Assembly (NCBI GenBank): GCA_017640665.1
Contig: JAEPQE010000004.1
Span: 1 to 64,000, forward strand
Reading direction: 5' to 3'
Length of the DNA stretch: 64,000 nt
From: Balneolaceae bacterium
Lineage (GTDB): Bacteria > Bacteroidota > Rhodothermia > Balneolales > Balneolaceae
The notes below the pieces were generated by a model that saw only the letters and a list, made by a program, of their open reading frames with translations, had not been told where the DNA came from and ran no database searches. Every line of letters starts with the position of its first letter. Within the stretch, counting starts at the first letter, position 1. Shown here one piece after another: positions 1 to 64,000 of this stretch. The position numbers were made by a program, and so were the translations under genes.

Positions 1-119
1 AAACATAGATGACCTCTATATTAATTAATGTTTAATAGTGAGAGGTAAAGAAAGGCATTTGATAGGAAATAGGCAATATCTTTTGTTTAAATAAAAGAGA
101 AGCCTTTTCGTGAAAAAGA

Positions 120-1574
120 CTACAAATTGTCCCTTAAAATATTCCCGGTTAGCCACATTTGTATCTGTTGATACTGTACGCTGTGATATTGCTGGGTTCT
201 CATGAGTAAGTAATTATCAAAAGGGAAAAACTTATTTTTGATACGGGGAGTTCTGAAATAGAAATTTGTCTCAAATTCGTTGAAGTTGTAAGAATAAGAC
301 CAAATGGTTTGATCAAGGGAAGAATTAATATACCAAGGTGGACCAAAAAGAATGTATATCATACCCATATCGGTTTTCCAGCCTTCCTTAAAGCTTGCAA
401 ACTGCTTATTAGCTTCCTCTACACGCTCATAATATAAGGAGATTACATTCTGAGCTTTTTTTGAATTCTTGATGTTTTTGAGCCAAAATCGATCAATAGC
501 TCTTTTTAATTGTTTCTTATCTTTAATAGACATGATTTGCTCATATTCTTTCTTGTCCATTAAATAATAAAGAGGCGCTGCAAGTTCTTCAGGAGTTTTT
601 AGAGAAGGGTAATTCAGGCTTTTTACGCTAAAATCTCTTCCTTTAAACAATTCATTTTCATTGTCCGAATTAGATCTTACTTCAAATCGGTAATTTCCTC
701 TGGGGAGATTGGGGAAAATAAACTCGATGGAAACACTTCCGGGCTGGTTAATAATTCTTCGGGAAGAACTTACCACCTCGTACTTATCATAAAGAATCCC
801 ACGGTAAGCTATATGAGAGTTGTTATAGTTTGGCCAACTCATCGGTCGTGAGATGGTAGTATCTGATCGAAATTTAATAAGTCTGGAATCAATAGTAATC
901 GGGCTTTCAGGCCTATTATTAGTTACCTGAAAAACAAAGCGAACTGAGTCGGCTTGATTAGAAATATCATAAGTAGTGATCGGATCGAAGTTATTACCAT
1001 AAGTTTCATCCTTGGCGAAAATCTGAATATTGGTAATATGGGAGACCTGATCATTTGGATCAGGGATATAGGTTTCAGCAGTTCGAATGGTCTGTTTGTT
1101 ATTACTGAGATCAGTTACTGAAAAGTTGATTATATATTCGCCAGGATCTACATCATATACTTTTCTAACTAAATATTCTTCCTGACTTACCATCTTGGTA
1201 GGACTTTCTTCTTCAATCGTAATCGGGTAATTTTTTGCTTCTATAATATTCTCTGGATTTGTCTGATCAAGAATCTGAACTTCTACAACAATTTCTGAGC
1301 GATAAATGTCTCCTGCTTTTTTAAAAACGAGGCTTGCGTAAACAATCTCACCAGTAACTGTTATTCGTGTGCTGTCTGTGTATTCATCTACCGTTCCAGC
1401 TGTCACTAATCGAACTTCAGGAAACCCTGGTCGGAATTGATATCCTCCGCTTCTGTCTACCTCATCTACGTAAGAATTGGAACAGCTTGCAAAAAGACAT
1501 AGACTTAAAAGTATTAATGGAACTTTAAGTATATAATTAACTTTATCTCTCGTGTTAGTAAGCTTAACTCGCAT
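120..1574 (-). CDS. GWxTD domain-containing lipoprotein
   Basis: A 484-residue predicted outer-membrane or periplasmic lipoprotein. The N-terminus has a basic start, a hydrophobic stretch and a lipobox LFASC with the lipidated cysteine at about residue 31. The middle (about 60-310) looks like beta-rich repeated domains. The C-terminal part carries the family signature GWKTD at about residues 398-402, followed by GMIYILFGPP, as in GWxTD-domain proteins of Bacteroidota, Chlorobi and Rhodothermota. The molecular function of this family is not established. The ATG at 1574 fits a normal signal peptide. The gene is divergent from pyk with about 140 bp between them. The 119 bp beyond its stop hold no gene that I can see. 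Confidence 0.85.
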   Translation of the reverse strand: MRVKLTNTRDKVNYILKVPLILLSLCLFASCSNSYVDEVDRSGGYQFRPGFPEVRLVTAGTVDEYTDSTRITVTGEIVYASLVFKKAGDIYRSEIVVEVQILDQTNPENIIEAKNYPITIEEESPTKMVSQEEYLVRKVYDVDPGEYIINFSVTDLSNNKQTIRTAETYIPDPNDQVSHITNIQIFAKDETYGNNFDPITTYDISNQADSVRFVFQVTNNRPESPITIDSRLIKFRSDTTISRPMSWPNYNNSHIAYRGILYDKYEVVSSSRRIINQPGSVSIEFIFPNLPRGNYRFEVRSNSDNENELFKGRDFSVKSLNYPSLKTPEELAAPLYYLMDKKEYEQIMSIKDKKQLKRAIDRFWLKNIKNSKKAQNVISLYYERVEEANKQFASFKEGWKTDMGMIYILFGPPWYINSSLDQTIWSYSYNFNEFETNFYFRTPRIKNKFFPFDNYLLMRTQQYHSVQYQQIQMWLTGNILRDNL

Positions 1575-1656
1575 ATTTATGTCAAATAGAATATATAAAT
1601 GGTCTTCGGGTCTGAAAATTTAATAAAACAGTTACCATAGATAGTCATAATTAAAC

Positions 1657-1664
1657 TATCTTTG
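1657..1664 (+). promoter_or_regulatory. possible Bacteroidota-type -7 element of pyk
   Basis: TATCTTTG matches the TAnnTTTG -7 consensus of the Bacteroidota primary sigma factor and lies about 50 bp before the pyk ATG. I see no convincing TTTG element about 20 bp upstream, so this is a weak call. Confidence 0.25.
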
Positions 1665-1714
1665 ATAGGATATATAGTAAGTAACGACACTCACAAGCAC
1701 AAATTATAGGATTT

Positions 1715-3148
1715 ATGATAAGCCCACTTCGAAGAACAAAAATTGTTTGTACCATTGGACCAAGCTGCAACACTCAAGAGGGGATTACCAATCTTTTTTT
1801 ACATGGGATGAATGTGGCCAGAATAAACTTTTCACATGGTTCTCATGAGGTTCATGCCCGTTCTATACAATACATTCGAAAAACGGCGAAGGAAAACGAT
1901 TACAGCATCGCTGTTTTAATGGATTTACAAGGTCCGAAAATACGAGTAGGGCAAATGAAGGATGGTGGTCAGGAATTGAAAGATGGGAGCACCATCACAA
2001 TAACAGGCAAAGAAGTTGAGGGAACGGAATCTATCATTCCAATTGACTATAAAAACCTGGTAGAGGAAGCTGAAATCGGAAATAAAATTTTACTCGATGA
2101 TGGCTTGCTCGAATTCAAGATCACCGCAAAAAAAGGAGATGAGCTTGAAGCAAAAGTTGTTGTAGGCGGAGTTCTTAAATCCCGGAAAGGAGTAAATCTC
2201 CCAAATGTTAAGATTTCAATTCCTGCATTAACTGAAAAAGATATTAAGGATTTAGAATTTGGGTTGTCGCAAAACGTAGATTTTGTCGCATTATCATTTG
2301 TTCGTACAGCAGCGGAGGTTCTTGATTTAAAACGAAGAATTGATGAGTCGGGCTGTGAGGCGGGAGTTATCTCTAAAATTGAGAAACCTGAAGCGGTAGA
2401 AAATATCGACGAAATTATTGAAGCCTCAGATGGAATTATGGTAGCAAGGGGTGATCTTGGAATTGAGATTGCTACGGAGGAAGTACCTTTTGTTCAGAAA
2501 ATGATTATCGAAAAGTGCCGAACATATGGTAAACCCGTAATTACTGCTACCCAAATGCTCGATTCCATGATTAACAACCCCCGACCAACCCGAGCGGAAA
2601 GCTCAGACGTTGCTAATGCAGTGTTGGATGGAACAGACGCAGTGATGCTTTCTGGAGAAACAGCCGCAGGTAAATATCCCATGGAGGCGGTAAATGTAAT
2701 GAACAGAATTTGCCGTAAAATTGAGGAGCGCCGCCTACAACTTTATAATAGTTTAGAGTACCGGAAACCAAATCTTAAAGAAAAGCAGATTATCGAATCT
2801 ATTGCTCATTCTTGTATTTCAATGGCCGATAATGTTGAGGCAAAAGTGATTAGTACAATTACTCATACTGGGAATACGGCCCGCCGGATCGCTAAATTTC
2901 GCCCCAAAGTACCAATTTTTGCATTCACTGAGTCACAAAAAGTTCGTCGCCAGTTAAATTTAGTTTGGGGAGTTCAATCCGTTCGGATGGATAAGCTTTT
3001 TGATACTGATAAGAGTGTTAAAATGATGGAGCACTATCTCGAAGACAGAGGCATGGTTAAAAAGGGAGATCGTATCACTATAGCAACTGGGATGCCCATA
3101 GCTAAACGTGGACAAACGAATATGATAAAAGTAAGTACGATCGAGTAG
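1715..3148 (+). CDS. pyk: pyruvate kinase
   Basis: Cytosolic glycolytic enzyme converting phosphoenolpyruvate and ADP to pyruvate and ATP. The 477 residues are the normal length. The start TKIVCTIGPSC and NFSHG are typical of the family. The catalytic lysine lies in ISKIEKPEAVENI (about residue 220), the metal-binding segment is MVARGDLGIE (about 243-252), and ITATQMLDSM and RPTRAESSDVANAV follow. A C-terminal allosteric domain is present up to residue 477. The ATG at 1715 gives the expected N-terminus. The downstream TPR gene begins 38 bp later on the same strand, so the two may be co-transcribed; no terminator is visible between them. Confidence 0.97.
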   Translation: MISPLRRTKIVCTIGPSCNTQEGITNLFLHGMNVARINFSHGSHEVHARSIQYIRKTAKENDYSIAVLMDLQGPKIRVGQMKDGGQELKDGSTITITGKEVEGTESIIPIDYKNLVEEAEIGNKILLDDGLLEFKITAKKGDELEAKVVVGGVLKSRKGVNLPNVKISIPALTEKDIKDLEFGLSQNVDFVALSFVRTAAEVLDLKRRIDESGCEAGVISKIEKPEAVENIDEIIEASDGIMVARGDLGIEIATEEVPFVQKMIIEKCRTYGKPVITATQMLDSMINNPRPTRAESSDVANAVLDGTDAVMLSGETAAGKYPMEAVNVMNRICRKIEERRLQLYNSLEYRKPNLKEKQIIESIAHSCISMADNVEAKVISTITHTGNTARRIAKFRPKVPIFAFTESQKVRRQLNLVWGVQSVRMDKLFDTDKSVKMMEHYLEDRGMVKKGDRITIATGMPIAKRGQTNMIKVSTIE

Positions 3149-3186
3149 TTTTGTGCGTTGTTGTGCTGAATTTTTAAAACTAGCAG

Positions 3187-5910
3187 ATGCGTAAGTTAAT
3201 AGGTGTTTTTTTAGTAGTTCTATTCTTTTCGGGGTGTAAAACTTCGTTCAAGTCAAGCTTCAGAGATTTCAATGCCTATTATAATACGTTCTATAATGCG
3301 AAGAAAAGCTTTAGTCAGGGGCAGAAGAGGTCGGATGAACAAGGAAGAAATTATAACACGCTCCAACCTATCCGAATTCATGAGACTCCAATGGGTGCAG
3401 GATCCGGAGACTTCCAGAATGCTATTGATAAAGGAGCGGACATCCTTCGGAAATATGATGAAACCAAATGGGTGGATGATGCCCTTGAGATAATTGGTAA
3501 ATCGTACTTTTATCGAAGAGAATATTTTTCGGCGGACCAAAAATTTGATGAACTTTATCTATCTACCGAAAATCAGGTGATGAAGCAAAGGGCGGTATAT
3601 TGGAAAGGCCGGGCACTGTTAGAACTTCAGGTACATAATCAAGGAGTTCAATACTTAACAGAAGAGCTGGCCTTGTTTGATGGAGAGTGGAAAGAAGGGC
3701 TTGAATATCAGGTGAGAGCGGTGTTAGGTCAGCATTATGTAGAGAGAGAAAACTGGGTAAATGCCTTAGATCAACTTGTGATTGCTGTGCCTGAGCTTCC
3801 CAAGAAAGAATATAAAGAACGAGGCTACTTTTTAATAGGTCAGCTTCATGAGATACTTGGGAATAATGAGGAGGCCTTTGAAGCTTATAATAAGGTTACA
3901 AAGAACTATACAAATTACGACATCCAGTTTGAGGCGCAAAAGAAAAAAGCAGAAGTAGCCCGTAAACTGGGCAATTCAGAGGAGGCCTACAAAGTATTCT
4001 CAAGTATGGTTCGGGATGATAAAAACACAGAGTTTATATCAGAGCTTAATTTCGAGCTAGGTAAAACAGAACAAGACCGAGGTAATTATAAAAGAGCAGA
4101 AGAGATTTACATTCGGATTCTGAGAGACCAAAGAATTAAACCCGGTGCGGTTATAAGGGCTAGAATTTATAACGGATTAGCTGAAATCAACCGATTTGAA
4201 TACAATGATTATGAGAGCGCCGCAGCCTACTATGATTCTGCTTCCAGTATGAACGCGAACGAGCAAGAACTCCCTGAAGACTTTAATGCCAAAGAGTTTG
4301 CTTCTTCTTTTGGCGAATACGCTCGTTTAAAAAATGAAATTTACTTACAGGATAGCCTACTTTGGCTGGGACAGTTACCACAGGATAAATTTGATTCTGT
4401 ATTAGTTGTTCTCGAAAACCAAAAAAGAGAAGAAATAGCCCAGCTCCAAAGAGAACAGGAAGAGCGAAGGAATACCCTTATTAATGTAGATGCTTCGGGC
4501 AATCAAAATACTCAACAGCAAAATACAGAACGAAATGGGTTTTTGGGTAACAAGAACCCGGTAATGCTGGCAGAAGCTTCGCAGCAGTTTAACGCACTTT
4601 GGGGTAGTCGTCCTTTAGTGGACAACTGGCGGGTTTCTTCATTAATTGTAAATGACGTGCAGGCTCAAAATGAAGCGGATACAGAAAACCAGGGACTGAA
4701 TACCGGAGAAGCAGGGCAGGTTTTTGTTAGTATTGATTTGAGCCGCGTCCCTTTCGCACCAAAAGAGCAGGATTCAGTTCGTGAAGATTTATCCACATTG
4801 CATTATGAGTTAGCCAATTTGTTCTTTCTGTCACTAAATCTGCCTGATAGTGCTGAAACGTATTTCAATAAAATTTTAGAAGAGCGACCTAATAGCGAGG
4901 TTGTTCCGGTTTCGTTGTATTCATTATCTGAGTTGTACGCTATCCGAAATGAAAATATAAATGCGGAAGAAACAGCAAGAGAGTTACTAAACAGGTTTCC
5001 AAATTCTGTATATGCAGATCGTGTAATTGAAACTTATGGTTTTGAACGTCCGGAAGTACTTGATGAAGTAGTTGAGGACCCAAGGTCGGAGTATTTTTCA
5101 ATTGTACAGTATGAAGCACTTAATGATACCTCGAAAGCAGAGATGTTTTCTGAATTTGAAGAAAACTATCGGGGATTAAAAATTGCAGGGCGAGCCTTGT
5201 TTGATGGTATTCAAACCTATATTGCCATTGCAAAAAAAGATTCAGGTTTTACTGAGGCCATTGCAGAATGGAATCAGCTTAATGAAGAATGGAAAACCAG
5301 AATTAACTCATTTGAAATTGAAAAAGATTCCGCCAGAATTGCTCTTTCCGATACCAATATCGCTAATTCTGATAGTCTCTACTTTTCAGGGCTATTAGAT
5401 TCTACATTAACGGAACCTGAGTTCAAAGATGTATTCCCTTACAGGGGCACTTATTGGGATTCAACCCGTTCGAAAATCAACCTGTTTTTGAGTAATTACT
5501 CAACCTCTGTGTATGCGAATCAGGTTAAAACTTTAGAACTTGAGTTCGAGTTTCCTGTTGATCCAAGCACAGAAAATCCTGTAGAAGTAACTCCTGAGCT
5601 AAATCCGTCAACTGATTATGTTAGCTGTGATGACATAGATCAGAATGTATTTATTCGCGGAGGTACAGATAACTTCCTGGAATTTGTTGAAATACCGTCC
5701 GGAATTCAGGAGGATGAGATCAGTTTTCTGTTCTTTATCAATTTCAGAGGGATCATTGATGAATTCAAGCTTGCTTCAGACACTCAAAATCAAGAACTGA
5801 TTAATGCGTTTGTTAAAGGGATCGAAGAATATGTTTCTTTTGATCCGGTTCTTGTTGAAGGGGAAGCAACTCCGGTTAGCTGTGAAGTAAGGTTCACTTT
5901 TGAGAACTAA
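3187..5910 (+). CDS. tetratricopeptide repeat lipoprotein, SprE/PorW-like
   Basis: A 907-residue lipoprotein with lipobox FFSGC (cysteine about residue 17). After the cysteine it has an FNAYYNTFYNAKKSF segment that resembles the start of SprE/PorW, a TPR lipoprotein of the Bacteroidota type IX secretion/gliding machinery. TPR-like helical pairs run over residues 70-330 and 540-640. Residues about 810-907 resemble a TonB C-terminal domain: a beta strand, then FFINFRGIIDEFKLA, a helix, and FDPVLVEGEATPV. The SprE relationship and the TonB-like tail are inferred from pattern only. Its TAA overlaps the stop codon of convergent pyrD. It may function in cell-envelope assembly. Confidence 0.7.
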   Translation: MRKLIGVFLVVLFFSGCKTSFKSSFRDFNAYYNTFYNAKKSFSQGQKRSDEQGRNYNTLQPIRIHETPMGAGSGDFQNAIDKGADILRKYDETKWVDDALEIIGKSYFYRREYFSADQKFDELYLSTENQVMKQRAVYWKGRALLELQVHNQGVQYLTEELALFDGEWKEGLEYQVRAVLGQHYVERENWVNALDQLVIAVPELPKKEYKERGYFLIGQLHEILGNNEEAFEAYNKVTKNYTNYDIQFEAQKKKAEVARKLGNSEEAYKVFSSMVRDDKNTEFISELNFELGKTEQDRGNYKRAEEIYIRILRDQRIKPGAVIRARIYNGLAEINRFEYNDYESAAAYYDSASSMNANEQELPEDFNAKEFASSFGEYARLKNEIYLQDSLLWLGQLPQDKFDSVLVVLENQKREEIAQLQREQEERRNTLINVDASGNQNTQQQNTERNGFLGNKNPVMLAEASQQFNALWGSRPLVDNWRVSSLIVNDVQAQNEADTENQGLNTGEAGQVFVSIDLSRVPFAPKEQDSVREDLSTLHYELANLFFLSLNLPDSAETYFNKILEERPNSEVVPVSLYSLSELYAIRNENINAEETARELLNRFPNSVYADRVIETYGFERPEVLDEVVEDPRSEYFSIVQYEALNDTSKAEMFSEFEENYRGLKIAGRALFDGIQTYIAIAKKDSGFTEAIAEWNQLNEEWKTRINSFEIEKDSARIALSDTNIANSDSLYFSGLLDSTLTEPEFKDVFPYRGTYWDSTRSKINLFLSNYSTSVYANQVKTLELEFEFPVDPSTENPVEVTPELNPSTDYVSCDDIDQNVFIRGGTDNFLEFVEIPSGIQEDEISFLFFINFRGIIDEFKLASDTQNQELINAFVKGIEEYVSFDPVLVEGEATPVSCEVRFTFEN

Positions 5911-6938
5911 TCGAATGCTATTTTTTGCTTGATTCTTTTAACGAGTCCGGGTCCTTCGTACACCAGGCCTGTATAAATCTGAAGTAAATCTGCACCTGCT
6001 TCGAGTTTCGTCAAAGCAGATTCTTCGCTGTCAATCCCGCCTACCCCAATAATAGGCTTATTACCTTTAAGCATACCTTTTAACCAACCAATTACCTGAG
6101 TACTTTTCTCAGCAATTGCCCTTCCGCTTAATCCTCCATTCCCGATTTGTTCAAGTGTTGGTAAAGGAGTTTTGAGATTGGCCCTGGACGATGAGGTGTT
6201 CGTTGCGATGTATCCGGCAATAGCGTATCTCTCACAAATTTCGACCAGAGTTTCTAGTGTCTTCTGGTCTGTATCCACCGAAAACTTTACGAGCGTTGGC
6301 TTCAGGTTAACCGCACCAATATTTAATCCTTTTAATAAAGCTTCCAGGGCATCTGGATCTTCGAAGGTCTTCCCTTCTCCCGTGTTTGGACAGGAAATGT
6401 TTACAGTGATATAATCTGCTACCGTATTTGCGAGTTCATAACTTGTGAGATAATCCTGAATGGCTGCGTCTCCATGAATAGAAGCATCATTAGTTTTGGC
6501 GATATTTACCCCCAGAGGAATCTCTAAATTTAAGGACGAAAGTCGTCGAACTACAGCTTCAGCACCTTCATTATTAAGTCCCATTCGGTTGATCAAAGAA
6601 TGATCAGTTGGAAGTCTGAATGCTCTGGGTTTGGGATTTCCCTGCGAAGGCCGGGCGGTAATACTGCCTACCTCAACAAATCCAAATCCAAGCGCTTGCA
6701 TGGCCAGCGGGCTTTCTCCGTTCTTATCAAATCCTGCAGCAAGACCAACGGGATTTGGAAATCTCAAACCAAAAAAATCCCGATGGAGTTTAGAGTTCTT
6801 ATATCCGTATATAGTATTAGTCAAAGCCTGAAGAAGAGAAGAAGAACTGGTTATGTTCGAAATTTTAACAGCTAATTCATGAGCTGATTCGGCATTTTTT
6901 TTGAAAAGGAGTGGTTTTGCAAGCGACTTATAAATCAT
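5907..6938 (-). CDS. pyrD: quinone-dependent dihydroorotate dehydrogenase (class 2)
   Basis: Oxidises dihydroorotate to orotate in pyrimidine synthesis, using FMN and passing electrons to quinone at the inner membrane. The 343 residues include the class 2 N-terminal amphipathic helix (about 1-40) that docks to the membrane. FMN and substrate motifs are NPVGLAAGFDKNG (62-74), NRMGLNNEG, GVNIAKT, NISCPNT (180-186) and GVGGI near the C-terminus. The residue at the catalytic-base position is Cys183, whereas class 2 enzymes usually have serine and class 1 enzymes have cysteine. The stop codon overlaps that of the upstream TPR gene, tail to tail. It is divergent from pabB across 77 bp. Confidence 0.95.
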   Translation of the reverse strand: MIYKSLAKPLLFKKNAESAHELAVKISNITSSSSLLQALTNTIYGYKNSKLHRDFFGLRFPNPVGLAAGFDKNGESPLAMQALGFGFVEVGSITARPSQGNPKPRAFRLPTDHSLINRMGLNNEGAEAVVRRLSSLNLEIPLGVNIAKTNDASIHGDAAIQDYLTSYELANTVADYITVNISCPNTGEGKTFEDPDALEALLKGLNIGAVNLKPTLVKFSVDTDQKTLETLVEICERYAIAGYIATNTSSSRANLKTPLPTLEQIGNGGLSGRAIAEKSTQVIGWLKGMLKGNKPIIGVGGIDSEESALTKLEAGADLLQIYTGLVYEGPGLVKRIKQKIAFD

Positions 6939-7015
6939 CCTAAGAAGTTTAAATCAATGATACGGAAAAGCCTGATAAAAATTGGAGAGAAGCCGTATCA
7001 TCATCGTTCAATTCT

Positions 7016-8275
7016 ATGCAAGATAAAAATGAACATATAGCGCATTTAATCCGGTCTCTTAGAAAAGAAGGGCCATCGGTATTTCTGGAATCTCAGAAAA
7101 AAGATCATCCCGCAAGTACCACATCTTATGTGGCAGGTAAACCTAAGGCATGGATAAAAAGTGTTGGAAACGAAGTTGTGGTTTGGGATGGAAGGGTAAG
7201 GCAAAGCCATGCAATTAATCCCTGGAAAGCGTTAGATGAATTTATGAACAAACATCAGGATTGGGTGTTCGGGTACCTCGGTTATGATTTGAAGAACTAT
7301 GTGGAAGATTTGGATTCATGTAATCCATCCAAGACTTCTGCCCCGGATATGTTTTTTATGATTCCTGGCTTTTTGGCTGAGATTTCTAAAGATGATGAGC
7401 TAAAGATATTGAGAGGGTATCTTCCTGAATATGATGAAAGTAGTGGACTTACCACAGAGGTTGTTATTACCTCAAGAAATAGAATTCAAAAAGATGACTA
7501 TCTGGATAAAATTAAAAGAGTTCAAAAGTCCATTACTGAAGGTGATTTTTATGAGGTAAATCTTTCTCATGCTTTAGAGTTCGAATTCAAAGGTGATCCA
7601 TTTGAGCTTTATTCAAAAATGAAGGCATTCGGACCCGTTCCATTCGCTTCCTATGTAGAAGTAGATGGTATAAGTATTTGCTGTTCCTCGCCGGAACGAT
7701 TTTTATCAAGAAAAGGGAATAAGGTATGGTCGCAGCCAATCAAAGGTACATGGTCGAGAAAAGGAGGTTCGAGTGATCAAAGTGCTGAACTTCTTTTTCA
7801 ATCAGAGAAAAACAGGGCGGAGAATTTGATGATCGTAGATCTTGTACGAAATGATCTAAGCAGGATTGCGAAAAAAGGTTCTGTTGCTGTTAAAAATCTA
7901 TTTGAAATACAGAGTTTCGAAACGGTTCATCAAATGGTGTCTACCGTAGAATGTGAGGTTAAAAAGAATACTAATTCAATTGAGATTATAAAGGTATGCT
8001 TTCCTATGGGCTCTATGACCGGAGCACCAAAAATTTCCGCCATGAAAGCAATTGAAAAGATGGAAAATTACAAGAGGGGAATCTATTCCGGAGCGATCGG
8101 CTACATTACTCCGGAACAGGATTTTGACTTTAACGTAGTGATTCGAACAGCAATAATAGAAGGTGAGAAGTTGGTGTACCCGGTTGGTGGGGCTATTACA
8201 AGCGACTCAATACCGGAGGAAGAATGGGAAGAGACTCTGGTGAAAGCAAGAGCCTTAATCTCAGCTGTTCATTAA
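7016..8275 (+). CDS. pabB: aminodeoxychorismate synthase component I / anthranilate synthase component I family
   Basis: Chorismate-utilising enzyme, most likely the PabB subunit that makes aminodeoxychorismate for folate. The 419 residues have the chorismate-binding fold in the C-terminal 270 residues: CCSSPERFLS, QPIKGTWSRKG (about 240-250), ENLMIVDLVRNDLSRI, FPMGSMTGAPK and GIYSGAIGYI. PIKGT fits PabB/TrpE-type enzymes. I prefer PabB because no trp genes are nearby and the protein is short like PabB. No glutaminase or aminodeoxychorismate lyase gene is adjacent. The ATG at 7016 is the first in frame after the divergent pyrD promoter region. Confidence 0.82.
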   Translation: MQDKNEHIAHLIRSLRKEGPSVFLESQKKDHPASTTSYVAGKPKAWIKSVGNEVVVWDGRVRQSHAINPWKALDEFMNKHQDWVFGYLGYDLKNYVEDLDSCNPSKTSAPDMFFMIPGFLAEISKDDELKILRGYLPEYDESSGLTTEVVITSRNRIQKDDYLDKIKRVQKSITEGDFYEVNLSHALEFEFKGDPFELYSKMKAFGPVPFASYVEVDGISICCSSPERFLSRKGNKVWSQPIKGTWSRKGGSSDQSAELLFQSEKNRAENLMIVDLVRNDLSRIAKKGSVAVKNLFEIQSFETVHQMVSTVECEVKKNTNSIEIIKVCFPMGSMTGAPKISAMKAIEKMENYKRGIYSGAIGYITPEQDFDFNVVIRTAIIEGEKLVYPVGGAITSDSIPEEEWEETLVKARALISAVH

Positions 8276-8343
8276 TTTCTAAAAAAATGAATGATAACTG
8301 ATTCACGAAAGTTAAAGAGTAAAATTACTGCATAAATTTGGCG

Positions 8344-9849
8344 ATGAAAGATTTACACAAGAAGGTACGTACGCTTAAAGAATTAAAAGAAAGCAGCTGG
8401 CGCTCTGTTTCTGTAAAGGACGAAATCAGAAAGAATCTGATTCAGAAAATCAAATCAGGAGAGTCAATATTTGAGGGAATTCTTGGCTACGAAAAAACCG
8501 TGCTTCCTCAAATTCAACATGCAATACTTTCCCGCCATGATATGATTCTACTCGGATTAAGAGGTCAGGCAAAAACAAAGATTTTGCGCATGCTGGTTCA
8601 GTTTCTAGATGAATACATGCCGATTGTAGCCGGTTCAGAAATCAATGATGATCCATTAAATCCGCTTTCCAGATTTGCTAAAGAATTGATTGAAGAGAAA
8701 GGCGAAGAAACCCCCATAGAATGGGTGCATCGATCTCACAGATATGGAGAAAAACTGGCAACGCCGGATACCACAGTTGCAGACTTGATTGGAGATATTG
8801 ATCCTATTAAAGCAGCAACTCACAAGTTAAATCTTGCAGATGAAAAAGCGATTAATTTTGGACTGATTCCCAGAACAAACAGAGGGATTTTTGTAATCAA
8901 CGAGCTACCCGATCTTCAGCCCAGAATCCAGGTAGCGCTCCTTAATATTATGCAGGAAAGAGATATTCAAATCCGTGGATTTAATGTTCGAATTCCACTC
9001 GATATTTCGATGGCATTTTCGGCAAATCCGGAAGATTATACCAATCGTGGTAACATTATCACCCCGTTGAAGGATAGAATTGATGCTCAAATAATCACTC
9101 ACTATCCAAAAGAATTAGAAACCGGAATTAATATCACTAAACAGGAAGCCTGGGATGAACGCCATCAGGATATTAAAGTTCATATTCCGGATGTGTATCG
9201 TGAGGTGGTGGAGCAAGCGGCTTTTGAGGCAAGGGATTCCGAATATGTTGATCAGAAGAGTGGGGTGTCAACCCGAATGACTATCACTGCGATGGAGCAG
9301 ATCATTTCTTCAGCAGAACGACGAGCGGTTATTAATGGAGAGTCTGAAACATCAGTTCGAATAGCGGATGTTTTCCATGTAGTTCCGGCACTTACCGGGA
9401 AGCTAGAATTGGTATATGAAGGAGAGCAGGAAGGAGCGATAAGTGTTGCTAAACACATTATAGGTCGTTCTATCAGTAAAGTGTTTAAAAAGTATTTTCC
9501 GGATCCTCAAAGTAGATCGGAAGAAGAGAAAAGTAGTTATAAAGATGTTACCGATTGGTTTTCAAGCGGAAACGAAATTAATATTTCTGATACACTATCG
9601 AACAAAGATTACCGGAAGATGTTGAATAAAGTAACCGGACTTAACAAATTGGTTGAAAAGCATATTAATTCTTCAAATAAGTTCGAAATTGACTCATGGA
9701 TGGACTTGGTTTTAGAAGCTCTTCACCAAAATTCAATGTTAAGTAAGCAGGATCTAGACGATCAAACTTCGTATTCGGATATGGTAGGTTCTATGTTTAC
9801 ATCATTTGGCGATCTGGGTGATTCAGATTTCAATGATTTTGAAGTATAA
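8344..9849 (+). CDS. MoxR/magnesium chelatase I-like AAA+ ATPase
   Basis: A 501-residue cytosolic AAA+ ATPase. The N-terminal Walker A is GLRGQAKT (about 71-78), of the GxxGxAKT form seen in MoxR proteins. The Walker B is IFVINEL, with Asn-Glu in place of the usual Asp-Glu. An arginine-finger region follows (FSANPEDYTNRGNIITPLKDR). The C-terminal 130 residues are helical with an acidic end. Related ATPases act with von Willebrand A-domain partners, but none is adjacent, so the substrate is unknown. An in-frame TTG at 8338 would add two residues; the ATG at 8344 is more natural. The next gene is rpmE, 72 bp downstream. Confidence 0.8.
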   Translation: MKDLHKKVRTLKELKESSWRSVSVKDEIRKNLIQKIKSGESIFEGILGYEKTVLPQIQHAILSRHDMILLGLRGQAKTKILRMLVQFLDEYMPIVAGSEINDDPLNPLSRFAKELIEEKGEETPIEWVHRSHRYGEKLATPDTTVADLIGDIDPIKAATHKLNLADEKAINFGLIPRTNRGIFVINELPDLQPRIQVALLNIMQERDIQIRGFNVRIPLDISMAFSANPEDYTNRGNIITPLKDRIDAQIITHYPKELETGINITKQEAWDERHQDIKVHIPDVYREVVEQAAFEARDSEYVDQKSGVSTRMTITAMEQIISSAERRAVINGESETSVRIADVFHVVPALTGKLELVYEGEQEGAISVAKHIIGRSISKVFKKYFPDPQSRSEEEKSSYKDVTDWFSSGNEINISDTLSNKDYRKMLNKVTGLNKLVEKHINSSNKFEIDSWMDLVLEALHQNSMLSKQDLDDQTSYSDMVGSMFTSFGDLGDSDFNDFEV

Positions 9850-9921
9850 AAGGATTGAAATAGCCCTTAGATAATCTTATATTGGTAGCCTTTCCAAAAA
9901 ACTGAAGGAAGCGAAGAAATT

Positions 9922-10134
9922 ATGAAAAAAGGAATTCATCCAGATTACAAAGAAATTACAGTCGTTTTAAGTGACGGTTCTGAGATTCAGACTCGTAGCA
10001 CGCTTAAAACAAATGATGGTGTATACAAGAGTGAGATTGATTCAACCAATCACCCTTTTTACACACGTAAATCTTTTACCGCTAAAGCGGGTCGTGTAGA
10101 TCGTTTCAAGCGTATGTACGACAAAAAGAAATAA
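9922..10134 (+). CDS. rpmE: 50S ribosomal protein L31
   Basis: Large-subunit ribosomal protein of 70 residues. MKKGIHPDYKEITV at the start and HPFYTRKSF...AGRVDRFKRMY at the end are diagnostic of L31. The length and gap-free layout match the short A-type. The two CxxC-like pairs that bind zinc in classical A-type L31 are absent (no cysteine in the protein), so this is a zinc-independent C-minus form. Annotation pipelines may call it type B. A strong intrinsic terminator follows 25 bp after the stop, so it is probably a single-gene transcript. Confidence 0.95.
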   Translation: MKKGIHPDYKEITVVLSDGSEIQTRSTLKTNDGVYKSEIDSTNHPFYTRKSFTAKAGRVDRFKRMYDKKK

Positions 10135-10158
10135 ATTATTTTTCTTACAAATTTTGAG

Positions 10159-10190
10159 AGGATGCATCAGAAATGGTGACATCCTTTTTT
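10159..10190 (+). terminator. intrinsic terminator of rpmE
   Basis: AGGATG (10159-10164) pairs with CATCCT (10180-10185). An inner CATCA/TGGTG stem closes a GAAA tetraloop (10170-10173), with one bulged A at 10179. A run of Ts follows to 10190. It sits just before the MBL hydrolase start at 10201. Confidence 0.85.
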
Positions 10191-10200
10191 ATTTTTAGCC

Positions 10201-10836
10201 ATGCAGATTAAAAAATTTGAAGTAGGTCCTTTTATGGAGAATACCTATCTGTTATCGAAAGACAGAGTAGGTATTATCATCGATCCCGGCTTTTCGAAGG
10301 AAAGCGAGTTTAAAAACTTCAGTTCTTACCTTTCTCAGGAAGCTATAGAACTAAAAGCTGTAGTACTTACCCATGCTCATGTCGATCATATTCTGGGACT
10401 TCAGCGTCTTCTAAAGGATTATGGAATTCCGGTGCACCTGAATACTGACGATATGTTTTTATGGGAAAATTTTGGGAATCAGGCTACCATGTTTGGGTTG
10501 CATCAGGTTGGTTTTAGTTTTACCCCGAAAGCGTTGCCTTCTAGCGGAACTTTTGAAGTAGCTGGTTTCGAGTTCGAATGTTTGTATACTCCCGGTCACT
10601 CTCCCGATCACACTTCTCTTTATTTTGAAAAGGATAACCTGGTGATAGCAGGAGACGCTCTTTTTCGAGAAAGTATTGGACGGACTGATTTGTATAAAGG
10701 AGATTTTAACCTGCTTGAGCAATCCATTCGGGAAAAATTATACTCACTTCCTGAGGAAACGATTGTTTATCCCGGTCACGGTCCGGAAACTACAATAGGT
10801 CATGAAAAGATGAATAATCCTTTTGTGAGAGCTTAA
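10201..10836 (+). CDS. MBL fold metallo-hydrolase (glyoxalase II-like)
   Basis: A 211-residue cytosolic metallo-beta-lactamase-fold hydrolase. The metal-binding motif THAHVDH gives H58, H60, D62 and H63. It is followed by PGHSPDHTSLYF, GDALFRESIGRTDL and PGHGPETTIGHEKMNNPF at the C-terminus. This layout is that of the short glyoxalase II-like (YcbL-type) subgroup, which lacks the C-terminal glutathione-binding domain, so the physiological thioester substrate cannot be named. It starts 11 bp after the rpmE terminator. Its TAA overlaps the stop of the convergent downstream gene. Confidence 0.9.
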   Translation: MQIKKFEVGPFMENTYLLSKDRVGIIIDPGFSKESEFKNFSSYLSQEAIELKAVVLTHAHVDHILGLQRLLKDYGIPVHLNTDDMFLWENFGNQATMFGLHQVGFSFTPKALPSSGTFEVAGFEFECLYTPGHSPDHTSLYFEKDNLVIAGDALFRESIGRTDLYKGDFNLLEQSIREKLYSLPEETIVYPGHGPETTIGHEKMNNPFVRA

Positions 10837-11438
10837 TCCGATTTCAACTTCGAAATCTCAGAATTGTAGACTTCGGCCTTATCTTCATTAATAGTGATAA
10901 GCCGCTCATACATTTTGATCGCTTCGTTTTTATTCCCTTGTGTAACGTGAATCTTAGCGAGAGTTTCTGAGATAATATCCTCCACTTCAGTTGAATCTTC
11001 ACTTAGATCAGTCTCATCAACATCGTCATCCAAAGAAACTTGAATCCGTTGAGATTCAACAGCCTCAAGCATCTCAATCAAGCGATCAAGGTCGAGTATT
11101 GGCGAAGTGCGTGAAGCTTGCTGTAGCTTTCGTTGGGAGCTGTATTGTGTAGCTGGAACTGAAGCTTCAAATAATTCAGGATGCACTAAAAAATAATGTA
11201 AGTGCTCCATCAATGGACTACCAGGAGCATAAGTTTTCGCAATAAGCGCTTCTTTTATCGCAGTTTGATTTTCATCCTGGAGGTGATAAAACCAGGCGAG
11301 TAGAAAATGTCCTACTGCATCAGGATCCCGTTTTTTTATATGTCGATTAAGTTTTTTTGTGATTCCTTTCGGATCGGCATCAAACTTTTCTACATACGAA
11401 GAAAGAGATTTAGGAATATTAAACGGGAGTTTCTGCAT
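10833..11438 (-). CDS. hypothetical protein with C-terminal TPR-like motif
   Basis: About 201 residues, cytosolic, without a signal peptide. I do not recognise a named function. The C-terminal 50 residues form a TPR-like helix pair (SETLAKIHVTQGNKNEAIKM, then ERLITINEDKAEVY). Similar tails occur in uncharacterised Bacteroidota proteins. The middle (about 125-150) is acidic and probably disordered. An in-frame TTG at 11450 would add four residues; the ATG at 11438 is preferred. It lies 46 bp downstream of lptE on the same strand and may belong to the sigma-54 activator/lptE operon. Confidence 0.75.
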   Translation of the reverse strand: MQKLPFNIPKSLSSYVEKFDADPKGITKKLNRHIKKRDPDAVGHFLLAWFYHLQDENQTAIKEALIAKTYAPGSPLMEHLHYFLVHPELFEASVPATQYSSQRKLQQASRTSPILDLDRLIEMLEAVESQRIQVSLDDDVDETDLSEDSTEVEDIISETLAKIHVTQGNKNEAIKMYERLITINEDKAEVYNSEISKLKSD

Positions 11439-11484
11439 AACTATCGGCAATAATACTGTGACTCGATATTACTTACAAAAGGAA

Positions 11485-12003
11485 TTACCAACTACTTACC
11501 GCATCATTGAACATATCGTTGGCAATTTGCTCCAGAGCTTCATCTGCGGCATCTTGCTCCCCGTTTATAGGGTCGTCGGTTGGATCAAACGTAAAAGAGC
11601 CGGTAAATGATTTACTCCATAATGCTTCATCATCCATTTGATATAGAAAACTTCCCCGTACACTAATTTGAATTTGGTTCTGATTTGCCTGTTCATCTCC
11701 GCCAATACTAAAGGGACGATTGCTATAACTTATGATAGAACCATCCAGAACTGCATCGGCATCGCTTTCATTATTAGCCAATTGAAGGCGACTTTGATTT
11801 ACAAACCGTTCGATTAAAGCTTCGTTAAGCCGATCACTTAAATCACCAAAACCACTATTCGATTGATCCGGAAAAAATGGAATATATATACTGTTAACTC
11901 CGTCAGGGATAGAAGTACCTGTAAAACTATATCGCAAACATCCTGTTTGGAGGATTAGAATTCCAAAAAATAATAAAAAGGTAAGTCGTTTAAGCCAACC
12001 CAT
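11485..12003 (-). CDS. lptE: LptE family LPS-assembly lipoprotein
   Basis: A 172-residue outer-membrane lipoprotein with lipobox LQTGC (cysteine about residue 22). The mature start CLRYSFTGTSIPDGVNSIYIPFF and the alternating beta-strand pattern (LSDRLNEALIERFVNQSRLQ, then LDGSIISYSNRPF) are typical of the LptE family, which plugs the LptD barrel during lipopolysaccharide export. The start codon lies inside the end of the upstream sigma-54 activator gene (14-bp overlap), showing translational coupling. It implies that the organism exports LPS or a related glycolipid. Confidence 0.85.
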   Translation of the reverse strand: MGWLKRLTFLLFFGILILQTGCLRYSFTGTSIPDGVNSIYIPFFPDQSNSGFGDLSDRLNEALIERFVNQSRLQLANNESDADAVLDGSIISYSNRPFSIGGDEQANQNQIQISVRGSFLYQMDDEALWSKSFTGSFTFDPTDDPINGEQDAADEALEQIANDMFNDAVSSW

Positions 12004-13291
12004 ACTGGTCCAGTTTTCGATAAAGGGTTCGCTCGCTTATGCCCAATGTTTCGGAGGCCTTCCGCCTGTTCCCATCAAACTTGTCTAAAGCTTTTTTGAT
12101 GAGGAACTGCTCAGTGTTTTCGATAGATGGAATCTCGTCATCACCAAAAAATTTCATTAATTCTGATTCTTCAGAATCTATAAACTCAGAATCGTCTTGC
12201 TCAGAATGTCGACTTGGTAAAGAACTCATACCCAAAGAAGCCTGATTTCCAAGATCGATATTAAGGTTAGAAGGGAGTTCGGTATTAACCTCATCCCGAA
12301 TTGCAGGTGGTAACGCTTTAATTCCTTTGTCAGAAAGGGATGAATATAAAAAATTGGCCAGCATTCGTTTCACATCTCCAATATCATTTCGGAGCTCAAC
12401 CAACGCACGATATACAAGTTCACGATCCCGACGATCAAAATCCGAACCCTGTTCCCGGGCAGATTCAGAATTCGCTACCATAGGTAGGTTATCGGCAGAT
12501 CCTTCGTGTTGCCGGCCTTTTAAATATTTCTGAAGCCTTTCAGCATCAATAAACTGAGATTTTTCAAGCACAACAAGTTGCTCTGCTACGTTGCGAAGTT
12601 CCCGGATATTTCCCGGCCACCGATAAGAAATAAGTAATTCACGGGCTTCATCAGAAAACCCTTTAAATACAGAATCGTAACGAGCTGAAAAGTCCTGCAC
12701 AAATTTTCTGAAAATCGGAATCACATCCTCCTGTCGCTCCCGAAGAGGAGGAAGATGAATTTGTACAGTATCTAGCCGGTAATAAAGATCTTCTCTGAAA
12801 GATCCTTCTTTCACCATTTGCCATAGATCTCGATTAGTTGCAGCGATTAACCGCACATCGGTTTTTTGGACTTTACTGGAGCCCACCCTGAAGAACTCGC
12901 CATTTTCGAGGACTCTCAGCAGCTTTACCTGCACATTCTTTGGGGTGTCTCCGATTTCGTCAAGAAAGATGGTTCCACCATCAGCTTTTTCGAAATAGCC
13001 TTCGCGGGTGTCATTTGCACCAGTAAAAGCTCCCTTTTCATGTCCAAAAAGTTCACTTTCGATGATTCCTTCGGGGATGGCTCCACAGTTTACAATAACA
13101 AGATCATTACGTTTCCTCTCACTTGTTCCATGAATAGCCCGGGCAGTTACATCTTTTCCGACCCCACTTTCTCCTTGAAGCAAAATGGTGATATCGGTTT
13201 TAGAAACCTGCATAATTTTATCAACAACCTGTCTGATTGCCGGAGAAGTGCCGAGCAGCCCAAATTGTTCCTGAAATACTTCGCGATCCAT
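11990..13291 (-). CDS. sigma-54-dependent Fis family transcriptional regulator
   Basis: A 433-residue bacterial enhancer-binding protein. It lacks an N-terminal receiver or sensor domain and begins directly with the AAA+ domain. Walker A is GESGVGKD (40-47), the sigma-54 contact loop is GAFTGA (87-92), Walker B is GTIFLDEIG, and the sensor region is RLIAATNRDL. A linker of about 130 residues precedes a C-terminal Fis-type helix-turn-helix (KFDGNRRKASETLGISERTL). Without a sensory domain it may be controlled by expression level or by a partner. It overlaps lptE by 14 bp, an arrangement that recurs in Bacteroidota-like genomes as far as I know. Confidence 0.93.
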   Translation of the reverse strand: MDREVFQEQFGLLGTSPAIRQVVDKIMQVSKTDITILLQGESGVGKDVTARAIHGTSERKRNDLVIVNCGAIPEGIIESELFGHEKGAFTGANDTREGYFEKADGGTIFLDEIGDTPKNVQVKLLRVLENGEFFRVGSSKVQKTDVRLIAATNRDLWQMVKEGSFREDLYYRLDTVQIHLPPLRERQEDVIPIFRKFVQDFSARYDSVFKGFSDEARELLISYRWPGNIRELRNVAEQLVVLEKSQFIDAERLQKYLKGRQHEGSADNLPMVANSESAREQGSDFDRRDRELVYRALVELRNDIGDVKRMLANFLYSSLSDKGIKALPPAIRDEVNTELPSNLNIDLGNQASLGMSSLPSRHSEQDDSEFIDSEESELMKFFGDDEIPSIENTEQFLIKKALDKFDGNRRKASETLGISERTLYRKLDQYGLA

Positions 13292-13374
13292 ACTTATTCT
13301 ATTACGTCTGTCATTCTGTCGTAAAGGTAACGAATCCCAATGTGTTTATTAACTCTTTTCTTGAGTTAGATCAG

Positions 13375-13854
13375 CTATTTTATAAGCTCAGTAGCTTGTT
13401 CGATAGGAAGAGCCCGCGTCTCCTTAAAACTTGAAAGAACGAGATTTGAACGTGTTTTGCTTACACCATTCCAGGACTGAATGGTTGAGAGCAGGCGCTC
13501 AAAAGAACTTGTGTTTTTAGTTCTTACTTTCAGAAGATGAGAGCCGTCTCCCGTTATAGAATGACATTCTAAAACTTCGGGCTCACCAGATATTCTTTGT
13601 ACAAATTCAGAATAATGCTCAGACCCATCCACCTGTACAAAAAGGAAAGCAGTGATGTCGAAGTTGAAATCTTTACTATTTAAAATGGCATGGTAGCCTT
13701 GAATAAGTCCACGCTCTTCAAGTTTCTTCATTCGTTCTGATACTGATGGAACAGAAAGGTTTACAAGCTCAGCAATTTTATTTCGTTGCGCTCTTCCATT
13801 CTCTTGAAGGTGGTTTAAAATAGCGATGTCGATTTCGTCTAAAAGGTGAGTCAT
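13375..13854 (-). CDS. Lrp/AsnC family transcriptional regulator
   Basis: A 159-residue DNA-binding regulator. The N-terminal winged helix-turn-helix spans about 5-55 (LDEIDIAILNHLQENGR, then LSVPSVSERMKKLEERGLIQGY). The C-terminal RAM domain is the ligand-binding part (ITAFLFVQVDG, HSITGDGSHLLKVR). Such proteins usually sense an amino acid and often repress their own gene. A 19-bp palindrome about 46 bp upstream of the start is a likely operator. It is divergent from serS across 189 bp, so it may also influence serS. Confidence 0.93.
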   Translation of the reverse strand: MTHLLDEIDIAILNHLQENGRAQRNKIAELVNLSVPSVSERMKKLEERGLIQGYHAILNSKDFNFDITAFLFVQVDGSEHYSEFVQRISGEPEVLECHSITGDGSHLLKVRTKNTSSFERLLSTIQSWNGVSKTRSNLVLSSFKETRALPIEQATELIK

Positions 13855-13899
13855 GTGAAATTGCCTGTATTCCTAAAATTTCTTTGAGATAAATAGAAT

Positions 13900-13918
13900 A
13901 ACCTAATTTATTTAGGTT
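13900..13918. promoter_or_regulatory. palindromic operator candidate between Lrp-type gene and serS
   Basis: AACCTAA (13900-13906), a 5-bp AT spacer and TTAGGTT (13912-13918) form a perfect 7-bp inverted repeat. Its length and AT-rich centre resemble Lrp/AsnC operators. It lies upstream of the Lrp-type gene start at 13854. Confidence 0.5.
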
Positions 13919-14043
13919 TTAAGTTAGATAAGCCCCATCAAAAATAAAAGACAAAAGTTCCGGCTATCGCAAAAAAATATTAACGAAGTCGAGATTACGT
14001 CTTATCTTTAAGCTGTACCTCAAATTTTTTAAAAGCCATAGGG

Positions 14044-15312
14044 ATGCTTGATATAAATTTCATCAGATCAAATAAAGAACTCGTACAAAAAGCGATGTTA
14101 GATAAAGGAGAAAAAGATAACTCCATTGTTGAAGAAGTTTTATCTAAGGATGAAGAATGGCGTGCTTTAGCTCATAAGGCAGATGGTATACGCAGTGAAA
14201 GCAATTCCAAGGCTAAGCAGATTGGAATGTTGATGGGGCAGGGAAAGAAAGAAGAAGCTCAGGCAATTATTGCAGAAACTTCATCACTTAAAGAGCAAAT
14301 CAAAGAGATTGAAGAGAAAGTAAAAACTCTACAGGAAGAGCGTGAGACTATGCTCTTGAAGATCCCAAATGTACCACATGAGAGTGTGCCGGTTGGTACA
14401 ACTGAAAATGATAATGAAGTGTTTTCGACCTGGGGCGAACCCAATAAAGACGAATGGAGAAAGCCACATTGGGATCTCACAGATCGTTATGGATGGGTTG
14501 ATTTTGAACGAGGAGTGAAAGTAACGGGAGCAGGATTTCCGTTTTATGTTGGCCCTGTGGCTCAACTTCAGAGAGCATTGATCAATTATTTTATAAACGA
14601 AGCAGGCAATGCAGGCTACACGGAACTTCAGGCTCCTTATTTTGTGAATGAAGATTCTGCACGAGGAACCGGACAGATTCCCGATAAAGAAGACATGATG
14701 TATGTGGTTCCCAGGGACGAGTTTTTTGCTATTCCAACAGCGGAGGTTCCTGTCACTAATTTCCACAGAGATGAAATTGTAGCGGAACAGGATTTACCAA
14801 TCAAGTATGTGTGCTATACCCCATGCTGGAGAAGAGAAGCCGGTTCTTATGGAAAAGATGTTCGAGGATTGAACCGACTTCATCAATTTGACAAGGTAGA
14901 GCTGGTGAAGATTGTAAAACCTGAAACTTCTTACGATGAACTTGAGAGCCTAAGAGAGCATGTAGAAAAACTTCTTCAGGCACTTGAATTACCATACCGA
15001 ACTTTACTGATGTGTACGGGAGATATGGGATTCACTCAAAGTAAGAAATATGATCTTGAAGTCTGGAGTCCCGGGCAGCAACGGTGGTTAGAAGTGAGTT
15101 CTTGCTCAAACTTCGAAAGCTTTCAGGCTCGCCGGATGCAACTTCGTTATCGTAAGGAAGAGAAAAATACAGAAATGGTTCATACATTAAATGGATCAGC
15201 ATTAGCTTTACCGAGAATTGTATCAGCTATTCTGGAAGCCTATCAGGAAGAGAATGCCAAAGTGAGAGTTCCTGAAGTGTTGAAGCCGTATATGGGTAGG
15301 GATTATCTTTAA
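14044..15312 (+). CDS. serS: serine--tRNA ligase
   Basis: Charges tRNA-Ser with serine in the cytosol. The 422 residues are the standard length. The N-terminal arm is a long coiled coil (about 1-105; MLDINFIRSNKELVQKAM, ALAHKAD...LKEQIKEIEEKVKTLQ) that contacts the tRNA. The class II catalytic core has motif 2 at YTPCWRREAGSYGKDVRGL and motif 3 at LNGSALALPRIVSAILE. Serine-specific TAEVPVTNFH is present. The upstream region is shared with the Lrp-type regulator. Confidence 0.98.
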   Translation: MLDINFIRSNKELVQKAMLDKGEKDNSIVEEVLSKDEEWRALAHKADGIRSESNSKAKQIGMLMGQGKKEEAQAIIAETSSLKEQIKEIEEKVKTLQEERETMLLKIPNVPHESVPVGTTENDNEVFSTWGEPNKDEWRKPHWDLTDRYGWVDFERGVKVTGAGFPFYVGPVAQLQRALINYFINEAGNAGYTELQAPYFVNEDSARGTGQIPDKEDMMYVVPRDEFFAIPTAEVPVTNFHRDEIVAEQDLPIKYVCYTPCWRREAGSYGKDVRGLNRLHQFDKVELVKIVKPETSYDELESLREHVEKLLQALELPYRTLLMCTGDMGFTQSKKYDLEVWSPGQQRWLEVSSCSNFESFQARRMQLRYRKEEKNTEMVHTLNGSALALPRIVSAILEAYQEENAKVRVPEVLKPYMGRDYL

Positions 15313-15323
15313 GTAGTTAATGG

Positions 15324-15364
15324 TTATTAGTTATTGGCAGCTTCAACTAACTATTAACTAATAA
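15324..15364. repeat. AT-rich inverted repeat between convergent serS and a small membrane protein gene
   Basis: TTATTAGTTATTGG (15324-15337) faces CTATTAACTAATAA (15351-15364), pairing with two non-Watson-Crick positions over 14 bp. It may act as a weak bidirectional terminator. Its sequence resembles the inverted repeat at 15640-15682 on the other side of the small gene. Confidence 0.5.
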
Positions 15365-15369
15365 ACAGA

Positions 15370-15570
15370 TTACTTCTTCTTAGAAAAATACCATACGGCC
15401 CAGATAATTCCACCAATCAGTAAGGCAAGTCCAAATCCACCTAAAAAGGCATAAAGTAAGTAGGGAATCACCAGACTTACTACTATCCCGGTAATTGCTT
15501 TGATTGGGGAAGCAGCAACTCCGGCAGCTCCAAGAAACGACTTAAAAACCATTGCTATTCTTGACAACAT
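15370..15570 (-). CDS. small hypothetical membrane protein
   Basis: A 66-residue protein with two hydrophobic segments (about 12-38, glycine/alanine-rich, and 40-62) and a C-terminal FSKKK. I do not recognise a family. The start is well supported: AAAGGAG lies 6-7 bp before the ATG, a strong Shine-Dalgarno sequence that most genes here lack. The gene stands alone between convergent serS and dusB, and AT-rich inverted repeats lie on both sides. Confidence 0.65.
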   Translation of the reverse strand: MLSRIAMVFKSFLGAAGVAASPIKAITGIVVSLVIPYLLYAFLGGFGLALLIGGIIWAVWYFSKKK

Positions 15571-15639
15571 GATAATCTCCTTTGTTTAAACGGAGAATGG
15601 GTACGAAGTGAATTACAAAAAGATACAGATTCGTTAAAG

Positions 15640-15682
15640 GTTAATTGTTATTGGTATCGCCTATTAACCAATAACGATTAAC
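15640..15682. repeat. AT-rich inverted repeat downstream of dusB
   Basis: GTTAATTGTTATTGGT (15640-15655) pairs with ACCAATAACGATTAAC (15667-15682), 16 bp with one G-T pair and an 11-bp loop. It sits 8 bp past the dusB stop and may end dusB transcription, although no clear T run follows on the minus strand. Confidence 0.6.
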
Positions 15683-15689
15683 AAATGGT

Positions 15690-16679
15690 CTAAGTCACAG
15701 CAAAAAACTCTTCTTCTTTATAGTTGAGAAGAATTTCCAAAATCGGATCCATCGTATCATGTTTCATGAGTTCAAGGCGGAGCTTTTTCCCGTTTCGGAT
15801 TCCTTTTAGGTACTGTCCATAATGTTTCTTCATGATGATAACCCCGTATCGCTCTCCTTGATGTTCTACGGAAAGGCGAAGTTGTTCTGCACAAAGCTCC
15901 AGTTTTTCAACAAGAGTGGGTTCAGGGAGTAATTCTCCGGTTTCCAGGTAGTGACGTGATCGTTCAAACACCCATGGGTTTCCGATGGCACCCCTGCCAA
16001 TCATCACTCCATCCACGCCGGTTTCATCAAACATCTTTTTGGCTGATTCCGGAGAAGTAACATCCCCGTTTCCAATAATTGGGATTTCAAGTCCTGGCGT
16101 ATTTTTGAGCTTTTTTAGCCATTCCCAGCGTGCTTCACCTTTATATTTTTGAGAACGGGTGCGGGCGTGAACGGTGAGTGCTTTTACTCCAATTCGTTGT
16201 AACATTAGCGCAACTTCCTGTATGCGAATGGTGTCGTCATCCCAACCAAGCCGCGTTTTAACCGTTACCGGTTTGTTCTGAACGGCATCCACTACAGTAC
16301 CAGCCATTCGCTCCATCATATCTATATCTTTGAGGCAAGCAGCTCCGGCACCTTTCTTCACAACTTTATAAACCGGGCATCCAAAGTTAATGTCCACCAA
16401 GTCCGGATTGTTGTTCTCTGCAACCTTAGCAGCACCTTCCATGGCTTCTTCACGACCACCAAATATTTGTATTCCAAATGGTCGTTCACTCTCAGTGTAG
16501 CTCATCTTATGAAGCGCGATATCAGAGTCTCTGATTAATGCTTCAGAGCTAATGAATTCAGTAAAAACGATGTCGGCTCCTTTTCTGCGGCAAATCTGGC
16601 GAAATGGAGAATCAGTGACATCCTCCATCGGAGCGAGGAAAAGCGGTTTTTCTGGAAGGGTAATAGTATCAATATTCAT
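15690..16679 (-). CDS. dusB: tRNA dihydrouridine synthase DusB family
   Basis: Flavin enzyme that reduces uridines in the tRNA D-loop to dihydrouridine. From the ATG at 16679 it is 329 residues: FLAPMEDVTDSPFR (14-27), catalytic cysteine C101 in NFGCPVYKVVKKGAGAACL, VKTRLGWD, LTVHARTRSQKYKGEA, GNGDVTSPE and GVMIGRGAIGNPWVF. An open frame continues upstream to 16754, but those 25 residues look unrelated to the family and are probably untranslated, so I chose the inner start. It is divergent from fbaB. Confidence 0.95.
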   Translation of the reverse strand: MNIDTITLPEKPLFLAPMEDVTDSPFRQICRRKGADIVFTEFISSEALIRDSDIALHKMSYTESERPFGIQIFGGREEAMEGAAKVAENNNPDLVDINFGCPVYKVVKKGAGAACLKDIDMMERMAGTVVDAVQNKPVTVKTRLGWDDDTIRIQEVALMLQRIGVKALTVHARTRSQKYKGEARWEWLKKLKNTPGLEIPIIGNGDVTSPESAKKMFDETGVDGVMIGRGAIGNPWVFERSRHYLETGELLPEPTLVEKLELCAEQLRLSVEHQGERYGVIIMKKHYGQYLKGIRNGKKLRLELMKHDTMDPILEILLNYKEEEFFAVT

Positions 16680-16811
16680 AGTTAACAAAAGATACGGATT
16701 TTGAAGCGTTTGACGTAACTGAAATAGTTTCGGTATAGAAGTTGAGTTAGTCATTTGATGTATTAACTACTATATTTTCAGTCCTTAAAATTAATTTCAA
16801 AAAGTAAAGAC

Positions 16812-17888
16812 ATGTCACTTGATATAGCGAAGATTGAAGAACTATTAGGCGATGATGCCGCGTATCTTCTTGACCATAAAAGCGAAACAATTAGTAAAGA
16901 TCGTTTAGCTTTGCCATCTGGCACATTTGTGGATGATGTATGGTCTAACTCTGATCGGAATAACAGAGTTTTAGGAAATTTACAATGGATGTTTGAAGCG
17001 GGGCGCTTAGGTGGAACCGGCTTTTTATCAATTTTACCTGTAGATCAGGGAATTGAGCACTCAGCAGGAGCTTCTTTTGCCAAAAATCCTGATTATTTTG
17101 ATCCAGAAAATATCGTGAATCTTGCTATTGAAGCCGGTTGTAATGCTGTGGCTTCAACATTTGGCGCACTAAGAGTAGTATCAAGAAAGTATGCACACAA
17201 GATTCCTTTTGTGGTTAAGATTAATCACAACGAGCTTTTGACGTATCCGAATACTTTCGATCAGATTATGTACGGTACTATCGATCAGGCGTACGATATG
17301 GGAGCAGCAGCCGTTGGAGCAACTATCTATTTCGGATCCGAAGAATCAAACCGACAAATTCAGGAAGTAGCCCAGGCTTTTGCTTACGCTCATGAACTCG
17401 GATTAGCAACCATTCTTTGGTGCTACACTCGAAATAATGCATTTAAAGTAGATGGTGTTGATTATCACTCTTCTGCAGATTTAACGGGACAGGCAAACCA
17501 TATCGGAACTACCATCGGAGCGGATATTATCAAACAAAAGCAGCCAACAAATAATGGTGGGTACAAAGCTTTAAATGCTGGTGACTCTAGCTATGGTAAA
17601 CTGGACGAACGTATTTACAGTGAGCTGACCTCCGATCACCCTATCGACTTAACACGTTACCAGGTAGCAAACTGCTTCATGGGACGCGCGGGACTGATTA
17701 ACTCTGGTGGAGCATCCGGCGATAATGACTTTGCTGACGCTGTTAAAACAGCTATTATCAACAAACGTGCCGGCGGAATGGGACTTATCTCAGGTCGTAA
17801 AGCATTCCAACGCCCAATTGCCGAAGGTGTTAAGCTTCTGAATATGATTCAGGATGTATACCTGAATGAAAAAATTACTGTAGCGTAA
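16812..17888 (+). CDS. fbaB: class I fructose-bisphosphate aldolase (FbaB/DhnA type)
   Basis: Schiff-base aldolase that splits fructose 1,6-bisphosphate in glycolysis or makes it in gluconeogenesis. The 358 residues are strongly similar in pattern to E. coli FbaB throughout: [58 protein letters not shown] and [21 protein letters not shown]. The Schiff-base lysine lies in the ADIIKQK stretch (about 241-243). A strong intrinsic terminator follows, so it is probably transcribed alone. Confidence 0.96.
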
Positions 17889-17908
17889 CTTTTTCGTAAA
17901 AAATTGGT

Positions 17909-17940
17909 AGCCACGTGCATTCTTGTGCGTGGCTTTTTTT
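17909..17940 (+). terminator. intrinsic terminator of fbaB
   Basis: An 11-bp stem with two G-T pairs (AGCCACGTGCA, 17909-17919, with TGTGCGTGGCT, 17924-17934) and a TTCT loop is followed by a run of Ts to 17940. Confidence 0.9.
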
Positions 17941-17962
17941 ATACTTGTTCAAATAAAATCAA

Positions 17963-19006
17963 TTGAGTACAGCCGGAACCAACATAACACAGCCCCAAAA
18001 TTTTATCTCGAAGAGATACCTGGTGATTTCTATATCGCTAAGTGTTCTTACGATGGCAGGTGTTATCTGGTACACGTACACGCCAGGAGTGTTAACCCAT
18101 CTTGCACCCAAACGTTTACCAGGTTTAGGAATAGCACTGGTGGTTTCTTTCTTGAGAGTCTGGTTCACGGCTGCAAAATTCAGGGTTCTTTCAGAAGGGG
18201 TGATAAGCTGGTTGGGGGCATTCAGAATTGTGTTAACCTGGGATTTTACTTCCGCTGTGACACCTTCTACTATAGGCGGAGCACCAATGGCAACGTATGC
18301 AATGTCGAAAGAAGGGCTTAACCTGGGCGAATCTACCGCAATTATTCTGTACAGTGTTTTACTTGACCAAATATGGTTCGCAATTGCTATCCCGATCCTT
18401 TTAGTGACTGGGATTTTTTATGAAGTAGTGCCACCTGAAGTGGGTTTGGTAGGCGAGGCATCAATGATTTTGTTGTATATAATTCTTCTGAGCTATGCCA
18501 GCATCTTAGCATACGGAGTGCTTGTGAACCCAGCAGCTATCAAAAAAGTAGTAAAAGCGGTGTTCAAGCTTCCGATACTCCGAAAGTATAGCGAAAAGAT
18601 TAATTCTGAAGCTGAGAACCTCGAAAGCTATGCACATCAACTTCGCAAAAAGCCAATAAGCTTCTTATTAAAAGCATTCTTTTTCTCTTCAATGACCTGG
18701 CTGGCCCGGATCGCTCTTCCCACAATTATTATTCTGAGTTTGTTACCCGCTCCGGAAGTTCTTTCAACATTAAGAAGTCTGGCTATGAATCTGGCATTTC
18801 TGGTTGTGCCTACCCCGGGAGGAAGTGGAGGAGTAGAAGGTCTCTTTGTTCTTTTTCAGGGACCGTTGATTTCAAGAGAATCGTTTATTGGATTGGCTCT
18901 TTTTCTCTGGAGAGTAATCAGTTACTACATCACTATTGCCATTGGGATGGCAGCCACTACATGGTATATCAACCGACAGGTGGTTGAGATTACCAGCAAG
19001 GATTGA
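17963..19006 (+). CDS. lysylphosphatidylglycerol synthase-like / flippase-like membrane protein
   Basis: A 347-residue integral membrane protein with about eight hydrophobic segments, of the LPG synthetase TM-region (UPF0104/AglD-type) family. Signature parts are VSFLRVWFTAAKFRVLSEG, SAVTPSTIGGAPM and VVPTPGGSGGVEGLF. The family includes the flippase domain of MprF, but no lysyl-transferase domain is present, so lipid flipping or binding is only inferred. The start is a TTG at 17963, since the next in-frame ATG (residue 32) would cut the first membrane helix. The TGA stop ends 2 bp before the radA GTG, indicating coupling. Confidence 0.82.
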   Translation: MSTAGTNITQPQNFISKRYLVISISLSVLTMAGVIWYTYTPGVLTHLAPKRLPGLGIALVVSFLRVWFTAAKFRVLSEGVISWLGAFRIVLTWDFTSAVTPSTIGGAPMATYAMSKEGLNLGESTAIILYSVLLDQIWFAIAIPILLVTGIFYEVVPPEVGLVGEASMILLYIILLSYASILAYGVLVNPAAIKKVVKAVFKLPILRKYSEKINSEAENLESYAHQLRKKPISFLLKAFFFSSMTWLARIALPTIIILSLLPAPEVLSTLRSLAMNLAFLVVPTPGGSGGVEGLFVLFQGPLISRESFIGLALFLWRVISYYITIAIGMAATTWYINRQVVEITSKD

Positions 19007-19008
19007 TT

Positions 19009-20346
19009 GTGGCTAAATCTAAAACACAGTTCGAATGTAAAACCTGCGGGCATGTCTCACCAAAATGGTTAGGAAGTTGCCCTTCCTGTGGAGAATGGAA
19101 TACTTTCGAAGAACGGGTTTCTTCATCCACAAAAGAGAAAGACCACAAAGCAAAAGTAGCCGGACTTGATAATGCTGCTGCACCTCAAAAATTGGAGGAT
19201 GTAGAGACCTCAGAGAAATCCCGTTTTCTTAGTAATATTTCGGAGTTTGATCGTGTATTAGGAGGAGGATTACTACCCGGAGCTTATATTCTGATTGGAG
19301 GAGAACCCGGTATTGGAAAAAGTACACTTACTCTTCAGATTGCTAAATCAAATCCTGAATTAAGCATTTTATATTGTGCGGGGGAAGAATCTGCCGGGCA
19401 GATCAAACAGCGTGCTCAGCGACTGGGAGTGAATTCTGAGAAGCTACTGGTTTACAACGAAACTCAGGTCGATAAAGTGATCGAAGAGGCTCAGAAAGTA
19501 AATCCGGATTTACTGATTGTGGATTCCATTCAAACCGTGTATCGAACGGAGCTTTCGAGCATGCCTGGGAGTATTCAACAGGTAAAAGAATGCGCGGCGC
19601 TGTTTCAGCAGCTGGCCAAGAAGAAGAATATCACCACCGTTGTTATTGGCCATGTTACCAAAGAAGGAGACATAGCCGGACCAAGAGTTCTGGAGCACAT
19701 GGTGGATACCGTTTTGCAATTTGAGGGAGACAAAAACTATACTTATCGCTTGCTTCGAAGCCTGAAAAATCGTTTTGGTCCGGCGCAGGAAGTCGGAGTT
19801 TTTCAAATGAACGAGACCGGATTGAGCGAAGTAACGAATCCTTCTGAACTCTTTATCTCTGATAAAACAGATGGTGTCAGTGGAAATGCGATTGTTTGTA
19901 CCATGGAAGGTTCTCGCCCACTTTTGATTGAAGTTCAGGCCCTGGTTACCCCAACTTCGTATGGCACTCCACAACGAACCGCGAACGGATTTGACCGAAA
20001 TAGATTAGCATTGTTGTTGGCAGTACTTGAGAAACGTGCCGGATTTAGTTTTGCCAATCAGGACGTGTATCTGAATATAGCAGGTGGATTCAGGTTGAAT
20101 GACCCCGCCGGAGATTTGGGAGTTTGCTGTGCTCTCGTTTCAAGCTTGATTGATAGAGCAATTAATCAGCAAACGACATTTATAGGCGAGGTGGGATTGG
20201 GCGGTGAAGTGCGGACGGTTCCGCATATCGAACAGCGAAGGAAAGAAGCCGCCAAGCTTGGGTTTAGTAATTCAATAGTGCCTTCAGGCAAATCTTCCGA
20301 TGGGGTTAAGTACATTCGCGACGCCATAAAAAAAGCCCTTGGTTAA
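19009..20346 (+). CDS. radA: DNA repair protein RadA
   Basis: RecA-like ATPase that helps process recombination intermediates. Read from GTG 19009 it is 445 residues beginning MAKSKTQFECKTCG, the usual family start; a TTG at 19003 would add two residues. It has an N-terminal zinc finger (C10, C13, C24, C27), Walker A GGEPGIGKST (97-106), LIVDSIQT, the RadA-specific KNRFGP motif and a C-terminal Lon-like domain (GEVGLGGEVRTVPHIEQR). It follows the membrane protein gene by 2 bp. The 3' end and TAA lie within a hairpin that serves as the terminator of convergent rpsU. Confidence 0.97.
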   Translation: MAKSKTQFECKTCGHVSPKWLGSCPSCGEWNTFEERVSSSTKEKDHKAKVAGLDNAAAPQKLEDVETSEKSRFLSNISEFDRVLGGGLLPGAYILIGGEPGIGKSTLTLQIAKSNPELSILYCAGEESAGQIKQRAQRLGVNSEKLLVYNETQVDKVIEEAQKVNPDLLIVDSIQTVYRTELSSMPGSIQQVKECAALFQQLAKKKNITTVVIGHVTKEGDIAGPRVLEHMVDTVLQFEGDKNYTYRLLRSLKNRFGPAQEVGVFQMNETGLSEVTNPSELFISDKTDGVSGNAIVCTMEGSRPLLIEVQALVTPTSYGTPQRTANGFDRNRLALLLAVLEKRAGFSFANQDVYLNIAGGFRLNDPAGDLGVCCALVSSLIDRAINQQTTFIGEVGLGGEVRTVPHIEQRRKEAAKLGFSNSIVPSGKSSDGVKYIRDAIKKALG

Positions 20347-20359
20347 AAACCAAAGGCTT
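20324..20359 (-). terminator. intrinsic terminator of rpsU, inside the 3' end of radA
   Basis: AAGCC-C-TTGGTT (20333-20344) pairs with AACCAA-A-GGCTT (20348-20359). Read on the minus strand it is followed by a run of seven Ts (complement of the As before 20334). The radA stop codon lies in the loop. Confidence 0.8.
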
Positions 20360-20389
20360 CAAAATGTTGTGATAACAACAATAAACTAT

Positions 20390-20584
20390 TTAGTAGTTTT
20401 CACGTTGACGGCGACGTTGTTCGCGAACAGCTTTTTTCATAGCCTCGCGTCGTTCAATAGAAGGTTTGGTGAACTGTTGTCTGTCCTTGTACTCATTAAG
20501 AATACGAGAACGAGTTACCATCTTCTTGAAACGATTGATCGCTCGTTCAACACTTTCGTTGTCTTTAACTTCAACGCCTAGCAT
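20390..20584 (-). CDS. rpsU: 30S ribosomal protein S21
   Basis: Small-subunit ribosomal protein of 64 residues. It has the typical basic sequence: VEVKDNESVERAINRFKKMV near the start, then KPSIERREAMKKAVREQRRRQ at the C-terminus. It stands alone, with its own terminator overlapping the end of radA. Confidence 0.97.
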   Translation of the reverse strand: MLGVEVKDNESVERAINRFKKMVTRSRILNEYKDRQQFTKPSIERREAMKKAVREQRRRQRENY

Positions 20585-20692
20585 TGAGCCTCACTTCCTT
20601 TCATTAGATTATTTCCCATAATTGGGAGCCTTAAATATAGGGAATTTTCTCAAGAACCCGAATTTTTGATTTATTCCGAAACTAAACTTAGG

Positions 20693-20824
20693 TCGTCGCG
20701 GGCTTGATACTGAATCAAGTTCAGCACAGGTTCCGGGATCTTTGTGAAGATTAGATCTGAAGGAATTGCTGGTAACAGAAATCAAAGTCGACTCATAAGA
20801 CCCTGAAACGAGTTCAGGATGACG
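20693..20824. repeat. degenerate palindromic repeat remnants
   Basis: This stretch downstream of the TIGR02757 gene holds CTTGAT/ATCAAG and CCTGAAACGAGTTCAGG half-palindromes and ends in ATGACG. The same words occur in the intact palindrome at 22493-22601. It looks like a decayed copy of that family. I see no gene in it. Confidence 0.55.
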
Positions 20825-20826
20825 TT

Positions 20827-21642
20827 TTAAAAAGGCTCCGGATTAACAACAAACTCCTCATTCACGAACTCGGGATAAACTCCTAGCCCAAACAAAGCAA
20901 AATCATATTTTGCGGGATCGTCAGCATCAAGAAGTTGTAATTTTTCAGTAAGTTCTAGTACAGATTTCCAATCATTCTGCTTGCGTGATAAGAGTCCGAG
21001 CCGACGGGCTTGGCGGGCGACATGAACATCCAGTGGTATCTTTAGTTCATCAGGTGAGATGAAACTCCAGATTCCCAAATCCACATCGCTTTTGCGGACG
21101 CACCATCTCAGATACATGTACAGTCGTTTGGCAGAACTATTCTTCTCTGGATTAGAAAGATGCTTTCTGGTTCGTTGCGGAGTTTCAGGATGAAGCTCAA
21201 AAAAACGTTGATGAAAGACTGCAATCAGGTTTCGCTTTTCTTCTTTTGCCTGTTGGCAGCAACTTGCCCAAAATCCTTCAAAATCTCCGAACTCTTGTAG
21301 GATTGTCTGTAATCCTTTTACCAGCCAGTAGATGTCGATAGGTTTGAACGTGCGGTGCTTGAAGGTTTCCAAATCCGGCACATCCGATTCACTGAAATTC
21401 TGTACGTACACAGTAGGTTGGTACTTCATTCGTTTAAGTAAATCATCCACTTTGGCAATGACAATATCCCGCCGACCCCAGGCCATAATCGCAGCAAAAA
21501 AACCAGCAATCTCCTGATCAGTTTTAGACTCAAATGCATGCATAAACTGAATGGGATCGGAGTCTATATACCCTCGGACTTCTATTTTCTGAATGAGGGA
21601 ATCGAGGTAGGGTTTGAGGGAGATGAGGTTCTTTTTATTCAG
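20827..21642 (-). CDS. TIGR02757 family protein, 5' end uncertain
   Basis: A conserved family of unknown function, common in Bacteroidota. The ATG at 21543 gives 238 residues starting MHAFESKTDQEIAGFFAAIMAWGRR. The conserved family N-terminus, LKPYLDSLIQKIE then GYIDSDPIQF, is encoded in the same frame upstream of that ATG but has no ATG, GTG or TTG before an in-frame TAA at 21655-21657. Either a CTG at 21642 is used (271 residues), or one base in the A5 run at 21645-21649 is extra and the ATG at 21682 (MIFAILSTLKAK) was the start. The C-terminal core looks intact (WSFISPDELKIPLDVHVARQ). Confidence 0.75.
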   Translation of the reverse strand: MNKKNLISLKPYLDSLIQKIEVRGYIDSDPIQFMHAFESKTDQEIAGFFAAIMAWGRRDIVIAKVDDLLKRMKYQPTVYVQNFSESDVPDLETFKHRTFKPIDIYWLVKGLQTILQEFGDFEGFWASCCQQAKEEKRNLIAVFHQRFFELHPETPQRTRKHLSNPEKNSSAKRLYMYLRWCVRKSDVDLGIWSFISPDELKIPLDVHVARQARRLGLLSRKQNDWKSVLELTEKLQLLDADDPAKYDFALFGLGVYPEFVNEEFVVNPEPF

Positions 21643-21710
21643 GATTTTTGGCTTTTAAAGTACTTAATATTGCAAATATCATTTTTTATTTAGAAGTAGA
21701 AAGCAATGGG

Positions 21711-22016
21711 TCAGTCTCGGTACTCTCCTTTTCTAAGTTGGGTGACAAATTCAGAAAGACGTGAAAAATTGTCTGCATATCCTTTATAAAAGTTAGGGTC
21801 TACTTTCCATGCCCCTTCTTCCCAAAAAAGACAAGTTTGCATTGCCTTTCTTTCAGAAGGCTCCTTTTTCCAAGCCATATCTTTAAACTCGAGGAAAACG
21901 ACTTCAACACATCCTTTATTTATGAAGTCTATAGAACAAATAACTGCTTTGTAAGAATGAATTGAGCCTTGATTAATAATAACCCAATCTCCTGGTTCAA
22001 CTTCAGGTCTGTCCAT
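21711..22016 (-). CDS. hypothetical protein
   Basis: A 101-residue soluble protein that I do not recognise. It begins MDRPEVEPGDWVIINQGSI, has a beta-rich first half, and has two tryptophan-containing stretches (DMAWKKEPSERKAMQTCLFW, EEGAWKVDPNFYKGYADNF). The GDWVIIN start suggests a small beta-barrel fold, but that is a guess. It is isolated: a hairpin array lies upstream, and the TIGR02757 gene lies downstream on the same strand. Confidence 0.6.
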   Translation of the reverse strand: MDRPEVEPGDWVIINQGSIHSYKAVICSIDFINKGCVEVVFLEFKDMAWKKEPSERKAMQTCLFWEEGAWKVDPNFYKGYADNFSRLSEFVTQLRKGEYRD

Positions 22017-22238
22017 AGATTATAATAGTTAGATATAAATAATTTATACATAAAGGTCTTTGAACTTATCAAGAAATCAAAATCATCCGACCTCTAAAAT
22101 ATCGGCGGAGAGAGTGAACATGAAATGAGCGTGTTCGAAGAACAAATAATTCCACACAGGCTCGGGGTGTTTAAGTTTTTCTTAATGAACGAAGACCATT
22201 GGAATTATTTAGCGAATGGAGGGTGAACGCGCCGGGAT

Positions 22239-22447
22239 TTCAGCGTCTTGACCTTTTGGTACTTTTGGGTCAAGCCAAAAGTACATTGCTTTTAAAAAAG
22301 TTATGTGTTCTTTTGTACCGACAAAAGAACCAAAAGCTCCCGGCTGTGATGGCTTCCAGGCATTCAATCCCCGAATTCTACCTAAAATCAATCGCCCCGC
22401 AAGCGGGACAGATTTTAGGGTTTGAATTCTATAGGATAATTGAATGC
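22239..22447. repeat. dispersed-repeat block with three perfect hairpins
   Basis: Gene-free DNA with GTACTTTTGG/CCAAAAGTAC (22259-22284), GTTCTTTTGT/ACAAAAGAAC (22307-22330), and a nested 88-bp palindrome: GCATTCAAT/ATTGAATGC outermost (22360-22447), GAATTC/GAATTC, CCTAAAATC/GATTTTAGG and CCCGC/GCGGG innermost. Similar TTTTGG...CCAAAA blocks recur in Bacteroidota intergenic regions as far as I recall. Short open frames across it are artefacts of the palindromes. Confidence 0.65.
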
Positions 22448-22492
22448 TATTCTTTCACCCATCCAATGCCGAATTTTAAAAATCTATACTGT

Positions 22493-22601
22493 CGTCATGC
22501 TGAACTTGATTCAGCATCTGTAGGGAGTGATTCGTTGATGAAGTCAGAAATCAGATAAAAGCTGTATGCGCTACAGATCCCGGATCAAGTCCGGGATGAC
22601 G
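22493..22601. repeat. 109-bp nested palindromic repeat
   Basis: CGTCAT...CTGTAG (22493-22523) faces CTACAG...ATGACG (22571-22601). Each arm is itself a palindrome (ATGCTGAA/TTCAGCAT and ATCCCGGA/TCCGGGAT), so it can form either one long hairpin or two short ones. This is typical of small dispersed repeat elements with no coding content. Confidence 0.75.
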
Positions 22602-22617
22602 GGCTTGGTTAGTTATT

Positions 22618-22637
22618 ATCTCCCCTCAAGGGGAGAT
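22618..22637. repeat. perfect 20-bp hairpin
   Basis: ATCTCCCCT and AGGGGAGAT pair over 9 bp with a 2-base loop. It lies between two larger palindromic repeats. Confidence 0.7.
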
Positions 22638-22648
22638 TCATTAAAGTT

Positions 22649-22728
22649 GTCATTTCGAACGAATGTGAGAAATCTGCTCAATGTAAACAAAGCTATTTCT
22701 TTAGATTTCTCGCTCTGCTCGAAATGAC
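22649..22728. repeat. 80-bp palindromic repeat (GTCATTTCGA type)
   Basis: GTCATTTCGA at the left end and TCGAAATGAC at the right end are perfect inverted copies, with AGAAATCT/AGATTTCT inside. This is the layout of a dispersed miniature palindromic element. Confidence 0.75.
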
Positions 22729-22740
22729 AAACACAGATAT

Positions 22741-22830
22741 GTCATTCCTGCGAAGGCAAGAATCCGGAGTTTCTTTTGGGAAGTAAGATGGGATAGTTAG
22801 CTCAAGATCCCTGCCTTTGCGGGGATGATG
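22741..22830. repeat. 90-bp palindromic repeat (GTCATTCCTGCGAAGGC type)
   Basis: GTCATTCCTGCGAAGGCA at the left faces TGCCTTTGCGGGGATGAT at the right, imperfectly paired. The last bases run up to the mutY stop at 22834. Confidence 0.7.
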
Positions 22831-22833
22831 GGA

Positions 22834-23910
22834 TTAGGAAGAAAACTCAGAAATCAACTTCTCCGTTAGCTGTTTATTCGCTTTCGGGAAGGGGTACTCT
22901 TCCAGTTCTTCAATACTAACCCAACGGATTTCCTGACTGCTTTTGGGTTTTGGTTCTCCTGAAATGAGTGTGCAATTATAGGCATGGAGGGTAATCGAAA
23001 AGTGCGAATACACATGTTTCAGTTTCATGAATTCTTTGTAGGCATGTACTTCAACTCCCAGCTCTTCTTTTAACTCTCGTTCTACTGTTTGCTGGATGGT
23101 TTCATCCTCTTCCTGTTTACCGCCGGGAAATTCCCAGAGTCCGCCGAGCATCACATTTTCGGGGCGTAGGGCTATGAGTACTTTGCCGTCTTCACGTTCA
23201 ATAATCCCTACTCCAATATGTTTATGCGGCTTTTTCTTGGCAGGTGATTTGTATGGGATGGAATCCGTTTTTGCTGTTTTGGTAGCAATACAGCCGGATT
23301 GAATCGGACAGTTCAAACAATCAGGTTTAGCAGGTTTGCAAATCAAGGATCCAATTTCCATCAAACCCTGATTGAATTCAGCAGGATGTTGCCGACTAAT
23401 CAACTTGTTCACATGTTCCTGAACCTGTTTTACGGTACGGGAACTTCTTACATCCTCTTCAATCCCAAAGTAGCGGGTGATCACCCTAATCACATTTCCA
23501 TCTACAACGGCATTGGGCTTTCCAAATGCAATACTGGTAATAGCAGCCGCAGTATATGGTCCGATTCCTTTTAATTTGATGATTTCTTCATAGTCTTCCG
23601 GGAGTTTTCCATCAAACTCTTCTGCGATCATTTTAGAGGCAGCATGAAGATTCCGCGCCCTTGAGTAGTATCCCAGCCCTTCCCAGGCTTTGAGAACCTG
23701 CTGTTGATCAGCTTTAGCTAAATCAAATACAGTGGGAAACAGGGAAATAAACCGTTCAAAATACGGCCATGCCTGATCAACCCGGGTTTGCTGAAGCATG
23801 ATTTCCGAAATCCAGATTTTGTATGGATCACCGGAATCACGCCAGGGCATTTCCCGTTTGTGCTCGCCGTACCAATTGAGGATATTTTGGGAGAAATCGG
23901 AGTTAGTCAT
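22834..23910 (-). CDS. mutY: A/G-specific adenine glycosylase
   Basis: Base-excision repair enzyme that removes adenine mispaired with 8-oxoguanine. The 358 residues are full length. The catalytic glutamate E36 is in SEIMLQQTRVDQ. The helix-hairpin-helix is LKGIGPYTAAAI, followed by NAVVDGNVIRV with the catalytic aspartate. The iron-sulfur cluster cysteines are in CKPAKPDCLNCPIQSGC (Cx6Cx2Cx5C). The C-terminal NUDIX-like domain (WEFPGGKQEEDET) recognises the oxidised guanine. It lies directly beside the hairpin array on its 3' side. Confidence 0.97.
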   Translation of the reverse strand: MTNSDFSQNILNWYGEHKREMPWRDSGDPYKIWISEIMLQQTRVDQAWPYFERFISLFPTVFDLAKADQQQVLKAWEGLGYYSRARNLHAASKMIAEEFDGKLPEDYEEIIKLKGIGPYTAAAITSIAFGKPNAVVDGNVIRVITRYFGIEEDVRSSRTVKQVQEHVNKLISRQHPAEFNQGLMEIGSLICKPAKPDCLNCPIQSGCIATKTAKTDSIPYKSPAKKKPHKHIGVGIIEREDGKVLIALRPENVMLGGLWEFPGGKQEEDETIQQTVERELKEELGVEVHAYKEFMKLKHVYSHFSITLHAYNCTLISGEPKPKSSQEIRWVSIEELEEYPFPKANKQLTEKLISEFSS

Positions 23911-23930
23911 TGAGAGTATCTCTATATCTT

Positions 23931-24080
23931 GCTGTTACCTTGAGCTCTCCGAAAGAACAATTCAGAGAATTTTTTTAAAGCGAAAGGTATCAAATAATAG
24001 ATAATTTATAAGTTGATTACGTTTGAGATTCCTCGCGAAAAGTAACTCACCTTAGCAAAAATTGATGTGCTCGGAATGAC
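23931..24080. repeat. degenerate repeat remnants upstream of mutY
   Basis: TGTTACCTTGAGCTCTCCGAAAG and GCTCGGAATGACAG within this gap resemble half-copies of the GTCATTTCGA-type palindromes at 22.6 kb. No open frame of interest and no clear terminator were seen. Confidence 0.35.
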
Positions 24081-24101
24081 AGCTAAAGAAAAGGAATTTG
24101 C

Positions 24102-25637
24102 TTACTGCCCTTCTCTCGAAATATCAATTATGGTAAGAGTAACGTCCAGTGAGGTAGCTGCGCCTTGTGCATCGGTAGCTATTATCCGGAAAGTGGTTTC
24201 GCCAATTTGCCGTTCGGTTGGAGTCCAGGTAAAGCGTCCTGTACGTTCATCAAGATTGGCTCCTTCCGGTAAATCAACTCCGAGATAACGGATTAATGAT
24301 CCGGTGGGATTCTCAGGATCAACAGCCTTGAAAGTGATTTCATAAGGATCATTTACCACAATGGATGAATTCCGAACCGGGCTAAACCGCGGTGGAGCAT
24401 TGAAAGTTCTAACATCCACAGAGAATCGTACACTGTCTACTTCTCCTTTCGAGTTGGAAGCTATAACTGTAAACCAGTTATATCCAACCTGGTTCACGGT
24501 GGGCTGCCAGAACAACCCTTGCTTTTTAAGGGAAGCGTTACTCACATTTGATCTATAAGTGAATTCAACATCTGCAGGGGGATAATTCCCTTCCAGTTCA
24601 ACTCCTAATAAAAGAGGTTTAGGATAGGTGAGAATCAAATTTTCAATGGGTTTAATCTTTAACTGAGCTGGATATTGAGGCTGATTCAATGTGGTTGCTT
24701 CAACAGCTTCTCCAATTTTTAGGGGGCTGAGCTTGTTAAAGATATTAAGCCAAACCGTGTAACTGCTTTTAGTGATGTGATTAGTAGGAGAAGATTCTGC
24801 TTTCCAGAGCTGGAATCGTTGTTCATTTGTTGAAATCCAGATTTTACCGGAAGCACCTCTTGCAAATACATGATTTCTCCAGCTCACTAAATCGGTCACG
24901 GATTCTTCAATATTTCCGAGATTTTTACCAAGCCCGTTCGCATTTACTTCAAAAATCTGTCCAGCTCCGGATGCTGCCCATATCAAGCCCTCATCCAAAA
25001 AAAGATGATGCAATTGAGCTCCGAGTTCCACTGTGGATTCGAGTCCGAATTCGCCTTCTTCGATTACAAAAACATGAATCTTAGCATCACTTGTAAGTAC
25101 AAAAAGTTGATTACTGATGATCGATGAAGCCACATCCAGCACATTCGCTCTTCCAATGATATCGTTTGCGACTAATTCCGCTTCGGAATCTACCGTTTCA
25201 GGGGTAGCCAGCGAAAGTTTGCCAAGGCCTTCACTTCCAAGCGCTACATATAAATCGTTTTGAAGTCGGGCAACACCCAAAGGACGCGATGGAAGCAAGG
25301 TTGAGGAATAAACTCCAAGTACAGAAGTCGGCTCAAGTACAGTAAGTCTTCGGGAATCACCATATAAATATGCAAAGCGAATATCTGTATCGATCACATT
25401 GCCACGACGTTGCATCCCGGATGAAGTGTACAGCCATTGAAGAGAATCCTCATAAGCCCGAAAAACTGCCATTCCCTCCGTCTCAGAAAGCACATATAGA
25501 TGGGACGAAGAAGCTTCCATTGTTTTTACATTCGGTATGTTCAGAACCCGGCCGTAATCCTGAATAATTTGGTTTTGCCCGAAAGCTTGTCCCAGGCTAA
25601 GTGAAAAAATAAAAAATAGTGCGGTGCTTCTGATCAT
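24102..25637 (-). CDS. secreted beta-propeller and Ig-domain protein
   Basis: A 511-residue exported protein with a signal peptide (MIRSTALFFIFSLSLGQAFG, cleavage near residue 20) and no lipobox cysteine. Residues about 30-300 look like a WD/NHL-type beta-propeller (repeated short hydrophobic strands such as SSHLYVLSETEGMAVF, NQLFVLTSDAKIHVFVI and LIWAASGAGQIFEV). Residues about 330-505 hold two putative Ig (He_PIG-like) domains; the second contains FTWTPTERQIGETTFRIIATDAQG. Probably periplasmic or on the surface; no enzyme motif is seen. It ends 6 bp after the epimerase-like gene on the same strand, so the two are probably co-transcribed. Confidence 0.8.
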   Translation of the reverse strand: MIRSTALFFIFSLSLGQAFGQNQIIQDYGRVLNIPNVKTMEASSSHLYVLSETEGMAVFRAYEDSLQWLYTSSGMQRRGNVIDTDIRFAYLYGDSRRLTVLEPTSVLGVYSSTLLPSRPLGVARLQNDLYVALGSEGLGKLSLATPETVDSEAELVANDIIGRANVLDVASSIISNQLFVLTSDAKIHVFVIEEGEFGLESTVELGAQLHHLFLDEGLIWAASGAGQIFEVNANGLGKNLGNIEESVTDLVSWRNHVFARGASGKIWISTNEQRFQLWKAESSPTNHITKSSYTVWLNIFNKLSPLKIGEAVEATTLNQPQYPAQLKIKPIENLILTYPKPLLLGVELEGNYPPADVEFTYRSNVSNASLKKQGLFWQPTVNQVGYNWFTVIASNSKGEVDSVRFSVDVRTFNAPPRFSPVRNSSIVVNDPYEITFKAVDPENPTGSLIRYLGVDLPEGANLDERTGRFTWTPTERQIGETTFRIIATDAQGAATSLDVTLTIIDISREGQ

Positions 25638-25643
25638 ATATGA

Positions 25644-26621
25644 TTATAGCCAATTGTGTTTCTTGTACCAACGAATGGTTCTGGAAAGTCCTTCCTGGAT
25701 GGTAATTTCGGGATCGTAGCCAAGCTCTTTTCTCGCTTTATCAGAAGAACAAACCCATTCAAGTACCATTTCGTTAGCTTTTTCCTTGTTAAGAACGGGA
25801 TACTTGCCGAATAATGATGCAGCATTTTCAACGACAGAAGCTAATTTTTTAACCCAGTCAGCTTTCAGTTTAACCGGAATAGCTTTCTTGCCCATCACAA
25901 TAGAAGTAATTTTACGAATCTGATTCCATGAATATTCGTTCTCAACTCCCCCGAGAAAGTAAGTATGAACACCCGTATCTGTTTTTTTGGCTGAAAGCAT
26001 AATTCCGTTTACTAAATCGCTCACATATACTAGGGAAAGGGTAGGATGGTTCCCGTCTCCAACCATTGGACATATTCCGGTATTAAAGGTTTTGAAGAAG
26101 GTATAAATATCGGACTCCCGTGGACCATAAACAGCCGGAGGGCGAATAATCTTTATACTGTCAGATTTCCCTGCAATTTTATGGATTATCGTTTCCATTT
26201 CTTTTTTAGATTCCCCGTACATACTCACCGGGTTCATTCGTGCTTTTTCAGTAAGAGGAATTCCGGAACTTGGACCCACTCCTGCAAGAGAAGAGGTAAT
26301 AACGATATTCTTGATTCCTTTTTTCTGAGCAATTCGGATCAGGTTCTCAGTGGCCTCTACATTAGCACGGGTAAATGCTTTTTTTGATGGTGCCCGTAGC
26401 ACTGCTGCATTATGAAAAATGACATCAACTCCCTCCAGAGCTTTTCCAATGGCCTGTAGATCGAACAAATCCCCTTTAATTTTTGTGAAATCTAATCCGG
26501 TCAACCACTTGTCAGAAGTTCTTACCAAACAACGTACTTCAGAGTAGTTTGTATCTGCAATTAAAGCTTCTACCAGGTGACTCCCAACAAATCCGGTACC
26601 ACCGGTTACAAAGGCTTTCAT
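25644..26621 (-). CDS. NAD-dependent epimerase/dehydratase, candidate ceramide reductase (CerR)
   Basis: A 325-residue extended short-chain dehydrogenase/reductase. The N-terminal nucleotide-binding motif is GGTGFVGSH (7-15), followed by VIFHNAAVLRAPS, TSSLAG and the active-site YGESK. Proteins annotated this way next to serine palmitoyltransferase include the bacterial ceramide reductase CerR described in Caulobacter, which reduces the 3-oxo group of the oxidised ceramide. That role is inferred from the neighbours: glycosyltransferases, SPT and a GNAT protein lie divergently across 105 bp. A sugar-nucleotide or steroid-type reductase cannot be excluded. Confidence 0.78.
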   Translation of the reverse strand: MKAFVTGGTGFVGSHLVEALIADTNYSEVRCLVRTSDKWLTGLDFTKIKGDLFDLQAIGKALEGVDVIFHNAAVLRAPSKKAFTRANVEATENLIRIAQKKGIKNIVITSSLAGVGPSSGIPLTEKARMNPVSMYGESKKEMETIIHKIAGKSDSIKIIRPPAVYGPRESDIYTFFKTFNTGICPMVGDGNHPTLSLVYVSDLVNGIMLSAKKTDTGVHTYFLGGVENEYSWNQIRKITSIVMGKKAIPVKLKADWVKKLASVVENAASLFGKYPVLNKEKANEMVLEWVCSSDKARKELGYDPEITIQEGLSRTIRWYKKHNWL

Positions 26622-26726
26622 AAATGCGTATATTTTCGGATTAAATTTTGCGAACGTAACCAGTTAGAAACTAAGGCCGGTTAATAGAGTAGAAGATACG
26701 AATCTGGATTTTGCTTTTAAACTTTT

Positions 26727-27884
26727 ATGACAGAACTACGAGTTGCTCTTTTTACGGGTAATTACAATCACATCAGAGATGGAGTTTCCCTTACCTTAAA
26801 TAGGTTGGTGCACTATCTGGAGAGTCAGGATATACCTGTATTGGTATTTGGGCCCAGTGTTAAGAATCCAGCGATCGATCATTGTGGGGAATTGGTGGTT
26901 ACTCCTTCTATTCCAATGTTAGTGCCGGGAAGAGAAGAATACCGTATTGCAACTCATTTTTCCCGTTCTGCAAAAAAAAGACTGGAAGAATTTAATCCTA
27001 CCCTGATTCATATTGCCACACCCGATGGACTTGGAATCGGAGGGTTACGATGGGCGAAGAAACATGGGATTCCAAAAGTGACTTCTTATCACACACATTT
27101 TCTTAGCTACGCCGATTATTATGCGACTTATTTAAACCCGATCAAAAAACCATTCAAAATGTTGATGAAATGGTTTTATAAGCAATTTACTCATACCTAT
27201 GTACCGTCACAGTCGATGATAGATGAACTTCACAATGAAGGTATCCCGGGGAATATGAAAATCTGGGCAAGAGGTATTGATACCGAGCGCTTCAATCCGG
27301 GTAAACGTGATATGGAATGGCGCAGAAGTGTAGGCTTTGATGATGACGATATCGTGGTCACTTTTGTATCAAGGTTGGTTTGGGAAAAAGAACTTCGTAC
27401 CTATATCGACAGTGTAAGCCGTATTCAGAAAAAATATCCAAAAGTAAGAGCGTTGATTGTTGGCGATGGACAAGCCCGTAAGGAAGCGGAGCAACTTTTA
27501 CCAAACGGACATTTTACGGGGTTTGCAAAGGGAGAAGACTTAGCCCGTGCCTATGCCAGCGCAGATATTTTTCTCTTTCCTTCACATACAGAAACCTTTG
27601 GGAATGTAACCCTGGAGGCAATGTCGAGTGGACTACCATGTATAGTAGCAGATGCAATCGGAAGTAAGTCTTTGGTGGATAATGGAGTGAATGGTTTTTG
27701 GGCGAAAAAAGAAAGCGTAGATGATTTTACAAATCAACTTGAAAAAGTAGTTGCAGATTCAGAAATGAGAATCAAAATGGGAAAAACATCCCGCAAGATG
27801 GCAATGGAGTATGAATGGGACTCAATTAATGCCGGGCTGGTAAAAAATTATCGGGAAGTACTCAAAAACTCTAAAAAAGGATAG
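26727..27884 (+). CDS. glycosyltransferase family 4 protein
   Basis: A 385-residue GT-B fold retaining glycosyltransferase. The N-terminal domain holds LFTGNYNHIRDGVSLTLNRL. The C-terminal nucleotide-sugar site has LIVGDGQARKE and FPSHTETFGNVTLEAMSSG (E-x7-E). The pattern resembles the GDP-mannose-dependent or SQD2-type lipid glycosyltransferases, which add a sugar to a membrane lipid. It is the first gene of a plus-strand run with a second glycosyltransferase, SPT and a GNAT protein, so glycosylation of a sphingolipid head group is a reasonable inference. Acceptor and sugar are unknown. Confidence 0.85.
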   Translation: MTELRVALFTGNYNHIRDGVSLTLNRLVHYLESQDIPVLVFGPSVKNPAIDHCGELVVTPSIPMLVPGREEYRIATHFSRSAKKRLEEFNPTLIHIATPDGLGIGGLRWAKKHGIPKVTSYHTHFLSYADYYATYLNPIKKPFKMLMKWFYKQFTHTYVPSQSMIDELHNEGIPGNMKIWARGIDTERFNPGKRDMEWRRSVGFDDDDIVVTFVSRLVWEKELRTYIDSVSRIQKKYPKVRALIVGDGQARKEAEQLLPNGHFTGFAKGEDLARAYASADIFLFPSHTETFGNVTLEAMSSGLPCIVADAIGSKSLVDNGVNGFWAKKESVDDFTNQLEKVVADSEMRIKMGKTSRKMAMEYEWDSINAGLVKNYREVLKNSKKG

Positions 27885-27886
27885 AT

Positions 27887-29017
27887 TTGCGGATACTGTA
27901 TATTTCACATCTCCATCCTCCTGAAAACGCACCTCTTAAAAGTATTGGAGGTATGCAACGTGTAAGCATGCAGCTGGTGGAAGAATTAGAGCGAAGAGAT
28001 GATGTGGAAATTAAAACAATCATACAGCATGCTCCGTGGAAAGGCATAGAGATCAGGACTTCTTTTTTCCTTGCAAGACTGGCAAGAAAGCTTCCAGGAA
28101 TTGTCGACGAGTTTAAGCCGAATGTAATTCTTTTTTCCTCAATGGTGACTGCGAGTTTAGCTAAAATTACCAGATCCAGAGTGGATGTGCCGATGGTAAC
28201 CATCAACCACGGACAGGATGTGAAAATGCCCATCGGGATTTATCAAAAATTTATTCCAAAAGTATTTGATGCTTTGGACGGAGTAATTTCGGTATCAAAA
28301 GCCACCCGGGAAGAATGCATTAAGAGAGGAATGGATCCCGGAAAAGGAATAGCGCTCCCGAACGGATTCGATATGTCGGATTTCAAGGAAGTTCCGGATC
28401 GAAATGAAGCGTTGAAAGCAATAGAAAAGATATTTTCAATTGATCTTTCCGGTAAACATGTTTTACTGACGGTTGGAAGACAGGTTAAGCGAAAGGGACA
28501 CGAGTGGTTTATCAAAGAGGTGCTTCCAAAAATAAATTCTGAAGTTATTTATTTGGCAATTGGAGATGGACCGGAGCATGAAAATCTTATTAACGTGCGC
28601 TCTCAATCGTATTTAAAAGAGAAAATTATACTGGCAGGGAAACAACCTGATTCGGTTTTGAAGAAAGCTTATTCAGCAGCAGATGTATTTATCATGCCAA
28701 ACGTGCCGGTATCCGGAGATATGGAAGGTTTTGGAATTGTATTACTTGAAGCAAACCTCGCTGCTACCCCTGCGGTAGCCTCCGACCTTGAAGGCATAAA
28801 AGATGTTGTTGAGGATGGAATGAATGGGTATAAAATCCCTATTTATGAACCAGAAATATTTGCAGAGAAGATTGATGAAGTTCTCCAAAATGGGATTCTG
28901 AAATTAGGCAAACAGAGTAGAAGCTTTGTTGAGCAAAACTTTGCATGGAATAAAGTTGCTGAACGATATATTTCGTACCTTCAGCAAGTAGTAGAAAATT
29001 ATAAAAGCAGCCATTAG
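27887..29017 (+). CDS. glycosyltransferase family 4 protein
   Basis: A 376-residue GT-B glycosyltransferase. MRILYISHLHPPENAP and SIGGMQRVSMQLVEEL form the donor-domain start. The C-terminal motif is VPVSGDMEGFGIVLLEANLA. The start is a TTG at 27887, only 2 bp after the upstream stop: the protein read from it has a perfect family N-terminus and no ATG is available. It is translationally coupled to the first glycosyltransferase, so the two probably add successive sugars to one acceptor, perhaps a ceramide made by the neighbouring enzymes. Confidence 0.85.
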   Translation: MRILYISHLHPPENAPLKSIGGMQRVSMQLVEELERRDDVEIKTIIQHAPWKGIEIRTSFFLARLARKLPGIVDEFKPNVILFSSMVTASLAKITRSRVDVPMVTINHGQDVKMPIGIYQKFIPKVFDALDGVISVSKATREECIKRGMDPGKGIALPNGFDMSDFKEVPDRNEALKAIEKIFSIDLSGKHVLLTVGRQVKRKGHEWFIKEVLPKINSEVIYLAIGDGPEHENLINVRSQSYLKEKIILAGKQPDSVLKKAYSAADVFIMPNVPVSGDMEGFGIVLLEANLAATPAVASDLEGIKDVVEDGMNGYKIPIYEPEIFAEKIDEVLQNGILKLGKQSRSFVEQNFAWNKVAERYISYLQQVVENYKSSH

Positions 29018-29103
29018 CAAGTCATAAGCCATTCAATTTGAAAGGAATTCAATACTAGCTATATTGCAACGTTTATTTAGAAAATTTGGTAAGGATCAAC
29101 CGT

Positions 29104-30336
29104 ATGGGTGATAGTAAAAAAGCAGCTACAAACGATATTTTTTCAAAAGCTTATAACTTTACGAAGGCTGATGAAGTTAAGGCAATGGGCTTGTACCCCT
29201 ATTTCAAGCCTTTGGAAGCAACAGATGGTACCATTGTAGAGATTGAAGGTCATGAAGTAATCATGGCGGGTTCTAATAATTATCTTGGGTTAACCAACGA
29301 TCAGCGAACCATTAAAGCCGCACAAGATGCTCTCACAAAATACGGGACCGGTTGTACAGGGTCACGTTACCTGAACGGGACGTTAGATATCCATTTAGAG
29401 CTGGAAGAAAAGCTTGCCAAATTTTTAGGCAAAGAATCCTGTGTACTTTTCAGTACCGGTTACCAAACCAATGAAGGATCCATTCAAACTATTGCAGCCC
29501 GTAACGATCTCATTTTTTCTGACAGAGATAATCACGCCTGCATCGTAGTTGGAACCTTAGTTTCGAACGCGAAAACCATTCGTTATCAACATAATGATAT
29601 GGATCAACTTCGTAAAATGCTGGAAAAGGCCGATCCCGCTGCTGGTAAGATCATCATTACCGACGGAGTATTTTCCATGTCCGGGACTCTTGCCAAAATT
29701 CCGGAGCTAGTCGCACTTGCTAAAGAATTTGATGCCCGACTTTATTTAGATGATGCTCATGCCGTTGGGGTTATTGGGGATGGAGGCCGTGGTTCTGCAT
29801 CCGTTTTCGGATTAACGGATCAGGTGGATCTAATTAGTGGAACTTTCTCAAAATCATTCGCATCTCTCGGTGGGTTTTTAGTAGGAGAAAGACCGGTAAT
29901 CGAATTTATTCGCCATCATTCTCCGGCACATATTTTTAGTGCATCTATGCCTCCTGCCAATGTTGCAACAGTATTAAAAGCGCTTGAAATTCTTCAGGAA
30001 GAACCATGGAGAGTTAAACGGTTGGAAGAGATTTCTTTATACATGAGAACCGAGTTAAATAATCTTGGATTCAATGTATGGACCAGTGAATCACCTATTA
30101 TCCCGGTAGTAATTGGTGATATGATGAAGTGTTTCCAGTTCTGGAAAGATTTGTTTGAAGAAGGAGTGTACACGAATGCGGTAATTCCTCCTGCTGTTCC
30201 TCAGGGCCAATCACTTCTGCGTACCAGCTATATGGCAAGTCATACCGATGATCATTTAAACCAAATCCTTGAAGCTTTCCGAAAAATCGGGCTTAAGCAT
30301 GGTTTAATTGACAACAATGGCCACTCTGCGGAGTAA
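29104..30336 (+). CDS. spt: serine palmitoyltransferase
   Basis: PLP enzyme that condenses serine with a fatty acyl thioester to 3-ketosphinganine, the first step of sphingolipid synthesis. From ATG 29104 it is 410 residues; AAGGA about 8 bp upstream supports this start over a TTG at 29086. GSNNYLGLT, YGTGCTGSRYLNGTLDIH, DDAHAVGVIG and the PLP lysine K250 in GTFSKSFASLGGF match the Bacteroidota SPT of Sphingobacterium more closely than KBL or BioF. It lies between two glycosyltransferases and a GNAT-fold protein. Confidence 0.88.
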   Translation: MGDSKKAATNDIFSKAYNFTKADEVKAMGLYPYFKPLEATDGTIVEIEGHEVIMAGSNNYLGLTNDQRTIKAAQDALTKYGTGCTGSRYLNGTLDIHLELEEKLAKFLGKESCVLFSTGYQTNEGSIQTIAARNDLIFSDRDNHACIVVGTLVSNAKTIRYQHNDMDQLRKMLEKADPAAGKIIITDGVFSMSGTLAKIPELVALAKEFDARLYLDDAHAVGVIGDGGRGSASVFGLTDQVDLISGTFSKSFASLGGFLVGERPVIEFIRHHSPAHIFSASMPPANVATVLKALEILQEEPWRVKRLEEISLYMRTELNNLGFNVWTSESPIIPVVIGDMMKCFQFWKDLFEEGVYTNAVIPPAVPQGQSLLRTSYMASHTDDHLNQILEAFRKIGLKHGLIDNNGHSAE

Positions 30337-30348
30337 ACCCGTTCTACT

Positions 30349-31470
30349 ATGAGTACGAGCGGAGTTACTGTTGTTACCACTGATAATGAGAAAAAGAAAT
30401 TCATAGAATTTCAATACGATCATTATAGAACAGACGGTCATTTTGTCCCACCATTAAGGATGGATCAAAAGAAACTCATCAATACTGAGAAAAATCCGTT
30501 CTTCAACAACGCGGAAATCACATTATTTATAGCAGAACATGAGGGTGAAGTAGCCGGGCGTATTGCCGCGGTTGTAGATCATCGCTTTAACGAACATCAC
30601 AATAGAAAAACCGGGCACTTTGGATTTTTTGAGTGTATTGATCATCAGCCAACAGCAGATTTACTTTTCAGAGTAGCCGAAGACTGGCTCCGCGATAAAG
30701 GGATGGAAGATGTACTTGGACCTACAAATCCCGGAATGATGGACATGCTGGGTTTTTTGGTAGATGGATTTGATAAAGATCCATACATCCTGATGCCATA
30801 TACAAAACCCTATTACGAAAAACTCGCTACGTCTGCAGGCTATGAACAAGCCATAGATCTATTGGCATACATTATTGATAAAGACTCTGCAGATCTTGAG
30901 AGAAGTGAAAGAGCCAAGAAGATTGTGTTGCAAAGAAATCCGGGATTGAAGATCCGTCCGTTAAATCTGAAAAAGATTCACGAGGAGGTAGAAATTGTTC
31001 GTGGAATCTATAACGAGACCTGGAAGGATAACTGGGGGTTTTTACCGCTTACACAAGAAGAACTGGCTGCTACTGCAGATGATTTTAAGTTAATTCTGGA
31101 TGCTGATCTTGCACATATAGCGGAAATGAATGGAAAGCCAGTGGCTTTTTCTATTGGACTTCCTGATCTGAATATCATCTTTAAAAAGATGAATGGGAAC
31201 CTGTTTCCATTCGGAATTTTTAAACTGCTATTAGGTCGCAGAAAGATTAAAAGATACCGTACAGCATTAATGGGAGTGCTTCCTGAAGTTCGGGGAAGAG
31301 GAATCGACGCGCTTCTCCATCAGGCGGCGATAGAAAAGGCGCTCCCAAGAGGGATTGATACTTCTGAACTAAGTTGGGTACTAGGAAATAACCCTGATAT
31401 GATCAGAACTGCTGAGAGGCTTGGAGCAAGTCTCGACAAAACCTATCGAATGTATTCCAAAAAGCTGTGA
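30349..31470 (+). CDS. GNAT-fold protein, candidate bacterial ceramide synthase (bCerS)
   Basis: A 373-residue protein of a long GNAT-like family, starting 12 bp after spt. Typical segments are HFVPPLRMDQ, NPFFNNAEITLFIAE, GRIAAVVDHRFNEHH, HFGFFECID, DVLGPTNPGMMDMLGFLVDGF and, at the C-terminus, MGVLPEVRGRGIDALLH, the acyl-CoA loop of an acetyltransferase fold. Proteins of this type next to spt include the ceramide synthase described in Caulobacter, which attaches an acyl chain to the sphingoid amine. The assignment here is from family pattern plus gene order; I cannot confirm orthology. Confidence 0.75.
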   Translation: MSTSGVTVVTTDNEKKKFIEFQYDHYRTDGHFVPPLRMDQKKLINTEKNPFFNNAEITLFIAEHEGEVAGRIAAVVDHRFNEHHNRKTGHFGFFECIDHQPTADLLFRVAEDWLRDKGMEDVLGPTNPGMMDMLGFLVDGFDKDPYILMPYTKPYYEKLATSAGYEQAIDLLAYIIDKDSADLERSERAKKIVLQRNPGLKIRPLNLKKIHEEVEIVRGIYNETWKDNWGFLPLTQEELAATADDFKLILDADLAHIAEMNGKPVAFSIGLPDLNIIFKKMNGNLFPFGIFKLLLGRRKIKRYRTALMGVLPEVRGRGIDALLHQAAIEKALPRGIDTSELSWVLGNNPDMIRTAERLGASLDKTYRMYSKKL

Positions 31471-31574
31471 AGCTTCCTCTCTTCCTATTTGTTAATAGTT
31501 TGAAAATTCACCCAAATTTCAAGATTTACTCTTACCTTACAGGCGGAATTTTTTAGCCAAAAAAAAGGATATAA

Positions 31575-32966
31575 ATGAGCGATTACAGAATTGAAAAAGA
31601 CTCAATGGGGGAGATTAAAGTCCCTGCTGGAGCTTTGTATGGAGCACAAACCCAAAGAGCACATGATAACTTTCCCATAAGTGGAATTCGTTTCAGCAGA
31701 GAATTTATCCAGGCTTTAGGGTATATAAAAAAATCAGCAGCGTTGACAAACAACAAGTTGGGTTTATTAGATGATGAAATAGCTGAAGCTATTAATCAGG
31801 CAGCTCAGGAAGTAGTGGATGGAAAGCACGACAAAGAATTTGTAATCGATATTTTTCAAACGGGCTCTGGTACTTCAAGTAATATGAATACTAATGAGGT
31901 TATTAGCCACCTTGCTAACGAAATGAAATCAGGAACGGAAGCTAATATTCACCCCAACGACCATGTGAATTTCGGTCAAAGTTCGAACGATGTAATTCCT
32001 ACCGCAATTAGGATTTCAGCACTACTATCGGCTAAAAATGACTTGATTCCGGCACTTAAACATCTTCATGATACGTTTATAGAAAAGGGAAAAGAGTACG
32101 CCGATGTAGTGAAAACAGGTCGTACCCATTTGATGGATGCTATGCCTGTAACCATCGAACAGGAATTTGGAGGGTATGCCCGCCAAGTTGAATTAGGGAT
32201 TCAAAGAGTTGAATCTGCCCTCGCGCGAATAAAAGAATTACCTCAAGGTGGTACTGCAGTAGGAACTGGAATCAATACACATCCTGATTTTGGTAAATTA
32301 TTTGCAGAACGGGTATCTGAATTAACAGGGGAAGATTTTGTAGAGGCTGAGAATCACTTCGAGGCCCAGGCAACAGTTGATGCTCCGGTAGAACTAAGCG
32401 GTCAACTCAAGACCATTGCAGTAAGTTTGATGAAAATTGCGAATGATCTGCGCTGGATGAACTCAGGCCCAAATAGTGGGATTGGAGAAGTACAGCTCGC
32501 GGCACTACAACCGGGCTCTTCAATCATGCCTGGGAAAGTAAATCCGGTAATTGAAGAATCAGTAACTATGGTTTGCGCACAGGTAATTGGGAATGATGCT
32601 GCGGTTACCGTTGGTGGACAAATGGGTAATTTTGAACTGAACGTGATGTTGCCGGTTGTTGCTCACAATCTTCTCGAATCCATCAGAATTTTAGGAAATG
32701 CAGCCCGAAACCTGGCTGATCGATCTGTCTCACAACTTTCTGTCCGAAAAGATAACATTGCAGATATGGTTGGTCGAAATCCGATTTTAGTTACTGCTCT
32801 TAATCCAATCATTGGGTATGATCTGGCTGCCAAAATTGCCAAAAAGGCTTATGCAGAGAATCGGGCATTAAAAGATGTAGCAAAAGAGATGACCGATTTA
32901 TCGGAAGAAGAACTGGATCAGGCTCTTGATCCGATTAAGATGACTAAGGGTGGTTTTACAGAATAA
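31575..32966 (+). CDS. fumC: class II fumarate hydratase
   Basis: TCA-cycle enzyme interconverting fumarate and malate; iron-independent. The 463 residues are the usual length. Substrate contacts are SGTSSNMNTNEV, HPNDHVNFGQSSND and KTGRTHLMDA. The family signature is GSSIMPGKVNP (about 314-324) with its catalytic serine. AAAAGGAT lies just before the ATG. It is probably a single-gene unit, with about 100 bp of intergenic DNA upstream and 148 bp with palindromes downstream. Confidence 0.97.
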   Translation: MSDYRIEKDSMGEIKVPAGALYGAQTQRAHDNFPISGIRFSREFIQALGYIKKSAALTNNKLGLLDDEIAEAINQAAQEVVDGKHDKEFVIDIFQTGSGTSSNMNTNEVISHLANEMKSGTEANIHPNDHVNFGQSSNDVIPTAIRISALLSAKNDLIPALKHLHDTFIEKGKEYADVVKTGRTHLMDAMPVTIEQEFGGYARQVELGIQRVESALARIKELPQGGTAVGTGINTHPDFGKLFAERVSELTGEDFVEAENHFEAQATVDAPVELSGQLKTIAVSLMKIANDLRWMNSGPNSGIGEVQLAALQPGSSIMPGKVNPVIEESVTMVCAQVIGNDAAVTVGGQMGNFELNVMLPVVAHNLLESIRILGNAARNLADRSVSQLSVRKDNIADMVGRNPILVTALNPIIGYDLAAKIAKKAYAENRALKDVAKEMTDLSEEELDQALDPIKMTKGGFTE

Positions 32967-32995
32967 GTAAAGCTTTAAAATTGTGTTTTACATTG

Positions 32996-33008
32996 CTTTA
33001 AGTTAAAG
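32996..33008. promoter_or_regulatory. short palindrome downstream of fumC
   Basis: CTTTAA-G-TTAAAG is a perfect 6-bp inverted repeat. It may be part of a weak terminator or a binding site; it lies 19 bp before a longer palindrome. Confidence 0.3.
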
Positions 33009-33026
33009 TCGTTATTAGATTTAAAG

Positions 33027-33047
33027 GTTTTATTACTTTAATAAAAC
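33027..33047. promoter_or_regulatory. palindromic operator candidate upstream of the E1 gene
   Basis: GTTTTATTA, a 3-bp spacer and TAATAAAAC form a perfect 9-bp inverted repeat, 68 bp before the E1 start. It lacks GC pairs in the stem core, so it is unlikely to be a terminator. A dimeric repressor site is more plausible. Confidence 0.45.
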
Positions 33048-33114
33048 ACGGATTTTTCCTATACTTAGTGCCCTTTCTTTAGGGTAAGTCATTCATAAAA
33101 ACGAAATAGTAATC

Positions 33115-35535
33115 ATGGCCGAAGTCAAGGCACCAAATACCAGGAAAACCTTTACCGCCGCCCGGAAAAAAGAGATTCTGGACGACTACCGCTTAGGATG
33201 GGTCAGCCGGTATATGTCTTTGGTGGGCCGGAAAGAGGTACTATCCGGAAAAGCTAAATTCGGTATTTTTGGTGATGGGAAGGAAATCCCACAAATAGCT
33301 ATGGCTAAAGTTTTTCAGAAAGGAGATTTCAGGTCAGGATACTATCGCGATCAGACATTTATGCTTGCTATCGGAGAGCTTACTGTAGAACAGTTTTTTG
33401 CTCAGCTTTATGCCCACCCTGATGAAAAAGCAGATCCATTTTCTGCTGGTCGGCAAATGAATTGTCATTTTGGAACCCGTTTGATTGATGAGGAAGGTAC
33501 ATGGATAGATCAAACAAAAAGTAAGAACACAGCTTCTGGGATTTCTCCAACAGCCGGGCAAATGGCCCGCTTGGTTGGGCTAGCACAAGCTTCAAAAGTG
33601 TACCGGGAAAACAAAGCGCTCCAAAAGGGTGAATGGAAGAGGTTTTCAAAGGGCGGAAATGAGGTAGCTTTTGGGACTATTGGTGATGCAAGTACTTCGG
33701 AAGGGGTATTTTGGGAGGCAATGAATGCTATTGGTGTGCTCCAGCTTCCATTTGTGATGTCGGTTTGGGATGATGCATTTGGGATTTCTGTTCCGAAAAA
33801 ATATCAAACTACCAAAGAAAGTATTTCGAAAGCGCTGTCAGGATTTCAGCGAAGCAAAGATGAACCCGGCTACGAGATTTTCAATGTTAAGGCTTGGGAT
33901 TATCAGGAATTGATTTCAACATACAAGGAGGCTGCTGAGTTAGCCCGAACCGAACATGTTCCGGTTTTAGTGCATGTTGAAGAAGTAACTCAGCCTCAGG
34001 GACACTCCACCTCCGGTTCGCATGAGCGGTACAAAAGTAAAGAGCGACTGGAATGGGAAGTAGAATACTGCTGTCTCCAACAACTAAGAAAATGGATACT
34101 CGCTAAGAAAATAGCGCACGAAGCAGATCTCGATCAGATTGAAACAGAGGCGCTGCAAGAAGTTTCTAAGGCGAAAGCAAAAGCCTGGGAAGCCTATATC
34201 ACTCCAATGAAAGAAGAGAAGAAATTTGTGAGTGAGCGTGTGGCTAAGTTGCAGGAAGCTACCGGAGACTCCAGATTAGGGGATTTGATTAAGAAACTGA
34301 AAATCACGCCTAATGCTATTCGAAAAGATATTATTCCCGCTGCAAAAAAAGCTGTTCGCTATACGTTAGGTCAGGATCATTCGGCTAGAACAGAGTTAAT
34401 AAACTGGTTGAAAGAGAATGAGCCGGTCAATCAAGAACGGTATAATTCACATTTATACAGCGAGACTTCAAAATCTCCGCTTAATGTAGAACATGTTCCA
34501 CCACAATTTGCAGAAGACCCTGATTTGGTGGACGGTAGAATTGTAATCCGGGATAACTTTGAAAAGATTTTTGAAGCACACCCTGAGGTGTTGGCTTTCG
34601 GGGAAGATGTTGGGGCACTTGGAGATGTTAATAAGGGCATGGAAGGTCTTCAGGAGAAATTTGGAAAGCTTCGTGTAACTGATACAGGAATCCGGGAGGC
34701 AACAATTCTGGGGCAGGGAATCGGAATGGCAATGCGGGGCCTCCGACCCATAGCAGAAATTCAATATCTCGATTATCTACTATACTGTTTCTACGTGCTA
34801 AGTGATGATTTAGCCACCCTGAGATACAGAACCAAAGGTGGACAAGCTTCTCCGGTTATTATAAGAACACGTGGACATCGCCTGGAAGGAATCTGGCATT
34901 CAGGTTCACCGATGGGTGTAATTCTGAGTGGTGCAAAAGGTGTACATTTATGTGTGCCAAGAAATCTTACCGAAGCAGCCGGTTTTTATAACACGTTGAT
35001 GAAAGGGGATGATCCGGCAATAGTGGTTGAACCATTGAATGCTTACCGGTTAAAAGAGCCACAGCCAACAAATATAGGTGAGTTTACGACTCCGCTTGGT
35101 ATTCCTGAAGTACTGAATGAAGGAAAAGATATTACAGTAGTTTCCTATGGCTCTACACTAAATATTGTGACTTCCATTATTCCTGAGTTGCAAGAAGCAG
35201 GCATTTCTGTAGAGGTGATTGATGTTCGTACATTGATGCCATTCGATATCAATCATAGCATTGTGGAATCACTTAAGAAGACCAATAGATTGTTAGTTGT
35301 CGATGAAGATGTTCCTGGCGGTGCATCAGCGTTTATCATGCAGCATGTGGTTCAGGAACAAAAAGGATTTTACTATCTCGACTCAGAGCCGAGATGCTTA
35401 ACCGCTAAAGCACACCGACCTGCCTACGCCTCGGATGGAGATTACTTCAGCAAGCCTAACGCCGAAGACATTTTCGACGAAATCTACGACATCATGAGAG
35501 AATGTCGACCCGACGAGTTCCCAGAAATCTATTAA
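33115..35535 (+). CDS. 2-oxoacid dehydrogenase E1, fused alpha and beta subunits (branched-chain type)
   Basis: Thiamine-diphosphate E1 enzyme that decarboxylates a 2-oxoacid and acylates the lipoyl domain of an E2. The 806 residues join both subunits. The alpha part has the ThDP motif GDASTSEGVFWEAMNA (about 190-205) and QPQGHSTSGSHERYK. The beta part begins near residue 465 (RDNFEKIFEAHPEVLAFGEDVG) and includes ATILGQGIGMAMRGLRPIAEIQYLDY and a C-terminal transketolase domain. Similar fused E1 proteins in Bacteroidota are usually assigned to branched-chain 2-oxoacids or pyruvate; the substrate is not decided by sequence. No E2 or E3 gene is nearby. Confidence 0.9.
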   Translation: MAEVKAPNTRKTFTAARKKEILDDYRLGWVSRYMSLVGRKEVLSGKAKFGIFGDGKEIPQIAMAKVFQKGDFRSGYYRDQTFMLAIGELTVEQFFAQLYAHPDEKADPFSAGRQMNCHFGTRLIDEEGTWIDQTKSKNTASGISPTAGQMARLVGLAQASKVYRENKALQKGEWKRFSKGGNEVAFGTIGDASTSEGVFWEAMNAIGVLQLPFVMSVWDDAFGISVPKKYQTTKESISKALSGFQRSKDEPGYEIFNVKAWDYQELISTYKEAAELARTEHVPVLVHVEEVTQPQGHSTSGSHERYKSKERLEWEVEYCCLQQLRKWILAKKIAHEADLDQIETEALQEVSKAKAKAWEAYITPMKEEKKFVSERVAKLQEATGDSRLGDLIKKLKITPNAIRKDIIPAAKKAVRYTLGQDHSARTELINWLKENEPVNQERYNSHLYSETSKSPLNVEHVPPQFAEDPDLVDGRIVIRDNFEKIFEAHPEVLAFGEDVGALGDVNKGMEGLQEKFGKLRVTDTGIREATILGQGIGMAMRGLRPIAEIQYLDYLLYCFYVLSDDLATLRYRTKGGQASPVIIRTRGHRLEGIWHSGSPMGVILSGAKGVHLCVPRNLTEAAGFYNTLMKGDDPAIVVEPLNAYRLKEPQPTNIGEFTTPLGIPEVLNEGKDITVVSYGSTLNIVTSIIPELQEAGISVEVIDVRTLMPFDINHSIVESLKKTNRLLVVDEDVPGGASAFIMQHVVQEQKGFYYLDSEPRCLTAKAHRPAYASDGDYFSKPNAEDIFDEIYDIMRECRPDEFPEIY

Positions 35536-35641
35536 TTGATTACACTCTCGTTCGGCAGCTGAGTTATGGAACGAGGGAAGCGCTTGGTAAATGTATATGA
35601 GATTTGGAAAAGTTTCCTTTAATATCTTTTCTCCAATCAAT

Positions 35642-35920
35642 TTAACCTCCTCGAAATAATTTGTCGAAAACTAAACGGTATACTAAACCAAGAACAGTAA
35701 ATGAAATCCACAGAGTAATCATTAAGTATATAAAACTATTAGTGAATGCATCTTTGTCATTATAAATAACTCCATTTATCCGAATTACAGCATCTTCATT
35801 GTAGTAGACTTGTAGCAGATAGAAGAGAACAATGACTGAAACCAATAAAAAACTACCTATTGCTGATCGCATAGTTTTTCTTATAAACTTCTTTTGCAAA
35901 TCTTTAGGTTTAGTTGTCAA
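35642..35920 (-). CDS. small hypothetical membrane protein (last cassette gene)
   Basis: A 92-residue protein with two predicted membrane helices (about 20-40 and 62-84) separated by YYNEDAVIRINGVIYNDKDA. I do not recognise a family. The likely start is a TTG at 35920, six bases after the attC-like site at 35926-36015. No attC-like site follows its 3' end, so this gene lies at the end of the array or is the inserted-upon chromosomal gene. It is convergent with the E1 gene. Confidence 0.6.
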   Translation of the reverse strand: MTTKPKDLQKKFIRKTMRSAIGSFLLVSVIVLFYLLQVYYNEDAVIRINGVIYNDKDAFTNSFIYLMITLWISFTVLGLVYRLVFDKLFRGG

Positions 35921-35925
35921 AATGC

Positions 35926-36015
35926 ATATAACGACCAGGCGTTTAAGCAGCGAGCCGAGTTAAAATTATCAAAGTTCCGATCCCTAATCGAGTCAGCTTG
36001 AAACGCTTGTTATAC
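35926..36015 (-). repeat. attC-like site A (90 bp)
   Basis: Read on the minus strand, it begins GTATAACAAGCGTTTCAAGC directly after the toxin gene and ends GCTTAAACGCCTGGTCGTTATAT. The outer R boxes (GTATAAC/GTTATAT) and inner L boxes (AAGCGTTTCAAGC/GCTTAAACGC) are inverted with unequal spacers, the layout of an integron attC site. Confidence 0.7.
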
Positions 36016-36025
36016 TCATAGAGCT

Positions 36026-36316
36026 TTAAGTTCTTGATTTCCAGTATCCTGGTTTTCTTCTTAAATCCATTACCGCGAATATGGTAATAAGATCTTCCTT
36101 GACCGAATAGATAATCCCGTAAGGAAAACGAGATACCAAAAAACGTCTTTCATCAGCGGTAATTTTAGTTCCCAACATTGGGTACTGTTCAATTACATCC
36201 AACACTTTTTCGACTTCATCAATAAAATCGTCACCAAGACCTACCACTTGTTCTTCGTAATATTCAGCAGTCTCGAAAAATTCAATTTTGGCCTCGGAAT
36301 GAAATTTTAAGGTCAC
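36026..36316 (-). CDS. type II toxin-antitoxin system RelE/ParE family toxin
   Basis: A 96-residue toxin of the ParE/RelE fold: FHSEAKIEFFETAEYYEEQ at the start, then GDDFIDEVEKVLDVIEQYP, ERRFLVSRFPYGIIYSV and VMDLRRKPGYW at the C-terminus. Relatives inhibit gyrase or cut mRNA on ribosomes; which applies here cannot be told. It starts with a GTG that overlaps the antitoxin stop by 4 bp. An attC-like site begins 11 bp after its stop. Toxin-antitoxin pairs are well-known stabilising cargo of integron arrays. Confidence 0.88.
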   Translation of the reverse strand: MTLKFHSEAKIEFFETAEYYEEQVVGLGDDFIDEVEKVLDVIEQYPMLGTKITADERRFLVSRFPYGIIYSVKEDLITIFAVMDLRRKPGYWKSRT

Positions 36317-36546
36317 TTTTGAACGCGTTTTCTAGCTTCGTTTATAACATCAACAGAAGAATGAAGAGAGGCTTCTCCCGATTTTAAAGACTCTTTTCTT
36401 TTTTCGACTTCTTCAATCCATACCTGTTCTACATCGGGATCAATTTGTCCATGAATACTTTGCAACAGGGAGTCAGCTAACCGTGCTTTACTCTTTTTGT
36501 CTAAGTTAAGTGCAGAATTTTCAATCTCTTTAAAATCAGTAATCAT
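36313..36546 (-). CDS. addiction module antitoxin, TIGR02574-like
   Basis: A 77-residue antitoxin. LDKKSKARLADSLLQSI and DPDVEQVWIEEVEKRKESLK are typical of the 'addiction module component' family (TIGR02574) that pairs with RelE/ParE toxins. A C-terminal helix with basic residues (NEARKRVQK) would wrap the toxin. It is the first gene of a two-gene unit, overlapping the toxin by 4 bp. No palindromic operator was obvious in the short leader, which runs back to the next attC-like site. Confidence 0.85.
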   Translation of the reverse strand: MITDFKEIENSALNLDKKSKARLADSLLQSIHGQIDPDVEQVWIEEVEKRKESLKSGEASLHSSVDVINEARKRVQK

Positions 36547-36619
36547 AGTAAAAGTGTTGGTTAGAAGGAATGTAACTAATAGTAAAGAAAATCGATACTG
36601 ACAAGAATTATTGTAGTAG

Positions 36620-36731
36620 GTATAACGACCCTGTGTTCAGGCGGGTTGTTAAAATTTATGATTTTAATTTAAATCTCGAAACGAGCATGCACCGAACTCA
36701 ATTCAGTGCCCACTTGAAATGCTTGTTAGTT
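36620..36731 (-). repeat. attC-like site B (112 bp)
   Basis: On the minus strand it runs from AACTAACAAGCATTTCAAGTGGG to CCCGCCTGAACACAGGGTCGTTATAC. The two ends are imperfect inverted copies with R boxes AACTAAC and GTTATAC. It begins 3 bp after the stop of the gene ending at 36735 and precedes the toxin-antitoxin cassette. Confidence 0.68.
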
Positions 36732-36734
36732 CAA

Positions 36735-37364
36735 CTATTTACGTAATCTTTTGAATTCATTTCTTTCAATCATTGATTTACGAATTTTGAATAACCAGTA
36801 AAGCATGAAAACTGAAATCAGATTGATACCTATATATGGTGATTCTACAGCACTTCTAAGTATTCCCAATGTGTTCGTTGGATTTCCGAATTCGTAGACA
36901 AAGCCAAATTTTGAACCTACTAAAATTGTGAACGCCAAATAATCAGTGTTCCAAAATTGAAACTGTCCAATTTCAATAAGAAATAGTTTTACAAAACTAA
37001 CAATTATTAATAAATCAATTCCTTCAATCAGTTTTAGAAGTATTAAAACCCCAGAGATGATTGTTATTAAATGTATTGAAGACCAGAAAATGAGAATCAA
37101 ATAATTGATGAAAGTAATTTCCGGAAAAGAAAATATATGTTTGATAAAATCAGGTCCCAAAAGGACTGCAGTTATGAATTGGAATGAAAAAACTGAGTAC
37201 AGAACATATTTCGAATCGATATCTGAGATCGATAAGACTTTTTCTTTTATAGTTTTAGAATCATCTTCACCTTTTGGGGCCTTTTGCTTTATTGCTAAGA
37301 CTTCTTTTGCAATTTTTACTGCTTCGGGTCTAAATTGATGTTCATTTTGGAGAATATGAAGCAA
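36735..37364 (-). CDS. hypothetical membrane protein of a cassette, 5' end disrupted at an A9 run
   Basis: At least 209 residues with about four membrane helices in residues 55-195 and a basic C-terminus (RKSMIERNEFKRLRK). The N-terminal part contains EHQFRPEAVKIAKEVLAIKQ. I do not recognise a function. The only in-frame start is a TTG at 37364. Just upstream, AGGAG and an ATG at 37387 would give MEKKNEAQLLHILQNEHQF if the run of nine As had ten or seven. So the natural start is probably that ATG, and the gene is frameshifted in this assembly, or read by slippage. An attC-like site follows its stop. Confidence 0.65.
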   Translation of the reverse strand: MLHILQNEHQFRPEAVKIAKEVLAIKQKAPKGEDDSKTIKEKVLSISDIDSKYVLYSVFSFQFITAVLLGPDFIKHIFSFPEITFINYLILIFWSSIHLITIISGVLILLKLIEGIDLLIIVSFVKLFLIEIGQFQFWNTDYLAFTILVGSKFGFVYEFGNPTNTLGILRSAVESPYIGINLISVFMLYWLFKIRKSMIERNEFKRLRK

Positions 37365-37424
37365 TTGAGCTTCATTTTTTTTTCCATTTTTCTCCTGAGA
37401 ACTTCTGACATGATTAATTAATTA

Positions 37425-37547
37425 CACTAACGGCCCGGCGTTTAAGCAGCGCAGGTTTTCGTTTTTTTTGAAGTAACTGAATTATTTTATTGCCCACAAG
37501 CTTTCCTTCTAATACTTCCTGCGTTCGACTTGAAACGCTTGTTAGGC
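37425..37547 (-). repeat. attC-like site C (123 bp)
   Basis: On the minus strand it starts GCCTAACAAGCGTTTCAAGT, where GCCTAAC is a perfect RYYYAAC core that contains the stop codon of the preceding gene. It ends CTGCTTAAACGCCGGGCCGTTAGTG. CCTGCG arms extend the hairpin. This is the clearest of the attC-like sites. Confidence 0.75.
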
Positions 37548-37871
37548 GTTTACTTTCTTATTTGAAATAAAACGCTTATAAATCAAAATGGCACTGAGTG
37601 TTTGATATATAATTAACCCCAAAATGTGCAAGTAATATTCATTCGCTAAGTGTGTTGAGGCAAAGTTAAGATCATTCCAATCATAGACATCGAAAAAGAA
37701 TAATGTGCCAGTATGTAAGAAATAGAACACAGCTGTATAGAAAACTAATAGCACCAAAAAACTAACTAAAAGAAGTATTTTAACCGTTTTCTCTTTTATG
37801 AAGAAATAAGCCCCAATCACAATCAGTATTGAACAGCCAAGCGGTATGAAGTTTTCTATAAAAAGATACAT
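37542..37871 (-). CDS. hypothetical membrane protein (cassette gene)
   Basis: A 109-residue protein with three predicted membrane helices (about 5-25, 30-52 and 82-101), and an outside loop rich in aromatic and acidic residues (FFFDVYDWNDLNF). No recognised family. It has an ATG start. Its TAA stop lies inside the R box of attC-like site C, which is typical of tightly packed integron cassettes. A half attC-like site lies 34 bp upstream of the start. Confidence 0.68.
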   Translation of the reverse strand: MYLFIENFIPLGCSILIVIGAYFFIKEKTVKILLLVSFLVLLVFYTAVFYFLHTGTLFFFDVYDWNDLNFASTHLANEYYLHILGLIIYQTLSAILIYKRFISNKKVNA

Positions 37872-37904
37872 GACTGATTCTCTTACTTGATTATATGTGA
37901 AAAC

Positions 37905-37935
37905 GCATAACGACCCCGCGCTTAAGCGGGGAGTC
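37905..37935 (-). repeat. half attC-like site D with a hairpin
   Basis: On the minus strand, GACTCCCCGCTTAAGCGCGGGGTCGTTATGC carries the conserved GGTCGTTATGC end and the TTAAGC word of sites A and C, but the opposite RYYYAAC/AAGCG arm is not found upstream. The CCCCGC/GCGGGG stem is perfect. It looks like a truncated site marking the array border. Confidence 0.5.
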
Positions 37936-37974
37936 TCATTAGTAATTGTTTGATAAAGTAATAGAATAATTAAA

Positions 37975-38129
37975 CTATTTCTTCTTTCTACGCTTTAGAT
38001 AGGCCTCATAATCATCGCCTAGCTTATCTATTAGCTCTTTTCTTCCTGACTCTTCTTTTTTGCTTCTATAACGATCTTATAACTGGTAGCACAACAACCT
38101 AGAATCAAGAGTATTAAAATGAATTCCAT
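37975..38129 (-). pseudogene. frameshifted small membrane protein gene downstream of the DUF58 gene
   Basis: From ATG 38129, 32 residues (MEFILILLILGCCATSYKIV, then IEAKKKSQEEKS) run to a TAA at 38031. In the -1 frame the reading continues KELIDKLGDDYEAYLKRRKK to a TAG at 37975. Joined at the AGAAAAG run it would be a single-helix protein of about 50 residues. It starts 20 bp after the DUF58 stop in the same direction, so it was probably the operon's last gene. It could be a true 32-residue protein, or the shift could be an assembly error. Confidence 0.4.
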
Positions 38130-38148
38130 ACCTGTGGTTAATTATTTT

Positions 38149-39480
38149 TCAAATCAACCCTCTGGCCTTCAATTCCAGGTATTTATTGATGGCGCTTACA
38201 GAGAGTTCTTTGGGAGGGGTGAAGATAGAATGGATACCGTGACGGGTCAGGGATTTCACAATCTGCCTTTTCTCGAAGTTGAATTTCTCGGCTACTGTTT
38301 TTACGTAAATATCATCGAGGTTTTCGGACTCTTTATTAAGTAAGGAACTCAGCTCGGTATTTTCAAAAAAGATGGTCACAAGCAGATGATCTCTGGCAAT
38401 TCGCTTTAGGTAAGGGAGCTGGCGCTCCATGGCGGAGTAGGTTTCAAAATTGGTGTAGAGCAACACCAGACTTCGTTGATTCAGATGCGTTTTCAAATTA
38501 ATGAGCAATCGCTCGTAGTCCGATTCCATGAAATTGGTTTCGAGCTTGTACAAAGCTTCCTGGATTTTCCGGATGTGCGTTTTCTTTTTTTCCGGGCGGA
38601 CTACCACCGAATCTGAATTGGAAAAGGTAACCAGCCCCGCTTTGTCATCTTTAATCAGCGCGATGTTTGAAATCACCAGCGACGTATTGATAGCGTATTC
38701 CAACAGGTTTAATCCATCAAAGGGGAGTTTCATTACCCGCCCCATATCAATTACATTTACAATTTGCTGCGAGCGTTCATCCTGATATTGGTTTACCATT
38801 AAATTCTGAGACCGGGCGGTAGCTTTCCAGTTAATAGAGCGGATGTCATCGCCGGGCACATACTCTTTAATCTGGTCGAATTCCATCGTATGTCCAAGTC
38901 GGCGAATCTTTTTGATTCCGATATCTGAAAGCCGGTTTGAAATCGCATACATCTCAAACTTCCGCATCTGAATGAAGGAAGGATATACTGGGAGAGCCTG
39001 CTTCTGTTCAAAAGTAAAACGGCGTTTAAAAAGTCCGATATTTGTTGTTACAAAGGCGTTGATATTTCCAAACTCAAACTCTCCACGATTAGTAGGACGT
39101 AAGGAGTAGGAAAACCGATGCTCCGAATTCTTTTCAAAACTGGCGGAAATTTCAAAATTCCGAATCTGAAACTGATGAGGAATTTCATCCACAATAGAGC
39201 ATTCAGTTTTGATAGTATATCGGGAAGTACAAACGAGTCGTATGGTATTTTCATCGCCGTTGGATAATCGTTGCGGAGCAATTCGTTCAATTTCCAGGCC
39301 GTTTTTCTGAGAAAAAAGAAGCAGAATATCTGCTACACCAGCGACTATCAAAGCGATCAGAACTACATCGCCAAGAGCCTCAAAGCCGACATAGAAATAG
39401 CCCAATACGTAAGAAATACATACTAATGACAAGGCTATAAAAAACCGGGAATCTGCAAAAAAGCTCTTGAAAAAGTTCAC
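38149..39480 (-). CDS. DUF58 domain-containing protein
   Basis: A 443-residue protein anchored by two N-terminal membrane helices (about 12-54). The DUF58 signature is FDQIKEYVPGDDIRSINWKA. A von Willebrand A-like domain follows, but its metal site is altered: VIDMGRVM stands where DxSxS is usual. The start is a GTG at 39480 that shares one base with the moxR stop. DUF58 proteins act with MoxR ATPases, probably in maturation of membrane or surface proteins; the client is unknown. It belongs to the seven-gene run ending here. Confidence 0.88.
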   Translation of the reverse strand: MNFFKSFFADSRFFIALSLVCISYVLGYFYVGFEALGDVVLIALIVAGVADILLLFSQKNGLEIERIAPQRLSNGDENTIRLVCTSRYTIKTECSIVDEIPHQFQIRNFEISASFEKNSEHRFSYSLRPTNRGEFEFGNINAFVTTNIGLFKRRFTFEQKQALPVYPSFIQMRKFEMYAISNRLSDIGIKKIRRLGHTMEFDQIKEYVPGDDIRSINWKATARSQNLMVNQYQDERSQQIVNVIDMGRVMKLPFDGLNLLEYAINTSLVISNIALIKDDKAGLVTFSNSDSVVVRPEKKKTHIRKIQEALYKLETNFMESDYERLLINLKTHLNQRSLVLLYTNFETYSAMERQLPYLKRIARDHLLVTIFFENTELSSLLNKESENLDDIYVKTVAEKFNFEKRQIVKSLTRHGIHSIFTPPKELSVSAINKYLELKARGLI

Positions 39481-40508
39481 TACCGGGGAACCTCCACGTT
39501 GTCGGCTAGTTGCTTGAGGACCGTGTCGGGGATGACACCCTCCATCTCTCTTTCGGGTGTAAGCGTTATTCTATGGCGAAGCGCAGGCGCAATAATTCGC
39601 TTTACATCTTCCGGGGTGATGAAATCTCTTCCGTGCATTGCTGCCCATGCCTGTGATGCTTTCATCACATACACCGAAGCTCTTGGAGAAGCTCCGATGT
39701 AGATAGAACTTGAATTGCGGGTTTCCTGAACAATTTTGGCGATGTAGCTCATCAGGTCTTTTTCGACATGAATCCGACTTACTAATTCGCGTTGTGATTT
39801 TAGCTCCTCAGGAGAAACCACCGCCTGGATGTTTTCTAATTCGGATGCCGTCTGCCGGGAATAACTTCCTTCCAGTATAGTAACTTCTTCATCAATGCTT
39901 GGATATCCAACTTCAACCTTAAACAGAAACCGATCAAGTTGAGCTTCAGGAAGCCGATAGGTTCCTTCATGTTCAATGGGGTTTTGGGTGGCAATCACAA
40001 TGAAAGGAGGAGCCATCGGATAGGTGTTCCCATCTACCGTAATTTGTTTTTCCTGCATCACTTCGAATAAAGCAGATTGTGTTTTTGCAGGAGCCCGGTT
40101 GATTTCATCAATAAGTACTACATTGGAAAATACCGGCCCTTTCTTGAATTCGAAATCGGTGGTTTTGGCATTGAACACGCTCGTTCCGATGATGTCGGCA
40201 GGCATTAAGTCTGGGGTAAACTGAATTCGGGAGAATTCGGTATCCAGTGTTTTGGCGAGTAACCGAACAGTGAGTGTTTTTGCCACTCCCGGAACTCCTT
40301 CAACTAAAACGTGCCCATCGGCAAGGAGTCCGCAAATCAAAAGATCAATCATCTCATCCTGCCCGACAATGACTTTTCTGATTTCACCCCGGATGTTATT
40401 GACCATGGTTTGAATACCAGATAGATCGATTCTGCTTTCAAAGGGTGTCGATTCGTTGGTATCAGAATCGGATTTAGTGTCATCATTAGGTAATTGTTCG
40501 TCGCTCAT
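39480..40508 (-). CDS. MoxR family AAA+ ATPase
   Basis: A 342-residue cytosolic ATPase. Walker A is EGVPGVAKT, Walker B is VVLIDEINRAPAKTQ, the sensor region is FIVIATQNPIEHEGTYRLPEAQLDRF, and the C-terminal helical lid contains GASPRASVYVMKASQAWA. The first 30 residues are acidic. MoxR proteins are chaperone-like ATPases whose usual partner is the DUF58/VWA protein encoded next. It overlaps the DUF4350 gene by 4 bp and the DUF58 gene by 1 bp, so the proteins are translationally coupled. Confidence 0.95.
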   Translation of the reverse strand: MSDEQLPNDDTKSDSDTNESTPFESRIDLSGIQTMVNNIRGEIRKVIVGQDEMIDLLICGLLADGHVLVEGVPGVAKTLTVRLLAKTLDTEFSRIQFTPDLMPADIIGTSVFNAKTTDFEFKKGPVFSNVVLIDEINRAPAKTQSALFEVMQEKQITVDGNTYPMAPPFIVIATQNPIEHEGTYRLPEAQLDRFLFKVEVGYPSIDEEVTILEGSYSRQTASELENIQAVVSPEELKSQRELVSRIHVEKDLMSYIAKIVQETRNSSSIYIGASPRASVYVMKASQAWAAMHGRDFITPEDVKRIIAPALRHRITLTPEREMEGVIPDTVLKQLADNVEVPR

Positions 40509-41707
40509 CGCTGTGATTGTTTATAGAATCGGTCGATTCGTTCTGTTATTCGTTTAAGTTCGTTTTTGGTGATTTCTTCTTTCTCCTTCAGAAGTTCAAT
40601 CAATTGAAAAAGTTGATGTATTTCTTCCAATTCAATTCCTGAACGACTGGAGATATCTTCCAAAATCTTTGGATTCAAATCACTGGTTTGCACATTCAAG
40701 TTGGTACGAATGTACTCATAAAGAAAGAGTACTTTTTTCTCCAGAATATCTTTGTGGGTACCATTATTCAGGTACAGATTTGCAATGGTTTGGGCAAAAT
40801 CAATGCTGGAATTTACCGGTGCTTTAATAATGGGAATAATTCGCTGAGTTCGTCGCCCATTTAATATCAGGAAGGCAATCATTCCAAACACCGCAATAAA
40901 CCACGCCCATTTTAAATTCGAATTCGAAACTACATACCGAAGAGGAGAAGAGAATGAAAGCCTCCCAATTTTATAGTATTCATCCCAGATGGTTGTTTGT
41001 GTCGGAAGGTATGACAATGCATTGAATGCATAATCATAGCGCCCTGTATCCTTCAGATAATAATTGGTAAAGAGAAAGGGGTTAGAGTGAATCAGGTAAC
41101 TTCCTTCCCCATAATTAAGCCGGATAAAATTGGGTTGATCCTCATTGCTGAATCCAAGAATCTCAGTGTTTACGGTATCAAAACGAGTGAAGTACGATTC
41201 AGTTAAGTTGATCGGAAACGCCCATCCGCCATTTTTTTTGATTTGAGGATTCGTGAAATTGAGTGTATTGGTTGTAAGGGAATCCAGTGAAGTGGAGGAT
41301 GGATCTATGGCAGGAAACGAATTTCTTAGTCCAAGATTCAGCGAGTCGGCAAAAGCACCTCCAAGTTGTCGGGCAGAAATAAATACAACATCCCCAGACT
41401 CCACTTTTTCGTGGAGAATTTCGGTCTCAAACTCATCCAGTTGAAAGCTCTGGTTAATAAAAATCCAGTTAGTCCGGTTAATTCCAAGCTGGGATTCAAA
41501 AATAGGCTGATTGCTTGTGATCATCTCCGGAACGTTAAATTCTGTAGCCACAAGCTCATTCAGGATATAGGTTCCGAATGGCTTTTTCTCTGAAGCTGAA
41601 TAACTCTCAGACCAATCAACAGGTGTGGGTTGTAATACTTTCACCAAAACCATCATCACAGTTAAGATCAGCAGAATAAGTACGTATTTGCGATCTGTAT
41701 TACCCAT
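40505..41707 (-). CDS. DUF4350 domain-containing protein
   Basis: A 400-residue membrane protein with one N-terminal helix (about 8-24) and one near residue 270 (WAWFIAVFGMIAFLIL). The region between them, containing QSFQLDEFETEILHEKVESGDVVFISARQLG, resembles the DUF4350/GATase1-like fold and lies in the periplasm. The C-terminal helical part is cytosolic (EIHQLFQLIELLKEKEEITK). DUF4350 genes usually lie beside moxR, DUF58 and DUF4129 genes, as here. No enzymatic motif is visible. It overlaps its neighbours on both sides. Confidence 0.8.
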   Translation of the reverse strand: MGNTDRKYVLILLILTVMMVLVKVLQPTPVDWSESYSASEKKPFGTYILNELVATEFNVPEMITSNQPIFESQLGINRTNWIFINQSFQLDEFETEILHEKVESGDVVFISARQLGGAFADSLNLGLRNSFPAIDPSSTSLDSLTTNTLNFTNPQIKKNGGWAFPINLTESYFTRFDTVNTEILGFSNEDQPNFIRLNYGEGSYLIHSNPFLFTNYYLKDTGRYDYAFNALSYLPTQTTIWDEYYKIGRLSFSSPLRYVVSNSNLKWAWFIAVFGMIAFLILNGRRTQRIIPIIKAPVNSSIDFAQTIANLYLNNGTHKDILEKKVLFLYEYIRTNLNVQTSDLNPKILEDISSRSGIELEEIHQLFQLIELLKEKEEITKNELKRITERIDRFYKQSQR

Positions 41708-42422
41708 TGTTAAGCTTCGATTTTAAAGAGTTAAAAAGAGTTTGGACCTTAGAAAAGCCGCGTTTATCTATTTCAAAATCGCCGTACTCAACAAATTCAT
41801 AATAAGAAGTAAGTTTAGTAAAAAGTGGGGATGATGGATGAGAAGCCAGCTCTCTTTCATAATCGAAATTGGTTTTCTCAATGCTGAAACTGATCAAGTT
41901 ATGTTCGTTTAGCATCTTAAGAGTAATCAGGTACAGATATCTGGTTGCCGCATGAAAGTCAGAGTTAGAAAGTGCCTTTTCGAGCATTTCCTGAAGTTTC
42001 AACTGGTCGAGTTCTTCTTTTCCAATATTCATTGAAAAAGACTTCTCCGGATTCTTCCTGCTAAATACATTGATAAGGTTTCCGCCAATGGTCTGGTTAA
42101 TAATGACCAGAATCAAAGAACCGATTGCGATGTACAGAAACAGGCGAAGGACAAAGCCTCCGATCGGGTTACCAAACAAGAAACTAAAAAGCATATAGAG
42201 CTGGTACAGAAAGCGTTCAGCAAAAGACTCGGGGTTCTCAGGAATGCTTTGGTAGTTAAAATCAGAATCGGAAGCATAGTCTTCGATAATCTCAACATCA
42301 GGAATACGAACATCCAACACCGATTCCGTTTCTGTTTGAAGAGAATCCTGTGCATAAAGAGGCGTACTCCAACCTGGGATAAAGAGAATCAGCAGAAAGG
42401 CCTGTTTAAAAACTCGGTGCAT
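41700..42422 (-). CDS. DUF4129 domain-containing protein
   Basis: A 240-residue protein with a signal peptide or anchor (FLLILFIPGWSTPLYAQ), an acidic periplasmic part, a membrane helix at about residues 85-107 and a C-terminal cytosolic DUF4129 domain (ALSNSDFHAATRYLYLITLKML, YYEFVEYGDFEI). Such proteins accompany DUF58/MoxR systems and are related to the C-terminal part of transglutaminase-like membrane proteins. It overlaps the DUF4350 gene by 8 bp and lies 5 bp after the upstream membrane protein gene. Confidence 0.8.
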   Translation of the reverse strand: MHRVFKQAFLLILFIPGWSTPLYAQDSLQTETESVLDVRIPDVEIIEDYASDSDFNYQSIPENPESFAERFLYQLYMLFSFLFGNPIGGFVLRLFLYIAIGSLILVIINQTIGGNLINVFSRKNPEKSFSMNIGKEELDQLKLQEMLEKALSNSDFHAATRYLYLITLKMLNEHNLISFSIEKTNFDYERELASHPSSPLFTKLTSYYEFVEYGDFEIDKRGFSKVQTLFNSLKSKLNNG

Positions 42423-42427
42423 ACTTG

Positions 42428-43252
42428 TTAGTCGACCAGACTCTCAATCCGTGAACGTAAGCTTCCACCTTCTTTTCTTTCCACCAGGTTATAGAATTGG
42501 AGTGCAAAAGAAATATGAAGGATAGCAGTAAATAGAGATCCAAACGCCGCAGAGAAACTAGTAAATACTGTAAACAGCGTAGAGTAATTATTAGCTTCAG
42601 AGGCTGCCCCGGAATCCATCAGAAAAATAGAAAGAATAGTGGCAGGTAATATGAATACATAAGTCGTAAAGATTACGATGATATACATGATGAAAAACAG
42701 CACAAAAGTAGCCCACCAATAGCCCTGCGTTAATTCCCAGGAACGACTAATAGCATCCCCAACACCACGGTTTTCGAATATAAGTGCAGCGGGTGCAAGG
42801 CTTAACCGGATTCCAAAAAAGACAGCGGGGAAAAAGAAAAAGAAAGCAGAGGCAATCAGAATTAGAAATAGCAGGATGTATAGGCCAATGAATCTGAAAA
42901 TGAGAGGTACAGAATCTGATATCAAGTCATTGGGTTGGGGATCAATTCCCTGATCGGTTAAGTCCAAATGCTTTAGAGCAACCACAGAAAGAACTCCATA
43001 AGCAAGCAGTGAGATAGCAATACTTGTAAAGTAGCGCCAGCCAAAAAAATCAAATATTGCATCCGGTTCAAAAAGCGTAGAGAAAATCTGGTCGGAATAC
43101 CCCTGCATCAGAAAAGCCTGAATCAGGTAAAGCGGGAATACAAAAAAAACCAGCCCTTTTCCTAAGGTTTTGTAGTGAATTCGAACATACTGGAAAGTGT
43201 CTGTTAAGATATCTCCAACGTCTCTGGAGATGCGGTGGTTAAAGTTTTGCAT
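42428..43252 (-). CDS. multi-pass membrane protein (GDPD membrane domain-like)
   Basis: A 274-residue integral membrane protein with about six helices. RSWELTQGYWWATFVLFFIM and FFGIRLSLAPAALIFENRGV give the pattern of the membrane domain found in some glycerophosphodiester phosphodiesterases and related DUFs, without the catalytic domain. The N-terminal NHRISRDVGDILTDTFQYVR is a cytosolic start typical of the group. Its function is unknown. The start lies 14 bp inside the end of the SpoIIM-like gene, so the two are coupled. Confidence 0.7.
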   Translation of the reverse strand: MQNFNHRISRDVGDILTDTFQYVRIHYKTLGKGLVFFVFPLYLIQAFLMQGYSDQIFSTLFEPDAIFDFFGWRYFTSIAISLLAYGVLSVVALKHLDLTDQGIDPQPNDLISDSVPLIFRFIGLYILLFLILIASAFFFFFPAVFFGIRLSLAPAALIFENRGVGDAISRSWELTQGYWWATFVLFFIMYIIVIFTTYVFILPATILSIFLMDSGAASEANNYSTLFTVFTSFSAAFGSLFTAILHISFALQFYNLVERKEGGSLRSRIESLVD

Positions 43253-44216
43253 GAAGTTGTTGTCTTCTTTTTAAATAAATTTTTACTGGCATAATAATGT
43301 AATAGCCGATAATAAAAGCGAAAGAGCCAATGATGATGAACAGGCTTAGAAAAACCGGCATTTCTGTATATCGGGTTACAAAACTTTCCAGAAACCCGGC
43401 CGCTATAAATACCGGAATCAGGCTGATCAGCATTTTAATACCATCTTTTACACCCTTCATAAAAGCAACTGATCGCTTATACGTGCCCGAGAAAATAAAG
43501 CTATTTCCAAGTGTAAACCCTGCTGCACCAGAGATCGTTATGGCGCTCAGTTCCAACGCTCCGTGAATAAAAATGACCAGCATTGCTTCAGAAAGCAAGT
43601 CATAACTCTGGAAAAAAGTAATAAATACACCGACCATTATTCCGTTTTTGAGCATGATCCATCCGGTTCCGAATACAGTGAAGATGCCCAGAATAAAGTT
43701 GATGAAGGAAACCCGAATATTATTGAAAGTGATAGCATAAAACATATTAAGCTGGGTATGTTCTTTATAAACAGCGAGAGGGTCGCCTTGTTCGATGTTG
43801 TTGGTAGTCATGTTTACGTAAGCATCACCAAGTATTAAGCGAGCAAAAGACGCATCATTTTGCTGGGAAATCATCCCAATAGAACAAAAGAGCAAGAATA
43901 CAAAAATAGCAGCACCGAGTTCTTTTAAGCGATAGGAAAAAAGTTCAGGGACTTCCTCGCTCCAAAAAGTAATGAGCCTGGAAGATCGTTCTTTCCGGTT
44001 TTTATAGATTGTATTATGAGCCTGAATAGAAAGGTCATTCAGATACTGAGCTGTTTTAGACTCCGCGAAGCAACTTTGAGCGTATGCAAGATCATTATTC
44101 AGCTCAATGTATAACTCAGCGAGATCATCAGGAGATACTTTCCGATGGTTTTTCAGAGCGACTTCAAACGATCTCCACTTATCCGCATTTTTCCTTAAAA
44201 AGGTAACCTCACGCAT
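43239..44216 (-). CDS. stage II sporulation protein M-like membrane protein
   Basis: A 325-residue SpoIIM-family protein. The cytosolic N-terminal 105 residues are helical (EVTFLRKNADKWRSFEVALK, then YIELNNDLAYAQSCF). Five or so membrane helices follow, with NNIRVSFINFILGIFTVFGTGWIMLKNGIM and FIHGALELSAITISGAAGF, the characteristic SpoIIM/DUF95 patterns. There is no sign that this organism sporulates; in non-sporulating bacteria these proteins pair with RDD and MoxR/DUF58 genes. It is the first gene of the minus-strand operon and diverges from the RDD gene. Confidence 0.85.
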   Translation of the reverse strand: MREVTFLRKNADKWRSFEVALKNHRKVSPDDLAELYIELNNDLAYAQSCFAESKTAQYLNDLSIQAHNTIYKNRKERSSRLITFWSEEVPELFSYRLKELGAAIFVFLLFCSIGMISQQNDASFARLILGDAYVNMTTNNIEQGDPLAVYKEHTQLNMFYAITFNNIRVSFINFILGIFTVFGTGWIMLKNGIMVGVFITFFQSYDLLSEAMLVIFIHGALELSAITISGAAGFTLGNSFIFSGTYKRSVAFMKGVKDGIKMLISLIPVFIAAGFLESFVTRYTEMPVFLSLFIIIGSFAFIIGYYIIMPVKIYLKRRQQLHAKL

Positions 44217-44315
44217 GTAGCTTTTTTCTTGATGTTCTTTTTTTCACTGAGGATAAAACGTGTATCTTTTGCCAGATAGTAAGTCTTTTAATACTTAATA
44301 GAAACCGTTTTTGGG

Positions 44316-45065
44316 ATGAATCAGATCGGGGTAGAAACCACTCAACATGTAAAACTAAACTATAATCCGGCCCCAATTGGAGATCGCCTGATAGCCTTTC
44401 TTATCGACGGTTTTACTCTAATGGCATTCTACTTTGTAGCGATGATGGCTTTTGGGTTTGCAAGCAGTTTTAGTGATTCAATGAATGAGTTTGTCGCTGA
44501 AAACCAATGGATCATTTATGCGGTGTATATGATTCCATCATTCTTTTACCACCTGATTTTTGAGATAAGTTGGAATGGGAAATCGTTTGGAAAATGGTTG
44601 ATGGGGTTACAGGTCGTAAAAGTGGATGGTACTAATCCATCCATTGGTAATTATATCATTCGATGGATATTTCGTTTAGTAGAGATCACCTTAACGAGCG
44701 GGATGGTGGCATTTATTACTGTTTTGGTAAATGGGAAAGGTCAGCGTTTGGGAGATATCGCGGCAAAAACCTGTGTGATAAAGATCAGGAAGAAAGTGCA
44801 GCTTAGTGATACCATTTATTCTGAATTAAACGATGAGTACGAGGTGAAATATTCTGGAGTACAAAATTTGAGTGATGAGCAGATCAGAACAATTAAAGAT
44901 GTACTGGCTTCAAAAAAGGATTACGACCAATCAACCTGGTTTGTGATGGTTCAGCGGACAGCCAATATTATTCAGACGAAAATTGGTGTTCAAAAACTGG
45001 AATCAAACGCGGATGATTTTTTAGAACAGGTGATCAGAGATTATAATCACCTGCATCAATCATAA
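44316..45065 (+). CDS. RDD family protein
   Basis: A 249-residue membrane protein with an RDD domain. The motif starts PAPIGDRLIAFLIDGFTLM (Arg-Asp pattern in place of the classic RxxA..D) and continues EISWNGKSFGKWLMGLQVVKVDG and GQRLGDIAAKTCVI. Three membrane helices lie in residues 20-155; the C-terminal 90 residues are soluble. RDD proteins are thought to be transporters or membrane adaptors. It is divergent from the SpoIIM-like gene, the usual arrangement for this cluster. Its stop overlaps that of ctaB by 6 bp. Confidence 0.88.
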   Translation: MNQIGVETTQHVKLNYNPAPIGDRLIAFLIDGFTLMAFYFVAMMAFGFASSFSDSMNEFVAENQWIIYAVYMIPSFFYHLIFEISWNGKSFGKWLMGLQVVKVDGTNPSIGNYIIRWIFRLVEITLTSGMVAFITVLVNGKGQRLGDIAAKTCVIKIRKKVQLSDTIYSELNDEYEVKYSGVQNLSDEQIRTIKDVLASKKDYDQSTWFVMVQRTANIIQTKIGVQKLESNADDFLEQVIRDYNHLHQS

Positions 45066-45965
45066 GAAGAGCATGTCCACAAATACAGCTACCCAAATCA
45101 TTGGCAGATAGATGATAGAAGCGAACATCAACTTGCGTGCATTCAGTCTTGAGCGTTCAAGAGCGAAACGGATTCCGTACACAAAAAAGATGGCAGCGAA
45201 AATGATGCTTAAAGTCAGAAATACGAGTCCTGCGATATTTAAAGCAAAAACGGCATAGCTGATTGGGAAAAGTAGCAGAGTACAAAGGATAGCATAGAAA
45301 GCTGTTTTCTTGCCTTCGGTATCATCTTTCGGAAGCATTTTAAAGCCTGCTCCAGAGTAATCGTCTTTATACATCCAGGCGATGGCCATTACGTGTGGGA
45401 TTTGCCAGAGGAATAAAATTCCAAAGAAAAGCCACATTCCGGGATCAGAAATGGTTCCGGTTGCTGCTGCCCATCCACCTACAGGAGGAAGTGCTCCGGG
45501 AACGGCACCAATCAAAATATTAAATGCAGAAACACGCTTCATGGGAGTGTATGCTGCGAGATAAATAAGTGCTGTTGCAAAAGAAACGATTCCGGCAACG
45601 GGATTTACCATTAACACCAAATAGGTGAGTCCGGTAAATAATAAAGTGAGAGAAAAAATAGCTCCTTGTTTTGCTGGGACACGCTGAGCAGGCAAAGGTC
45701 GTTGCTCCGTTCGTTTCATCAGTCCGTCTAGGTTACGCTCCATAAACTGGTTATGAGCTCCGGTACCTGCAGCAATCAGATAGGTTCCTATGACGGCATG
45801 AATCATCGTAAGAAAGTCGATGGAACCTGCACTACCTACTACAAAACCGACTAGCATACTGATTAAAACAGCGAAAGTAATTCCTGGCTTAGTTAGTTGG
45901 TAGTAGTCTGAAATGGTCTCGGAAAACGAACGTCCGATCAATACTTTTTCTTCTTGTGAACTCAT
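45060..45965 (-). CDS. ctaB: heme o synthase (protoheme IX farnesyltransferase)
   Basis: Membrane prenyltransferase that adds a farnesyl group to heme B, giving heme O for cytochrome oxidase. From the ATG at 45965 it is 301 residues, the normal length; an open frame running 26 residues further upstream ends at the ctaA start and is unlikely to be translated. The allylic diphosphate site is NQFMERNLDGLMKRTEQRPLP (NxxxDxxxxR pattern), and the second aspartate motif is near YKDDYSGAG. It is divergent from ctaA, 78 bp apart; the pair makes heme A. Confidence 0.95.
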   Translation of the reverse strand: MSSQEEKVLIGRSFSETISDYYQLTKPGITFAVLISMLVGFVVGSAGSIDFLTMIHAVIGTYLIAAGTGAHNQFMERNLDGLMKRTEQRPLPAQRVPAKQGAIFSLTLLFTGLTYLVLMVNPVAGIVSFATALIYLAAYTPMKRVSAFNILIGAVPGALPPVGGWAAATGTISDPGMWLFFGILFLWQIPHVMAIAWMYKDDYSGAGFKMLPKDDTEGKKTAFYAILCTLLLFPISYAVFALNIAGLVFLTLSIIFAAIFFVYGIRFALERSRLNARKLMFASIIYLPMIWVAVFVDMLFL

Positions 45966-46043
45966 GAATTTCTTTGAATAGAAACGTATTTTTAGAGACT
46001 CTAAAGTTAACCAATTCATCACAATATTGGTACCCGTTTCCAC

Positions 46044-47075
46044 ATGAAATTAAATGCCTATCAAAAAACCGCGATAACCACTGTAGCTGCAACTCTCTTT
46101 TTGATTCTTGTTGGAGGTTTGGTACGATCTACCGGAGCAGGTATGGGCTGCCCGGATTGGCCGAAATGTTTCGGGCAATGGATTCCACCTACAGATGAAA
46201 CCGAGTTACCATCAGACTACCAAACCGTTTTTCTGGAACAGCGAATAGAGAAAAACCAAAAAATTGTAGGCTATCTGGATGCTCTGGGATTCGAAGAACT
46301 TGGAGATAAAATTGAAAACGACCCAAAGGTGAAGGTTCCTGAAGAGTTCAATGCCATTAAAACATGGACAGAATATGTGAACCGATTGGTAGGAGCCATT
46401 ATAGGCTTGCTCGTTTTTGCGACCTTTATTACCTCTTTCAGGTATTGGAACTCAGATCGATCGATTACCATAGTTTCAGGGATCGCATTTTTTCTAACCG
46501 GATTTCAAGGGTGGCTAGGCTCGATAGTTGTAAGTACTAATCTTTTGCCTGGCACTATTACCATTCACATGATATTAGCACTGGTTATTGTAAATGTGCT
46601 TCTCTATGGTGTTTTTAAAGCTACATCAGGGTTTGTGAGCATCGAAATTGGTTCAGAACTAAAGAAGAAAATTTATTGGATAACCATTGGTTTGTTAGTA
46701 TTGACTACTATTCAACTCGTGCTGGGTACCCAGGTCCGGGAAGCGATTGATGCTATCAAACTCACGACCGATAGAGCAAACTGGATCGATGAAACTGGGA
46801 ATATTTTCTTGATTCATCGAAGCTTTTCATGGCTGGTAGTGATTGCAGGAGCTTATTTGTTCTACGTTATAAAAAATGGTGGTGTAAAGGGTGTACTTTA
46901 TAAACTTAGTGTCTCAAATGTAGCCCTCATTTTCTTGCAGATTGCAGCAGGAGTAGCTCTGGAATTCCTTGAAATGCCACCGGCTTTCCAGGTAGTACAC
47001 TTGGTGGGGATAGCGCTTATGGTTTGCGCGCAGTTTCTGTTGATACTAATGGTAAGATTAAGAACAGAGCATTAA
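46044..47075 (+). CDS. ctaA: heme A synthase (COX15/CtaA family)
   Basis: Membrane enzyme that oxidises heme O to heme A. The 343 residues have eight predicted helices. The first loop has GGLVRSTGAGMGCPDWPKCF, with a CxxxxxxC pair close after. Heme-ligand histidines are in TITIHMILALV, NIFLIHRSFSWLVV and FQVVHLVGIALM. The N-terminal loop is expanded (about residues 50-105) compared with many CtaA proteins. It shows that the organism uses aa3-type cytochrome oxidase. The TAA overlaps the stop of the convergent MerR gene. Confidence 0.95.
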   Translation: MKLNAYQKTAITTVAATLFLILVGGLVRSTGAGMGCPDWPKCFGQWIPPTDETELPSDYQTVFLEQRIEKNQKIVGYLDALGFEELGDKIENDPKVKVPEEFNAIKTWTEYVNRLVGAIIGLLVFATFITSFRYWNSDRSITIVSGIAFFLTGFQGWLGSIVVSTNLLPGTITIHMILALVIVNVLLYGVFKATSGFVSIEIGSELKKKIYWITIGLLVLTTIQLVLGTQVREAIDAIKLTTDRANWIDETGNIFLIHRSFSWLVVIAGAYLFYVIKNGGVKGVLYKLSVSNVALIFLQIAAGVALEFLEMPPAFQVVHLVGIALMVCAQFLLILMVRLRTEH

Positions 47076-47398
47076 AGCTTCTCAAGTAATTGATTGAGGA
47101 AAACCTTCATCTCTGCAAGATCTTTTCTCAAATCAGCTGAAAGATCCTGATGTTCACCCGATTCAGAAGTATCGCCATTGAGAACTTTTCTAACACCTTC
47201 GCTGGTAAATTTTTTCTCTTCCAGAAGTTCTTTGATCTTGAAAATGAGATTTACTTCTTCTTCTTTGTAAGCTCGGTTCCCGGCGCTGTTCTTTTTTGGA
47301 CTTAGTTGGGCGTAGGTTTTTTCCCAATTTCTCAACACATGCGGGGCAAGTCCTGTAAGTTTACTCACTTCTCCCATCGAGTAATACAATTTTTTCAT
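47072..47398 (-). CDS. MerR family transcriptional regulator
   Basis: A 108-residue regulator. MKKLYYSMGEVSKLTGLAPH and RNWEKTYAQLSP form the MerR winged helix-turn-helix. NSAGNRAYKEEEVNLIFKIK and LLEEKKFTSEGVRKVL complete it, and a short helix ends the protein. No cysteine metal site is present, so it is not a metal sensor of the MerR/CueR kind. The frame is open upstream to 47452, but ATG 47398 gives the standard family start. It lies between ctaA (convergent) and a GT2 gene (divergent, 81 bp). Confidence 0.88.
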   Translation of the reverse strand: MKKLYYSMGEVSKLTGLAPHVLRNWEKTYAQLSPKKNSAGNRAYKEEEVNLIFKIKELLEEKKFTSEGVRKVLNGDTSESGEHQDLSADLRKDLAEMKVFLNQLLEKL

Positions 47399-47479
47399 AG
47401 CATCCAGAAAGTGTATTTTAGGCAACAATTTTAGTTCAGTTAAGAAAATCATTTCTAACCTTTTTTAAAAGAATCCATT

Positions 47480-48433
47480 TTGGCAGTTGAGGAAAAAAAT
47501 TATCCGGTCGATATCAGCATAGTGATCCCGCTCTATAATGAAGAAGAATCACTCCCTGAACTGGAACAGGCTATTGAATCAGCATTAAAAGGCTCATTTA
47601 CTTACGAAATAATATTTGTAGACGACGGTTCCTCAGACTTGTCCTGGGAAGTAGTAAAGAGTCTTGAAGCAAAAGGTGATTATATAAAAGGAATTTCATT
47701 TCGAAATAACTACGGCAAGAGCACCGCTTTACAAGCAGGCTTTGAGAAAGCGAGAGGTGAGTTTGTCATTACAATGGATGCGGATTTACAAGATGACCCT
47801 AATGAAGTACCCGAAATGGTTCAGATGCTGAAAGACGGTTACGACCTGGTGAGCGGATGGAAAAAAGAGCGTCACGATCCCATCTCAAAAACAGTCCCTT
47901 CAAAATTCTTCAATTTTGTTACCCGGATTTCGGCAGGAATCAAACTGCATGATTTCAACTGCGGGTTAAAAGCCTATAAAAGTGATGTTATCAAGAATAT
48001 CTATTTATATGGAGAGCTTCATCGGTATGTACCTATGCTAGCAAAAAGAGCAGGTTTTGGGAGAATAACTGAGAAAGTAGTGAAGCACCATCCCAGAAAA
48101 TATGGGAATACTAAATTCGGACTTTCAAGATTCATTAACGGATTTCTGGATTTGGTGACTATTCTGTTCGTTCAACGATACTTGCAAAAACCCATGCACT
48201 TTTTTGGGTTGATTGGAGTATTACTGCTTATGGTGGGTGGAGCAATAAATATTTATATGGCGTTTCTTCGGTTAGTGATGGATACAGGTATTGGTAATCG
48301 CCCGCTACTTTTCTTAGGAATTCTCTTGATGGTGCTTGGGGTTCAATTCTTTTCAACCGGACTCATCGGTGAATTGATCAACAAAAACCACGTTGAGCAC
48401 CAAAAACCTAAAATTAGAGAAGAGATTGACTAG
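47480..48433 (+). CDS. glycosyltransferase family 2 protein (DPM1/GtrB-like)
   Basis: A 317-residue inner-membrane polyprenyl-phosphate glycosyltransferase. The GT-A domain has DISIVIPLYNEEESLPELE, VDDGSSD and MDADLQDDP (the DxD), then HDFNCGLKAYK. Two C-terminal membrane helices (about 235-290) match the GtrB/ArnC group, which loads a sugar onto undecaprenyl phosphate. The start is a TTG at 47480, giving the expected N-terminus. The convergent ArnT-like membrane glycosyltransferase next door could use the lipid-linked sugar it makes; their stops overlap. Confidence 0.9.
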   Translation: MAVEEKNYPVDISIVIPLYNEEESLPELEQAIESALKGSFTYEIIFVDDGSSDLSWEVVKSLEAKGDYIKGISFRNNYGKSTALQAGFEKARGEFVITMDADLQDDPNEVPEMVQMLKDGYDLVSGWKKERHDPISKTVPSKFFNFVTRISAGIKLHDFNCGLKAYKSDVIKNIYLYGELHRYVPMLAKRAGFGRITEKVVKHHPRKYGNTKFGLSRFINGFLDLVTILFVQRYLQKPMHFFGLIGVLLLMVGGAINIYMAFLRLVMDTGIGNRPLLFLGILLMVLGVQFFSTGLIGELINKNHVEHQKPKIREEID

Positions 48434-49791
48434 TTTATTTTTTGGTACACACTGATTTCGATCGTGTGAAATCCCCAGGATAAATGATCTTCAGCTCCGA
48501 TAAAGAAGTCAGTATAGCTTTCGATCTTCTTGTAGCTTGATTGTCGGTTTTGTAACCAATCTTGCATTTCCGTGTCCGGTACTTCTTTCCAAAGTAGAAA
48601 ATCAGCCGGGGTGTTAGCCTGCTTTTCCGATTCCGTTAATGCGTGGTAGTTTCTAATCTGGCTAGAAACCCCGGGCATTTTCTCATATAAAGTATATCGG
48701 GTTCTGTACGTACCTACATTAGAAATTATGGTACTCTCTTCAGAAATATTGTTACTCAATACTTCATTGGCTTTCCATAAATCGGACCAGCTGTTAAAAA
48801 TGACTACATATTGGAAAAAGAAGAAGAATCCGGCTGCAAAAAAAGTCCCTTTTTTTGCTTTTGCTAATGAAGCTTTGAAATTAAAAACAAGTAAAGGCGC
48901 CGAAAAGACCAATCCAAATAGAATATGCTTTTGCGCTGAAACAGGGTTTCCTGTTACGATGTGAAATAAAGGCCATAAGAGTAATCCACCAAAGAATAAT
49001 AAAAACCACCTTTTTGGGAGGTCAATTTTAGTTCGGACGCTAAGATAACTCAGGATAAAAGGAAGGAGAATGAAGACGCTTATTCCGAGCGAATATAGAC
49101 TATTGAACCCGAGTCGCACGGAATTGACTGTATATGAATCATAAGAAACAGGAATAATAGAATTGAATACTAAAAAATTATGCGCCATAACAATAGACCC
49201 GGAAACACCACATAAAACAATAAGAGGAAGGAGCGATTTTCGTTCATATACTAATACAAGAAACAGCATCAGGAATGGAAAGAATACGATGAAGGCGTAT
49301 TTAGCCAGAACTGCCAGCCCCGAAAATAATGCGGCTAATACTATAAACCCGATTTTTTTCTTTTGAACAAGCACCACGGCTAATGTAAATAAAAGGAGCC
49401 CCGGAACATCGTATACAGCTATTTGGCTAAACGTCCAGAATGGAGCAAAAAGAGCAATCATTAAAACTGATAATCGGGCATCTTTTTCATTTAAAAACTT
49501 CTTCGAGTAGAGATAGATTAGATACAGGATGGTGGTACCCATCAAAACAGTTACTATCCTTAAGCCAATCAATGATGTAAAAGAGTACACCCAGCCAGCG
49601 AATAAACTCCAGATAAAGGGACTTCCGTTATGCCATGAAGAGTAGGTGTCGGGTAAGCCGTTCAGGAGTTCTAATCCCGATAGAATATAGATTCCTTCAT
49701 CTCCACTAGGTCCTTGTTTCAGAAAAATAACCAAGGTTATGTTCACAAAAAGAAAAGTTAAAAGGATAGTGCGAATTTCAGGAACCTTCAT
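48430..49791 (-). CDS. ArnT-like family 39 glycosyltransferase, integral membrane
   Basis: A 453-residue protein with about eleven membrane helices. The acidic pair in GPSGDEGIYILSGLELLNGL after helix 1 is the metal or catalytic motif of GT-C (PMT_2/ArnT) enzymes. The C-terminal 100 residues are periplasmic. It would move a sugar from a polyprenyl-phosphate carrier to an acceptor in the periplasm, possibly supplied by the neighbouring GtrB-like enzyme. The substrate is unknown. The stop codon is shared with the GT2 gene as a 4-bp CTAG overlap. Confidence 0.85.
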   Translation of the reverse strand: MKVPEIRTILLTFLFVNITLVIFLKQGPSGDEGIYILSGLELLNGLPDTYSSWHNGSPFIWSLFAGWVYSFTSLIGLRIVTVLMGTTILYLIYLYSKKFLNEKDARLSVLMIALFAPFWTFSQIAVYDVPGLLLFTLAVVLVQKKKIGFIVLAALFSGLAVLAKYAFIVFFPFLMLFLVLVYERKSLLPLIVLCGVSGSIVMAHNFLVFNSIIPVSYDSYTVNSVRLGFNSLYSLGISVFILLPFILSYLSVRTKIDLPKRWFLLFFGGLLLWPLFHIVTGNPVSAQKHILFGLVFSAPLLVFNFKASLAKAKKGTFFAAGFFFFFQYVVIFNSWSDLWKANEVLSNNISEESTIISNVGTYRTRYTLYEKMPGVSSQIRNYHALTESEKQANTPADFLLWKEVPDTEMQDWLQNRQSSYKKIESYTDFFIGAEDHLSWGFHTIEISVYQKIN

Positions 49792-50048
49792 TAAGAATTA
49801 AGTTGCTTATAATCTGTTTATGGTGAAGTAGTAAATATACAGTGAGCAACTCACATTTATACATCTCTTTATAAAAGCCAAAATCAAACCAAACAATATC
49901 ATTGATAAGAGTAAGGTTAATAGCGATGACTATCGAATAAGAAGAATCTTAAAATACTCCTTCTTTCCTGATAATGGATGGTACAATTCGTATTTTCTAT
50001 TCTTAAAAATTTGAAAATATCTCTACAAAGAAAATTGTTAAATAATTG

Positions 50049-50870
50049 ATGTCTCGTTTTTCCCCATTATTAATAATTCTTCCATTTTTTTCCTTTTCTT
50101 TATTGGCTCAGGATTCCACCGATGTCTATGAAGAACCGATATTATATCATGAATATTCTGAGTGTTTGAGAGAGATTTTTAATGCCGCGGATAGCATAAA
50201 AGCTGAAAGCTCTGAAGCTACAGAGATACATTATTTAAAAGAAAACAGACTTAACTGCGAGCAGAGCAGCCCTGTAAGTAGAAGGATTTCACTCCGGTAT
50301 TTGGAATGGGGAGATACTGTTTATGATGACAAAGGCGTGAAAGAAGATGTAGATAAAAAAGAACTCTTTAAGGAAGGACTGATGTGGGGAAGAATAGCTG
50401 TAGAAGAAGATACCCTCAACCATTTAAACTATGAGAATCTTTCTATGGGCTTTGCCGCTGTAATTTCTGTTTCAGGGTTGAAAGGAAAAGCAAATATGGC
50501 AGATAGTGTCCGAATATTTGCTGAGAAAGCAATCATGCTCGATCCTAGAAATGATCGGGCATATCATATTTTGGGAAGATGGCATTACGAGGTTTCAAAG
50601 TTGAGCTGGTTCACAAGAATGTTATCCCGTGTGATTTTTGGAGAATCCCCTAAAGGATCTTTTGAAAGAGCAATCAACTATTTTGAGCAGGCTATAAAGT
50701 TAGACAATATTGCAGTGCATCGTTACTGGTTAGGAATGGCTTATCTTGAAAGCGGGAATAAAGAAGAGGCCCTAGAGCAGTTTACCATACTACAGACCCT
50801 GCCCTTGGTTCAACATAACGATCAATACTTTAAAGACGAGGCAAAGAAGCTGATTGATAAGCATGGTTAG
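50049..50870 (+). CDS. exported tetratricopeptide repeat protein
   Basis: A 273-residue protein with a cleavable signal peptide (LLIILPFFSFSLLAQ, cut near residue 20) and no lipobox. Helical repeats follow; the last two are canonical TPRs (NDRAYHILGRWHYEVSKLSW, VHRYWLGMAYLESGNKEEAL). The protein resembles RMD1-like or 'TPR in periplasm' families by repeat spacing only. It lies 27 bp before a BamA-like barrel gene on the same strand, so an envelope role is likely. The ATG at 50049 is preferred to the TTG at 50046. Confidence 0.78.
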   Translation: MSRFSPLLIILPFFSFSLLAQDSTDVYEEPILYHEYSECLREIFNAADSIKAESSEATEIHYLKENRLNCEQSSPVSRRISLRYLEWGDTVYDDKGVKEDVDKKELFKEGLMWGRIAVEEDTLNHLNYENLSMGFAAVISVSGLKGKANMADSVRIFAEKAIMLDPRNDRAYHILGRWHYEVSKLSWFTRMLSRVIFGESPKGSFERAINYFEQAIKLDNIAVHRYWLGMAYLESGNKEEALEQFTILQTLPLVQHNDQYFKDEAKKLIDKHG

Positions 50871-50897
50871 TTTTCAAACCACTGTCCGTCATTCGAT

Positions 50898-52022
50898 ATG
50901 AAAAAAGTTCTCATTCCATTTCTTTTATTGATACCAGTACTTACTTCAGCCCAGGACAGCTTGCGCACAGGAGTTAAGTATGGAATATTGCCTGTTCTTT
51001 CATTCAATTCCGATGACGGTGTTTTTATTGGGGGAGAAGTTAAACGGTACGATTATCGTGGGGCGCAGCCGTTTAAGTCCTTTACTCGTATCGCAGTGAA
51101 CTATAAAACAGACGGTGCTTTTTCCGCGGGGATTTATCGGGATGAAGTGGATATTTTTGGTACGGATATCCGCGTTGGCTGGGATGCCTTTTCCACCCAG
51201 AATTTTAATAATTACTATCTGGGGAATACTGATGAAATCGAATTCGATCGTGATCGTTTCGATACCACAAGTTTCTACTCCTTCAAATCATTTCGTTTAA
51301 ACGTTGGTGGAGCTACACGTTTTCCAATATCAAGAGAAGGAGGAACCAACCGCTTCGATTTTAAGACAGGTTTGAGGTTTGTATACGAAACTCCGTGGGG
51401 AACCCCAGAAAGCAGATTTATTAACAGTCAAAATATCGAAGGGAGCGATGGAGCTTTTTTGACCTTGCTTGATATTGGGTTAGTGCTTGAGCGTAGAAAC
51501 TCAGAATTTAGGGCACAGCGTGGGTATCAGCTTAGTACGGGTTTTAAATATGCTCCTCCTGGCATAAGTACTCATCATACCTTGGAAAATTATTTTCTTG
51601 GATTGGGTTTCCTTCCTTTGACTCGGAAAATACCGATTACACTTGCATCAAGAGTATCCTTCCAGAATACAGTTGGTAAAACGCCCTATTGGTTTACTCC
51701 TTTTTTGGGAGGAGGGACATCGCTAAGAGGGTACATGTATCGTCGGTTTACAAGTGATAATGCTTTATCGTACACTATTGAAGTTCGATCATGGCTCATT
51801 AAAGTACCTTTTAAAAATATTGAGATAGGAGCCAATATATTTTTAGATGGAGGTAGAGTTTTTTCAAATGATAACTGGTCAGAAGTGTTCATAAATCACA
51901 ATATTACATTGGGATTCGGGGGAGTTATGGCTATCTTCACCCCCGACTATATTTTGAAGTACGATATCGGTTTTTCTGAAGATGGCATAGGCATTTATTT
52001 GGGCACCGGGTACTCATTTTGA
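50898..52022 (+). CDS. BamA/TamA-like (surface antigen D15) outer-membrane beta-barrel protein
   Basis: A 374-residue protein with a signal peptide (LIPFLLLIPVLTSAQ) and a barrel of about 16 strands with alternating hydrophobic and polar residues. FLGGGTSLRGYMYRRF contains the LRGY motif, the Omp85 [VI]RG[YF] hallmark. The C-terminus ends in a phenylalanine after aromatic strands (GIYLGTGYSF). No POTRA domain is present, so it is not BamA itself; relatives are the POTRA-less Omp85 proteins of Bacteroidota, of unknown cargo. It is transcribed with the TPR gene before it. Confidence 0.85.
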   Translation: MKKVLIPFLLLIPVLTSAQDSLRTGVKYGILPVLSFNSDDGVFIGGEVKRYDYRGAQPFKSFTRIAVNYKTDGAFSAGIYRDEVDIFGTDIRVGWDAFSTQNFNNYYLGNTDEIEFDRDRFDTTSFYSFKSFRLNVGGATRFPISREGGTNRFDFKTGLRFVYETPWGTPESRFINSQNIEGSDGAFLTLLDIGLVLERRNSEFRAQRGYQLSTGFKYAPPGISTHHTLENYFLGLGFLPLTRKIPITLASRVSFQNTVGKTPYWFTPFLGGGTSLRGYMYRRFTSDNALSYTIEVRSWLIKVPFKNIEIGANIFLDGGRVFSNDNWSEVFINHNITLGFGGVMAIFTPDYILKYDIGFSEDGIGIYLGTGYSF

Positions 52023-52069
52023 TACAGTTAGATTTATCAAGACGGAATAAAAGATCACAGACGCATTAG

Positions 52070-53551
52070 ATGTTAAACACGCCTCTTCCTGAAATAATAG
52101 TAGGGCTTTACGCACTATCTGCATTTCTAATTACATTGTATTCGATCGGAGAATTTAATCTGGTTTACTATTTCCTCACTTCTGGAAAAAAAAACAGATT
52201 TCATCCTACAAGACCTGATTACAAAAGAGAGGAACTACCTCATGTAACGGTTCAACTACCTATGTACAATGAAAAGTACGTGGCAGAGGCACTTATTAAT
52301 TCATGTGCGAATTTAGATTATCCTTCTGATAAATTAGAAATTCAGGTAGTTGATGACTCAACTGATGAGACGGTTGATATTGTGGATGAACGAGCTACCT
52401 ATTGGAATGGTCAGGGTATTGATGTAAAAATAGTTCACAGAGAAAACCGGCAGGGTTTTAAAGCGGGTGCATTACGCGATGCTACACCTTCTGCAAAAGG
52501 TGAATTTATTGCCATTTTTGATGCTGATTTTCGCCCAAACCCAGACTTTCTTCTGAAAACCATTCCATATTTCCAGAATGAGAAAATTGGTATAGTTCAA
52601 GGAAGATGGGGACATTTGAACAGGAATTATTCTGCCCTGACGAAATCGCAGTCTATGTTTTTAGATATGTTCTTTGTAATTGAACAGCAAGCCAGGTCCC
52701 TAAGAAGCCTTTTCCTTAGATTTAATGGCTCCGGAGGTGTGTGGAGAAAATCTTGTATCGAAGATGCGGGTGGCTGGTCAGCCGATACCTTGTCGGAAGA
52801 TTTAGATTTAGCATACCGGGCACAGCTTAAAGACTGGAAAGTAATTTATGACACAGAAGTAGAAGCACCGGCAGAAATACCGGTAACTATTCTCGATTTT
52901 AAAGCACAACAATATCGGTGGACTAAAGGGAAAGCTCAGGTGATAAGAAAACTATCCGGATCAATCCGGAAGAAAAAACTTCCCTTTTTTGAAAAGCTGC
53001 ATATCTGGTTTGACCTGTATAACATATTGGCGATTCCAGCCATTATGGTGCTGGCACTTTTGAGCACCCCTCTGGCATTTATTTTACTAGAGACTAAAGA
53101 GTTTAACACATTTCTGTCATTCTTTTCGCTTGCATTAATTAATATAATTGTAGCTCCATGGTTTACATGGCTCACTCTAAGAAGATATAATGACAGTAAG
53201 TGGGGGACTTTTAAGGAGATTCTGACGTCATTCTTTCCATTTACTTTTTTGTTGCTGGGAATGTCTCTGTTTCAATTCACTTCAATGGTGGAAGGTTTTT
53301 TTAGCGACAACGCGTATTTCCATAGAACATCGAAATACAACATCACCAATAAATCGGACAGCTGGAAGGATAAAGTATATTCACCTAAGGAGATTCCACT
53401 GCTTACCTATTTTGAAGGTATTCTTTGTTTATACTTTATGTATGGATTATTTGTCGATTTTAAATACATGACCTTTGGCTTTTTACCTTTTCATCTCATC
53501 CTGACTATCGGTTTTGGTTATGTATTTATTTCCTCTTTCAAAAGAGCGTAG
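52070..53551 (+). CDS. glycosyltransferase family 2 protein (cellulose synthase-like)
   Basis: A 493-residue processive-type GT2. Two N-terminal helices surround HPTRPDYKREELPHVTVQLP. The catalytic core has VDDSTDETVD, IFDADFRP (DxD), TLSEDLDLAY (ED) and QQYRW (QxxRW), the four motifs of CesA-like enzymes. About four membrane helices form the C-terminal channel region. Bacteroidota relatives are annotated as CESA_CaSu_A2; a mannan, glucan or exopolysaccharide product is possible but not decided. It follows the barrel gene by 47 bp and is followed by a weak hairpin terminator. Confidence 0.9.
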   Translation: MLNTPLPEIIVGLYALSAFLITLYSIGEFNLVYYFLTSGKKNRFHPTRPDYKREELPHVTVQLPMYNEKYVAEALINSCANLDYPSDKLEIQVVDDSTDETVDIVDERATYWNGQGIDVKIVHRENRQGFKAGALRDATPSAKGEFIAIFDADFRPNPDFLLKTIPYFQNEKIGIVQGRWGHLNRNYSALTKSQSMFLDMFFVIEQQARSLRSLFLRFNGSGGVWRKSCIEDAGGWSADTLSEDLDLAYRAQLKDWKVIYDTEVEAPAEIPVTILDFKAQQYRWTKGKAQVIRKLSGSIRKKKLPFFEKLHIWFDLYNILAIPAIMVLALLSTPLAFILLETKEFNTFLSFFSLALINIIVAPWFTWLTLRRYNDSKWGTFKEILTSFFPFTFLLLGMSLFQFTSMVEGFFSDNAYFHRTSKYNITNKSDSWKDKVYSPKEIPLLTYFEGILCLYFMYGLFVDFKYMTFGFLPFHLILTIGFGYVFISSFKRA

Positions 53552-53556
53552 ATAAA

Positions 53557-53582
53557 AAGAGCCGAATTTCAACATCGGCTTT
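53557..53582 (+). terminator. possible terminator of the cellulose synthase-like gene
   Basis: AAAGAGCCGA then TCGGCTTT gives a 6-bp GC-containing stem with an 8-9 base loop, six bases after the stop. The T tract is short. Confidence 0.45.
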
Positions 53583-53635
53583 AAAACTAGTGACCAATAC
53601 TTTTCTCTTGAGCTGAACGCTCATTGATATATGGA

Positions 53636-53746
53636 TTAGTTCGAGTCATCATCATAATGCTTGTTAGTTTTGGTTATGAGAAACCAATAGCCAAAAGTGC
53701 AAATGATGAAAACCACAATTAGAAAGTAAATAATACTTGTTGGCAT
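53636..53746 (-). CDS. possible small single-helix membrane protein
   Basis: A 36-residue open frame: MPTSIIYFLIVVFIICTFGY, then WFLITKTNKHYDDDSN. It has one hydrophobic helix and a charged tail, a normal small-membrane-protein layout. There is no ribosome-binding sequence and no recognisable family. It lies in the 316-bp gap between the cellulose synthase-like gene and the tRNA array, otherwise holding only hairpins. Confidence 0.35.
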   Translation of the reverse strand: MPTSIIYFLIVVFIICTFGYWFLITKTNKHYDDDSN

Positions 53747-53824
53747 TATATAAAGCTGAGTAATTATTACCGGATTCTAGTAAAGTCGCACGCTTACCTG
53801 AAGCATATTACCATAATCAAACGA

Positions 53825-53864
53825 AAATAAAAAAGCCCTTAACAACATAGTATTAAGGGCTTTT
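53825..53864 (-). terminator. intrinsic terminator of the tRNA array
   Basis: AAAAGCCCTTAA (53831-53842) and TTAAGGGCTTTT (53853-53864) form a perfect 12-bp stem with a 10-base loop. On the minus strand the T-rich end of the stem continues into TTATTTT. It ends the tRNA transcript. Confidence 0.85.
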
Positions 53865-53867
53865 GTG

Positions 53868-53940
53868 TACCGCGTACGGGATTTGAACCCGTGCTACCGC
53901 CGTGAAAGGGCGGCGTCCTGGACCCCTAGACGAACGCGGC
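53868..53940 (-). tRNA. tRNA-Glu (UUC)
   Basis: A 73-nt cloverleaf on the minus strand. The anticodon stem is CCGCC/GGCGG with loop CTTTCAC (anticodon TTC). GGTTCAAATCC forms the T arm. It is identical to the copy at 54063-54135. CCA is not encoded. Confidence 0.95.
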
Positions 53941-53957
53941 ATAATAATCAATAAATG

Positions 53958-54032
53958 GGAGCCTGATGGGAATCGAACCCACGGCCTCTAGTGCCACAAA
54001 CTAGCGCTCTAACCGACTGAGCTACAGGCTCC
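53958..54032 (-). tRNA. tRNA-His (GUG)
   Basis: 75 nt counting an encoded G-1 that pairs with discriminator C73, the tRNA-His identity pair. The anticodon loop is TTGTGGC between CTAGT and ACTAG. T arm GGGTTCGATTCCC. It lies between two identical tRNA-Glu genes. Confidence 0.95.
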
Positions 54033-54062
54033 ATCTGAAGTTTTACCAGAGGCAAAACTAAG

Positions 54063-54135
54063 TACCGCGTACGGGATTTGAACCCGTGCTACCGCCGTGA
54101 AAGGGCGGCGTCCTGGACCCCTAGACGAACGCGGC
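54063..54135 (-). tRNA. tRNA-Glu (UUC), second copy
   Basis: Identical over 73 nt to the copy at 53868-53940, with anticodon TTC in loop CTTTCAC. Flanking bases are also shared, which suggests a recent duplication. Confidence 0.95.
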
Positions 54136-54168
54136 ATTTAAAATCAATATGTCAAATTAACCAAATGG

Positions 54169-54239
54169 AGGCGACAGGCGGATTCGAACCGCCGTACGAG
54201 GTTTTGCAGACCTCTGCCTAGCCACTCGGCCATGTCGCC
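54169..54239 (-). tRNA. tRNA-Cys (GCA)
   Basis: 71 nt with the anticodon loop CTGCAAA between GAGGT and ACCTC, discriminator U73, and an encoded CCA following at 54166-54168. T arm GCGGTTCGAATCCGC. Confidence 0.95.
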
Positions 54240-54252
54240 TTTAAGTTATAAG

Positions 54253-54326
54253 TACGCCCATCAGGACTCGAACCTGAAACCTATTGCTTAGAAGGCAATT
54301 GCTCTATCCAGTTGAGCTATGGGCGC
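54253..54326 (-). tRNA. tRNA-Arg (UCU)
   Basis: 74 nt with the anticodon loop CTTCTAA between ATTGC and GCAAT, and T arm CAGGTTCGAGTCCTG. Its first 12 nt are repeated twice more upstream as part of a tandem repeat. Confidence 0.95.
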
Positions 54327-54515
54327 TCAACTATTCAGTATGTCAAATTGGACTGGTTAGAAAACGAAGTTTTGAAACCGACCCCAAATCAATGCGACCA
54401 GAGCAAAAGCTATGGGCGCTCAACTATTCAGTATGTCAAATTGGGCTGGTTAGAAAACGAAGTTTTGAAACCGTCCCTCAATCAATGCGCTTGGAGCAAA
54501 AAGCTATGGGCGCTC
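54315..54515. repeat. tandem repeat containing copies of the 5' end of tRNA-Arg
   Basis: Two units of 93 and 94 bp start at 54315 and 54408, and a third begins at 54502 but stops after 14 bp (AGCTATGGGCGCTC). Each unit begins with the first 12 nt of tRNA-Arg (as complement), followed by the same TATTCAGTATGTCAAATTGG and AACGAAGTTTTGAAACC segments. The units differ at several sites, so this is not a fresh assembly duplication. Open frames through it are repeat artefacts. The remaining DNA up to tRNA-Pro (54516-54618) has a TCACGCT/AGCGTGA hairpin at 54582-54598. Confidence 0.85.
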
Positions 54516-54618
54516 GAAAATAGTTATCAAAATGTCAAAAAAAACAGGAATCCGGCTAAGAATTCCCTTCTTGTCGGGGAGATCACGCTTGCAGCGTGAC
54601 GACCCTTTTCAATTCTAG

Positions 54619-54692
54619 TCGGGGAGACAGGATTTGAACCTGCGACCCTCCGCTCCCAAAGCGGATGCGCTACCGGGCTGCGCCACTCCCCG
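54619..54692 (-). tRNA. tRNA-Pro (UGG)
   Basis: 74 nt, beginning with the C1-G72 pair typical of bacterial tRNA-Pro. Anticodon loop TTTGGGA between TCCGC and GCGGA. T arm CAGGTTCAAATCCTG. First gene of the minus-strand tRNA array. A partial copy of its 3' end (GTCGGGGAGA) recurs at 54573-54582. Confidence 0.95.
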
Positions 54693-54779
54693 TTTTCGAA
54701 AGACGAGAAAGATAAGGGTTTCTGCATTCCGTTACCAACTCAAATTCGTAAAAATCTTTAGAATTATTAAACAATCGGG

Positions 54780-56048
54780 TTAGTCTTTTAGAATAGCAGA
54801 AACGTAATTATCCCAGCTCATTTTTGAAGCTGATTTACGTACATTTTCGCCGGGTAGTGGGCTATCGAGGAAGCGGAGCATCTGCTTGGCCATTGAATCA
54901 ATATTCTCTGCCTCAGCAAGGTATCCGTTAAATCCATCTTTGATTGTTTCGGGGAAGTGCCCAACATTAGTAGCAAGAATTGGTAGCTCAAAATTATAAG
55001 TGAGAGACTCAACACCCGAAGGTGTGGCTGTCAGATAGTATAACACACTACAATCCGCTATCTGGAAATATTTATGAACATCTTCATTAGGAATGAATTC
55101 ATTTTTTACGACGATGCTCTCTTCTAAATCAAGCTCTTTTACCAATTGGAGAGGGCGGTAATCTTGTTCACTTTCTTTATTTTTTAAAAACAGCTTCTGA
55201 GCTATACTAAATAAGCTGCGTTTAATCTTTGTAGAAAGTTTCGAGGTATCTAGCGTTGCCCAAAATTCCTCACCACATATCAAAAAAGTAACATCATCAC
55301 GCTGTGCAGCCACTTTTTTGAAAGCCCTGATGGCATTATGGAGTCCTTTATATTTTCGTATGAATCCAAAGAAAAGAAATACGTTCTGTCTGAGCCCCAA
55401 TTTCTTTTTGAATGCTTCGATATCAAAGTCGGGATCTGGTTGATACAAATCATATACGGGGTGGAAAAGCTTGACTACTGTAGTGGAATCATTTTCAGAA
55501 CGGGTTCCATCTTCATTCACGAAAAATGACCGACCTGGATACAAAGCTTTTAGTTCATCCACTGTTTTATAAGCATGAGCAATATAGGTTTCAGCATGCT
55601 GAATACCTTTTTTGGTCAGCCGTTCGTCTATCGTACTTCCTTCTTTCTGAACTACAAAATGAAGATCAAAAATAATTTCTGCTTCAGAATACTTCTTCAA
55701 CCATTTGGCAATAGAGCCCATCGGGATACCCTGGATTGAAATCGCCCATTGGAAGATAACTTTATCAGGATTTAGTGAATTGATATACTTTGCAGTTTGT
55801 CGCCAGCTAGCAGGGTTGTTGTAATTTGTAATGTATTTAACCTGAATACGGGTTCCTTCCAGAAAATCAGATCGGCTGGATTTATCAACAAATTCACGAG
55901 GTATAATAGAAGGATACTGATTCGTCCATGACACAATATGAACTTCATTCTCTGGATTCTTATCCAGCGTTTTAGCTAGCGAAGTGTTGTAATTAGAAAT
56001 GCCACCTTTAAATTTAGGTCCCGGTCCGAAACAAACAATTATGGGCAT
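54780..56048 (-). CDS. glycosyltransferase family 4 protein
   Basis: A 422-residue GT-B glycosyltransferase. The glycine-rich start [20 protein letters not shown] is at residues 6-25. [20 protein letters not shown] and [20 protein letters not shown] (the donor-site E-x7-E region) lie in the C-terminal half. Probably cytosolic or membrane-associated, adding a sugar to a glycan or lipid. It begins 1 bp after the sugar epimerase gene, so the two are one transcription unit; the epimerase may supply its sugar nucleotide. Confidence 0.85.
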
Positions 56049-56049
56049 A

Positions 56050-57093
56050 TCAGGTGTATTTTTTAACGGCTACATCATACACACGACGCATTCCTTCTTC
56101 CAGAGATAGTTTGGGCTTCCAACCAAGTTTATCATTCACATAATCCATGTTGGCGTAACGCGAATGAACTCCAACCGGTTTATCCAGGAGTGGTTTGATA
56201 TCGGGAGTATATCCTGCAAAAGAAGTGAACACTTGGATCAAATCGAGGAAGGAAGTCAGTTTTCCACTGCCAATATTTATCGCTGAGCCATCTTTAATAT
56301 GATCCATGGCAAGTAAAGTGCAATCCATCACATCCTCAATGTGAACAAAATCCCGACCTTGCTTTCCGCTTCCCCAAACTTCAAAAGGGTTCTCTTTGAG
56401 AGCTGCTCGACGGGCTATGGCTGGGACCGGATAACTCAAATCCTGATCTTCTCCATACCCCGAAAACGGACGAATGCAGGTAACTGAAACTCCATAGTAC
56501 TCAGCCGCAATAGAAGCGAGATATTCGCCGGTAAGCTTAGACCAGCCGTAGGTCATATCAGGCTGTCCCATTCTTTTGAAATCAATATCACTTTCACTCA
56601 GTGCAATGGCATCAGACTCGGTTTGTAAGTCAACCGGATAGGCGGCACTGGAACTTGGATAAAGTACACGTTCCGGTTTTGTGAGGCATATCCAACGGAA
56701 GAAGAGCGCATCGATAGCTAAATCGAGAGCAACTTTCATTGGATCCCCATCGATAGTTGCCCGGCCTCCCACAATAGCTGCAAAATGAAAAACATCTTTG
56801 AAGTTTGGAATATCCAGACTGTAATTATTTTTGAAGTAACCTGAATCTTCAATCAACCCCTCAAAAACCAGGCGAATATCCTTTTCGAGGAAGACCATGC
56901 GTTCGTCTTCCCCAAAATAAGTAAGACCGTTTTCTTCACGTGAAGGGGTGCCTTCAGGTAGCCATGTTGATGGGTGAGTTCCTACGGAAAGATCATCAAT
57001 AAATAGGACGGTATCTTTCGTGCTGTTATAAATTCGTTTAACAAAATTCCGGCCAACAAAACCGCAACCGCCGGTGATCAGATGATAATTCAT
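56050..57093 (-). CDS. NAD-dependent epimerase/dehydratase (sugar nucleotide type)
   Basis: A 347-residue extended SDR enzyme. Its nucleotide motif is GGCGFVGRNF (8-17), then FHFAAIVGG, YPSSSAAYP and the catalytic YGWSKLTGEY. GSGKQGRDFVHIEDVMDC matches GDP-mannose epimerases and UDP-glucose 4-epimerases. The exact sugar cannot be told. It is the first gene of a pair with a GT4 enzyme, acting in surface-glycan synthesis. It is not the same type as the epimerase-like protein at 25.6 kb (no LRAPSKKAF region). Confidence 0.85.
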   Translation of the reverse strand: MNYHLITGGCGFVGRNFVKRIYNSTKDTVLFIDDLSVGTHPSTWLPEGTPSREENGLTYFGEDERMVFLEKDIRLVFEGLIEDSGYFKNNYSLDIPNFKDVFHFAAIVGGRATIDGDPMKVALDLAIDALFFRWICLTKPERVLYPSSSAAYPVDLQTESDAIALSESDIDFKRMGQPDMTYGWSKLTGEYLASIAAEYYGVSVTCIRPFSGYGEDQDLSYPVPAIARRAALKENPFEVWGSGKQGRDFVHIEDVMDCTLLAMDHIKDGSAINIGSGKLTSFLDLIQVFTSFAGYTPDIKPLLDKPVGVHSRYANMDYVNDKLGWKPKLSLEEGMRRVYDVAVKKYT

Positions 57094-57217
57094 AAATTAT
57101 AATTTGGCTCTTCCAGATTCAGGATGACAAATACTTTTCAAAGATAATGATTTTAGAAGGAGCACTTTTATCTAAAAATCCCGTTCTTTGAGTACAAAAT
57201 TTAAGGGAATACACACA

Positions 57218-58189
57218 ATGAAGCGAACATCTATTTTATTAATTCTGTTTACTTTTTCCGGAACTCTGGCTGCTCAAAGTTTGAGTGTATCAAGTTCCCC
57301 ATCATCTTCAGTTTCTTTGACAGCCAAAGCCTCTTCTAATGGGGTTATGATCTCAGAGGCTAATGGAGAGGAATTAATGAGCGCAGTTTATAATGCTCCT
57401 GGTGGCGATCCTTCTCTGGAAACGTATACCTTGCCCGATGGATCATTCATCGTTCGTGAAAATATTGCCAATTTTCTTGTGTACGATTCATTTGGCAGAA
57501 TTCAGAAGTCTATTTCGAATAGTACACAAAGTGAAGGTGGTGAGGCTATTTCAGAACTTGCTATGGACGCTTCAGGAAAGACAATTGTACTATTCAATCC
57601 AAAAGTAATTCGCAATGGACTCACTGGTTCAAGGGCAAAGGTAATTACATCCAGAAGTGTTCCAATTGACATTTTCTACAGTGATGAAAGAGAGCTCTCT
57701 GCTGTTGAAGTTTCACCAAATGGAGAATTCATTGCCTTTGCTTCGGCTAAATCCGGAACAGAGGATGAGGTTCAAATCGCTGATAAATTCGGGAATTTCT
57801 TAAATACGATCTCATTTGATCAACCTATAAGAGGAGTGAGTTTTTCTGAGGATGGGTTATTTGTGACAATTTATTCAGGTGGACGGGCTGCTGCATTCGA
57901 AGTAAGATCAGGTGAACGGGTTGGAAGTACAAGCTTCAGAAACACCACAGTAATTTTCGCGGGATATGATCCGGTCGGCAAAACAATTATTGGATTAACC
58001 GGAAAGGAAGGAGCTTCAATTTCAGAGGTTCAACTACATGCGGTAAACGTCTCAGCCCGGAAAATAGCCAGAGAGGAATTTTCTGAGAACCTGATAATAC
58101 AAGAACAAATTAAGCTAGAGAGAACAGGTTTAGGAAGATACAGGATATCCGGTTTAGACAAAGAGTTGGACTTAAGAGCTAGTTTCTAG
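57218..58189 (+). CDS. exported WD40-like beta-propeller protein
   Basis: A 323-residue protein with a signal peptide (MKRTSILLILFTFSGTLAAQ, cut near residue 20). A serine-rich linker (SLSVSSSPSSSVSLTAKASS) leads into repeated strands of propeller type (ELSAVEVSPNGEFIAFASAK, DQPIRGVSFSEDGLFVTIYS). No enzyme motif. I do not recognise the family. The frame opens with a TTG at 57188, but ATG 57218 gives a normal signal peptide. It is convergent with clpC. Confidence 0.72.
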   Translation: MKRTSILLILFTFSGTLAAQSLSVSSSPSSSVSLTAKASSNGVMISEANGEELMSAVYNAPGGDPSLETYTLPDGSFIVRENIANFLVYDSFGRIQKSISNSTQSEGGEAISELAMDASGKTIVLFNPKVIRNGLTGSRAKVITSRSVPIDIFYSDERELSAVEVSPNGEFIAFASAKSGTEDEVQIADKFGNFLNTISFDQPIRGVSFSEDGLFVTIYSGGRAAAFEVRSGERVGSTSFRNTTVIFAGYDPVGKTIIGLTGKEGASISEVQLHAVNVSARKIAREEFSENLIIQEQIKLERTGLGRYRISGLDKELDLRASF

Positions 58190-58196
58190 AAACAAG

Positions 58197-58230
58197 AAAG
58201 CCCGACTCACAGAGCCAGGCTTTTCTTTAA
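58197..58230 (+). terminator. terminator of the propeller gene
   Basis: AAAGCC (58197-58202) pairs with GGCTTT (58218-58223), with an inner CTC/GAG pair, followed by TTCTTT. It lies in the gap between convergent genes. Confidence 0.6.
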
Positions 58231-58263
58231 TCTTCATTTTCGAAGTTCTGGGTTCGATGTTCC

Positions 58264-60861
58264 TCAGGCTTCCTTCGCTTCTTCTGATTCATCTTTCGTT
58301 TCCTCAGACTCAGTTTTAGAAGTTTTCTTTTCTTTAACCTTTTTTGGATCAGGCTTCGTCCATTCAAATTCAAGATCATCACGGGATTTATTCATTTTAA
58401 TCTTGATAGATGAACCAACTTCCTGTTTGTGTTCAAGGAGTTCTTCTGCAAGCGGATCTTCAATGTATTTTTGGATCGCGCGCTTAAGCGGACGGGCTCC
58501 ATATTTCTGATCAAATCCACGGTCGGAGATAAAGTCCTTTGCACCTTTGGTGATTTCGATGTCGAAACCAACCTCACGGATTCTGTCGAATAATTCTTCG
58601 CTGAGAATATCGATAATCTGGAAGATATCTCCTTTTTCGAGAGGCTTGAAGGTGATTACATCATCAATACGATTCAGGAACTCAGGATTAAATACTTTCT
58701 TTAACGCGTCCTGAATGGTCGTTTTCATTTTAGCGTAATCGAATGCGGTTTCATCCGGCCCACCAAAACCAATACCCTTACCCATATTTCGTATATCACG
58801 GGCACCAATATTGGAAGTCATGATGATGATCGTATTTCTAAAATCAACACGACGTCCAAGGCTGTCAGTAAGGATTCCATCATCTAGCACTTGCAATAAG
58901 ATGTTGAATACATCCGGATGAGCTTTCTCAATTTCATCCAGAAGAACAACGCTATAAGGTTTGCGACGAACTTTTTCAGTAAGCACACCACCTTCTTCAT
59001 ACCCAACATAGCCCGGAGGAGCTCCGATCAATCTGGACACAGAGAACTTCTCCATATATTCACTCATATCAATGCGGATGAGTGTGTCGTCTTTATCAAA
59101 CAGATATTTGGCAAGAACTTTCGCCATTTCTGTTTTACCAACACCGGTTGGGCCTAAGAAAATAAAGGATCCAATTGGACGCGATGGATCTTTTAATCCG
59201 GCCCGTGTTCTTTGGATAGCTTTAGTAAGCTTTACAATCGCCTCGTCCTGACCAATAACTTTACCTGAAAGGCTTTCCTTCATTTTCAGAAGTTTAGCAC
59301 CTTCATTCTGGCTGATTTTGTTCACAGGAACACCACTCATCATCGCAATTACAGAAGCAACATCTTCTTCTACTACATCAAATACGATGCTTTCGGATTC
59401 CTTTTCCCATTCGCGCTGAGCTACCTCTAAGTCTTCAATGAGGCGTTTCTCTTTATCACGAAGTCGCGCAGCTTCTTCAAAGCGCTGCTTCTTAACCATC
59501 GAGTTCTTCTCGATGCTGGTCGACTCAATTGCGTCTTCAAGTTCTATGATATGCTTAGGAACAGTAATATTCGCTAAGTGAACGCGGGCTCCTGCTTCAT
59601 CCAGAGCATCAATAGCTTTATCTGGTAGAAAATGATCGGTCACATACCGGTCGGTAAGCTTAACACAACTATCGATGGCTTCTTCTGTATATCGAACGCT
59701 GTGATGCTTTTCGTATTTACTTTTAATCTGATTCAGAATCTCGATGGTTTCTTCGGCAGTGGTTGGATCAACCATGATTTTCTGGAAACGACGCTCAAGT
59801 GCTCCGTCTTTCTCGATAAACTGGCGGTACTCATTTAATGTAGTAGCACCGATTGCCTGAATATCTCCTCTGGCTAAGGCAGGTTTCAACATATTAGAGG
59901 CATCGAGCGAACCACTTGCTCCACCTGCGCCAACGATTGTGTGAAGCTCATCAATAAACAGAATTACATTATCCGTTTTTTCGAGCTCTGTCATAACCGC
60001 CTTCATGCGCTCCTCAAACTGTCCGCGGTATTTTGTTCCTGCTACCAAGGCAGCAAGATCGAGTGCGATCACACGTTTGTCATAAAGTACTCGTGAAACT
60101 TTGCGTTGAATAATTCGAGCCGCAAGTCCCTCTGCTATTGCAGTTTTACCAACACCAGGTTCTCCAATCAGAACGGGGTTATTTTTTTTTCGTCGACTCA
60201 GAACCTGAGCCACTCGTTCAATTTCTTTATCCCGACCAATGATGGGGTCTAACTTTCCTTCTTCGGCCATTTGAGTAAGGTCGCGCCCAAAGTTATCGAG
60301 CACAGGGGTTTTCGATTTGTCCATTCTTTTTTCTCTCGAGCTTCCTGTTCCTGATGACCCTTTGGAAGAAGATGAAGGTGTACTCGCTGATATGGAAGTA
60401 GCATCGTCAAATTCTTCCCGGGATTTTCCTGAAATAATTAAATCCAGTTCCTCACGTACGGCATCATACGAAACGCTGAATTGCTGAAGAATCTGGGCAG
60501 CGATGTTTTCATCGTCTCTGAGTAGTGACAGAAGCAGATGCTCTGTTCCAATTGTATCGCTTTTATAAAGCTTTGCCTCCAGATAGGTGATCCGGAGTAC
60601 TTTCTCAGCTTGCTTAGTTAAAGGGATATTCCCAACAGTTACTGAGCCGCCGGTCCCTCTCACTGTATCTTCAATTGTTTTCTTTAGTTTGAAAAGATCA
60701 CAATCCAAATTCTTTAAAATTCTAACTGCAACGCCATCTCCTAATCGAACAATGCCTAATATTAAATGTTCTGTTCCAATATAGTCGTGACCCAGGCGCA
60801 AAGCTTCTTCTCTGCTAAACTGGATAACGTCACGAACTTTACTTGAAAAATTACCCTCCAT
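58264..60861 (-). CDS. clpC: ATP-dependent Clp protease ATP-binding subunit ClpC
   Basis: An 865-residue Hsp100 unfoldase that feeds proteins to ClpP. It starts with two Clp_N repeats ([20 protein letters not shown] and [20 protein letters not shown]). The first AAA+ domain has GEPGVGKTA, the UVR segment is [20 protein letters not shown], and the second AAA+ domain has GPTGVGKTE with [16 protein letters not shown]. The C-terminus is a long acidic, lysine-rich tail ([20 protein letters not shown]). ClpC rather than ClpB is shown by the UVR motif and short middle domain. No clpP is nearby. Confidence 0.96.
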
Positions 60862-60996
60862 GTGATAAGTCCTCTTAAATAGTATGAAAATTCAATTCCT
60901 CTAGGGCAAAAAACGAGCCAAACGTGTATTTAGTTCATTCTTTGACGAATGTAGCGGAGCACTCATGTAAAAGCAAACTAAAAGGCGAGATAAAGA

Positions 60997-62520
60997 TTAA
61001 AAAAGAGGGGTTCCTGTCATTTCTTCAGGCTGATCAAGCCCCATCAATTTTAGAAGGGTAGGAGCTACGTCTGCAAGAATACCCGGATGTATTTTTATCT
61101 CGTCGGGATGGTTCACAATAATCGCGGGCACAGGAGCCGTGGTGTGAGCAGTGTGCGGGCTGCCATCTTTCTTGACCATTTGATCAGAGTTTCCGTGATC
61201 TGCAATAATAAGAGAACGGTACCCATGTTCTGAAGCGGTTTCGATAACTCGCTTAAGTTGTTGATCAACGGCTTCAACCGAGGCAATAGCGGCATCCATA
61301 TCTCCGGTGTGCCCGACCATATCTGTATTGGCAAAATTGAGGATTACAAGACTGTATTCTTCAGAAGCTAATTTCTTTACTAAAGCGTCGCCAACCTCAG
61401 GGGCACTCATTTCCGGTTGAAGGTCGTAGGTTGCAACTTTTGGACTCGGAATAACTAGTCGGTCTTCGCCTTCACAAGGAGTTTCTTCTCCACCATTAAA
61501 GAAGTAGGTAACGTGAGGGTATTTTTCAGTCTCTGCGATTCGGAATTGTTTGAGACCTTTTTTGCTAACCCACTCCCCTAATGTATTAGTTAATTCTTGT
61601 GGTGGATAGGCAACATGAGCAAATTCGAAAGTGGCATCATAGGAGGTAAAGGTGATGTAAGTGAGATTTAAATCGTTCTCTACTTCAAACTCATCAAAGT
61701 CCTCTTCACATAATGCTCTGGAAATTTCGCGAGCCCGGTCACCCCGGATGTTGTAGAAGATAACGGTGTCATCTTTACTAATTCGGGAATCATCAGAATC
61801 ATCCAGAAGAACTGGTTTGATAAACTCATCAGTAACATCCTCAGCATAAGTTGAGTCAAAGGCTTCATCCGAAGAAGAAAAATATTCTCCTTTTCCATGA
61901 ACTAAAAGATCGTATGCAAGCTGAACACGCTCCCATCGGTTGTCACGATCCATAGCATAATAACGACCAACAATGGAAGCTAATTTACCAACGCCGATCT
62001 CTTCCGCTTTTTTGTTAAAATCATGAGCGTATCCTTTTCCTGATTGAGGAGCTGTATCTCTTCCATCGGTAAAGGCATGTACATACACGTTCTGAATCTC
62101 GTGATCTTTGCAAAGCTTGAGCAAAGCAAATAGGTGTTGATTGTCACTATGAACTCCACCTTCAGAAAAAAGACCCATCAAATGAATCTTATTTTTCTTT
62201 TTGGCTTGCTCTATTCCTCTTAGAAGTTCTGAATTCTCAAAGAAGCCACCATCACGGATATCTTTGTTTATTTTAGAAAGGGCCTGCCACACAATTCTTC
62301 CTGCACCAATATTGAGATGGCCAACTTCAGAATTTCCAAATTGACCGTCAGGAAGCCCTACTTCTTCACCACTTGCTAATAGATGGGTGTGAGGGCAGGA
62401 ATTAATTAAAGAGTCGTAGAAAGGTTTTTGCGCCTTGTCGATGGCGCTAACAGAAGGGTCGACAGCTATTCCGAACCCATCTAAAATTACTAAGAGAGCT
62501 TTAGATACAGGTTCGGACAT
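60997..62520 (-). CDS. gpmI: 2,3-bisphosphoglycerate-independent phosphoglycerate mutase
   Basis: Manganese enzyme interconverting 3- and 2-phosphoglycerate in glycolysis. The 507 residues are full length. The catalytic serine lies in FGNSEVGHLNIGAGR (about residue 65); metal and substrate motifs are HAFTDGRDTAP, FYNIRGDRARE, NFANTDMVGHTGD and IADHGNSDQM. With pyk and fbaB in the same window, three glycolytic steps are covered. It lies 10 bp downstream of rpsT, an unusual pairing suggesting growth-rate-linked transcription. Confidence 0.97.
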   Translation of the reverse strand: MSEPVSKALLVILDGFGIAVDPSVSAIDKAQKPFYDSLINSCPHTHLLASGEEVGLPDGQFGNSEVGHLNIGAGRIVWQALSKINKDIRDGGFFENSELLRGIEQAKKKNKIHLMGLFSEGGVHSDNQHLFALLKLCKDHEIQNVYVHAFTDGRDTAPQSGKGYAHDFNKKAEEIGVGKLASIVGRYYAMDRDNRWERVQLAYDLLVHGKGEYFSSSDEAFDSTYAEDVTDEFIKPVLLDDSDDSRISKDDTVIFYNIRGDRAREISRALCEEDFDEFEVENDLNLTYITFTSYDATFEFAHVAYPPQELTNTLGEWVSKKGLKQFRIAETEKYPHVTYFFNGGEETPCEGEDRLVIPSPKVATYDLQPEMSAPEVGDALVKKLASEEYSLVILNFANTDMVGHTGDMDAAIASVEAVDQQLKRVIETASEHGYRSLIIADHGNSDQMVKKDGSPHTAHTTAPVPAIIVNHPDEIKIHPGILADVAPTLLKLMGLDQPEEMTGTPLF

Positions 62521-62530
62521 AATGCCTTAA

Positions 62531-62782
62531 TTATAAATTGTTGACGTACTTTGTAAGTTGAGCTTTTTTTCTGGCCGCGGTATTTTTATGAACCACACCT
62601 TTAACACTCATTCTGTCAATAAATGAAACAGCCTCTTTTAAAGCAGTTTCAGCTTGAGCTTTGTCAGAAGTTGTGAACACTTTTTTTACTAACGTTCTCA
62701 TTCTTGAGCGTCTGTTTTTGTTGTGCTCGTTTTTCTTGATGTTCTGACGTGTACGCTTAATTGCGGATTTATTACGTGCCAT
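62531..62782 (-). CDS. rpsT: 30S ribosomal protein S20
   Basis: Small-subunit ribosomal protein of 83 residues: MARNKSAIKRTRQNIKKNEH at the start, then NRRSRMRTLVKKVF and VHKNTAARKKAQLTKYV. Basic and helical as expected. Divergent from cmk across 129 bp. Confidence 0.97.
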   Translation of the reverse strand: MARNKSAIKRTRQNIKKNEHNKNRRSRMRTLVKKVFTTSDKAQAETALKEAVSFIDRMSVKGVVHKNTAARKKAQLTKYVNNL

Positions 62783-62911
62783 GAATTTTTAACAGTCGAT
62801 TGTTCGTTTTTGTCCAATTCTTTCGAAGACCACAAAATTAAGGCTTCCTAAAATCTTAAACAAGAAATGATTGAATAATTAAAGGAATAAGTTTAATTTA
62901 ACTGTTCTGTT

Positions 62912-63568
62912 ATGATAGTGGTAATTGATGGGCCCGCAGGGTCGGGAAAAAGTTCAACAGCCAGGGCAGTAGCCGGGCGATTAGAAATTCAATTTTTGGA
63001 TTCCGGAGCTTTATACCGAGTAGCGACCTTAATCTACCTAAAGGCAGAAAAGAATAAAGAATTGTTCTTTGAACTCCTGAAAGAAAACAAGATCTCATTT
63101 CACTTTCAAGATGGAACTTTCATTGTGTATTTAAATGATACGAATGTATCGGATGAAATTCGCACTATGGAAGTCTCTGAACATGTAAGTGAAGTAGCAG
63201 CAATGCCTGAAGTCCGGTCTTATGTCAACATACTCATGCATAAAGCAGTTGAGAAAAATGTGTATGTGGCAGATGGTCGTGATTTGGGAACTGCGGTTTT
63301 CCCTGATGCAGCTTTGAAATTTTTCATGGTCGCTGATTTGGAAACACGTGCTCAACGCCGATTGGCAGAACTTCAAGCTAAAGGAAGTACTGCTTCATTG
63401 GAAGAAGTAATGAAAAACATTGCCGCTCGTGACGAGATCGATTCATCCAGAAGTGCTGATCCGCTTAAGCAAGCAGATGATGCCATTGAAATCGATACTT
63501 CTGCACTCAGTTTTGAGGAGCAGGTATCAATTATTTGTGATCAAATTAAACCTTTGATTGCTTCATAA
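62912..63568 (+). CDS. cmk: (d)CMP kinase
   Basis: Phosphorylates CMP and dCMP with ATP. The 218 residues have the P-loop GPAGSGKSS (7-15), FLDSGALYRVATL, the CMP-binding VADGRDLGTAVFPDA and the lid region ETRAQRRLAELQAKG, then RDEIDSSRSADPLKQA. It precedes rpsA, 68 bp away, the common cmk-rpsA arrangement of bacteria. Confidence 0.96.
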   Translation: MIVVIDGPAGSGKSSTARAVAGRLEIQFLDSGALYRVATLIYLKAEKNKELFFELLKENKISFHFQDGTFIVYLNDTNVSDEIRTMEVSEHVSEVAAMPEVRSYVNILMHKAVEKNVYVADGRDLGTAVFPDAALKFFMVADLETRAQRRLAELQAKGSTASLEEVMKNIAARDEIDSSRSADPLKQADDAIEIDTSALSFEEQVSIICDQIKPLIAS

Positions 63569-63636
63569 CTGAAACATTAACCTTATCCCATAATCGAAAG
63601 CCGGTTATGAGGTATCACTTTTAACACATATTTATA

Positions 63637-64000
63637 ATGTCAGAAGACGTAAAAAACGAACAAACCGAACAGGAAGAAGTCGCAACTCAAGAAGTTGTTG
63701 AAGAAACTACCGAAGAAACTGTTGAAGCCGAAGTTGCTGAAACTGAAGAATCCGAAGCTCCTGAAGAGACTACAGAAGAAAAGGAAGAAGAGACTGTAGC
63801 CGAAGAAACTGAAGATGCTGCCAGCGAAGAAGCAGCTAATGAAGAAACACTAACTCACGTATTCAGTGGTGATGTAGAAGGCGAAGTTTATACTTACGAC
63901 CAATTAGAAAGCCCATCCGACGAATATACAGCGGACGAATACAACGAGTTGATGGGTATGTATGAAAATACCCTGAATGAAATTGAAGAAAAGGAAATTG
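63637..64000 (+). CDS. rpsA: 30S ribosomal protein S1 (5' part, truncated by the window end)
   Basis: 121 complete codons are visible, open to the window edge. They begin MSEDVKNEQTEQEEVATQEV. About 70 residues form a very acidic repeat-like extension built of ETTEE/EEE blocks. Then come THVFSGDVEGEVYTYDQLES and a YNELMGMYENTLNEIEEKEI helix, which leads into the first S1 (OB-fold) domain in Bacteroidota-type S1 proteins. The assignment rests on the position after cmk and on this N-terminal pattern; the S1 domains themselves lie beyond the window. Confidence 0.82.
   Translation, partial: MSEDVKNEQTEQEEVATQEVVEETTEETVEAEVAETEESEAPEETTEEKEEETVAEETEDAASEEAANEETLTHVFSGDVEGEVYTYDQLESPSDEYTADEYNELMGMYENTLNEIEEKEI

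Follow-up and report, generated by a model that had tools for sequence, protein, structure and literature searches.

The window analyzed here is a stretch of 64,000 nucleotides from a Balneolaceae bacterium. At positions 25644-31470 it carries a conserved gene unit of the Balneolales, and the arrangement of these genes is not due to chance. Four genes form a run on the plus strand (26727-31470). Two glycosyltransferase genes, GTa (26727-27884) and GTb (27887-29017), are followed by a gene for a predicted serine palmitoyltransferase (SPT, 29086-30336, with the ATG at 29104 as a possible alternative start) and by a gene for a GNAT protein (30349-31470). The gaps between them measure 2, 68, and 12 bp. 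Divergent from this run, on the minus strand and separated from it by 105 bp, lies a gene for an extended short-chain dehydrogenase/reductase (SDR) resembling the ceramide reductase CerR (25644-26621). Pfam assigns an Epimerase domain to the reductase, GT4 domains to both glycosyltransferases, and Aminotran_1_2 to SPT, and finds a GNAT match in the C-terminal half of the last protein. The list of open reading frames and Pfam thus bear out the five genes of the original prediction with their positions, strands and spacing, including the two coupled GT4 genes ahead of SPT.

The divergent intergenic region (26622-26726) is presumed from its sequence to be the promoter of both arms. Since scans for promoters and terminators showed no enrichment relative to shuffled sequence, this role stays a presumption. 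The cluster reaches one gene further than originally described. Six base pairs after the CerR-like gene follows, also on the minus strand, a gene for a predicted secreted protein (24102-25637) with a signal peptide recognized by eye, a beta-propeller and Ig-like domains (He_PIG/Big_9 in Pfam). Its AF2 model (pLDDT 84.5) is all-beta and matches propellers; the fold search returned generic propellers only. All 20 Balneolales relatives have the propeller/Ig gene next to their CerR-like gene, and no full-length relative of its product was found in 10 Rhodothermales genomes.

The order of reductase, GTa, SPT and GNAT is kept in all 20 relatives, which cover five families of the Balneolales. In full the order reads Ig protein and epimerase-like reductase on one arm, and GTa, usually GTb, SPT and GNAT on the other. 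GTb is present in 17 of the 20 and absent or swapped for another GT4 protein in three. We found the same order independently in 22 Balneolales-type loci, where the contigs were long enough, again with GTb missing or replaced in some. The Gracilimonas loci carry a different GT4 gene at the place of GTb, and in some other Balneolales this place is empty. When the GNAT alignment was used to search named genomes, Balneola, Gracilimonas, Fodinibius, and other Balneolaceae came out as the closest; Fodinibius roseus has the cluster. The Balneolales are mostly salt-loving bacteria. In Bacteroidota the three ceramide genes often do not lie near one another (PMC11334938), so a tight cluster is mildly unusual. 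Neither an acyl carrier protein (ACP) gene nor an acyl-ACP synthetase gene was found in the cluster. Among the genomes seen, the arrangement of the glycosyltransferase pair with the ceramide genes is specific to the Balneolales.

The predicted serine palmitoyltransferase and ceramide synthase

The best solved relatives of the SPT protein are the Sphingobacterium SPT structures 3A2B and 8GUH (E = 3e-126, about 425 bits), with 51% identity over 381 positions. The next solved relative is of the KBL/BioF type and reaches about 286 bits. All six catalytic residues of the Sphingobacterium multivorum enzyme that we checked (Asn52, His138, Asp210, His213, Lys244, and Arg367) are present as N64, H150, D222, H225, K256, and R379. 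The top NCBIfam model is the SPT model NF047600 with 498.6 bits, below its cut-off of 640, which is an annotation threshold and not an enzyme property and which probably reflects the Bacteroidia/Flavobacteriia seed; the protein also stays below the cut-offs of all other SPT models. The genome contains only two other alpha-oxoamine synthases, both nearest to the BioF model and 35-36% identical. A KBL/BioF identity is ruled out, since the genome has these two separate BioF-like proteins and the SPT matches score higher. The original assignment as SPT is upheld.

The protein encoded 12 bp downstream of SPT is predicted to be a tandem-GNAT N-acyltransferase of the bacterial ceramide synthase (bCerS) type. 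Pairwise BLAST yields full-length homologues with 36-41% identity (E = 1e-78 to 1e-100), namely 36% for Sphingomonas parapaucimobilis, 41% for Rubrobacter, 37% for Streptomyces, and 37% for Escherichia coli YghO; an Aureispira homologue is 33% identical. In this comparison the Sphingomonas homologue takes the place of the Caulobacter protein. According to annotated plasmid records, the homologues from Rubrobacter, Streptomyces, S. parapaucimobilis, Klebsiella, and E. coli (yghO) are encoded with SPT and an NAD-dependent SDR. The GNAT genes of Sphingomonas and E. coli are found alongside SPT, ACP, and CerR-like genes, in S. parapaucimobilis at a distance of 6 kb from SPT-ACP-CerR. SPT lies directly upstream of the GNAT gene in 42 of 58 loci outside the Balneolales; these loci were fetched with the GNAT as query and are a non-random sample of genomes, while their neighbors were not selected for.

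NCBIfam has no model for this GNAT, and no solved acetyltransferase is near it in sequence. The structure prediction that had been proposed for the protein, made with homologues from the fetched loci, gives a confident tandem GNAT fold (AF2, pLDDT 89.9). The best match in the fold search, MAB_4324 with 15% identity, says tandem GNAT only and carries no functional information. Several GNATs of the broader family are not beside SPT, including a 40% identical paralogue in the same genome, and homology alone is therefore no proof of ceramide synthase activity. It is homology together with adjacency to SPT that does most of the work in the predicted bCerS assignment. With full-length homologues encoded together with SPT and CerR-like genes and no solved acetyltransferase close in sequence, the original reading as a bCerS-type GNAT has held up.

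The glycosyltransferase pair, the reductase and alternative readings

GTa is predicted to add the first head-group sugar to a lipid acceptor and GTb the second. The EX7E motif is found in 21/21 GTa orthologues and in every GTb orthologue checked. The best NCBIfam models for GTa, both under cut-off, are the N-acetylglucosaminyl-PG synthase and the alpha-monoglucosyl-DAG synthase, and the nearest solved structure to GTb is the phospholipid mannosyltransferase PimA. GTa occurs in 100/100 genomes of the class searched, in the genome of the window as one copy (at E = 1e-50). It has relatives in Acinetobacter and Pseudomonas, and its best plasmid-borne relatives are in Sphingomonadaceae, on plasmids where SPT is not adjacent.

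In the sister order Rhodothermales, for which we looked at nine genomes, SPT is directly beside the GNAT gene in seven and 5 kb off in an eighth, while the ninth has no SPT gene within 9 kb of its GNAT gene. The GTa-GTb pair is found apart from SPT-bCerS in this order and the SDR (41-47% identity) at yet another site. The pair has three further neighbors in 5 of 11 Rhodothermales glycosyltransferase loci, namely genes for an exporter of the MMPL family, a DUF3047 protein, and a protein resembling LPG-synthase-TM. Homologues of these three lie together on contig 3 of the window genome. The pair is thus an independent and presumably lipid-related unit which in Balneolales is found inside the ceramide locus.

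The diacylglycerol and phosphatidylglycerol glycosyltransferase models, the separation in Rhodothermales with the MMPL/DUF3047 neighbors, and the wide occurrence of GTa would also suit a locus where ceramide is made while the acceptor of GTa and GTb is diacylglycerol or some other lipid; their proximity to SPT would then reflect co-regulation of membrane lipids rather than synthesis of the ceramide head group. We take this possibility seriously and place it a little short of even. Against it speaks the position of the pair, which throughout the Balneolales has the CerR-like gene on one side and SPT on the other. The Sphingomonadaceae, which harbor the best plasmid-borne relatives of GTa, are moreover also home to the nearest outside relatives of the Caulobacter ceramide glycosyltransferases Sgt1 and Sgt2 (PMC6445935), and the alpha-galactosylceramide synthase of Bacteroides fragilis is itself a GT4 enzyme that clusters with diacylglycerol glycosyltransferases (PMC9692976). 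Because of the linkage in Balneolales and the precedent of the adjacent Sgt1 and Sgt2 (PMC6445935), ceramide is the likeliest acceptor. By this analogy, glycosylation of ceramide by GTa and GTb appears plausible and modestly favored.

The divergent reductase is a predicted ceramide (3-keto) reductase, with Epimerase/3Beta_HSD matches in Pfam. We built a CerR profile solely from those SDRs in the plasmid records that are linked to SPT, without the window protein. In the genome this profile finds the window protein with 260 bits (3.7e-77) and the next protein with 84 bits (1e-23), a match which falls inside the huge SDR superfamily. In a maximum-likelihood tree with long branches, whose deep nodes are uncertain and in part weak, the protein groups with the SPT-linked proteins and is separated (95/83) from five further SDRs of the same genome. 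The cofactor motif, the Ser and YxxxK are all kept. These scores and the tree are in line with the original suggestion that the divergent epimerase-like protein fits CerR. Caulobacter CerR is reported to be periplasmic (PMC11087976); for the window protein we saw no signal peptide by eye, and it begins directly with the Rossmann motif as do its homologues, including that of Sphingomonas.

A CerR-like gene adjoins 33 of the 42 distant SPT-GNAT pairs by our own count, 30 times divergently, once upstream on the same strand, and twice downstream. Such an SDR stands beside SPT-GNAT in Ignavibacteria, Melioribacter, KSB1, Zixibacteria, Planctomycetota, and others. Near the distant SPT-GNAT loci we did not find GTa or GTb; all 58 loci together gave a single weak GT4 match. 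Since the SDR stays beside SPT-GNAT where GTa and GTb are absent nearby, it should serve SPT-GNAT rather than the glycosyltransferases. This argues against a sugar epimerase or dehydratase (HpnA- or GalE-like) which feeds a nucleotide sugar to the glycosyltransferases while some other SDR reduces the ketone. The NAD-dependent epimerase Pfam match and the best NCBIfam model, HpnA (150 bits, cut-off 368), would fit such an enzyme, but the protein is the best match of its genome to the SPT-linked CerR-like proteins, and with the profile scores and the tree as they are we consider the epimerase improbable.

Sulfonolipids occur in Bacteroidota, and Aquimarina encodes a related GNAT at a distance of about 3 kb from an enzyme of the Lys type (SulA-like). 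That the locus is a sulfonolipid (capnine) locus, whose first enzyme uses cysteate and whose GNAT and reductase finish N-acyl-capnine, is nevertheless ruled out for practical purposes, because the diagnostic site, Lys281 in SulA and Ala in SPT (PMC9304779), is Ala286 in the window SPT and not the lysine of SulA and CFAT, is Ala in 41/41 aligned Balneolales SPTs having a residue at this column, and because the cysteate acyltransferase reaches 227 bits against 425 for SPT. Sequences inspected around this site show FSAS, with Ala.

The predicted pathway and known systems

Taken together, it is very probable that the locus encodes a complete dihydroceramide (ceramide) pathway. Homology, conserved catalytic residues and a gene neighborhood conserved across phyla support the ceramide part. 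We infer the enzymatic activities as well as the acceptor and the sugars of the glycosyltransferase pair, and the order of the reactions is taken from Caulobacter. SPT would condense serine with a fatty acyl thioester and so yield 3-ketosphinganine, which the tandem-GNAT bCerS would then N-acylate to 3-keto-dihydroceramide. The keto group of this product would be reduced by the CerR-like SDR. Finally GTa and then GTb, or a substitute GT4 protein as in Gracilimonas, would most likely add one or two sugars to the ceramide. One could speculate that glycosylated dihydroceramides are made throughout the class, in Balneolales and Rhodothermales alike. The near-universal GTa would then attach the first sugar, a second and exchangeable GT4 protein would determine the outer head group, and the MMPL-DUF3047-LPG-synthase-TM group would export the product to the outer membrane; this wider picture we regard as doubtful.

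Bacterial sphingolipids shape outer-membrane properties and the interactions with hosts and phages. The ceramide pathway itself is already known, and its presence in Balneolales together with the arrangement of the glycosyltransferase pair is a modest extension. The Balneolales seem to be a group for which sphingolipids were not reported before, and our literature search found no paper naming Balneolaceae together with sphingolipid. For Fodinibius alkaliphilus two unidentified glycolipids and two aminolipids are described (PMC12260241), which is compatible with the glycosphingolipid reading but not specific to it. If our reading is right, the entire order is predicted to produce ceramides and probably glycosphingolipids. 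The divergent CerR/SPT-bCerS arrangement could then be used as a genomic signature, and GTa and GTb would be specific candidates for the enzymes that glycosylate ceramide in bacteria, of which little is known.

Among the known systems, Caulobacter crescentus with its Spt-bCerS-CerR pathway (PMC11087976) has the same three enzyme classes as well as two adjacent glycosyltransferases; Sgt1 and Sgt2 are ceramide-specific and act in sequence on ceramide (PMC6445935). The Caulobacter glycosyltransferase genes (CCNA_00792/00793) are, however, PhoB-regulated and away from the SPT gene (CCNA_01220), whereas here GTa, GTb, SPT and bCerS form one run on a single strand, with CerR divergent and without an ACP gene. 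The SPT-ACP-CerR-bCerS loci of S. parapaucimobilis and of E. coli and Klebsiella (yghO) encode a homologous SPT, a CerR-like protein and a GNAT. These loci contain ACP in addition, those of Sphingomonas and E. coli also LptF/LptG-like genes, and those of the enterobacteria a fatty acyl-AMP ligase. Their SPTs are only 35-39% identical to the window SPT, and there is no GT4 pair beside these loci. The cassette of the Ignavibacteria/Melioribacter type which we found has a divergent CerR-like gene and adjacent SPT and bCerS genes, but without GTa and GTb between CerR and SPT.

On the level of the single proteins, the SPT of S. multivorum (3A2B, 8GUH) shares about 51% identity and the same active site, and the window SPT differs from it by an N-terminal extension of about 13 residues. 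Alistipes SulA and Chryseobacterium CFAT belong to the same PLP fold and family, with Lys281 of SulA replaced by Ala in the window SPT. The alpha-galactosylceramide synthase of B. fragilis (BF9343_3149) is a GT4 enzyme whose nearest solved relative is PimA, as it is for GTb (PMC9692976).

Neighbouring genes and a putative promoter

In Balneolales the gene for the predicted ceramide reductase (CerR-like) always has a gene for a secreted propeller/Ig protein as its neighbour, which in the window occupies 24102-25637. Full-length relatives of this window protein were not found in 10 Rhodothermales genomes. The 68-bp gap 5′ of the predicted serine palmitoyltransferase (SPT) gene (29018-29085) contains TTTG and TATATTG, spaced by about 19 bp; to judge from the motifs, the pair resembles a Bacteroidota-type promoter and is a putative promoter.

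In Rhodothermales the two GT4 glycosyltransferase genes GTa and GTb are repeatedly adjoined by MMPL, DUF3047 and LPG-synthase-TM-like genes (comparison loci L204, L206, L210, L216 and L218), a candidate group for glycolipid export. Homologues of all three are clustered with a Wzi-like outer-membrane gene on contig 3 of the window genome (about 484000-493000; L238).

Further bCerS-like GNATs and sphingolipid-type loci

The window genome encodes a second GNAT resembling bacterial ceramide synthase (bCerS) on contig 5 (49577-50680; L072:8566-9687), 40% identical to that of the window. It has no adjacent SPT gene and groups with an Ignavibacteria protein, and no counterpart of comparable similarity was found among the other Balneolales searched.

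In a Caldithrix MAG, divergent CerR-like and bCerS-like genes have no SPT in between (L127:3892-6278).

In Aquimarina sediminis a bCerS-like GNAT and an SPT-like enzyme are encoded about 3 kb apart (L160:10001-15396). The latter carries lysine at the position of Lys281 of the cysteate acyltransferase SulA, and the GNAT is possibly the N-acyltransferase of sulfonolipid synthesis. The yghO region of the E. coli plasmid NZ_MG591698.1 (L067), which adjoins glc genes, comprises SPT, ACP, CerR-like SDR, acyl-AMP ligase, LptF/LptG-like and YghO genes and is by gene content a sphingolipid-type locus.
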